From contig NZ_JAEHJZ010000017.1 in the NCBI RefSeq assembly GCF_016469035.1, positions 1 through 34,207 of the forward strand: a stretch of 34,207 bases of DNA. Reading direction: 5' to 3'. A program made the translations under genes and the position numbers. Under the pieces are notes generated by a model that saw only the letters and a program-made list of their open reading frames with translations, made no database searches and was not told the DNA's origin. Below, one piece after another: positions 1-34,207 of this stretch; the stretch's first letter is position 1; each line of letters begins with the position of its first letter. The DNA comes from Gelidibacter salicanalis (GTDB lineage Bacteria > Bacteroidota > Bacteroidia > Flavobacteriales > Flavobacteriaceae).

Positions 1-11
1 AAAAGGAACTT

Positions 12-575
12 CTACTTGATACCTCGTACCCTTGGGTCGAGGTTGTTCATTTCATGAGTGGCCGGAAAAAAAACAAAAAGGCTACAGACCGCATTAAGGT
101 AATATTTGGTACGAGTTAAATCATTGGCTTTGGCCCATTGTCTATATTGCTTGTATTGTGAATCATTTAGAATATCTTTTAAAATCCTATTTTCTTCTTT
201 TATCTTTTCATTGGCAGACAACAGCTTATAGGCATCATTTTTTTGGGATTCCTTCCATGTTTGTAAGGCTTTTTCGTAGCGCTGAATCTGCTCTTGAGTC
301 ATTTGAAATCGAGAATATAAATTTTCTCTACGCTTCGGGTTGTCCAAGTTCCAGTTCTCATTTAAACTATCAGCTATTTGGTTGTTTCCAATAGAAGCTT
401 CATCGACGGCATCAAGATTTCCAGTTTTTTTGTAATTGGTTGTGTTGGTTATTTCCTCGTTTTCCGGAACGGTTCTGCCCTCAGTACTATGATCTGGGGA
501 ACTGTTCTTGCCAAAATCGCATGACATGATCATGGTCATTAAGACTGCAAAGATTATTTGAGCTTGTTTTTTCAT
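12..575 (-). CDS. small lipoprotein of unknown function, C-terminus encoded by a repeat
   Basis: A 187-aa protein with a bacterial lipoprotein signal: Lys-Lys, a hydrophobic stretch, then M-S-C with the lipidated cysteine at about residue 19. It is therefore probably anchored in the envelope. Residues 20-75 are polar and low in complexity. Residues 90-155 form a charged, probably helical region with two 'TQEQ' / 'NDSQ' type motifs that faintly recall Spy/CpxP or LTxxQ proteins, but this is too weak for a name. The last 12 residues (MNNLDPRVRGIK) and the stop codon are encoded by a palindromic repeat that recurs at the other end of the window, so the native 3' end may have been replaced or extended. 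An 8-bp tandem repeat lies 34-85 bp upstream of the start. The start codon is followed directly by the signal peptide, which supports it. I do not recognise the family. Confidence 0.65.
   Translation of the reverse strand: MKKQAQIIFAVLMTMIMSCDFGKNSSPDHSTEGRTVPENEEITNTTNYKKTGNLDAVDEASIGNNQIADSLNENWNLDNPKRRENLYSRFQMTQEQIQRYEKALQTWKESQKNDAYKLLSANEKIKEENRILKDILNDSQYKQYRQWAKANDLTRTKYYLNAVCSLFVFFPATHEMNNLDPRVRGIK
13..52. repeat. palindromic dispersed repeat, left copy
   Basis: Bases 21-43 fold into a hairpin: ACCTCG-T-ACCC, a TT loop, then GGGT-CGAGGT, with only T27 unpaired. The 40-nt block 13-52 occurs again in inverted orientation at 34168-34207 with a single mismatch, so it is a dispersed element and not just a local terminator. 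It overlaps the 3' end and stop codon of the lipoprotein gene at 12-575. Confidence 0.75.
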
Positions 576-608
576 GGGTATTTTATTTAGAGTGTATTTG
601 TTTAAAAG

Positions 609-660
609 TTTAGCTGTTTAGCTGTTTAGCTGTTTAGCTGTTTAGCTGTTTAGCTGTTTA
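609..660. repeat. 8-bp tandem repeat, TTTAGCTG x 6.5
   Basis: Six perfect head-to-tail copies of TTTAGCTG plus a TTTA half copy. The array lies 34-85 bp upstream of the ATG of the lipoprotein gene at 12-575, in its likely promoter region. Perfect short tandem arrays change length readily by slipped-strand mispairing, so it could alter promoter spacing. That role is inference. Confidence 0.9.
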
Positions 661-793
661 TTATAAAAATAGTCTTAAAAGGTTACATCCATTTTCTCAT
701 ATGCTTAAAAGATTGCTCTGAAAGCTAAAAGACACGGTAACCCCTATTCCACAGTGAAGCTTTCCATATGACCAACGGGAATAGTTCCCAACA

Positions 794-827
794 AAAAACC
801 CCCATCAATATGTTGATAGGAGTTTTT
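794..827 (-). terminator. rho-independent-type terminator after the lysine-rich micro-gene
   Basis: A 15-bp stem (794-808 with 813-827) with a 4-nt loop. On the minus strand its two imperfect positions become G-U wobbles and the stem is followed by a T run. It starts 24 bases past the stop of the 38-aa gene at 851-967. Confidence 0.65.
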
Positions 828-850
828 AGAAGTTAGAAGAAATTATCGAT

Positions 851-967
851 TTATTTTTTCTTCGGAGATGTTGCTGTTTTTCCACCAGCTGGCGCTTTTT
901 TAGGATCGTTTTTTTGATCTGATTTTTTAGGCGCGTCTTTCTTTTGATTTTTGTCTTGAGTGCTCAT
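851..967 (-). CDS. 38-aa lysine-rich micro-protein
   Basis: An ATG at 967 opens a 38-codon frame ending in TAA at 851. The product (starts MSTQDKNQKKDAPKKSDQKN) is extremely basic and polar, with lysine as the commonest residue plus Pro, Ala, Asp, Gln and Thr, and no hydrophobic core. It ends in PKKK. This composition suggests a disordered nucleic-acid-binding or stress-related peptide, but no function can be assigned. A terminator-like hairpin follows at the right distance and strand, which supports a real short transcript. It lies just downstream of ligD on the same strand, separated by 94 bp, and may be its own transcription unit. Similar Lys/Pro/Ala-rich mini-proteins are common in flavobacteria (general knowledge, not checked). 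Confidence 0.6.
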   Translation of the reverse strand: MSTQDKNQKKDAPKKSDQKNDPKKAPAGGKTATSPKKK

Positions 968-1061
968 CTTAAATGATTTTTAAAGTTTAAATAAAATTAA
1001 AGAATAACCACACAGCCAAAGTATCCAAAAAAACAAAATTAGAACTCAAAAAAAATCATTG

Positions 1062-3488
1062 TCAAGAATCCACCAACTGGTCTATGGCCTTCTCCATATC
1101 AATTGGCTTTTCTAAAACACCTTTAAATAAATCCGTGGTACTCCGCACCCGCTCTGGAACCGTTTGTATGGTGAAGTCATTGACATGCAACCCTGATTTT
1201 ATTTCAGACCAGCTCAAAGGTGTAGATACCGGAGCTAATGGTTTTGGCCTCACACTATACACTGAAACAATGGTCTGCCCCTTTCGATTTTGAAGATAAT
1301 CTAAATAGATCTTTGCCCCCCTTTTTTTAAGTGAGCGTTCCAAAGTGGTTAAGCTGGGCAAGGCTTCATTGACATAAACACATAGGAGTTTTGTAAAATC
1401 CCGGGCCTCTTCATAAGTATACAACCCGCCCATCGGAATATAGATATGAAGCCCAGAGGCGCCAGACGTTTTACAGAACCCTTTTATTTTTGCACGATCT
1501 AAAACAGACTTTACAACCAAGGTGGTCTCGATGACCTCTTCAAATGTATTTTCTGGCGAAGGGTCTAAATCGATAATGGCGTAATCAGGATGGTTTAATT
1601 GATAAATGGTAGAATGCCATGGGTGCAACTCAATACATCCTAAATTATTCATATAAAGTAAGGTTGCCTGATTTTGACAGAGTAAGTAATTGATGTCCTT
1701 TTCAGAAGATTTTGAAGAGACCTCAACCGTTTCAATCCACTTTGGAAGATGGTCATGATCTTTCTGATAAAAAGATTCCCCCAATATGCCGTTAGGATGC
1801 CGATGTAAACTTTCTGGACGGTCTTTGAGATACGGCAGAATATAATCTGACATTTTAATGTAATAATCGAGCAGATCATATTTGGTAAGTTTTGGATTGG
1901 GCCAATACAATTTATCAGGATTGGTGATCTGTACCGCGATACCATCAATCTCCAATGAAAATACTGAATCTGAAGTATGCTGCTTTTTAGGAGCTTGAAA
2001 AGGTGATGTTGACGTTTCAAACTCTAAGGTCTTATCTTCCCTCATTCTTAAAAAAACAGGATGACGCATGACATTGGAAGGCGTCCATTCTGAAAACTTT
2101 ACTTCGCATACCAATTTCGGGAGGAGCCAAACCGCTTCCCGTCCTTTAAGGTGTTGCCGAATCTCAAAGACCGGCGTGTCTGTTTCCAACACTTCAAATT
2201 TATGGTAAAGCTCCGTGAGTTGCTGTTCTGAAAATCCCGAACCACAAGTTCCCACATAGATTAATTCATCCTCTTCTACCATTCCTAAGATCAAAGATCC
2301 AAATTTTCGGGATGCTATCTTTGAAAGGGTGTAGCCGCAGATAATCGTTTCCGTATTTTCAATCCTTTTAAATTTTAACCAGTCGGAAGAACGCACATTT
2401 GGATCATATAGTGAATCCGCTTTTTTCGCAATCACTCCCTCCATCCCCATCCTAATGGCCTGGTCGTATACAGTTACCCCCATAGCTTCCACATGATCAC
2501 AATATTGCAAATGCGGGGTAGCTGGCAGAAGTGTTTTTAACAATTCCTTTCTATCTGACAAGGGCAGTTCAAGCGTATCGTGCCCGTTAAGATGCAGCAC
2601 ATCAAAAATATAATAGATAAGGGTACCTTGAGTGGTGTCCGGATTGTAGTTCTGCAACGCACTAAATTGGGGCAAGCCCTTAGAATCTAACACCACAATT
2701 TCTCCGTCTAAGATGACGGAATGCTCTATTTGGCTCAATTCTTCATGGATGAGTTTGAATTTCTCATTCAATGAAATGCCATTTCTGGAATATAGTTCCA
2801 CAGTACCTGATGCTATATTGGATAACGCACGATACCCGTCGTATTTCAATTCATAAATCCAATTCTTGTCGTTAAAAATCTTCGTTCCAGGTGATGCCAA
2901 CATGGGTTTTACCAAGGACTTCAAATTGAGTTGTGGTGTTGTAAGATGGTCCTCCTTAGAAAAGGCTTCCAAATTGAAGTCTTCCGCATCATAATTGAGG
3001 TGGGTCGCAAATTGATCACTGTGTTTAATGAGCAACCATTGGTCTTTTTTGTCCATGGAAGACGACCGAACCAAGGTAAAGATGCCTTTCATCTTTTTTC
3101 CGTGAAAATTTATTTTCAACTTCCCGTCGGCATAATCTGAAGAGAGGCTTTGATCTTGATATAAGTTTTCATAATAACCAGAATCCCAAATAGTCATTTT
3201 ACCTGCCCCATAATTACCTTTAGGGATAACGCCTTCAAAAGTTAAATACGCCACAGGGTGGTCTTCCGTATGCACCGCCAATCGTTTGTCTTTCGGATTC
3301 ATGGACGGTCCTTTTGGTACAGCCCAACTTTTAAGCACGCCTTCCATCTCCAAGCGTACGTCATAATGTAAATGGCTAGCGCGATGGCGTTGGATGACAA
3401 AACGAAATTTATCAGCGTCATCAAGGATGTCCGTAGGTTCTGGCGTATCCTTAAAATTACGTTTCTTCCGGTAGGCTTCCAAACTCAT
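1062..3488 (-). CDS. ligD: multifunctional ATP-dependent DNA ligase D (NHEJ)
   Basis: An 808-aa protein that processes and seals double-strand breaks with Ku. Domain order is phosphoesterase, ligase, polymerase, as in the Pseudomonas enzyme. The 3'-phosphoesterase domain (about 20-170) shows H35, H41, D43, R45 and H77, spaced like the catalytic set of that family. The ligase domain (about 190-490) has the nucleotidyl-lysine motif ELKYDGYR (K215), DGEIV at 261-265 and a K-F-K motif near 372-374. The primase-polymerase domain (about 505-795) has the metal-binding DLDPS motif (D640, D642), TSGASGLH at 674-681 and a further Asp in IYLDYLQN (D730). All three activities appear intact. The start ATG lies one base after the stop of ku, so the two genes are one operon with ku transcribed first. 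Confidence 0.96.
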   Translation of the reverse strand: MSLEAYRKKRNFKDTPEPTDILDDADKFRFVIQRHRASHLHYDVRLEMEGVLKSWAVPKGPSMNPKDKRLAVHTEDHPVAYLTFEGVIPKGNYGAGKMTIWDSGYYENLYQDQSLSSDYADGKLKINFHGKKMKGIFTLVRSSSMDKKDQWLLIKHSDQFATHLNYDAEDFNLEAFSKEDHLTTPQLNLKSLVKPMLASPGTKIFNDKNWIYELKYDGYRALSNIASGTVELYSRNGISLNEKFKLIHEELSQIEHSVILDGEIVVLDSKGLPQFSALQNYNPDTTQGTLIYYIFDVLHLNGHDTLELPLSDRKELLKTLLPATPHLQYCDHVEAMGVTVYDQAIRMGMEGVIAKKADSLYDPNVRSSDWLKFKRIENTETIICGYTLSKIASRKFGSLILGMVEEDELIYVGTCGSGFSEQQLTELYHKFEVLETDTPVFEIRQHLKGREAVWLLPKLVCEVKFSEWTPSNVMRHPVFLRMREDKTLEFETSTSPFQAPKKQHTSDSVFSLEIDGIAVQITNPDKLYWPNPKLTKYDLLDYYIKMSDYILPYLKDRPESLHRHPNGILGESFYQKDHDHLPKWIETVEVSSKSSEKDINYLLCQNQATLLYMNNLGCIELHPWHSTIYQLNHPDYAIIDLDPSPENTFEEVIETTLVVKSVLDRAKIKGFCKTSGASGLHIYIPMGGLYTYEEARDFTKLLCVYVNEALPSLTTLERSLKKRGAKIYLDYLQNRKGQTIVSVYSVRPKPLAPVSTPLSWSEIKSGLHVNDFTIQTVPERVRSTTDLFKGVLEKPIDMEKAIDQLVDS

Positions 3489-3489
3489 A

Positions 3490-4263
3490 TTAGGAGGCTT
3501 TCTTTTTGCGCTGTTCTAAACTGGCTTTTAATTTGGCCATCAAATCCTTGGCTGCGGTGGGTTCACTTTTTGTTTTTTCAACCTTTACCGTTTTACCCGC
3601 GGCTTTCGATTCAATAATTTTGAGAAGTTGCTTATTATACACGTCCTTGTATTTTTTGAAATCGAATTTTTCAGTGTAGTTCTCAATCAAATCTTCTGCC
3701 ATGGCAATCTCTTTATCTGATGTTTTCGTTGCAGGGATTTTGACCTCCTTAGGATCGCGAATTTCTTCAGCAAACCGAATAACGTGCAGCACAATCACAT
3801 TTTTATAGACCCCAATAAGCGCTAGATTTTCTTTTTGCCGCATGACAAAGGTAGCAACCCCTAATTTGCCTGTTTTTTTTAAGGCATCCCGTAAGAGGTT
3901 ATAGGCTTTGCCACCTTCTTTTTGAGGCTCGAGATAATACGGATTCTTAAAAAGCATGTCGGCCACGTCAGTTTCCTCAACAAATTCCTCAATATCAATA
4001 GTTTTACTTTTTTTGACATTGGCATTCTCAAAGTCCTCTTTTTCGAGAATAACGTAGGCATCATCTTTTTTAAACCCTTTTACGATATCCTTCCATTCCA
4101 CTTCATCTCCCGTATCTTCATTGACACGCTTATACCGAATGCGGGCGTGATCATGTTTATCGAGCATATCGAGGTCTAAGTTGCGACTTTCTGACGCTGA
4201 ATACATTTTTATGGGGATTGATACAAGGCCAAAACTAACGGTTCCATTCCAAACTGATTTCAT
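3490..4263 (-). CDS. ku: Ku DNA end-binding protein (NHEJ)
   Basis: A 257-aa bacterial Ku of normal length. It begins MKSVWNGTVSFGLVSIPIKM, the characteristic N-terminal signature, and contains a typical Ku core (about 1-215) with the 'YYLEP' and 'VMRQKENLALIG' segments. Ku homodimers thread onto broken DNA ends and recruit LigD. The C-terminus (about 218-257) is a lysine-rich tail with an LMAKLKASLEQ helix. Such tails in other bacterial Ku proteins bind DNA and LigD (family knowledge). The gene is first in a two-gene operon, with its stop codon one base before the ligD ATG. Upstream lies a gene-free stretch of about 390 bp. I saw no sporulation or competence genes nearby. Confidence 0.96.
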   Translation of the reverse strand: MKSVWNGTVSFGLVSIPIKMYSASESRNLDLDMLDKHDHARIRYKRVNEDTGDEVEWKDIVKGFKKDDAYVILEKEDFENANVKKSKTIDIEEFVEETDVADMLFKNPYYLEPQKEGGKAYNLLRDALKKTGKLGVATFVMRQKENLALIGVYKNVIVLHVIRFAEEIRDPKEVKIPATKTSDKEIAMAEDLIENYTEKFDFKKYKDVYNKQLLKIIESKAAGKTVKVEKTKSEPTAAKDLMAKLKASLEQRKKKAS

Positions 4264-4656
4264 ATTACAGATTTAAATTATGTTCTCTTGAGCCGCTGCT
4301 CATTTAAACAAGATAAAATGTACTACATCTGCCACACACACATGGCTTCAATACGTTTTAATTGTAGCGTTATTCCGTATTCTTATGTTTAGGAATGCAA
4401 TTACCCTAGTCCTATCAGCTTCATTCACGACTAAAACGCTGTGACTAAAGGTCTAAAGTAGTTGTTCTGAGGATGTACAGCTTCAAAGTCCGAAATAACT
4501 TATCCTTTCCCCAAAAGTAAATTGAAAATAGATGAATTAAAATAATGGATTTTTTATATTTGCAGCGCTAAAGTCTGTTAGGATTTATTTTGGATACCAA
4601 CCAAAATGAAAAATTGAGAAATTGCTAAATTTTAAATCCTTTGACACTTATTTAAT
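4264..4656. other. gene-free stretch between ku and tRNA-Leu
   Basis: About 390 bp with no credible coding frame. It holds the promoter region of ku on the minus strand, a TATATTTG box at 4555-4562 that could serve the tRNA, and a 7-bp hairpin (4587-4593 with 4601-4607) between that box and the tRNA. I see nothing else of note. Confidence 0.5.
4555..4562 (+). promoter_or_regulatory. possible -7 box for tRNA-Leu
   Basis: TATATTTG fits the TAnnTTTG -7 element of Bacteroidota promoters and lies about 95 bp before the tRNA. No well-placed TTTG -33 element is visible, so support is weak. Confidence 0.3.
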
Positions 4657-4741
4657 GCGCACGTGGCGGAATTGGTAGACGCGCCAGCTTGAGGGGCTGG
4701 TGATCGCTTAGATCGTGGAAGTTCGAGTCTTCTCGTGCGCA
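4657..4741 (+). tRNA. tRNA-Leu (anticodon GAG)
   Basis: An 85-nt class II tRNA. The acceptor arms GCGCACG (4657-4663) and CGTGCGC (4734-4740) pair perfectly, with discriminator base A at 4741. The anticodon stem CCAGC/GCTGG encloses the loop TTGAGGG, giving anticodon GAG, which reads leucine CUC/CUU. A long variable arm (GATC-GCTTA-GATC) and the GTTCGAGTC T-arm are present. CCA is not encoded. Confidence 0.96.
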
Positions 4742-4852
4742 CTTTATCACATATCATTTCTAGCACGCTGCTCTCTTTTCTCATTTAGATTTACATTTTC
4801 TCCTTATTTGGTATTAAAATCATATTCTATAAGAACATGTGATAAAATAGCT

Positions 4853-4860
4853 TAATTTTG
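4853..4860 (+). promoter_or_regulatory. -7 box of the merR/carH-like gene
   Basis: TAATTTTG matches the Bacteroidota TAnnTTTG -7 element and lies 21 bp before the ATG at 4882. This argues against translation starting at the TTG at 4858, which overlaps the box. No clear -33 element is seen. Confidence 0.45.
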
Positions 4861-4881
4861 TTTCATATTTTTAATAAAAGA

Positions 4882-5781
4882 ATGAACAATATCAAGACCA
4901 TATTCAGCATAAAAGATTTAGAAAATCTCACTGGTATAAAGGCACATACCATCAGAATTTGGGAAAAAAGATATGAGCTGCTCACTCCCGAGCGTACAGA
5001 CACGAATATTAGATTCTACAATTTAAGTCATCTCAAAAAGTTATTGAACATCAGTTTCCTCAACAATAACGGTCATAAAATTTCAAAGATTGCATCATTA
5101 TCTACTCAAGAAATTCATCAACAGGTGAGAGCGCTTGCTAGTGAAGGACAGCTTAAAAATCATGCCATCAACACTTTTAAATTGGCCATGTTGGATTTTG
5201 ATCAGGAGCTCTTTTATGAAACTTATAACGGACTTATCAAAACAAACTCGTTTTCTGAGGTTTTCTATGATTTTTTTTTACCGCTCCTTTCTGAAATTGG
5301 CATGCTTTGGCAAACAGATACTATAACGCCGGCGCACGAACATTTCATTTCGTCCCTGATCAGGCAAAAAGTGTTGGTTAACACTGAAATTTTGCAAGCT
5401 CAAAATAAAATAGAACATCGCAACGCCTTTGTGTTATTTCTCCCGGATAATGAAGTCCATGAAATTGGTTTGATGTTTATCAATTATGAACTGATTGCCA
5501 GAGGACACCGTTCAATTCTTTTAGGATCAAGCGTCCCCATTATCAGCTTGACAGATGTGCTGCCCTACTACCAAAAAATCACTTTCATTTCCTATTTTAC
5601 CATTAAACCCGAAAAAGAAGAACTCTCAAGATATCTAGCCGAGTTTAAGGCAAAACTACTGACAGATAACACCAACCAATTGTGGGCGCTAGGACACATG
5701 ACCCAACACATCGACCACCAGTCTCTCCCTCCATCTATCAAAATTTTTAGGACAATAAACAGTTTAATAGCTACGATTTAA
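4882..5781 (+). CDS. MerR-family regulator with cobalamin-binding domain, CarH/LitR-like, probable carotenoid photoregulator
   Basis: A 299-aa protein from the ATG at 4882. I prefer this to an in-frame TTG at 4858 because a -7 promoter box overlaps that codon. Residues 6-75 are a MerR winged helix-turn-helix with the signature GIKAHTIRIWEKRY. Residues 90-170 are the helical cap found in B12-binding regulators, and residues 180-299 the Rossmann-like cobalamin domain. Two diagnostic signatures are present: W143-x9-E153-H154, which in CarH contacts the upper face of adenosylcobalamin, and E191-V-H193-E-I-G196, whose His is the lower axial ligand. CarH proteins repress carotenoid genes in the dark and release DNA when light breaks the cobalt-carbon bond (family knowledge). 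The gene lies directly upstream of crtI on the same strand, so control of the crt cluster is a strong inference. Confidence 0.9.
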   Translation: MNNIKTIFSIKDLENLTGIKAHTIRIWEKRYELLTPERTDTNIRFYNLSHLKKLLNISFLNNNGHKISKIASLSTQEIHQQVRALASEGQLKNHAINTFKLAMLDFDQELFYETYNGLIKTNSFSEVFYDFFLPLLSEIGMLWQTDTITPAHEHFISSLIRQKVLVNTEILQAQNKIEHRNAFVLFLPDNEVHEIGLMFINYELIARGHRSILLGSSVPIISLTDVLPYYQKITFISYFTIKPEKEELSRYLAEFKAKLLTDNTNQLWALGHMTQHIDHQSLPPSIKIFRTINSLIATI

Positions 5782-5790
5782 TGCTTTAAA

Positions 5791-5822
5791 ATTGTTTTTT
5801 GTTTAACTTTTTAGTATTTTTG
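5791..5822 (+). promoter_or_regulatory. crtI promoter
   Basis: An ATTG -33-like element (5791-5794), a 20-bp spacer and TATTTTTG as the -7 box (5815-5822) match the Bacteroidota pattern. The crtI ATG at 5830 begins only 8 bases after the -7 box, so the transcript would be leaderless or nearly so. Confidence 0.6.
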
Positions 5823-5830
5823 TTAAACAA
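5799..5830. promoter_or_regulatory. candidate operator over crtI promoter and start codon
   Basis: A perfect 9-bp inverted repeat: TTGTTTAAC at 5799-5807 and GTTAAACAA at 5822-5830, with a 14-bp spacer. It encloses the -7 box and its right arm ends on the A of the crtI ATG. A dimeric or tetrameric regulator bound here would block transcription. The adjacent MerR/B12 protein is the obvious candidate ligand. Confidence 0.6.
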
Positions 5831-7317
5831 TGAATACACGTATTGCTATTATCGGTTCCGGTTTCTCTGCTTTATCTGCAGCCTGCTATCTTGCAAGAGA
5901 TGGCTACAAAGTGACCATTTTTGAAAAGAATAACACCATTGGAGGTCGCGCCAGACAACTCAAAAAAGACGGTTTCACCTTTGATATTGGACCAACCTGG
6001 TATTGGATGCCAGATGTGTTTGAACGCTTTTTTGCGGATTTTGGTAAACATCCTTCTGACTATTATCAGTTGGAAAAACTCAGTCCCGCTTACAGCGTTT
6101 ATTTTGCAAAAGACGATTTCATTACGATTGAAGACACTTTGGGAAAAATTTGCGAAACATTTGAAAAAGAAGAACCAGGAAGCTCCCAAAAGCTCAAAAA
6201 ATTTATTGCCAATGCGCAACATAATTATGACGTTGCCATTAAAGATCTAGTGTATCGGCCAGGGGTCTCACCTTTTGAATTGATGACTCCTGTGACCATT
6301 AAAAAATTAGATCAGTTTTTCAGCACCATTAAGAAAGATGTCCGTAAAGAGTTTAAGAATGAACGCTTGGCAAAAATTCTTGAATTCCCCGTTTTATTTT
6401 TAGGAGCTAAACCAGATAACACACCTTCTTTCTATAGCTTTATGAACTATGCCGATTTTGGAATTGGTACGTTTCATCCCAAAAAAGGGATGTACGAAGT
6501 GGTGTTGGCTATGGAACAATTGGCGTTAAGCTTAGGTGTCCATATTAAAACGGGACAGTCTGTTGACAAGATCAATGTAGAAGATAACACCGTTACCAGC
6601 ATTAGGGCCAATGGAGAAACTATTGCTTTTGACGGGGTGCTGAGTGGCGCTGATTACCATCATACAGAAACATTGTTAGACCAGTCCTACCGTCAATATT
6701 CTGAAAACTACTGGAAGAAGAAAGTATTTGCACCGTCTTCACTCCTGTTTTATGTGGCCTTTGATAAAAAGTTAATCAATGTCAATCACCACACTTTGTT
6801 CTTTGATGTCGACTTTGAATTGCACGCCAAAGAGATTTACGATACTCCAAAATGGCCTACAGACCCCTTATTCTATGCAAGTTTCCCTTCTTTAACCGAC
6901 AACAGTGTGGCGCCAGAAGGACAGGAAGCGGGTATTTTCTTAATTCCGCTGGCACCAGGATTAGAAGACACACCAGAATTAAGAGCCCTTTATTTTGACA
7001 AGATTATTGCGCGCTTCGAAAATTTAACTTCCCAAACCGTCAAAAATAATATTATATTTAAGGAGTCCTTCTGTGTAAAAGACTTTATTCAAGATTATAA
7101 CTCTTACAAAGGTAATGCTTACGGCATGGCAAATACGCTTCTGCAAACTGCCTTTTTAAGACCTAAATTGAAGAGCAAAAAAGTAAATAATCTTTATTTT
7201 ACCGGACAACTGACAGTTCCGGGACCTGGAGTACCGCCATCATTGATTTCTGGAAAATTGGTTTCAGAACTTATTAAAAAACATCATACCCTGATAAATT
7301 ATGAAAGCGCTATTTGA
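5830..7317 (+). CDS. crtI: phytoene desaturase (lycopene-forming)
   Basis: A 495-aa FAD-dependent carotenoid desaturase, the usual length for CrtI. The N-terminus carries the dinucleotide-binding fold IAIIGSGFSALSAA (about 5-18), followed by FEKNNTIGGRARQ and 'DIGPTWYWMP', all typical of the family. The C-terminus has the second FAD-contact segment YFTGQLTVPGPGVPPS. It converts phytoene to lycopene by successive desaturations. It is the first enzyme gene of the cluster, lies directly behind a palindromic promoter, and its end overlaps the start of crtB by 17 nt, indicating translational coupling. Context with crtB supports phytoene desaturase over related CrtD or CrtN enzymes. Confidence 0.95.
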   Translation: MNTRIAIIGSGFSALSAACYLARDGYKVTIFEKNNTIGGRARQLKKDGFTFDIGPTWYWMPDVFERFFADFGKHPSDYYQLEKLSPAYSVYFAKDDFITIEDTLGKICETFEKEEPGSSQKLKKFIANAQHNYDVAIKDLVYRPGVSPFELMTPVTIKKLDQFFSTIKKDVRKEFKNERLAKILEFPVLFLGAKPDNTPSFYSFMNYADFGIGTFHPKKGMYEVVLAMEQLALSLGVHIKTGQSVDKINVEDNTVTSIRANGETIAFDGVLSGADYHHTETLLDQSYRQYSENYWKKKVFAPSSLLFYVAFDKKLINVNHHTLFFDVDFELHAKEIYDTPKWPTDPLFYASFPSLTDNSVAPEGQEAGIFLIPLAPGLEDTPELRALYFDKIIARFENLTSQTVKNNIIFKESFCVKDFIQDYNSYKGNAYGMANTLLQTAFLRPKLKSKKVNNLYFTGQLTVPGPGVPPSLISGKLVSELIKKHHTLINYESAI

Positions 7318-8140
7318 CACCGTTTCACATAAATGTAGTAAGGCCGTAACAAACTCTTACAGCACGTCATTTTCTCTTGCTACCAAAATGTTGGCCAATA
7401 GCATCCGCCAGGATATCTATAATATCTATGGCTTTGTCCGGTTTGCAGATGAAATTGTCGATTCTTTTCACGACTATGATAAACAAATGCTTTTTGACCG
7501 GTTTGAAGAAGATGTAGAACTTGCACTTCAACAGAAAATCAGTTTGAACCCTATTCTCAACGCGTTTCAGGAAACCTATCACAAATTTAATATTGACAGG
7601 CATCTTGTGGATTCTTTTCTGAAAAGTATGCGTTTGGATTTGCACAAAAATGACTATTTAACAGAAGCGGATTATAAAATGTACATCTACGGTTCTGCCG
7701 ATGTTGTAGGATTAATGTGCCTAAAAGTATTTGTAAAGGGTGATAAAAATAGGTACGAAGCTTTAAAAGATAGTGCGATGAGTCTGGGCTCTGCCTTTCA
7801 GAAAGTCAATTTTCTTAGAGATTTAAAAGCCGATTTTGAAGATTTGAGCAGGACCTATTTTCCCAATACCAATTTGAACCATTTAGATGAAATCTCTAAA
7901 AAAGCCATCATTGAGGATATTGAAAATGATTTTGCTTTGGGACTGAAAGGTATTAAAGAGTTGCCAATCGAGGCAAAATTTGGTGTTTTTATGGCTTACA
8001 GATATTATAACCAACTTCTCAAGAAATTAAAAAACACACCCGCACTGGATATTAAATCCGCCAGAATCAGGGTGCCAAACTATAAAAAGTTTGAACTTTT
8101 AACTCGAAGTTACGTCAAATATCAACTCAATTTAATGTAA
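7301..8140 (+). CDS. crtB: phytoene synthase
   Basis: A 279-aa squalene/phytoene synthase family enzyme that condenses two geranylgeranyl diphosphates head-to-head into phytoene. The first Asp-rich motif is DEIVD (D50-D54), within YGFVRFADEIVD. The second is D174-LKA-D178 within NFLRDLKADFEDLSRTYFP. An N-terminal SYSTSFSLA segment (about 19-27) is also typical. The ATG lies inside the last codons of crtI (17-nt overlap), and crtZ begins 8 bp after the stop, so it is mid-operon. Confidence 0.95.
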   Translation: MKALFDTVSHKCSKAVTNSYSTSFSLATKMLANSIRQDIYNIYGFVRFADEIVDSFHDYDKQMLFDRFEEDVELALQQKISLNPILNAFQETYHKFNIDRHLVDSFLKSMRLDLHKNDYLTEADYKMYIYGSADVVGLMCLKVFVKGDKNRYEALKDSAMSLGSAFQKVNFLRDLKADFEDLSRTYFPNTNLNHLDEISKKAIIEDIENDFALGLKGIKELPIEAKFGVFMAYRYYNQLLKKLKNTPALDIKSARIRVPNYKKFELLTRSYVKYQLNLM

Positions 8141-8148
8141 TTTTAGAC

Positions 8149-8598
8149 ATGCAAATTTTTCTTTGGATACTGATATTTTTTGGCACTTTTGCCATCATGG
8201 AGTTTAATGCGTGGTTTACGCATAAGTATATCATGCACGGCTTTTTATGGAGCCTTCATAAAGACCACCACCATAAAGACCATAAAAGTTGGTTTGAGCG
8301 CAATGATGCCTTCTTTATATTTTATGCTGTGATCAGTATGACCTGTTTTTACTTATGGAGCTATGAGGATATTTGGTATTGCCTGCCTTTAGGCTTGGGC
8401 ATTTTAGCCTATGGGATTGCCTATTTTACGGTTCATGATATCTTTATTCACCAACGCTTTAAAATCTTTAGAAATGCCAATAATTGGTACGCCAAAGGTG
8501 TACGACGTGCACATAAAATGCACCATAAACATTTAGGCAAAGAAGATGGTGAATGCTTTGGGATGCTGGTAGTCCCTTTTAAATACTTCAAAAAATAA
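8149..8598 (+). CDS. crtZ: beta-carotene hydroxylase
   Basis: A 149-aa membrane di-iron hydroxylase of the fatty-acid hydroxylase superfamily, which adds 3/3'-hydroxyls to beta-ionone rings to give zeaxanthin. All histidine clusters are present: HKYIMH (H25, H30), HKDHH (H37, H40, H41), HDIFIH (H96, H101) and HKMHH (H122, H125, H126). Hydrophobic segments at about 3-18, 53-70 and 78-96 are consistent with a membrane protein. Length is normal for bacterial CrtZ. It sits between crtB and crtY on the same strand with short gaps. Confidence 0.94.
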   Translation: MQIFLWILIFFGTFAIMEFNAWFTHKYIMHGFLWSLHKDHHHKDHKSWFERNDAFFIFYAVISMTCFYLWSYEDIWYCLPLGLGILAYGIAYFTVHDIFIHQRFKIFRNANNWYAKGVRRAHKMHHKHLGKEDGECFGMLVVPFKYFKK

Positions 8599-8620
8599 AC
8601 AGTTTAGGCCGGTTATCGTT

Positions 8621-9775
8621 ATGCAAGACAGGACGTCTTTTGATTACATTATCATCGGAAATGGTCTTGCCGGGTTGCAGTTGGCTCTAGAACTATCTAA
8701 AGACCCGTTTTTTAAATCGTACACCATAGGGTTAATCGATCCTTCTTTAAAGGACACCAACGACAAAACCTGGAGTTTTTGGGAACAAGGCGCAGGAAAA
8801 TGGGACAGTATAGTGGAAAAAATATGGCATAGCGCCACTTTTGAATCGCCCAATGTATCCTTAAAAATTCCGCTTCAAAACTATCGCTACAAGACCATCA
8901 GATCTATTGAGTTTTATAACTATGCGAAAGCACAGCTTTTAGACTGCCCCAATATTAGCTTTATAGTAGATACGGTTGAAACCATAGAAACAGGCTCCAC
9001 CACCCAAGTCATTGGACAAAAACAGAATTATTCTGCGACGCATATTTTTGACAGTAGGGTTCCTGACAAATTTTATGCTCCCAATTTTCAGCATACGCTG
9101 ATCCATCAACATTTTAAAGGCTGGATTATTGAGACTGATTCTCCAAGTTTTAATCCGGAAGCCTTCACCATGATGGACTATAGATTTCAGTATAAAGACT
9201 CGACCAGTTTTATTTATGTACTGCCTTTTTCTGAAACAAAAGCGCTGGTGGAGTATACCTTTTTTACGCCGTTTACGGTGGAGACAGCAGTATATGAAGA
9301 CGCTATTAAACGCTATCTCTTAGAAGAACATAACATGGCTCATTTTAGGATTATAGAAACTGAAGTCGGCACTATTCCGATGACCGATTTCCCGTTTTGG
9401 AAGTTTCACACTAAAAATATTACTAAAATTGGCACTGGGGGTGGCTGGGTCAAAGGCTCTTCAGGCTATTCATTTAAACATACCGAAAAAAACGTTGCCA
9501 AGCTACTCGCAAATATTAAAGCTGGAAAGCGCCCGTCGTACAATTTATTCAAGAAGAAATTCAAATTTTACGATAAGATTTTCCTGAAAGTTCTGCATGA
9601 TGAAAACGAAAAAGGCGTATGGATTTTTGAACGTTTCTATTCCAAAAACACCATCCGCACCATGTTCCGATTTTTAGATGAAGAAACTTCATTCTCAGAA
9701 GATCTAGCCATCATGAAATCCTTGTTTTCAATGGCGTTTATTAAGGCCTTCTTTAAAGTGTTATTCAAGTTTTAA
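8621..9775 (+). CDS. crtY: lycopene beta-cyclase
   Basis: A 384-aa flavoprotein of the CrtY/lycopene cyclase family, which closes both ends of lycopene to form beta-carotene. The N-terminal nucleotide-binding motif is DYIIIGNGLAGLQLALEL (about 5-22), followed by 'DKTWSFWEQG', a family hallmark. A mid-protein 'MDYRFQ' and 'FIYVLPFSETKALVEYTFF' region and a late 'GTGGGWVKGSSGYSF' segment are also typical. It is the last gene of the crt operon. Its 3' end overlaps the 3' end of the convergent tlpA-like gene by 15 bp, and no terminator hairpin is visible between them. Confidence 0.94.
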   Translation: MQDRTSFDYIIIGNGLAGLQLALELSKDPFFKSYTIGLIDPSLKDTNDKTWSFWEQGAGKWDSIVEKIWHSATFESPNVSLKIPLQNYRYKTIRSIEFYNYAKAQLLDCPNISFIVDTVETIETGSTTQVIGQKQNYSATHIFDSRVPDKFYAPNFQHTLIHQHFKGWIIETDSPSFNPEAFTMMDYRFQYKDSTSFIYVLPFSETKALVEYTFFTPFTVETAVYEDAIKRYLLEEHNMAHFRIIETEVGTIPMTDFPFWKFHTKNITKIGTGGGWVKGSSGYSFKHTEKNVAKLLANIKAGKRPSYNLFKKKFKFYDKIFLKVLHDENEKGVWIFERFYSKNTIRTMFRFLDEETSFSEDLAIMKSLFSMAFIKAFFKVLFKF

Positions 9776-10327
9776 AAGCTGATCCAACAACCCTCTTACC
9801 TTATCACTATCCCAATCTGCAGCGCCTGTTTTATCAATTACAATGTTTCCTTGTTGATCGATTACGAAGGTTCTTGGAATGGCTGAAGTTTCAAGTTCTG
9901 CTGGATTTACGGTGATGGAAGCATGCACTAAAAAGTCGTACACATTTTTCTCCTTAAATTTTGAAATAACGTTTTGTTGTTCGCTGGATACAAACAGAAA
10001 AACAACATCATCCTTATAGTCTTGATATAGTTTTTCCATACTCGGCATTTCAGCAATACATGGCGGACACCAAGTAGCCCAAAAATTGATAAAAACCACT
10101 TTGCTTTTAGCTTCGTTAAAGTCGTAACGCGCCCCGTGTTCATCTATCAGTTGCCAATTGTAATCTGTTAAGGTCACGCGGTCTTCTTTATCTACAATTG
10201 ACGGACTGAACATGGCCAAGCCCTTTTGTAAGAACACTTGGATGGGTTGCCGGGTTTGCGGTATAATCATGATCAAAATGATGGCGAGAAAAATAATATT
10301 GTTACGTTGACTTTTTGAGATTTTCAT
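9761..10327 (-). CDS. TlpA-family membrane-anchored thioredoxin
   Basis: A 188-aa thiol-disulfide oxidoreductase. Residues 1-10 are polar and basic, 11-24 form a membrane anchor, and the rest is a periplasmic thioredoxin fold. The active site is WCPPC (C87, C90) in the context VFINFWATWCPPCIAEMPSM, typical of TlpA/ResA/CcmG-like proteins. A cis-Pro loop (SAIPRTFVID) follows near residue 150. The role is probably reduction of periplasmic disulfides, for example in cytochrome or metal-centre maturation, but the partner cannot be read from context. The neighbours (crtY convergent, kelch gene upstream) give no pathway clue. Confidence 0.9.
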   Translation of the reverse strand: MKISKSQRNNIIFLAIILIMIIPQTRQPIQVFLQKGLAMFSPSIVDKEDRVTLTDYNWQLIDEHGARYDFNEAKSKVVFINFWATWCPPCIAEMPSMEKLYQDYKDDVVFLFVSSEQQNVISKFKEKNVYDFLVHASITVNPAELETSAIPRTFVIDQQGNIVIDKTGAADWDSDKVRGLLDQLLKLE

Positions 10328-10421
10328 AATTTTATAATACAGTCCTTTAATGAGAACTTAGGGTTAAGATTGGTTGATGGCCTTCGGAATTAAAAAAATG
10401 GCTTTAATTGCTACTCAAAAT

Positions 10422-11795
10422 TTATTGAAGATTTTTGAAATTTGTGACTGTAGTTTTACTAAATTCTGAAACCTCTATACTGTAAATCCCAGAAGTAGGA
10501 TCTTTAGTATGTTCAGTTTCTTTATAACCGCCTATGATATAAAGGGTATCCTTATACACATGCATATTTGGATCATTTAGATATAACGCTATTGCATATT
10601 CTTTTAGAGATTTTTGAACCACATTGTATATTAGTAATTTCCCATAGTGATATATATAAATGTTAGTTCCAAGGCTTGCCAGTGCAGGCTCTTTAAATCC
10701 ATAGAACAATTTACCTTCAACAACCCATTCTCCGCTATTGATGTCCCAGGATTCAATTGACGATATCTTCTGATTTAAACCGCCTATGGTATAAATTTTA
10801 TCACCTAAAATCGTACCCGTGACTTCCATTGGAGATTTTAATTTCCCTAACTCATACCACAATCCTGTCTTTAAATTATATTGATGAATTTTATCTGTAT
10901 AAACTTTAGCGCCACTTTTATCAAGCCGAATAGCGCCACCCATGGTGATGATATTATCTTTATAAACAAATGATGCAAAATTTATGGCCTGATGAGGATT
11001 GGTATGATCCACTTTAACAGATGCATTTGCAACATCATAAATTTCTATGTTGTTATGCAAGTATTCATTTCCATTGAGACTTGAATATTTTTTCCCTCCC
11101 AGAATATAAAGGTCATTGTTATAATAATTAATTTGGTGATAGGCTCTATTTTCAAATTTGACATCTGATTTTTCCCAGATATTCTCTTCTATATTATAAA
11201 TCAACAACTTGTCACTATACCCCTTATAGGTCCCATTAGACTGCAATTTTTCTAAGATATCTCCCCAGGTCAGTTCCATTGTAGCCATACTTGCTTTTTC
11301 AAGTGCAACCGTAAACGCATCTTCTATAACCGACTTATCTCCGCCAGAGATATAAAGCTTATGATCAACAATAATTGATGCGAACGCATGCATTTTAAAC
11401 CTCAATGAGGTCACCTTATCAAATTTTAGGTTAGATCGTTTTTTGACAACTTTTACGGTTACTTGATTTAATTCGCTTAAGGCATTTAGTAACAATATCG
11501 TCCTTGATTTACCTTTTAGATTCGCTAAGGTTGTTTTATAAGTTTTATAGCCAACCATAGAAAAAGACACACTATCAGTTTCTAAAAATTTCGACTCCAA
11601 GCTTAGATTGAACCTTCCAGAGTCATCTGAAGTGGTACCAATCTCAGTGTTTTTCGATAAAAACACACTGACGTTCTCTAAAGGTTCTTGAGATTTTTCA
11701 TCTAAAATTATTCCCCTAATCTCTTGACCATAAATTGCGGACATGCTGGAGAACAACAACATTATAAGGATTGATGTGACTCTTGAATGTGCCAT
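10422..11795 (-). CDS. secreted protein with carboxypeptidase-regulatory-like domain and kelch repeats
   Basis: A 457-aa protein with a signal peptide ending near AIYGQ (about 24). Residues 25-110 form a CarboxypepD_reg-like/CNA-B-type beta-sandwich ('IRGIILDEKSQEPLENVSVF', 'VGYKTY'), common at the N-terminus of Bacteroidota surface proteins. Residues 125-445 contain about five kelch-type repeats with the repeated core 'LYILGGKKY', 'IYTIGGLNQ', 'LYIIGGYKE', giving a beta-propeller. No TonB-box, plug or type 9 sorting domain is visible. It is likely envelope-exposed and involved in protein or carbohydrate binding. No enzymatic role can be assigned. It is separated from tlpA by 94 bp with no obvious signal between them. 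Confidence 0.85.
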   Translation of the reverse strand: MAHSRVTSILIMLLFSSMSAIYGQEIRGIILDEKSQEPLENVSVFLSKNTEIGTTSDDSGRFNLSLESKFLETDSVSFSMVGYKTYKTTLANLKGKSRTILLLNALSELNQVTVKVVKKRSNLKFDKVTSLRFKMHAFASIIVDHKLYISGGDKSVIEDAFTVALEKASMATMELTWGDILEKLQSNGTYKGYSDKLLIYNIEENIWEKSDVKFENRAYHQINYYNNDLYILGGKKYSSLNGNEYLHNNIEIYDVANASVKVDHTNPHQAINFASFVYKDNIITMGGAIRLDKSGAKVYTDKIHQYNLKTGLWYELGKLKSPMEVTGTILGDKIYTIGGLNQKISSIESWDINSGEWVVEGKLFYGFKEPALASLGTNIYIYHYGKLLIYNVVQKSLKEYAIALYLNDPNMHVYKDTLYIIGGYKETEHTKDPTSGIYSIEVSEFSKTTVTNFKNLQ

Positions 11796-12127
11796 TTAAT
11801 TGAAAGGAATATATATTAATGTAATGCAGATTATAGGATAGAGATTGATGTCTTCAACCCTATAATTAAAACTCGCCAATCCAAAAATAAAGATATGCTT
11901 TTACTTCTATTGCCAAAGGTTCTATAGAAAAATTTATTGTATATCTGCTTATTGCCATATTATTAAAAAAAAACTGCGAACAACTCCGTAATCAGCCGGA
12001 AACAAAAATAAACGTATGGAAAAATCATCCCGCAGATCTCGCTGATTTACGCAGAATATAAATAAACCACTATAGATTTGAAATCCATAGTTTTAAAGAA
12101 AAGAATTTCATTCTTTTCTGAGAATAG

Positions 12128-12213
12128 TTTGTCATTCCGAATGAGGCACGAAGAGGAATCTCATATTATAAGATTTCTCGTCACTCGTTCCTCGCTCTGT
12201 CGAAATGACAAAA
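12128..12213. repeat. 86-bp imperfect palindromic element
   Basis: The ends are inverted repeats: TTTGTCATTCCGA at 12128-12140 and TCGAAATGACAAA at 12201-12213, 12 of 13 positions complementary. The inner arms (GAGGAATCT... and AGATTTCTC...) also pair, around a short AT loop near 12162-12170. Repeats beginning GTCATTCCGA are widely dispersed in Bacteroidota chromosomes (general knowledge). It encodes no protein, so it is MITE-like or REP-like. Confidence 0.7.
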
Positions 12214-12355
12214 TACCCTTAAAAGTTTATAGAAACTAAAGTAACTGCAATGAATCCCGATAGCTATCTGGAGCAGGGTTTTAACCTTTAACTACATAAT
12301 AAATTTAAATGATTAACCCCTTTTCTGACTCAATTCTTAGGAATTCCAGATAAAA

Positions 12356-12382
12356 AATAGCCAACTCAGAGGAATGGCTATT
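12356..12382. terminator. hairpin, possible second terminator
   Basis: An 8-bp perfect stem, AATAGCCA (12356-12363) with TGGCTATT (12375-12382), and an 11-nt loop. An A run lies to its left, so on the minus strand the hairpin is followed by T residues. It may back up the acn terminator at 12421-12448. Confidence 0.45.
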
Positions 12383-12420
12383 ATCAACTCATTCATATGT
12401 ATATCAACACATGCCATAAA

Positions 12421-12448
12421 AAAACTCCCGACAGCTATCAGGAGTTTT
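12421..12448 (-). terminator. terminator of aconitase gene
   Basis: An 8-bp outer stem AAAACTCC/GGAGTTTT, with an inner CCGACAGCTATCAGG core that itself is nearly palindromic. On the minus strand the stem ends in a T run. It lies 24 bp beyond the acn stop codon. Confidence 0.7.
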
Positions 12449-12472
12449 TATGAAATTAGTTGAGGTCTTTAT

Positions 12473-14737
12473 TTAAGACGCATTCTCTTTTTTAATCAAG
12501 TTTAGAGCAGATCCTTCGTTATACCAATCAATTTGCGACTGGTTATAGGTATGGTTTGCTACAATGACATGTTTACTACCATCAGCGTGTACAAACTCTA
12601 AGGTCAGCGGTTTATCTGGAGAGAATTGATCTAAATCCAAGAAATTGATCGTATCATCTTCCTGAATCAAATCATAATCACTTTCATTGGCAAAGGTCAA
12701 TCCTAACATCCCTTGTTTTTTAAGGTTGGTTTCGTGGATACGTGCAAAAGATTTTACCAATACCGCAGCAACCCCAAGATGTCTTGGCTCCATTGCAGCG
12801 TGCTCACGAGAAGATCCTTCGCCGTAGTTATGATCTCCAACAACTATAGAGTGAATACCTTTAGCTTTATAATCTCTAGCCACATCAGGAACACCACCAT
12901 ACTCACCCGTCAACTGATTTTTAACAAAGTTCGTTTTCATACCAAAAGCGTTGACCGCGCCAATAAGCATATTGTTAGAGATGTTATCTAAATGTCCTCT
13001 ATAACGCAACCAAGGTCCTGCCATTGAAATATGGTCCGTTGTACATTTACCAAACGCTTTAATTAATAGTTTAGCTCCTGTGATAGACTTTCCTAAAGGT
13101 TTAAAAGGTGTTAATAACTGTAAACGTTCTGAGGTTGGGCTTACCGCAATATCAATATGACTTCCGTCTTCTACTGGCTCAACATAACCTGCATCTTCTA
13201 CATCAAATCCTCTTGGTGGTAATTCAATCCCTTGTGGGATATCCAATTTCACTTCTTCCCCGTCTTCATTGATCAGGGTGTCATTCATTGGGTCAAAATC
13301 TAAACGTCCCGAAATTGCAATTGCAGCTACCATTTCTGGCGATCCTACAAAGGCATGTGTATTTGGGTTACCGTCAGCACGTTTCGAGAAATTACGGTTG
13401 AATGAGTGTACAATCGTGTTTTTCTCTTCTCCTTTAAGATCACTTCTATCCCACTGCCCGATACACGGTCCGCAGGCATTTGTAAAAATAGTCGCATTTA
13501 AATCCTCAAATACTTTTAAAATCCCATCACGTTCTGCTGTAAAACGGATTTGTTCAGAACCTGGATTGATACCAAAATCTGATTTTGCTTTTATCTTTTT
13601 ATCTACGGCTTGTTTTGCAATGGAAGCAGCACGGGTTAAATCTTCATAAGATGAGTTGGTACAAGAACCAATCAATCCCCACTCTACTTTTAATGGCCAT
13701 CCTTTTTCTCTTGCAAGTTTGCCAAGCTCTCCAACAGGAGTTGCTAAATCTGGCGTAAACGGACCGTTTAAATGCGGACGTAAAGTATCTAAGTCAATTT
13801 CAATAACTTCATCGAAGTATTGTTCTGGATTTTCGTAAACTTCAGGATCTCCAGTCAGGTACTCACGAATTTTATTTGCTTCATCAGCAATATCTGCACG
13901 ATCAGTAGCTCTTAGGAAACGCTCCATAGAATCGTCATAACCAAAAGTAGAAGTCGTTGCTCCAATTTCAGCTCCCATATTACAGATGGTTCCTTTACCT
14001 GTACAAGATAGATTTTTTGCACCAGGTCCAAAATATTCTACAATAGCACCAGTACCACCTTTAACGGTTAAGATACCAGCCACTTTTAAGATAACATCTT
14101 TAGAAGCAGTCCACCCACTAAGGCTTCCTGTTAATTTAACACCGATAAGCTTAGGGAATTTAAGTTCCCAAGCCATTCCTGCCATTACATCCACAGCGTC
14201 TGCACCACCAACACCAATTGCTACCATTCCTAATCCACCTGCATTAACGGTGTGAGAATCGGTACCAATCATCATTCCGCCAGGAAATGCATAATTTTCT
14301 AATACTACTTGGTGAATAATACCTGCTCCTGGTTTCCAGAATCCGATACCATATTTGTTAGATACTGACGCTAAAAAATCAAAAACTTCACTACTCGTTT
14401 CATTGGCACGCTTCAAATCAGGTACAGCACCCTGTTTTGCTTGAATTAAGTGATCACAATGCACTGTAGTAGGCACCGCAACTTTAGCTTTACCCGCTTG
14501 CATAAACTGCAACAACGCCATTTGGGCTGTCGCGTCCTGACAGGCAATTCTGTCTGGAGCAAAATCTACATAATCCTTGCCTCTCTTAAATGCTGTTGTC
14601 GGTTCGCCATCCCAGAGATGGGTGTATAAAATCTTTTCAGATAATGTTAAAGGTTTACCAACTATTTGACGCGCTTTATCCACACGTTCAGGCATAGTTT
14701 TGTAAACTTTTTTAATCATGTCAATATCAAATGCCAT
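12473..14737 (-). CDS. acn: aconitate hydratase, mitochondrial-type
   Basis: A 754-aa aconitase that interconverts citrate and isocitrate in the TCA cycle, cytosolic. Length and sequence fit the mitochondrial-type (Aco2-like) enzyme rather than AcnA/IRP1 or AcnB. The three [4Fe-4S] cysteines are present: C359 in [13 protein letters not shown], and C422 and C425 in [11 protein letters not shown]. The substrate-binding segments '[13 protein letters not shown]' (158-170) and '[10 protein letters not shown]' in the C-terminal swivel domain are also intact. The gene stands alone, with a terminator downstream and a candidate -7 box about 54-60 bp upstream of the ATG. Confidence 0.97.
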
Positions 14738-15050
14738 AGAGTATATTTTAAGGTTGTTGTTTATTCATTGTTCCGAGGTCTCGGCGTGTGCAAATTTACA
14801 AAATTTCACAGACTTTTAAAAATATGTAGTCAAATCAAAAAAGCACTGAAAATTATTCAATGAAAGTCGCAATTATGATCTAAAATCAATGATTTCATAA
14901 ATTTGTAGTCTATAAAATATTAAATTAACAATTTATACAGTGCTTCCCATTTGGCTAAAATGAGTAGAGTCTCTAAATCGTTGGTGTTTTGGATCGCGAC
15001 AGTTTACTATCGGTTAGAAAAATAGTGCACTAATTTGAGAAAAATAGTGG
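14738..15050. other. gene-free stretch between moxR and aconitase
   Basis: About 310 bp with no credible frame. The right side of the acn start holds its promoter (TAAATTTG at 14791-14798, minus strand) and a tight palindrome CCGAGGTCTCGG at 14773-14784 that would sit in the acn 5' leader. Near the moxR end the direct repeat GAAAAATAGTG occurs at 15017-15027 and 15039-15049. No terminator hairpin for moxR is obvious. Confidence 0.5.
14791..14798 (-). promoter_or_regulatory. -7 box of aconitase gene
   Basis: On the minus strand this reads TAAATTTG, matching TAnnTTTG, and would give a 5' leader of roughly 45 nt. A good TTTG -33 element is not seen at the expected distance. Confidence 0.45.
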
Positions 15051-16004
15051 TTAGAATAAACTCTCAATGATCTGCTCATCTGTAATTCCTTCGGCTTCTG
15101 CTTTGTAATTTTTGATAATTCTGTGACGAAGGATGCCTTTGGCTATAGCTTGTACATTTTCGATATCCGGAGAAAATTTGCCTTGTATAACGGCATGTGT
15201 TTTAGCAGCTAAAATTAGATTTTGAGAGGCTCTTGGGCCAGCGCCCCATTCTACATATTCTTTAACCAAGCTGGAAGCAGTGGCTTCTTTTGGCCGGGTT
15301 TTGCCAACCATGGTTACGGCATATTCAACCACATTATCTGCTACCGGAATGCGACGGATCAAATTTTGAAAATCAGTAATCTGTTGGGCTGAGAACAGCG
15401 GATTGACCGTTGTTTTAATATCTGTAGTGGTCGATTTAACCACTTGCACTTCTTCCGCAAAAGAGGGATAGTCTAACGTAATGGCAAACATAAACCTGTC
15501 TAACTGCGCTTCAGGCAAGGGATAGGTGCCTTCCTGTTCAATAGGATTCTGGGTGGCCAATACAAAATATGGTAAGCTCAATTTGTACTGCTGTCCCGCA
15601 ACGGTCACAGAACGTTCCTGCATAGCTTCTAATAACGCGGCCTGCGTTTTTGGAGGTGTTCTATTAATCTCATCGGCCAAGATGATATTGCCAAAGATAG
15701 GGCCTTTAATAAATTTAAAGTGTCGGTTTTCATCCAAAATCTCACTACCAAGAATGTCACTTGGCATTAAATCTGGCGTAAATTGAATGCGTTTAAAATC
15801 GAGACCCAGTGCTTGGGCAATGGTATTGACCATTAATGTTTTTGCTAAGCCGGGAACACCTATCAGCAGTGCATGTCCGCCAGAAAAAATAGAGATCAGG
15901 ATTTGGTTGACAACGTCATCCTGTCCTACAATTACTTTGGCAACTTCACTCTTTAAGGCTTTATATTGTTGTACAAATTGTTCTACGGCAGCAACATCTG
16001 ACAT
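15051..16004 (-). CDS. MoxR-family AAA+ ATPase
   Basis: A 317-aa protein from the ATG at 16004, just 1 nt after the surA-like stop. A longer in-frame extension to 16094 would run deep into that gene and is rejected. Walker A is GVPGLAKT (49-56), Walker B IILADE (107-112) followed by INRTPPKTQAALLEAMQE, and sensor-1 LATQNPIEQEGTYPLPEAQLDRF is present, all hallmarks of the MoxR family. These ATPases act as chaperones for metallo-enzyme or VWA-protein maturation and are often paired with DUF58/VWA (BatA-type) genes. Here the gene ends an operon of periplasmic folding proteins instead, and no DUF58 gene is within view downstream. Confidence 0.9.
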   Translation of the reverse strand: MSDVAAVEQFVQQYKALKSEVAKVIVGQDDVVNQILISIFSGGHALLIGVPGLAKTLMVNTIAQALGLDFKRIQFTPDLMPSDILGSEILDENRHFKFIKGPIFGNIILADEINRTPPKTQAALLEAMQERSVTVAGQQYKLSLPYFVLATQNPIEQEGTYPLPEAQLDRFMFAITLDYPSFAEEVQVVKSTTTDIKTTVNPLFSAQQITDFQNLIRRIPVADNVVEYAVTMVGKTRPKEATASSLVKEYVEWGAGPRASQNLILAAKTHAVIQGKFSPDIENVQAIAKGILRHRIIKNYKAEAEGITDEQIIESLF

Positions 16005-16005
16005 A

Positions 16006-17460
16006 TTATTTTTCCTTTTTAAACCAGTTACTGCTGAACTCGCAATCTCTGTAATCGCCATTGATATTGATATAGGTATCCATAATTTTCTCACTCACCC
16101 ATTTTTCAATAGCTTTAAATTGTTTATCCTGTTCGGTTAGATTTTTAATCTTTAGATAATCTTTAGAAAAATCAGCCTCGTGCTCGTTAATTCGATCTGT
16201 AACGGTCATGATCTTAAATTTGATGGGATTCTCACGGTCCTCATCCTGTAGGACTGGAGTAATCTCATTATCTTTTAAACTCTGAATTTGAGTATACATT
16301 TCCGTATCTATTTTAGTCAATTCAAAACTGTAATCTTGAGTACGTGGGTTGATCAACTGCCCTCCGTCATTACGAGTTTCATCTTCATCACTAAACTCCC
16401 TGGCGGCTTGGGCAAACGTAATTTCTTCATCTACAATACGCTTACGGATCAAATCAATTTTCTCCTTAGCATCTTTAATTGCTTGTTGGGTGACTTCCGG
16501 ACGTAATAAAATGTGTCGTACATCGTATTCCTGACCTCTGATTTTTTCCAAATAAATAATATGGTAGCCAAAATCGGTTTCAAAAGGCTCAGAAATTTCA
16601 CCTTCCTGCATTGAAAACGCTACATCTCTGAATTCCTTTACCATTTGCGGGCGTTTTCTGTTCAGCGTATACAAACCTCCTGTTTTACGAGATTGAACAT
16701 CATCAGTATACAAAACCACCTTAGAGGTAAAACTGGCACCACGCTCTACAACATCTGCCTTAAATTCCTTCAGCCTATCAATAACTTTTTGCTTTTCGGC
16801 TTGGGCAATCTTAGGAATGACCACAATTTGGGCCACCTTTAATTCGGTTCCGAAAAACGGACGCTCTTCTTTAGGAATGTCGTTAAAATATTGTCTAACT
16901 TCTTCCGGAGTGACTTCAATGTCTTCTACAATTTTCTGCTGCATTCTTGCTGCCAACTCTTGACTCTTCTTAATTTCAAACATCTCGTCTCGCAAGCTCT
17001 GTTCACTATCTTTGTTATAAAACTTTAGCATTTTATCTAAATTGCCATCCATTTGTTCCAAAATATAGCTGAACTGTTGGTCTATAGTATTACGGACTTC
17101 CAAATCATTAACCACAATACTATCCTGTATGGCGTGATGTGCGTATAATTTATCTTCCAATAATTTACCAAATAATTGGCAACGCTCAGGAAGATCAGAT
17201 TTTGAGACACCTGAAGCTTCCAATTGGGCATATTGCTTATCAACATCGGAATCCAAAACAATATAATCGCCCACAACCGCTACGACGCCGTCAATCTTAA
17301 CTCGCTTTTGAGTAGATGTGTCTATAACGGTTTTCTTTTCCACAAGGGTATCTTGAATAACGTCCTGGGCAGAACTAAACGTATACGATAACAGGACAGC
17401 TAATGTTAAGGCAAACTTAAGGTTAGTTGTAAATTTCAAATTGGTTGTTTTTAATGGCAT
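16006..17460 (-). CDS. SurA-like periplasmic peptidyl-prolyl isomerase/chaperone
   Basis: 484 aa from the ATG at 17460. An alternative ATG at 17481 adds 7 residues, and both overlap the preceding gene (by 38 or 59 nt). A signal peptide ends near SYTFSSAQ. Residues 45-180 form a SurA-N-like helical chaperone segment. Two parvulin (PpiC) domains follow, roughly 185-290 ('AQIVVIPK', 'GYHIIYLEK') and 290-400 ('VRHILLRPE', 'FSDEDETRNDGGQL'). This matches SurA architecture, which escorts outer-membrane proteins through the periplasm. It is third in a tightly packed operon of folding factors and ends 1 nt before moxR. Confidence 0.88.
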   Translation of the reverse strand: MPLKTTNLKFTTNLKFALTLAVLLSYTFSSAQDVIQDTLVEKKTVIDTSTQKRVKIDGVVAVVGDYIVLDSDVDKQYAQLEASGVSKSDLPERCQLFGKLLEDKLYAHHAIQDSIVVNDLEVRNTIDQQFSYILEQMDGNLDKMLKFYNKDSEQSLRDEMFEIKKSQELAARMQQKIVEDIEVTPEEVRQYFNDIPKEERPFFGTELKVAQIVVIPKIAQAEKQKVIDRLKEFKADVVERGASFTSKVVLYTDDVQSRKTGGLYTLNRKRPQMVKEFRDVAFSMQEGEISEPFETDFGYHIIYLEKIRGQEYDVRHILLRPEVTQQAIKDAKEKIDLIRKRIVDEEITFAQAAREFSDEDETRNDGGQLINPRTQDYSFELTKIDTEMYTQIQSLKDNEITPVLQDEDRENPIKFKIMTVTDRINEHEADFSKDYLKIKNLTEQDKQFKAIEKWVSEKIMDTYININGDYRDCEFSSNWFKKEK

Positions 17461-18277
17461 CTCTTGTAATATCTTTTTCAAATTGCTTGATGAGTTCTAA
17501 TTTTCGACGATTGATTATGATTTGATTTACTGTCGGTTTAACATATTCTAATGGTGCATAATCATTTTGCTGTAGGACCTCATTAATTTGGATCAAATAT
17601 AGGCCTATTGAATCTTTGAGCTGTATAAAATTAGATTTTTTTAACAGTTCTTTTTTGTTATCAGCGTTGACGACAGGAATTTTTTGAACCACCTGCGCAG
17701 CCTTGACCCAGATGGAATCATTTAAGGAATAGGATTTAAATTGAATGTGCAAAGAATCGAGATAGCGCCTATCCTTTTCATTAAATCTTTTGAATCGTTT
17801 TTCAATCTCTTCCTTATTAAGTGCATTTTGAAGCATATTGATATATCTCAATTTTATCAATTCTTCATTAAGTTTAAAGGACTCTTTGTTATTTTCATAG
17901 ACCTTTTGAGCTTCAGACATAGAAACTGCCGTGTCTATATTCCGCTTTACTAAGGCTTCTACATAGGCTTTGGTAAAAAGATCATTACGGTATTGATTGA
18001 CCAATTTGTTGAATTCCTTTTGTGAATCTTCTGGAAGGTTCCTTTCAGCGCCCTCCACCAACAACAGTTGCGTAGCCCAACGTGTAATATAGCCATTGAC
18101 CAAAAGCGTACTGTCTTCAACGGAGGTGCCTTCTACAACCAAATCTTCAACATCATCTTCATAGAGATAAAATTCTCCAACTCTTGCAATAGGGACCCTA
18201 TCATCGGTCTGTGTGAAAAAATCACAGGAAACCAGAAAACAACCTACCAATACTACTAAAACAGTGTTTTTAATCAA
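17423..18277 (-). CDS. lipoprotein, SurA-N-like, without visible PPIase domain
   Basis: A 284-aa lipoprotein with signal MIKNTVLVVLVGCFLVSC and lipidation expected at C18. Sequence after the cysteine ('IARVGEFYLYEDDVEDLV') resembles the start of SurA/PpiC chaperone domains, and the body is helical and charged. I see no parvulin motif such as a 'HIL..' / 'GYHI' pair, so it may be a chaperone-only member. It lies between two PPIase genes: 9 bp after the 648-aa gene and overlapping the SurA-like gene. This argues that the three work together in outer-membrane protein or lipoprotein assembly. Specific function unknown. Confidence 0.75.
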   Translation of the reverse strand: MIKNTVLVVLVGCFLVSCDFFTQTDDRVPIARVGEFYLYEDDVEDLVVEGTSVEDSTLLVNGYITRWATQLLLVEGAERNLPEDSQKEFNKLVNQYRNDLFTKAYVEALVKRNIDTAVSMSEAQKVYENNKESFKLNEELIKLRYINMLQNALNKEEIEKRFKRFNEKDRRYLDSLHIQFKSYSLNDSIWVKAAQVVQKIPVVNADNKKELLKKSNFIQLKDSIGLYLIQINEVLQQNDYAPLEYVKPTVNQIIINRRKLELIKQFEKDITRDAIKNNQFEIYN

Positions 18278-18286
18278 TTTTTGTTT

Positions 18287-20233
18287 TTATTTTGAGATGC
18301 TGATTTGTGCTTTTACTTTTTGCAATACCTCTGTATTGAGCTTAATCTTATAACGGCTGTTAAGTTCTTTCAACCACTGTTCTTCCAAAACATTTTGATA
18401 GTCACTAACCACTTTCCCCTTTGCCTCGTCAAAGGTTTTATGAGTTTTAGGATATGACGCCTTTACTTTAACAAGGTGGTAGGCATCATTGTAAAAATAC
18501 ACATGGGAAAGCCCCATTTGCAAAACTTCATTGGGAGGAAAGCCTTGATAGTCGATGGGCAAAACACCTTCTGTAAAGATAACTTTTTGCTCGGTATTGC
18601 TGTTGAGTTCTTTATTAATTTCTTCAGAAGTGTTTCCTTTACGCCATAACTCTTCTACTTTTTTTATATCATTTTCCTTAGCCGATGTTGCAATTACAGC
18701 ATCTACACGAGCATCCCAGAAATAGGCATCTTTATGGGTGCTATAATAAGTTTGTAAGCCAACAGTATCTAAAGCTGCGGCATTCCATACTTCTTTTTCC
18801 ATGAGATCAAAAAGCAACAAACCATCTCTATATTCTTTTAGGATATAACCAAATTCTTCATTTTCAAATTCCAAATGCTCTTTATGATAGTGTAAAAGGG
18901 CATCCTCCTCAAACCCCTTGTACTCTTTTTCTATAACGGTTTTAAATGGGATGGTTTTGCCCACATACACCTGTTGGATACGAAGCAGACGGTTTGCAAA
19001 CTCCTCATAAAAAATCGTGTCCTCTTGAATAGTAACGAATGTTTGCGATTTGTCAAAATCAGCAGGCAACACCCATGATTGGGAGAAAAAATTGTCATTG
19101 AGAATCGACTCAAAATAAGGCTTAGCCTTAGGATTGAGTCTTACCTTATAGGTAGTTCGCAAATGGTTTGCCAACGTTGTACTGATGAGCTTTGAACGCG
19201 AGTCGCGCTTAATTTTGTTTTCAATATCATTTGTGGCCTCTTCATAAGATGGCATTCCTTTTTTGTCCAATAACTTCACAATATGCCATCCATAATCCGT
19301 TTTAAACGGTTTGGAGATTTCTCCCTTAGTGCTTAAACCAAAAGCAACGGCCTCAAATTCTGGAGCACTTAATTGGCCGCCGGTAAAGGGCGCCAATTCA
19401 CCACCTTGCTGGGCTGAACTTTTATCATCAGAAAACTGTTTGGCCAACGATTCAAAAGATTCTCCTTGCTTTATTTTTTTATAAATCTGATTGATGCGGG
19501 TTTCAGCATCCACTATGGAGTCGTTTTCAGCTGTATTGACCATAATATGCGCTACAGTTACCTCTCCCAATGAAGGTCGTTTATCCTCTACCTTTACAAT
19601 ATGATACCCAAATTGGGTTCTGAAAGGCGTTGAAATACTACCCACCTTGGTATTGTAGGCTACATTCTCAAATTCATAAACCATTTTAAAGGCTGAAAAA
19701 TAGCCTAATGCTTCAGCAAACACCTGCTGTCCATCGTGCACCTCAGCTTTTACCTTGTCAAAGCCTTCATCGCTCACCCGATCTCTCAAGGTCATTAAGT
19801 CTTGATACACTTTTAAAGTATCTGTGTCATTCTCTTCCAAACGGATTAAAATGTGCGACGCTTTTACATCGTAACCCATTCGGTCATAAGCCTCCTTCAT
19901 TAAAGCCTCTGTAACTTTAGAATCAGGCAGATAGCTTTTAGTCAGCTGTTCTTTATAACCCGAAAATTCTTTGAGATAGCTCAGGTCCTTATCAAGACCT
20001 AAGCGTTTGGCTTCCTTAATTTTTAATTGGTAATTCGTAAAAAGCTTCAGATACTCGTCAATATCCTTCTGGGTGTCATCCTTTACCAGGTCTAAATTTT
20101 TATTATAAACTCTTATAAATTCTTCGGCTTTAATGGGATCGCCATCAACAGTAAACAAAACATCTGTTGCAGACACTTGCGCATTTGTGAACGCAGTAAG
20201 CCAAAGTAGCACTAAACTAACATATATTTTCAT
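18287..20233 (-). CDS. periplasmic peptidyl-prolyl isomerase with two parvulin domains
   Basis: A 648-aa secreted protein with a signal peptide ending near AFTNAQ (about 19). Residues 20-115 are a SurA-N-like helical segment ('LFTNYQLKIKEAKRLGLDKD'). Parvulin domain 1 is about 122-215 ('KASHILIRLE', 'FGYHIVKVED') and domain 2 about 225-325 ('VAHIMVNTAE', 'FSDDKSSAQQGGEL', 'YGWHIVKLLD'). The C-terminal 300 residues are helical and may hold a third, degenerate PPIase-like segment ('GLSHVYFYNDAYHLVKVK'). It is the first gene of the four-gene folding operon, and its start is preceded by a -7 box about 100 bp upstream. Probable role: folding of exported or outer-membrane proteins. Confidence 0.87.
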   Translation of the reverse strand: MKIYVSLVLLWLTAFTNAQVSATDVLFTVDGDPIKAEEFIRVYNKNLDLVKDDTQKDIDEYLKLFTNYQLKIKEAKRLGLDKDLSYLKEFSGYKEQLTKSYLPDSKVTEALMKEAYDRMGYDVKASHILIRLEENDTDTLKVYQDLMTLRDRVSDEGFDKVKAEVHDGQQVFAEALGYFSAFKMVYEFENVAYNTKVGSISTPFRTQFGYHIVKVEDKRPSLGEVTVAHIMVNTAENDSIVDAETRINQIYKKIKQGESFESLAKQFSDDKSSAQQGGELAPFTGGQLSAPEFEAVAFGLSTKGEISKPFKTDYGWHIVKLLDKKGMPSYEEATNDIENKIKRDSRSKLISTTLANHLRTTYKVRLNPKAKPYFESILNDNFFSQSWVLPADFDKSQTFVTIQEDTIFYEEFANRLLRIQQVYVGKTIPFKTVIEKEYKGFEEDALLHYHKEHLEFENEEFGYILKEYRDGLLLFDLMEKEVWNAAALDTVGLQTYYSTHKDAYFWDARVDAVIATSAKENDIKKVEELWRKGNTSEEINKELNSNTEQKVIFTEGVLPIDYQGFPPNEVLQMGLSHVYFYNDAYHLVKVKASYPKTHKTFDEAKGKVVSDYQNVLEEQWLKELNSRYKIKLNTEVLQKVKAQISISK

Positions 20234-20579
20234 GTACTATTTTGATATCCGTGGTTTAAGATACAACATTCCTATATTTTCCTGAAAGCACAACCGCACC
20301 TTTTGTAGTAGGACGGGATTGGTTATGCTGCAAAAATAATATAATTGGCGTATTAAACAAGTTGCTTTTTTCAAACGGGAGTTATCTCTATTTAGTATGT
20401 GAACAAACGTTATAAGCCGTAAAAAAAGACCCTCATTATGACACGAGTTACGACTTGAAAAACCTGACATCAACCCCCAAAGCACCGCTGAACCGTCCTT
20501 TTGAACTGTTGAACTCTTAAAATAGCTTGCTTTAAAACCCGCTTGTATCTTTATCCATATTATCTATTTTAATAAAGAC
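20234..20579. other. divergent intergenic region, PPIase operon / SRPBCC gene
   Basis: About 350 bp between divergently transcribed genes. It contains the -7 box of the PPIase operon on the minus strand (20331-20338) and AT-rich sequence in front of the SRPBCC gene. Nothing else stands out, and no short coding frame is convincing. Confidence 0.5.
20331..20338 (-). promoter_or_regulatory. -7 box of the PPIase-MoxR operon
   Basis: On the minus strand this reads TATTTTTG (TAnnTTTG), about 98 bp upstream of the first ATG of the operon. No clear -33 partner is seen, so this is a candidate only. Confidence 0.4.
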
Positions 20580-21035
20580 ATGACATATTCTCTAGACATT
20601 ATTATTGAAGCGCCCATAAGTGAGTGTACAGAGAAGTTTATCACTTTGCACAACAGGAAGCATTGGCAACGCGGATTGCTCTCAATAGAACATATCTCGG
20701 GCACTCCAAGGTCGGTTGGTTCAAAAATGAAAATGCAGTATCTATTAGGGAAACACCAAATGGCGCTTATGGAGACCATCACGCATAAAAATCTGCCTCA
20801 CCAATGGCATGCTACCTACACCACAGACGGCATGGATACCATTCAGGAGAATTACTTTAAAACTACCCCTGAGAATTATACACAATGGACGAGCATCAAT
20901 ACATTTCTTCCGTTAAATTTTAAAATGCGACTGATGATTTATGTCATGCCCAGAGCATTGAAAAAACAGTCGTTGCAATACATGAAAGATTTTAAGACCT
21001 TTGTTGAAAAAGGAATCTCTGTTGCTGATGCGTAA
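20580..21035 (+). CDS. SRPBCC/START-like superfamily protein
   Basis: A 151-aa cytosolic protein with no signal peptide or membrane segment. The beginning ('YSLDIIIEAPISECTEKFITLHNRKHWQRGL') and the spacing of beta-strands and the C-terminal helix fit the SRPBCC (polyketide cyclase/START-like) hydrophobic-pocket fold. The ligand is unknown, as is usual for this family. Its stop codon overlaps the start of the following 79-aa gene (ATGCGTAA), so the two are translationally coupled and probably functionally linked. Confidence 0.75.
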   Translation: MTYSLDIIIEAPISECTEKFITLHNRKHWQRGLLSIEHISGTPRSVGSKMKMQYLLGKHQMALMETITHKNLPHQWHATYTTDGMDTIQENYFKTTPENYTQWTSINTFLPLNFKMRLMIYVMPRALKKQSLQYMKDFKTFVEKGISVADA

Positions 21036-21267
21036 ACTAAAATTAATTTGGGATTTTAAAGGTCCTGACGGTCTAAAAATAGCGGAACACCACGCTATCC
21101 ATTTAAAGGAATTTGTGGAGATTGAAAAGTACGAGAATCTCTTAACAGGTTTTGAAGCACTAAATGATTTTCATGCCATTGCATTTTTAGTGGTGCCAGA
21201 AGATCAAATGAAACTTTTACGGGATGCTTTAAAACCACATCGCGGACAAGTGTATAGTGAGGAGTGA
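21028..21267 (+). CDS. 79-aa protein of unknown function
   Basis: Starts at the ATG at 21028, whose reading frame overlaps the last 8 nt of the SRPBCC gene. The product (begins MRKLKLIWDFKGPDGLKIAE) is a small soluble alpha/beta protein with a 'HHAIHLKEF' histidine segment and an 'HAIAFLVVPEDQMKLLRDAL' C-terminal half. I do not recognise a named family. A longer reading from a TTG at 21001 is less likely because it only extends into the upstream gene. The end of the gene runs into a short GAGGAGT direct repeat (about 21258-21276). Confidence 0.7.
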   Translation: MRKLKLIWDFKGPDGLKIAEHHAIHLKEFVEIEKYENLLTGFEALNDFHAIAFLVVPEDQMKLLRDALKPHRGQVYSEE

Positions 21268-21366
21268 GGAGTGAGGACAAGTTAGTCGTAATTAAGTAAA
21301 GTGTATTTTAGATAAAGAGATTCTGTTCTCTGCTCTCTATTCTTAATTCTTTACCCAATTTTAAAC

Positions 21367-21395
21367 AAAAACGCAACCCTAAAAGTTGCGTTTTT
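21367..21395. terminator. bidirectional terminator
   Basis: A perfect 11-bp stem, AAAAACGCAAC (21367-21377) with GTTGCGTTTTT (21385-21395), and a 7-nt loop. It has A and T runs on its two flanks, so it can stop both the 79-aa gene (+) and the convergent immunophilin gene (-). Confidence 0.88.
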
Positions 21396-21415
21396 ATAAT
21401 ATTATGATAAACTGA

Positions 21416-22348
21416 TTATTTTACATCCATCAATTCCACATCAAACACTAAAATAGCATTTGGAGGAATCACACCACCTGCACCTTGTGCGCCATAACCT
21501 AAATCACTAGGAATAACCAAACGCGCTTTATCTCCAACGTTCAATAAACAGATCCCTTCATCCCATCCAGAAATCACTTGGCCAACCCCTACTTGAAAAT
21601 CTAAAGGTTGTTTGCGCTTATATGACGAGTCAAATACAGTCCCATCAGCCAATTGGCCTTTGTAATGTACAGAAACCATACTTCCTTTCGCTGCTGCTTT
21701 ACCATTTCCTTTTTGGAGAATTTGGTAACGCAATCCGCTATTTGTTTTTTCAAAACCTGCTGCCAATTTATCAATCTCAGCTTCATTAGCTTTACGTTCT
21801 TCAGCAATACGTTGTTCTCGTGAACCTTCAAAAGTTCTAAATGCCTCAACAGCATTAAAATCTTGAGCCTCTTTGCCTTGTCTTACTATTTCTAAGGTTT
21901 CTAAAACATCACCTTGTTTAATGGCATCAACAACATCCTGACCTTCCACAACATTACCAAAAACAGTATGTTTGTCATCTAACCAAGGCGTGGCAATATG
22001 CGTGATAAAAAACTGACTTCCGTTAGACCCTGGACCGGAATTGGCCATGGACAACACACCTGGTGCGTCATGTCTCAAATCTTGATGAAACTCATCTTCA
22101 AATTTATAGCCGGGATCTCCAGTTCCTGTGCCTTGTGGACACCCTCCTTGAATCATAAAATCAGGTATGACACGGTGAAATTTTAAACCGTTATAAAAAG
22201 GTTTGCCTTGTGATTTTACAGAGTTTTCTAAATCCCCTTCTGCCAAAGCCACAAAATTCCCAACTGTTCCTGGAGTTCTTTTGTATTCTAAATTTACCAA
22301 AATATCACCTTTACTGGTGATGAATTTTGCATATAAGCCGTCTTGCAT
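21416..22348 (-). CDS. cyclophilin-FKBP fusion (dual-family immunophilin)
   Basis: 310 aa from the ATG at 22348. A further ATG 12 codons upstream adds an implausible leader ([12 protein letters not shown]). Residues 1-160 are a cyclophilin-type PPIase with catalytic-region motifs [13 protein letters not shown], '[10 protein letters not shown]' and 'DDKHTVFG'. Residues 165-205 are a charged helical linker. Residues 210-310 are an FKBP-type PPIase ('[16 protein letters not shown]', '[12 protein letters not shown]', 'IPSDLGYG', '[16 protein letters not shown]'). No signal peptide is visible, so it is probably cytosolic. Cyclophilin-first fusions of this kind are known in Flavobacterium (CFBP-type). 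It combines two unrelated prolyl-isomerase folds in one protein and stands alone between terminators. Confidence 0.92.
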
Positions 22349-22515
22349 TGTATTTTGTTTTTGTTTGAAGTGGCAAAGATACAAATTGATTAGGAAAAAT
22401 GATTTGCCAATCGGATTTTCCCTTAACCAAAGGAGGATTTTAGAGCGTTTTAGGGGAGATTACCCTGAATTGTGTCTAAGTTATGACGATAGTTGAAAAA
22501 AATGATGAGAATGAT

Positions 22516-22546
22516 TTTGCCATGCTGAAAATAGCTCTTAATTTTG
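22516..22546 (+). promoter_or_regulatory. promoter of azurin-like gene
   Basis: TTTG at 22516-22519, a 19-bp spacer and TAATTTTG at 22539-22546 match the Bacteroidota -33/-7 consensus. The ATG follows 36 bp after the -7 box. Confidence 0.7.
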
Positions 22547-22581
22547 TAGATAATATAATTTTAATCTAAACTCTGTATAAA

Positions 22582-23094
22582 ATGAAAAAATTAATCTTAG
22601 TATTCTTAGCCGCGGTGACCTTTAGTTGTGGTGAGAACAAAAAAGAAAACAAAACAGAAATGAATGCGGATACTCCAGTGGAGAACAAAACGACTCCAGT
22701 AGAAGCTGCTGACGCCAATGTGGCGGTTGTAACTATTGAGGGTAATGACCAAATGAAATTCAATAAAAATGAGATACGTGTTAAAGCTGGTCAAACCGTG
22801 AAACTTACATTAAAACATGTAGGTAAAATGGACAAAGCTGTAATGGGTCATAACTGGGCGTTGCTTACAAAAGATGCTGATATGGCTACTGTAGGTCAAG
22901 CTGCTGCCGTGGCTGCAGATAATGATTATATTCCTGCAGACATGACTGACAAGTTTATCGTTCATACAAAAATGCTAGGTGGAGGCGAAAGCACTACTAT
23001 AGAATTTGAAGCACCAGCTCCAGGAACTTATATCTTTATGTGTACTTTCCCAGGACATTACGCATTGATGCAAGGCAAGTTTATTGTTGAATAA
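22582..23094 (+). CDS. azurin-like cupredoxin lipoprotein
   Basis: A 170-aa protein with a lipoprotein signal (MKKLILVFLAAVTFSC, lipid on C16). A Lys/Asn/Glu/Thr-rich linker follows (17-45), then an azurin domain (46-170). Predicted type-1 copper ligands are H90 in MGHNWAL, and C154, H159 and M163 in MCTFPGHYALM, the complete azurin set. Azurins carry electrons between periplasmic redox proteins, so this is probably a membrane-tethered electron carrier. The gene is monocistronic, with a clear promoter and a clear terminator. Confidence 0.94.
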   Translation: MKKLILVFLAAVTFSCGENKKENKTEMNADTPVENKTTPVEAADANVAVVTIEGNDQMKFNKNEIRVKAGQTVKLTLKHVGKMDKAVMGHNWALLTKDADMATVGQAAAVAADNDYIPADMTDKFIVHTKMLGGGESTTIEFEAPAPGTYIFMCTFPGHYALMQGKFIVE

Positions 23095-23117
23095 TTGCAA
23101 CACCATCATACTATTAT

Positions 23118-23143
23118 AAAGCCGTAATTTCTATTACGGCTTT
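23118..23143. terminator. bidirectional terminator
   Basis: An 11-bp perfect stem, AAAGCCGTAAT with ATTACGGCTTT, a TTCT loop and a T run. It lies between convergent azurin (+) and lipoate ligase (-) genes. Confidence 0.88.
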
Positions 23144-23199
23144 TTTATTGACTTGTTTTAAACGAGAGTTTACGGAAGACCATTTACTATAAAATCTAG

Positions 23200-24201
23200 T
23201 TACTCATCTTCACCATAGATCAAATCAATCAGCTCCTCTTTTTGAAGGTCTCCAAAGAATTCTTTTAAGTCAGTATCTTTTAATACCGTTTTAATTGTAT
23301 TGTAATCATAGCGTACACCAGTGAGCAATTGCTCTAGCTGCTCCACAGGTTCTTTCCCAAAAAAGTCGCCATAAATCTTGAAGTCTTTAATATGTCCTTT
23401 TTCTACAAAAATTCGCAGGTCAATTTCCCCCGCAGTAAAACGCTTGCTACGCTGTATGTTGAATTTTGGAGAACGACCATAGTTCCAATCCCAAGTATCA
23501 TATTTTTCTGCTTTTAATTGGTGCACTGCACTCCATTCTTCTAAGGTTAAATGGTACGTCTCAAAAGGTTCGCTTTCGTCATACAAACCTTCCAAAACTA
23601 ATTTTCGAAAGTCTTCAATGGTTAAGGGTGCCTTTAAAAATTCAGAAATATTAGCCACCCGACTTCTAACCGATTTATGACCTTTTGATTCTATTTTGCT
23701 CATTTTAACGTTGAGCGCTTTGGCAACCTCACTCAAATCTGTATCCAATAATAAAGTTCCGTGACTTACCATCCGCTTGCCCGTAGAAAACTGGGCCGTA
23801 CCGGAAATTTTCCTGTCGTCAACCTCTATGTCGTTCCTCCCTTTCAATTCGGCGTTAAGACCCAGATTATTTAAAACTTTGATGACGGGGGCAGTAAATT
23901 TCTTGAAATTGCTCAGACTCTTTCCGTCGTGATTGGTGATAAAACTAAAGTTTAGATTTCCAAAGTCGTGATAAACCGCACCACCACCAGACACCCGTCT
24001 CACAATATGAATATTATTATCTTCAACATAGTTGTGATTGATTTCTTCCAAGGTATTTTGATTGCGACCAATGATGATGGAAGGTTCATTGATGTAAAAC
24101 AACAAATAATCATGGTCAGCACTAAAATGCCGTAAAATATACTCTTCCAAGGCGAGATTTAATCTGGGATTGGTGTGGCCTTCGTTCTCTATAAATATCA
24201 T
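23200..24201 (-). CDS. lplA: lipoate-protein ligase
   Basis: 333 aa from the ATG at 24201. A 39-codon upstream extension lacks family similarity and is rejected. The protein begins MIFIENEGHTNPRLNLALEE, a conserved start of LplA-type enzymes. It has the lipoate-binding RRVSGGGAVYHDFGNLNFSF segment and the 'RNDIEVDDRKISGTAQ' region with the catalytic-site lysine. The C-terminal part ('WNYGRSPKFN', 'GEIDLRIFVEKG') is the LplA accessory domain. It attaches scavenged lipoate to 2-oxoacid dehydrogenase and glycine-cleavage proteins, cytosolic. It faces the unknown 172-aa gene divergently. Confidence 0.92.
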   Translation of the reverse strand: MIFIENEGHTNPRLNLALEEYILRHFSADHDYLLFYINEPSIIIGRNQNTLEEINHNYVEDNNIHIVRRVSGGGAVYHDFGNLNFSFITNHDGKSLSNFKKFTAPVIKVLNNLGLNAELKGRNDIEVDDRKISGTAQFSTGKRMVSHGTLLLDTDLSEVAKALNVKMSKIESKGHKSVRSRVANISEFLKAPLTIEDFRKLVLEGLYDESEPFETYHLTLEEWSAVHQLKAEKYDTWDWNYGRSPKFNIQRSKRFTAGEIDLRIFVEKGHIKDFKIYGDFFGKEPVEQLEQLLTGVRYDYNTIKTVLKDTDLKEFFGDLQKEELIDLIYGEDE

Positions 24202-24407
24202 AGTGTCATCAAGTTTGACACAAAGATAAATAATTGTGCAGAGGAATTGGCCAATTTGGAATGGTGAATTAGGGACGAAATTGAAGAACCACGATCCTTC
24301 TCCTGTTTGAAATCGCATTTTTTGATAGCTTAGGAATTCTGAAGGTATCCGTTCTTTGGATTTTCAATTTTATAAGTTTAGTTTTACAAAAATTGAATCG
24401 CATTACC

Positions 24408-24926
24408 ATGAAATTTTCTATTAAAAAGCTCCGCGCTGCTTTCAGTGACACCAAAACCAATGAGGCATTGGAAGCAGACACGTATACTGAAGACATTATT
24501 AATGACGTAGAAGGTGCGCCTTTTGCTCTCTCAGAAACCAATGTATTGTATGCTGGTTTGAGCGAATTGGCAGGTTACCATTATTTCAAAACCATAATTA
24601 TTGGCACATTTCAGCTTAAGACCTTTAAGGGTGCAACCTTAATTGTAAATGGAACGGATTTTAAATTAGAGCTCAAATCGGATATGGAAGAACTGGAATC
24701 TGAATCCACTAACGGTTCCAACCGTCACCTTACCCGAATTGATTTTGAGATAGATAAGGACGCTATTTCCAAGATTTCAAGAACTACTGTTGAAAATATG
24801 GAACTCATTGCAAAAAAGAATCATATCCTGTTTTCCATAATAGAAGGAGGTTATGATGAGGGTTTGACAACTGAAGGATTGATAGATGAAGGTTTAGACA
24901 AGGACACACCTGTGGAAGATGCATAA
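24408..24926 (+). CDS. conserved-looking protein of unknown function
   Basis: 172 aa from the ATG at 24408 (an in-frame TTG at 24393 adds 5 residues). It is soluble, without signal or membrane segment. A central beta-rich part ('YHYFKTIIIGTFQLKTFKGATLIVNGTDFKLEL') precedes an acidic serine-rich stretch, a 'RIDFEIDKDAI' strand, and an acidic tail with three EGL repeats (EGLTTEGLIDEGL) that ends in PVEDA. I cannot assign a family or function. It is divergent from lplA and is followed by 227 bp without a gene before the 3' end of recQ. Confidence 0.65.
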   Translation: MKFSIKKLRAAFSDTKTNEALEADTYTEDIINDVEGAPFALSETNVLYAGLSELAGYHYFKTIIIGTFQLKTFKGATLIVNGTDFKLELKSDMEELESESTNGSNRHLTRIDFEIDKDAISKISRTTVENMELIAKKNHILFSIIEGGYDEGLTTEGLIDEGLDKDTPVEDA

Positions 24927-25153
24927 ATTGTCTTCACTTCTATAGAATCAGGGATCACCAATAACGGGAGACCAAGAACCGATGTCGGGTTAAATATCAA
25001 CTGTTGAACCAGCTGGATTGTGACCATTAATTTAGTCATATGCTGACAGACTACCTAAGTTCACACACTTATTCAGCCGCACTATTTTATACGTTAAACC
25101 TGCTTTGTCCATCCGTACCTTTTGTGACGGTAGGAAAACCTCTAATGCATACA

Positions 25154-27355
25154 TTAATTTGCGACTTCACTAATAAATTTAATGCGGTACAAACGCAATT
25201 CTTCATCATCATACTCGCCATCAAACTCGTCTATGGCCACATCAATTTTATCGGTATTGGATTCCATAAAATAATCATGGATTTCCTCTTGCTGATCGTC
25301 ATCCAGAATATCATCAATCCAATAATTGATATTCAATTTAGTGCCAGAATACACAATGGCTTCCATTTCTTTAATAAAATCTTTCATGCTCATGCCTTTG
25401 GCAGATGCAATATCATCTAAAGGTAATTTACGGTCAATATTCTGAATGATATACAATTTTAAAGCAGAATTGGTTCCGGTGCTTTTAACCACCAAGTCAT
25501 CTGGTCTTATAATATCATTATCTTCAACATACTGAGCAATCAATCCCACAAAGTCTGGACCATATTTTTTTGCCTTTCCATCCCCCACCCCATGTACATT
25601 ACTCAGTTCTTCTAATGTCATCGGATATTTGAGCGCCATATCTTCTAAAGACGGATCCTGAAATATTACAAAGGGCGGTACACCCAGTTTTTTGGCGTTG
25701 CGCTTTCTGAGGTCCTTTAACATGGTCATCAAACGTACATCAGCAACACCCCCTTCGCCTTTTGCAGCGGTAATGATTTTTTCATCTGTAGTTTCATCAA
25801 ACACATGATCTTCAGACATCATAAAAGAATGCGGCGCTTTCAAGTAGTCTTTCCCCACTTCAGTTAAGCGTAACACCCCATAGGTTTCAATGTCTTTTTT
25901 CAATAATCCGGCAACCAACACCTGACGGATCAAGGCCATCCAATAGCGCTTGTCCTTATCCTGTCCGACACCAAAAAATGGCATGGCATCTGTTTTATGG
26001 GAGGCAATCAGGGCGTTTGACTTTCCGGTAATCACATACACCAAATCTTTAGATTTATATTTATCATTAGTTTGGGCTACTGTTTGTAAAAGTACCACTA
26101 CATTATCTTGGGCTTCGTGTTGCTTTTTAGGATAACGGACATTGTCATCCATATCGCCGCCATCGCCTGTTCCGTTGTCAAACTCTTCTCCAAAATAATG
26201 GAGGATAAACTTACGTCTGGACATTGAACTTTCAGCAAACGCAACAACCTCTTGCAAAAGCGCATGCCCTATTTCCTGTTCAGCCACAGGTTTACCTGAC
26301 ATGAATTTCTCTAATTTTTCAATGTCTTTATAGGCATAAAACGCCAAACAATGGCCTTCGCCACCATCACGCCCTGCACGTCCTGTTTCTTGATAGTAAC
26401 TTTCTATACTTTTTGGAATATCATGATGGATAACAAAACGCACATCAGGTTTATCAATTCCCATCCCGAAGGCAATGGTGGCCACTACCACATCCACATC
26501 TTCCATCAAAAACATGTCTTGATGTTTCCCTCTGGTTTTGGCATCCAAACCGGCGTGATAAGGCACGGCTTTAATGCCATTTACCTGAAGCACCTGCGCC
26601 AGTTCTTCTACCCGCTTACGACTCAAACAGTAGATGATGCCTGACTTGCCCTCATTTTGCTTAACAAACCTGATAATGTCTGAATCTACATTTTTCGTTT
26701 TTGGCCGTACTTCATAATAGAGATTGGGCCTATTAAACGACGCCTTAAAGGTATTGGCATCTGTAATGTCTAAACTTTTAAGAATATCTTCCTGAACTTT
26801 AGGAGTGGCGGTAGCCGTCAATCCAATGATGGGAATATTGTCGCCTATGCGTTTTATAATATGTCTTAGATTTCTGTATTCCGGTCTAAAATCATGACCC
26901 CATTCACTAATACAATGGGCCTCGTCTACCGCCATAAAGGACACGGTTACAGATCGTAAAAACTGAACATTTTCTTCTTTGGTCAAGGACTCAGGGGCCA
27001 CATAAAGCAGCTTTGTAATACCGTTGGTAATATCCTCCTTAACCTGTTTTATTTCTGTTTTATTTAAAGAAGAATTCAACACGTGGGCCACACCATCATG
27101 TTGGGACACGGCTCTAATGGCATCTACCTGATTTTTCATTAGCGCAATTAGCGGAGATACAATAATTGCGGTACCCTCTTTAATTAAAGCAGGTAGCTGA
27201 TAACATAATGATTTGCCACCACCGGTTGGCATGATCACAAAAGTATTGTCTCCAGAGACTAAGCTTTTAATAACGCTTTCTTGGAGACCTTTAAATTTAG
27301 AAAATCCAAAGTATTGTTTTAGTGATGCATGTAAGTCAATTTCTTCTTTGTTCAT
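25154..27355 (-). CDS. recQ: ATP-dependent DNA helicase RecQ, lacking zinc-site cysteines
   Basis: A 733-aa RecQ helicase, longer than the E. coli protein (609 aa). Walker A is TGGGKS (44-49), the Walker B box DEAH (144-147), and the motif VI segment QETGRAGRDG (322-331). The RecQ-C region has 'AFAESSMSRRKFILHYFGEEF', where the four zinc-ligand cysteines found in E. coli RecQ are all absent: the loop near 376-406 reads TGDGGDMDDNV instead of a C-x2-C-x2-C pattern. A winged-helix part follows, then an HRDC domain (about 540-625, 'YPMTLEELSNVHGVGDGKAKKYG') and a C-terminal helix-turn-helix extension to 733. It unwinds recombination intermediates and stalled forks. It is divergent from kpsF. Confidence 0.95.
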   Translation of the reverse strand: MNKEEIDLHASLKQYFGFSKFKGLQESVIKSLVSGDNTFVIMPTGGGKSLCYQLPALIKEGTAIIVSPLIALMKNQVDAIRAVSQHDGVAHVLNSSLNKTEIKQVKEDITNGITKLLYVAPESLTKEENVQFLRSVTVSFMAVDEAHCISEWGHDFRPEYRNLRHIIKRIGDNIPIIGLTATATPKVQEDILKSLDITDANTFKASFNRPNLYYEVRPKTKNVDSDIIRFVKQNEGKSGIIYCLSRKRVEELAQVLQVNGIKAVPYHAGLDAKTRGKHQDMFLMEDVDVVVATIAFGMGIDKPDVRFVIHHDIPKSIESYYQETGRAGRDGGEGHCLAFYAYKDIEKLEKFMSGKPVAEQEIGHALLQEVVAFAESSMSRRKFILHYFGEEFDNGTGDGGDMDDNVRYPKKQHEAQDNVVVLLQTVAQTNDKYKSKDLVYVITGKSNALIASHKTDAMPFFGVGQDKDKRYWMALIRQVLVAGLLKKDIETYGVLRLTEVGKDYLKAPHSFMMSEDHVFDETTDEKIITAAKGEGGVADVRLMTMLKDLRKRNAKKLGVPPFVIFQDPSLEDMALKYPMTLEELSNVHGVGDGKAKKYGPDFVGLIAQYVEDNDIIRPDDLVVKSTGTNSALKLYIIQNIDRKLPLDDIASAKGMSMKDFIKEMEAIVYSGTKLNINYWIDDILDDDQQEEIHDYFMESNTDKIDVAIDEFDGEYDDEELRLYRIKFISEVAN

Positions 27356-27377
27356 TAATCCCTATTAGTATTTTATA

Positions 27378-27385
27378 TACATTTG
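27378..27385 (+). promoter_or_regulatory. possible -7 box for kpsF operon
   Basis: TACATTTG fits TAnnTTTG and lies 58 bp before the kpsF start. A TTTG occurs at 27348-27351, but its 26-bp spacing is too long, so support is limited. Confidence 0.3.
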
Positions 27386-27443
27386 CATTAGGATTAAAGA
27401 TACAATTTTCTTTATATGCATCAAACCGAAAAATCATTAAATT

Positions 27444-28409
27444 TTGAATATTAAAAATTCTATTCTAAGTACGGCTAAAAAAACCATCGACTTAGAGAGC
27501 TCAGCAATTTCCAATCTTGCCAATTTATTGAATGATGATTTTGCCCACGCCGTAGAAGTCATTTACAAATCTAAAGGAAGGGTTATTATTACAGGTATTG
27601 GAAAAAGCGCCATTATTGCCAACAAAATTGTGGCAACTCTTAATTCTACAGGCACGCCAGCGGTATTTATGCATGCTGCAGATGCTATTCACGGCGACTT
27701 AGGACTTATTTTACAGGATGATGTGGTCATTTGCATCTCAAAAAGCGGAAACACGCCAGAAATTAAAGTTTTGGTGCCTTTAATAAAGAACGCCAAGAAT
27801 AAAATGATTGCCATAACCGGAAATATCACCTCGTTTTTAGGCCAACAAGCGGATTATGTTTTAAACGCCTATGTTGAGCAAGAGGCCTGCCCAAATAATC
27901 TCGCACCTACCACCAGCACAACCGCTCAATTGGTTATGGGAGATGCGCTAGCCATTTGCCTTTTAGAACTCAGAGGCTTCTCAAGTAGTGATTTTGCTAA
28001 GTATCATCCTGGGGGCGCCCTTGGCAAGCGTTTATATATGCGCGTGAGTGATTTGTCTTCTATGAATCAAAAACCTCAAGTGAGGCTAGACACGAACATT
28101 AAGCAGGTGATTGTTGAAATATCCGAAAAAATGTTAGGAGTGACCGCGGTAGTTGAAGATGACAAAATTGTTGGAATCATTACCGATGGCGATTTAAGAA
28201 GAATGCTGACCAATAATGATGAATTTATTCATTTGACAGCAAAAGATATTATGAGTTCAAATCCTAAACGAATGGACAAAAATGCGATGGCTGTGGATGC
28301 CATGGAAGTTATGGAAAGCAACGGAATATCACAACTTTTGGTAGAAAATGAAGGCAAGTATGACGGTGTAGTGCATATTCATGATCTCGTTAAAGAAGGC
28401 ATCATATAA
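27444..28409 (+). CDS. kpsF: arabinose-5-phosphate isomerase (KpsF/GutQ/KdsD family), TTG start
   Basis: A 321-aa sugar-phosphate isomerase that makes arabinose-5-phosphate from ribulose-5-phosphate for KDO and lipopolysaccharide synthesis. Residues 30-165 are a SIS domain ('GIGKSAIIANKIVATLNSTG', 'ICISKSGNTPEI') and residues 205-320 two CBS domains. The start must be a non-ATG codon: an in-frame stop ends at 27440 and no Met occurs before residue 76 or so, so TTG at 27444 is the best choice. The stop codon overlaps the tatC ATG by one base (TAATG). It is first in a kpsF-tatC-CMD-lptB operon whose end products support outer-membrane LPS. Confidence 0.93.
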   Translation: MNIKNSILSTAKKTIDLESSAISNLANLLNDDFAHAVEVIYKSKGRVIITGIGKSAIIANKIVATLNSTGTPAVFMHAADAIHGDLGLILQDDVVICISKSGNTPEIKVLVPLIKNAKNKMIAITGNITSFLGQQADYVLNAYVEQEACPNNLAPTTSTTAQLVMGDALAICLLELRGFSSSDFAKYHPGGALGKRLYMRVSDLSSMNQKPQVRLDTNIKQVIVEISEKMLGVTAVVEDDKIVGIITDGDLRRMLTNNDEFIHLTAKDIMSSNPKRMDKNAMAVDAMEVMESNGISQLLVENEGKYDGVVHIHDLVKEGII

Positions 28410-29245
28410 TGGCAAAAACAAGCATAAATGAGATGTCCTTTTTAGACCATCTCGAAGAATTACGTTGGCACTTAATTAGAATTACCTTAAGCATTGTTAT
28501 TGCAGGAGGGGTTGCATTCATTTTTTCAAGATGGATTTTTGATGTGATTATTTTCGGTCCAAAAAGCATGGATTTCCCAACCTATAAATACTTGTGCCAA
28601 TTATCAACGTTTTTCAATATGGATTCTACATTCTGTGCAGAATCCTTTCCGTTCACCATTCAGAGTAGAACCATGAGTGGACAATTTTCTGCCGACATTT
28701 GGACCTCTATTTATGCAGGATTTATCATTGCATTTCCGTACATCATTTATCAGTTATGGCGGTTTATAAGTCCGGGGCTGTTAGACGATGAACGTCAAAG
28801 TTCACGCGGTTTCATTATCATCTCCTCCTTACTATTCTTTTTGGGCGTGCTTTTTGGCTACTATGTTATCACCCCATTGTCCATTAACTTTTTAGGAACC
28901 TATTCTGTAAGTAGTGAAATTACCAATCAATTTGACATCAGTTCCTATATCAGTTTGGTACGATCTTCATCTATTGCAGCAGGCTTGGTATTTGAATTGC
29001 CAATAATTATTTATTTCTTAACAAAAGTTGGGTTGGTTACCCCTCAAATCCTTAGAAAATACAGAAAATACGCATTGGTGGGTGTATTAATTGTTTCTGC
29101 CGTCATTACACCTCCCGATGTGGCGAGTCAGGTTATCGTGGCCATTCCCATTTTAATATTATATCAAATAAGTATTTTTATTTCGGCCATAGTGGTCAGA
29201 AATCAGTCCCGTAAAAACGGGAGTAAAGCCAAGAAACATGTCTGA
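28409..29245 (+). CDS. tatC: Sec-independent (Tat) protein translocase subunit TatC
   Basis: A 278-aa integral membrane protein. It begins with the conserved cytosolic 'MSFLDHLEELRWHLIR' segment, followed by six hydrophobic segments (about 18-40, 95-120, 130-155, 185-210, 222-240 and 245-262). The 'FIIAFPYIIYQLWRFISPGL' motif with its conserved Pro and Tyr is clear. TatC binds twin-arginine signals and initiates folded-protein export. The start overlaps the kpsF stop by one nt and the end overlaps the CMD gene by 8 nt. No tatA/B is in view. Confidence 0.94.
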   Translation: MAKTSINEMSFLDHLEELRWHLIRITLSIVIAGGVAFIFSRWIFDVIIFGPKSMDFPTYKYLCQLSTFFNMDSTFCAESFPFTIQSRTMSGQFSADIWTSIYAGFIIAFPYIIYQLWRFISPGLLDDERQSSRGFIIISSLLFFLGVLFGYYVITPLSINFLGTYSVSSEITNQFDISSYISLVRSSSIAAGLVFELPIIIYFLTKVGLVTPQILRKYRKYALVGVLIVSAVITPPDVASQVIVAIPILILYQISIFISAIVVRNQSRKNGSKAKKHV

Positions 29246-29588
29246 TATTGTAAAAGAATTTAATGCGTATCGCACCAAAATGAACGATAAAATTTTGGCA
29301 GATGGTAACAACAAAATCATAAAGCGTATTTTTAACTTAGACACTAATGCCTACGCAGAAGGAGCATTAGATGTCAAAACTAAAGAGCTTTTAGGTTTGG
29401 TGGCTTCAGCTGTATTGCGCTGTGATGATTGCATCAAATACCATTTGGAAACCAGCTATAAACACGGACTTACCAAAGCAGAAATCAATGAAGCCCTAGG
29501 CATTGCCACCTTAGTGGGTGGCACCATCGTAGTACCGCATTTACGCAAGGCCTACGAATTCTGGGAAGCATTAGAGCAACAAGCTTAA
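29238..29588 (+). CDS. carboxymuconolactone decarboxylase / AhpD-like family protein
   Basis: A 116-aa protein of the CMD/AhpD-like family. The redox-active site CDDC-x3-H (C62, C65, H69) sits in 'LRCDDCIKYHLETSYKHGLT', followed by the typical 'EINEALGIATLVGGTIVVPH' helix pair. Members with this CxxC pair act as peroxidase-reductase-type thiol enzymes rather than true decarboxylases. The start overlaps the end of tatC by 8 nt, and it is part of a conserved flavobacterial kpsF-tatC-CMD-lptB order. The physiological substrate is unknown. Confidence 0.9.
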   Translation: MSDIVKEFNAYRTKMNDKILADGNNKIIKRIFNLDTNAYAEGALDVKTKELLGLVASAVLRCDDCIKYHLETSYKHGLTKAEINEALGIATLVGGTIVVPHLRKAYEFWEALEQQA

Positions 29589-29611
29589 CATCTTTTAATA
29601 AATAAAAATTG

Positions 29612-29619
29612 TAAGTTTG
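29612..29619 (+). promoter_or_regulatory. possible internal -7 box before lptB
   Basis: TAAGTTTG matches TAnnTTTG and ends 18 bp before the lptB ATG, within the 49-bp gap after the CMD gene. It could give lptB its own transcript. No -33 element is clear. Confidence 0.35.
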
Positions 29620-29637
29620 TTCCCATAAACAAAATCA

Positions 29638-30378
29638 ATGAAGTTAAGCGCATCCAATTTAATGAAGTCCTACAGTGGGCGCCAAGTGGTTAAAAATGTC
29701 TCTTTGGAAGTTAATCAAGGGGAAATTGTGGGCTTACTCGGCCCCAATGGAGCAGGAAAAACCACCTCATTTTATATGATTGTGGGCTTGATTAAACCGA
29801 ATGGCGGAAAAATCCATCTAGACAATCAGGAAATCACCAAATATCCGATGTACAAACGCGCACAAAACGGTATTGGTTATTTGGCCCAAGAAGCCTCTGT
29901 ATTTAGAAAATTGAGCATTGAAGACAACATCTTGAGCGTTCTCCAAATGACAAAATTGTCAAAAAAAGAACAACTCGATAAGATGGAATCGTTGATTGAT
30001 GAATTTGGATTGGGGCACATCAGAAAGAGTAGAGGCGATTTATTGTCAGGTGGTGAGCGCCGTCGTACTGAAATAGCACGTGCCTTGGCCACAAACCCTA
30101 ACTTCATTTTATTGGACGAACCTTTTGCCGGAGTAGATCCTGTGGCGGTAGAAGACATTCAGCGTATTGTAGCCCAACTGACCAAAAAGAACATTGGTAT
30201 TTTAATTACTGACCATAATGTTCAGGAAACCCTAGCCATTACTGATAGAACCTATTTAATGTTTGAAGGCAATATTTTAAAAGCCGGAAAACCTGAAGAA
30301 CTGGCTGAAGATGAAATGGTCCGGAAGGTCTATTTGGGCCAGAATTTCGAATTACGGAAGAAAAAACTCTTGTTCTAG
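29638..30378 (+). CDS. lptB: LPS export ABC transporter ATP-binding protein
   Basis: A 246-aa ATPase that powers the LptB2FG complex, extracting LPS from the inner membrane. Walker A is GPNGAGKT (35-42), the Q-loop near 'YLAQEASVFRKLS' (81-93), the signature LSGGERRRTEIARALA (136-151), Walker B 'FILLDEPFAGVDP' (156-168) and the H-loop 'LITDHNV'. 'EASVFRKLSIEDNI' and 'GERRRTEIARAL' are specific to LptB rather than to other ABC ATPases. It closes the operon begun by kpsF. The repeat array starts about 35-75 bp after its stop. Confidence 0.95.
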   Translation: MKLSASNLMKSYSGRQVVKNVSLEVNQGEIVGLLGPNGAGKTTSFYMIVGLIKPNGGKIHLDNQEITKYPMYKRAQNGIGYLAQEASVFRKLSIEDNILSVLQMTKLSKKEQLDKMESLIDEFGLGHIRKSRGDLLSGGERRRTEIARALATNPNFILLDEPFAGVDPVAVEDIQRIVAQLTKKNIGILITDHNVQETLAITDRTYLMFEGNILKAGKPEELAEDEMVRKVYLGQNFELRKKKLLF

Positions 30379-30563
30379 GGGGAAGTTTACACCCTATTTC
30401 TTGTGTTATGTCGTTGTGGGTGTTGATCCGCCGTTGTTGGTGTTGTACGCCGTTGTTGGTGTTTTTCACCAACAACTCTTTTTCTCGCAAAAATCCTATT
30501 CAACGTTATGCCGCTGTTGGTGTTTTCCACCAACAGCTCTTTCTCCCTCAAAAACACTACGCC

Positions 30564-30693
30564 GTTGTTCGTGTTTTCCACCAACAACCCTTTCTCCATC
30601 CAAATCCTATTACATTATAAATTTAGAGCAAAACCCGTCTTATAGCGACCTATCGTAGACATAAATCAATGTTGGTGAAAAACACCAACATTG
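30564..30693 (+). repeat. composite repeat unit U1 (A-spacer-B)
   Basis: A 130-bp unit: A hairpin (30564-30588, one stem mismatch), a spacer with the ATTTAGAGC core, and B hairpin (30667-30693). Spacer subtype 1 (GCAAAACC ... ATCGTAGACATAAA). An additional B hairpin follows at 30707-30733. Confidence 0.88.
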
Positions 30694-30744
30694 GCAGTCT
30701 GGAAAACAATGTTGGTGGAAAACACCAACATTGGCATCCACGCC

Positions 30745-30875
30745 GTTGTTGGTGCTTTCCACCAACAACTCTTTCTCTATCCAAAATCCTATTTCATTCT
30801 AAATTTAGAGCGTAACCTGTCGTATAACGACCTGTCGTAGACATAAAACAATGTTGGTGGAAAACACCAACATTG
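30745..30875 (+). repeat. composite repeat unit U2 (A-spacer-B)
   Basis: A 131-bp unit with perfect A (30745-30769) and B (30849-30875) stems. The spacer mixes features of both subtypes (GCGTAACC with TCGTAGACATAAA) and also holds a perfect GTCGT-ATA-ACGAC mini-hairpin at 30819-30831. Confidence 0.9.
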
Positions 30876-30998
30876 GCAGCGTGGAAAACACCATCATGTG
30901 CAGCCTGAAAAACACCAACATGGGCATCCAGGCCGTTGTTCAAGTTTTCCACCAACAACTCTTCCGTGTTCATTCGCCGTTGTTGGTGTTAATACGCC

Positions 30999-31130
30999 GT
31001 TGTTGGTGTTTTTCACCAACAACTCTTTTTCTATGCAAAAATCCTATTAAATTCTACACTTAGAGCAAAACTTGACTTATAACAACCTATCGTAGACATA
31101 AAACAATGTTGGTGAAAAACACCAACATTG
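30999..31130 (+). repeat. composite repeat unit U3 (A-spacer-B)
   Basis: A 132-bp unit with A 30999-31023 and B 31104-31130, subtype 1 spacer. An A half-site (30979-30988) precedes it by 20 bp. Confidence 0.9.
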
Positions 31131-31193
31131 GCATCCAGGCCGTTGTTCAAGTTTTCCACCAACAACTCTTCCCACAATATACTCTTCCTATTT

Positions 31194-31718
31194 CTATCTA
31201 AAATCAGTCAGAAATCCGAAGTCATCTCCTAGACCTTCATAGAACCGTGCAGAAGAAAACTTATAATCAACGGAACTTCCACACATTCCAGCTTTAACAG
31301 GATTCTGATGGATATACTTTAACTTTTGTTCAATAATTGCATTAGAATACAGATCTATACATAGTGCATTCCGCTGCCAAAATTGATAGGTGCGATCTTT
31401 AGAAGCTACTAAAAACTGTTTTAAAACATCCCTATGATTATTCTCCAAATCTCTTTTAATACGCTGAGCGGTAAATTTCATAAAGCTCAATTGGGTATGT
31501 TTCAAAGAATATAGCAACGTAGGTTTCCAAATAATATGAATATGGTTATCCATTATAACATAGCCATATACAATAACTCTTTCGGCTTTAACCAAATATT
31601 GTAACGACTCAATAATGATAAGTTTATACGATTCTTGAAATAACAGTGTCTTCCAATCTAAAATTGTTGCGGTATAAAATTGTGGACAATTTTCTATGGT
31701 CATGGGTTTTAGATCCAT
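31194..31718 (-). CDS. REP-associated tyrosine transposase (RAYT), Y1-HUH, IS200-like
   Basis: A 174-aa protein of the IS200/REP-associated transposase group. The HUH metal-binding pair is H59-I-H61 in GYVIMDNHIHIIW. The probable catalytic tyrosine is Y135 in KLKYIHQNPVKAG, with N139 at the Y-x3-N/Q position used by Y1 transposases. The C-terminal DYKFSSARFYEG segment is also typical. The motifs look intact, so it may be active. RAYTs cut and join short REP hairpins and are usually single-copy and non-autonomous in spread (family knowledge). The gene sits inside a hairpin array: an A hairpin ends 27 bp past its stop, and A-type half-sites begin within about 30-70 bp of its start. This makes those hairpins its likely substrates. 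Confidence 0.9.
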   Translation of the reverse strand: MDLKPMTIENCPQFYTATILDWKTLLFQESYKLIIIESLQYLVKAERVIVYGYVIMDNHIHIIWKPTLLYSLKHTQLSFMKFTAQRIKRDLENNHRDVLKQFLVASKDRTYQFWQRNALCIDLYSNAIIEQKLKYIHQNPVKAGMCGSSVDYKFSSARFYEGLGDDFGFLTDFR

Positions 31719-31836
31719 GTATGAACACTTTTTTTTTAATTGGTATATGCGCTGTCCTGTTGTTGCTACGCCGTTGTTGTGTTTCTTTTACCCTGTTGTT
31801 GTGTTTCTTTTACGCCGTTGTTGGTGCTGATACGCC

Positions 31837-31966
31837 GTTGTTGGTGTTTTCCACCAACAACTCTTTCTCTATCCAAAATCTTATTTCATTCTAAATTTAG
31901 AGCGTAACCTGTCTTATAAATACCTGTCGGAGACTAAAACAATGTTGGTGAAAAACACCAACATTG
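31837..31966 (+). repeat. composite repeat unit U4 (A-spacer-B)
   Basis: A 130-bp unit with perfect A and B stems and subtype 2 spacer (GCGTAACC ... GTCGGAGACTAAAA). An A half-site at 31817-31826 precedes it by 20 bp, and a B half-site follows. Confidence 0.9.
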
Positions 31967-32025
31967 GCAGTCTGGAAAACACCAACATTGGCAGCGTGAA
32001 AAATACGGACATTCACATTCACGCC

Positions 32026-32155
32026 GTTGTTGGTGTTTTCCACCAACAACACTCTCTCCATCCAAATCCTATTCCATTGTAAATTTAGAGCAAAACCTGA
32101 CTTATAACGACCTATCGTAGACATAAAACAATGTTGGTGAAAAACACCAACATTG
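32026..32155 (+). repeat. composite repeat unit U5 (A-spacer-B)
   Basis: A 130-bp unit with perfect A (32026-32050) and B (32129-32155) stems, subtype 1 spacer. Two B half-sites follow at exact 24-bp steps (CACCAAC at 32145, 32169 and 32193). Confidence 0.9.
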
Positions 32156-32239
32156 GCAGCTTGAAAAACACCAACATTGGCAGTCTGGAAAACACCAACA
32201 TTGGCATCTAGGCTTTACAGCAAAAGTTATTTTCACGCC

Positions 32240-32369
32240 GTTGTTCGTGTTTTCCACCAACAACTCTTTCTCCATCAAAAATCTTATTTTATTCTAAATT
32301 TAGAGCGTAACCTGTCTTATAAATACCTGTCGGAGACTAAAACAATGTTGGTGAAAAACACCAACATTG
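32240..32369 (+). repeat. composite repeat unit U6 (A-spacer-B)
   Basis: A 130-bp unit, A arm with the GTTGTTCGTG variant (one mismatch), perfect B (32343-32369), subtype 2 spacer almost identical to that of U4. One B half-site follows before the DUF808 gene. Confidence 0.9.
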
Positions 32370-32416
32370 GCAGTCTGGAAAACACCAACATTGGCATCTA
32401 GGCTTTAGAGCAAAAG

Positions 32417-33292
32417 TTATTTCCTAAACACACCCATCAGTTTTTTCACTCCAGTAAAGACCAACAAAGCTACCGCGCCAAAAACGAGCCCGATTACAAA
32501 CTCTTTAATTATAGATGGCCAAGTCTCTAAGACGTGATGCAAAAAATCTAAATTGTGGGCAAAAATACCCCCGGCAACCAATAGTAGCGCAATGGTACCT
32601 ATTACGCCCAAGCTTCTAATCACCCACGGTAAGGCATTAACTAACAAATGGCCAAAAAAGTCTGAAATGCTTTTTTCGTCATCGTTAAATTTGATCAAGC
32701 GGTACCCAAAATCGTCCATTCTCACAATCAGGGCTACAATACCGTAAACACCCACGGTTGCAATTAGAGCCACAATGCTCACCACCAGAATCTGAATAAG
32801 CAGCGGTTGCCCAATAACGCTCCCAAGTGCAATAATTACAATTTCTACAGACAGAATAAAATCTGTTAGAATGGCAGATTTGATTTTTGTCTTTTCAATT
32901 TCTAAAATATCAGCTTCTGAGAGGTCTTCGGTTTGCACTGTTTCAACACCCTCGTGGTGCGGTACCAAATATTCATAAAGCTTTTCTGCACCTTCATACG
33001 CCAAATAAATCCCGCCCAATATTAAAATCACGGTGACCGCAACGGGTAAGAAAGCACTCAGCAAAAAAGCGACAGGTAAAATAATGAGCTTATTTATAAA
33101 GGAGCCTTTAGTAATGGCCCACAACACGGGAATTTCACGGGATGCCACAAATCCGGAAGCCTTTTCCGCATTAACGGCCAAATCATCACCCAAAATTCCG
33201 GCAGTTTTTTTAGTGGAAATTTTGGCCATCGCAGCCACATCGTCCATAAGAACCCCAATATCATCTAAAAGTGCAAAAAATCCTGAAGCCAT
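32417..33292 (-). CDS. DUF808 family membrane protein (YedI-like)
   Basis: A 291-aa protein of the DUF808 family, related to E. coli YedI. The N-terminus 'ASGFFALLDDIGVLMDDVAAMAKISTKKTAGILGDDLAVNA' is the family signature. Hydrophobic segments lie at about 70-95, 145-165, 170-195, 215-240 and 255-280. Function is unknown; family members are inner-membrane proteins without an assigned role. Its stop codon marks the right edge of the repeat array. Six bases matching its 3' end (AAATAA in gene sense) are duplicated inside the array at about 32228-32233, so the array has grown by duplicating DNA that touched this gene. Confidence 0.88.
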   Translation of the reverse strand: MASGFFALLDDIGVLMDDVAAMAKISTKKTAGILGDDLAVNAEKASGFVASREIPVLWAITKGSFINKLIILPVAFLLSAFLPVAVTVILILGGIYLAYEGAEKLYEYLVPHHEGVETVQTEDLSEADILEIEKTKIKSAILTDFILSVEIVIIALGSVIGQPLLIQILVVSIVALIATVGVYGIVALIVRMDDFGYRLIKFNDDEKSISDFFGHLLVNALPWVIRSLGVIGTIALLLVAGGIFAHNLDFLHHVLETWPSIIKEFVIGLVFGAVALLVFTGVKKLMGVFRK

Positions 33293-33330
33293 AAAGTGTT
33301 GTTTTATAGTATGAACTAATTTTAATAAAA

Positions 33331-34086
33331 TTACTTCGTTAAAGTTTTAGAAAACAAAGATAGTAAGACATAAAAAACGATAATGATCGGTATGGCAACA
33401 AATTTGAACAATATGATAAAGACAACACATAAAATAATAAAAATATAACGTACGGCATTGTTTTTAAAACTCCAATCCTTAAATTTTAAGGCAAAAAGTT
33501 TGATGTTTGCATTGAGCAAATAACAGCTCAAAAACGTCATTATAATTAAAAACCAAGGGTTTAGTATAACCGTATTGATGGCATTGCTGTTTTGAAATTC
33601 CATAATCAAAGGCAAGGAAATAATCAGCAAAGCATTGGCTGGTGTTGGCAAGCCTGTAAAAGAGGACTGTTGCTCTTCGTCCAGATTAAATTTTGCCAAT
33701 CGATAGGCCGACGCCAAGGTAATAAATAGACCTATCAATGCTAGTGGAGAAAATCGGATAGATATCCAATGCATCGCACTGCCCCACTCGTCGCCAAACA
33801 TAAAAGTACTGCTATTGGTGGCTAAGGTCAATAATTTAAACATGATAATACCTGGCACCAATCCACTGGTCACCATATCTGCCAAAGAATCCAATTGAAG
33901 ACCCAGCGGACTTTGGACATTCAGTTTTCTCGCCACCAGTCCATCAAAAAAATCGAAGAAGATGCCTAAAAATACAAAAAGTGCTGCCGCAACAAAGTTA
34001 TTCTGAACGGCAAATAAAACCGCAATGCTACCACAAAAGAGATTGAGTAGCGTGATGATATTGGGAAGATGTCTTTTTATAGCCAT
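33331..34086 (-). CDS. pssA: CDP-diacylglycerol-serine O-phosphatidyltransferase
   Basis: A 251-aa membrane enzyme that makes phosphatidylserine, the precursor of phosphatidylethanolamine. The CDP-alcohol phosphotransferase motif D-G-x2-A-R-x8-G-x3-D-x3-D is complete in FDGLVARKLNVQSPLGLQLD plus SLAD (about 47-70). The N-terminus 'KRHLPNIITLLNLFCGSIAVLFA' and six to eight hydrophobic segments fit the PssA type II family. No decarboxylase gene is in view. It is 38 bp upstream of the DUF808 gene on the same strand, so the two are probably cotranscribed. Confidence 0.92.
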   Translation of the reverse strand: MAIKRHLPNIITLLNLFCGSIAVLFAVQNNFVAAALFVFLGIFFDFFDGLVARKLNVQSPLGLQLDSLADMVTSGLVPGIIMFKLLTLATNSSTFMFGDEWGSAMHWISIRFSPLALIGLFITLASAYRLAKFNLDEEQQSSFTGLPTPANALLIISLPLIMEFQNSNAINTVILNPWFLIIMTFLSCYLLNANIKLFALKFKDWSFKNNAVRYIFIILCVVFIILFKFVAIPIIIVFYVLLSLFSKTLTK

Positions 34087-34167
34087 GGTATAAGTTTGTG
34101 TAAAAATAACAAACTATTTTTATAAGAAAATGCTTAATGTGCATTATTGAATGGTTATTTTACCAAA

Positions 34168-34207
34168 AAATGAACAACCTCCACCCAAGGGTACGAGGTA
34201 TCAAGTA
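34168..34207. repeat. palindromic dispersed repeat, right copy (inverted)
   Basis: A 40-nt block identical, apart from one base, to the reverse complement of 13-52. It can fold as ACCTC-C-ACCC, AA, GGGT-AC-GAGGT, but the changed base breaks one pair of the stem. It is cut by the window edge, so its full extent is unknown. It lies upstream of pssA, outside any gene. Confidence 0.75.

Follow-up and report, generated by a model that had tools for sequence, protein, structure and literature searches.

A probable REPtron with GCC-tagged hairpins in Gelidibacter salicanalis

Introduction

RAYTs of TnpA_REP subclass 2.6 were reported in 2018 to be flanked by "atypical" REP-like structures in Bacteroidetes (Quentin et al., PMC6006769), and the same report equates this subclass with RAYT group 5 of Bertels et al. 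2017. In the portions of that paper available to us, the hairpins of the subclass are described as lacking GT[AG]G and as having copies elsewhere in the genome. While recognition of REPs has been worked out for the GTAG systems of Proteobacteria, REPs of the Bacteroidetes class are there only called atypical (PMC6006769). In Pseudomonas fluorescens SBW25, single REPs are described as more decayed, according to the available text of PMC3116915.

Here, a hairpin array of Gelidibacter salicanalis is compared with these systems. The window, meaning the whole stretch of 34,207 nucleotides that was analysed, comes from contig NZ_JAEHJZ010000017.1 (C78) of a draft genome of 5.16 Mb in 682 contigs (GCF_016469035.1). 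The locus is very probably a REPtron, that is, a domesticated Y1 HUH transposase present in one copy (a RAYT of subclass 2.6 / group 5) together with the hairpin family that it recognises.

Organisation of the array

The repeats fill a region of about 2 kb between two genes that form the conserved borders of the RAYT site, and one gene interrupts them (31194-31718, minus strand). The left border (29638-30378, plus strand) presumably encodes an LptB-like ABC ATPase, and the right border (32417-33292, minus strand) encodes what we take to be a DUF808-like membrane protein, both names being drawn from the translations. As the initial annotation had described, six A-spacer-B units in the same orientation are present at 30561-32371, all on the plus strand. 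Unit 1 (30561-30695) consists of REP A with a GT foot, an 83-bp spacer and an inverted REP B with an AA foot; it is followed by unit 2 (30742-30877, 84-bp spacer) and unit 3 (30996-31132, 85-bp spacer), and, beyond the interrupting gene, by units 4 (31834-31968), 5 (32023-32157) and 6 (32237-32371), each with an 83-bp spacer. The outer ends are inverted, GCC at one and GGC at the other, as had been noted. The dimensions needed correction: from GCC to GGC the units measure 135-137 bp and not 130-132 bp, and the spacers 83-85 bp in place of about 78 bp. The distances from A-start to B-start (109, 110, 111, 109, 109 and 109) equal the earlier series plus a constant 6.

Pairwise identity among the six units is 86-97%, and the matches within the array lie far above chance, with one 162-bp unit finding the five other copies at E values from 1e-41 to 1e-74. 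When the DNA of unit 4 was folded computationally, A and B formed two separate hairpins and not one long hairpin (z -6.2 and -5.0 on the two strands). The earlier inventory listed the six units and omitted further repeats, as the array holds 17 full REPs with at most 3 mismatches and several half-REPs besides. Three extra full REPs have 0 mismatches, one of A type (30449-30474, plus strand), one with a GC foot (30510-30535, plus strand) and one of B type (30710-30735, minus strand), and two degenerate full REPs of A type lie at 30932-30957 and 31139-31164 on the plus strand. Half-REPs, composed of the tag and the 5′ arm, are found on the tag side of the REPs at 30449 (30430-30444), 30996 (30976-30990) and 31834 (31814-31828), all on the plus strand. 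On the minus strand, they occur on the tag side of REP B in unit 4 (31978-31992) and unit 6 (32381-32395) and, as two tandem copies with a 24-nt period, in unit 5 (32167-32205). Rfam gave no match at gathering scores for positions 30300-32500. CRISPR and integron readings of the array were dropped, since what is conserved appears to be a hairpin with a tag next to a Y1 transposase, and since the spacers seem too short for gene cassettes.

The RAYT gene and its protein

The gene at 31194-31718 is an open frame of 174 aa encoding a Y1 HUH transposase (RAYT / TnpA_REP), and REPs flank it on both sides (30449-31164 and 31834-32371). It is single-copy, with one match in its own genome at E <= 0.01. 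The window protein matched NCBIfam NF047646 (REP_Tyr_transpos) with an E value of 1.2e-18, though its 67.4 bits fall short of the curated cut-off (80); for Pfam Y1_Tnp it scored 15.9, below the cut-off of 23. An alignment was built from the window protein and those 23 of 42 homologous loci in which the matched stretch is one frame without a stop. All 24 sequences matched NF047646, and H59, H61, W114, Y135, N139, P140, S155 and S156 are invariant among them; the motifs of the transposase are intact, as the initial annotation saw. A phmmer search of the PDB with the window protein alone found no transposase, and the homologue profile, compared with solved structures, had TnpArep (4er8) as its best match (E 2.2e-8). 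The protein carries NHIH, YIHQNP, FWQ and SSAR, and some close relatives have WK or WE. The features given for subclass 2.6 (NH[LIV]H, YIH[QN]NP, WQ and SS, with REPs lacking GT[AG]G) are all present in a comparison by printed motifs, and judged by its sequence the window protein fits TnpA_REP subclass 2.6 / group 5.

Anatomy of the REP hairpin

The REP reads 5′-GCC-NN-TGTTGGTG-TTTTY-CACCAACA, where GCC is an unpaired tag on one side only, the stem has the fixed core TGTTGGTG / CACCAACA, and the loop is T-rich and 5 nt long. Across the window and 18 further stretches of the same genome, 110 copies with at most 3 mismatches were counted once echoes on the opposite strand had been discarded, and 81 of these are perfect; at least one more match lies outside the counted stretches (C34:12486). 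The pattern GCCNNTGTTGGTGNNNNNCACCAACA with at most 2 mismatches gave 71+59 raw matches in this genome, while the reversed control gave 0, and 1+1 when 3 mismatches were allowed.

The conservation of the tag rests on searches for the exact hairpin core with the tag left out of the pattern. Of 175 such cores, 165 were flanked by GCC on one side and not the other, and none on both sides, so that the unpaired 5′ end carries GCC and not GTAG or CGTC. Located 2 nt outside the stem core, the one-sided GCC was seen in 81/85 cores of the window's genome and in 16/16, 20/20 and 23/25 cores of three congeners (G012, G395 and G396, respectively), as well as in 25 of 29 exact cores at ten RAYT loci found by protein alone. 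The bases preceding GCC vary. The two bases between tag and stem (NN) pair with the dinucleotide that directly follows the 3′ arm, most often as GT/AC (30 of 110), AT/AT (27), GC/GC (23) or AA/TT (11). Among 45 unique copies, 42 and 41 form the two foot pairs; shuffling gave 29 and 32 on average, and none of 2000 shuffles reached the observed pairing. A G opposite the last C of the tag occurs in only 4 of the 45. In the three congeners the outer foot pair covaries likewise, while the signal for the inner one is weaker in two of them (G012 and G395), with 87 and 190 of 2000 shuffles reaching the observed value. This anatomy and the covariation of the foot are therefore established features of the REP. 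The REPs of the four genomes are nearly all extragenic (201 of 214, counting ORFs of 110 aa or more), and the gene context is convergent in 28 of 71 cases.

Association of the REP with RAYT across genomes

The same REP was found beside the gene at all ten Flavobacteriaceae loci with a RAYT 66-77% identical to that of the window (L032-L040 and L042), and the genomes concerned hold 2-36 raw REP matches each, the control giving 0. These ten RAYT genomes outside the focal genus were picked by protein similarity and not at random. In four genomes (G401, G405, G406 and G407) REPs occur beside the RAYT only, so the gene alone does not give high copy number. A survey of 395 genomes of the family identified a close RAYT (at least 280 bits) in 3, all with perfect REPs, while at least one perfect REP occurs in 4 of the other 392; two of the surveyed genomes are two of the ten RAYT genomes, with identical coordinates. 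Distant RAYTs, all with 102 bits or less, are present in 100 of the 392. The repeats do not occur equally in genomes without the transposase, an outcome that would have spoken against the initial annotation. When the family and genus surveys are combined, all 11 genomes with a close RAYT contain perfect REPs, compared with 8 of the 398 without (Fisher p 6e-17), where "without" refers to a close RAYT, since many of the 398 (100 of 392, and three congeners) carry distant ones. Three genomes of other genera hold 1-4 perfect REPs with no RAYT match at E <= 1e-8; as these and five congeners keep REPs, the repeats also occur without the gene.

Further from the window protein, the REP changes along with the RAYT. 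In Ferruginibacter, where the RAYTs are 51-61% identical, GCC-NN-TGTTGGTC-loop-GACCAACA was found in 4 of 6 genomes with 1-7 matches each; tag and arm are the same, and the innermost pair is exchanged on both sides (GTTGGTC/GACCAAC) and hence compensated. The other two (G410 and G412) have a RAYT without this hairpin variant, and beside it show only repeated half motifs. A Pedobacter RAYT (44%) has GGTTGGTG hairpins beside the gene, and at two Scalindua loci and in one Desulfobacteraceae MAG (34-37%) CGTGGGAA hairpins lie beside the RAYT. At 18 more distant RAYT loci, recurrent hairpins were seen at 7, with other sequence. The earlier proposal of a RAYT with its own REP family is hence borne out by the NF047646 and TnpArep matches and by the REPs beside RAYTs of relatives. 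The likely substrate of the RAYT is now defined to the base, comprising the GCC tag, the covarying foot, the fixed core and the T-rich loop, and as a variant accompanies a diverged transposase, recognition becomes directly testable.

REPs with and without RAYT in the genus

Among ten genomes of the genus, an intact close RAYT is found in that of the window only. One congener (G396) has a broken copy (L133) at a place other than the window site, and three (G397, G398 and G400) have distant RAYT-like genes. Raw REP matches with at most 2 mismatches number 130 in the window's genome and 54, 36, 34, 17, 6, 3, 1, 0 and 0 in the others. Thus, the REPs are associated with RAYT, as first suggested, yet not confined to RAYT genomes, as five congeners without an intact close RAYT, G396 among them, keep 6-54 raw matches and two more have 1-3.

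The lptB-DUF808 neighbourhood is present in all nine other congeners, and no RAYT relic was found in the gap between the two genes; at this site in G012 and G395, inverted REPs remain and the gene is absent. A wider search for RAYT relics in stretches of G012, G395, G396, G400, G142, G354 and G021 found one in G396 only. Outside the genus, RAYT occupies the lptB-DUF808 site in L032, L033 and L037. The remaining seven close loci, three of which (L035, L040 and L042) are truncated by contig ends, did not show it at this site, and its inheritance therefore need not be simply vertical. The proportion of perfect REPs is 81/110 with the RAYT and 59/104 in G012, G395 and G396 (p 0.01, a value affected by the non-independence of tandem copies). 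These patterns suggest that congeners lost the RAYT and that their REPs then slowly decayed. The ten genomes, which range from 130 raw REP matches to none and of which one has an intact close RAYT and another a broken copy, amount to a natural experiment on how a REP population fares when its transposase is present or absent.

Single REPs, composites and half-REPs

In the examined stretches of the window's genome, 27 pairs of inverted REPs have their tags outward around a spacer, and all belong to three spacer families. The family of the window (83-85 bp spacer, 6 units) and that of contig C574 (115-bp spacer, 3 units) each occupy one locus. Family 2, with a spacer of 129-152 bp, counts 18 units at 6 loci on 4 contigs (C487, C651, C284 and three places of C273), and partial copies lie on C435 and C89. 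Aligning 11 of its units showed by eye that homology between loci ends at the GCC tags, and among the ten congeners a search with its spacer gave matches only in the genome that has the intact close RAYT, and in none of the nine others. Family 2 is thus a dispersed, REP-bounded family that ends at the tags and, within the genus, occurs only in the RAYT-bearing species, a distribution that supports mobile REP-bounded composites. A full copy of the window unit was found at no other locus of its own genome, and its six units are best read as a local tandem duplication. Empty sites were sought for C273 and C487, and only one flank proved to be conserved in congeners; at C487, 7 congeners retain the flanking gene and have no REP pair of this kind up to 1.5 kb away, and the gene on the other side differs.

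Half-REPs consist of the tag, the 5′ arm and the loop, lack the 3′ arm, and adjoin full REPs, mostly 17-28 nt upstream. They form 45 distinct junctions and are present in each of the four genomes studied as well as in relatives. Among those separated from a full REP by no more than 15 nt, the tag side has 36 and the opposite side 1; up to 120 nt, the numbers are 45 and 7, with 17 isolated. Halves of the 3′ kind are rarer than those of the 5′ kind (9 versus 69). The breakpoints in the loop vary, which favours slippage at the hairpin as the origin of the half-REPs, though a RAYT reaction may also have produced them. Overall, the system offers an unusually clear record of hairpin spread and decay.

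Origin of the REP population

In the model that we infer for binding, cleavage, the single-stranded intermediate, mobility and any present activity, the RAYT would recognise the REP by its unpaired 5′ GCC tag next to the fixed-core stem, bind this hairpin where the DNA is single-stranded, as at replication forks, and cut with Tyr135. What it copies or moves into new extragenic sites may be a REP on its own or a segment that has an inverted REP, tag outward, at either end; later recombination or slippage would then amplify these in place to give tandem arrays. The six units of the window would be one such local array adjoining the gene. The mixture of single, head-to-tail and composite layouts bears on the question of whether REP or REPIN is the replicating unit. 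It could be speculated, tentatively, that the single GCC-REP replicates, that inverted REPs carry the intervening 83, 115 or 130 bp as a passenger and so create composites repeatedly, and that the half-REPs, almost only on the tag side, are scars of RAYT strand transfer. Conversely, the 130-bp A-spacer-B unit may itself be the replicative entity, a REPIN, with single REPs as decayed remnants as in SBW25. This is rather doubtful. Conserved-spacer composite families exist, one of them dispersed with its ends at the tags, 27 of the 85 pairs of neighbouring REPs in the window's genome are of the tags-out kind, and G395 has two homologous pairs with 82-83 bp spacers about 8.5 kb apart. However, the window unit is found at one locus only, tags-out pairs are few or absent in G396 (0/11), G012 (1/22) and G395 (4/19), and 56 of the 110 REPs in the window's genome are single, head-to-tail or otherwise outside tags-out pairs, against 54 within them. 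Nor are single REPs more decayed than paired ones in this genome, since 40 of 56 REPs outside tags-out pairs, head-to-tail clusters included, are perfect compared with 41 of 54 paired ones, unlike in SBW25 as the available text of PMC3116915 describes it. The initial annotation's REPIN is therefore real as an arrangement, with 27 inverted REP-bounded pairs in three families, although its 130-bp unit is not dispersed; it is not the only unit and perhaps not the basic one.

Explanations that assign the RAYT no part in REP spread are less probable. The hairpins could be kept or multiplied for a host function, such as transcript ends, mRNA stability or chromosome structure, or by recombination alone, with the RAYT a bystander or serving another purpose. 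The location of most REPs outside ORFs, the convergent contexts, the REPs in genomes without a close RAYT and the local look of tandem growth would agree with this, but neither the link of the REP with one RAYT clade, nor its change along with RAYT divergence, nor the restriction of family 2 to the RAYT-bearing species of the genus would be expected, and we regard it as improbable. That the repeats are MITEs which owe their mobility to some other transposase, and that the RAYT hitch-hikes with them, is hardly credible: REP-bounded composites with a conserved interior do look MITE-like, but their ends are tagged hairpins, target-site duplication is not obvious by eye at the borders of family 2, and the same hairpin stands beside the RAYT in 10 other genomes. 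The REPtron reading thus remains the one preferred here.

Comparison with known systems

As far as its sequence tells, the locus would be a REPtron of a known class. No paper describing a GCC-tagged REP was found in the open-access literature, and the sequence may already be listed in the supplementary table of PMC6006769. In the parts of the cited papers available to us, the closest system is subclass 2.6 (PMC6006769), which shares the occurrence in Bacteroidetes, the NH[LIV]H, YIH[QN]NP, W and SS motifs, and flanking hairpins without GT[AG]G. Its structures are there presented as atypical and weaker, with the tag unnamed, whereas the present hairpin is stable, bears GCC on one side, numbers about 110 copies and is accompanied by composite families and half-REPs. 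The REPIN/RAYT system of SBW25, in the available text of PMC3116915 and PMC8049555, likewise has RAYT-linked inverted REP pairs, an extragenic location, tandem clusters and compensatory changes. It differs in its GTAG tag and in its short and highly diverse spacers, while those described here measure 83, 115 and about 130 bp and are conserved within families; unlike in SBW25, REPs outside inverted pairs are common here and not more decayed. With the BIMEs and TnpA_REP of Escherichia coli (PDB 4er8; PMC8266576, PMC6006769), the locus has in common the HUH family, by sequence, a REP made of tag plus hairpin, and clusters of inverted REPs, but the E. coli REP has a GTAG tag and a bulged stem and the present one a GCC tag and a perfect stem. 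Finally, the GTAG- and CGTC-tagged super-families of REPs (PMC3733652) are also short tagged palindromes, and CGTC repeats occur in Bacteroidetes as well; in the available part of that paper these lack a flanking RAYT, whereas the GCC REPs have one.

Hairpins beside relatives of the RAYT

The flavobacterial genome G284 encodes a RAYT sharing 35% identity with that of the window (G284:C1:2135442-2135918, within the fetched locus L190), and this gene is accompanied by a hairpin of its own, of the form CTGCGAAGTT...AACTTCGCAG. Copies of this hairpin lie at L190 positions 1686, 2559, 2681, and 2803, one on one flank of the gene and three on the opposite flank at a spacing of 122 bp. On one strand, the same genome gave 26 matches to the control pattern, i.e., the REP search pattern reversed. 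These matches represent a further abundant hairpin family, ACAACCAC...GTGGTTGT, of which no member was found in the 4.5 kb surrounding the G284 RAYT. The Pedobacter RAYT (L048 4836-5630; 44% identity to the window RAYT) is flanked by four hairpins of the GGTTGGTG or TTTGGTG type with loops of 3 nt.

At four loci from Ferruginibacter and one unclassified Bacteroidetes MAG (L041, L043, L044, and L046), the RAYTs are 52-55% identical to the window RAYT. Full hairpins of the GCC-tagged kind are absent at these loci, and half motifs, e.g., GCCGTTGTTGGTA or GCCTTTGTTGGTA, are repeated next to the RAYTs. At another locus, L039, the best-matching RAYT stretch contains two stops within the reading frame, and an additional RAYT-like stretch, in two pieces, is located ~1.7 kb ahead of it.

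Other genes in the window and genome

The DUF808-like gene to the right of the RAYT site has a DUF808-like counterpart elsewhere in the genome of G. salicanalis, at G000:C89:176103-176942, with 70% identity. Within the window, a single run at 4858-9775 comprises a MerR-like regulator and carotenoid genes that, judging from their translations, we take to be of the CrtI, CrtB, CrtZ, and CrtY type. Finally, at 1062-4263 an 808-aa LigD-like ORF adjoins a Ku-like ORF of 257 aa; both are named likewise from their translations and constitute a bacterial end-joining pair.
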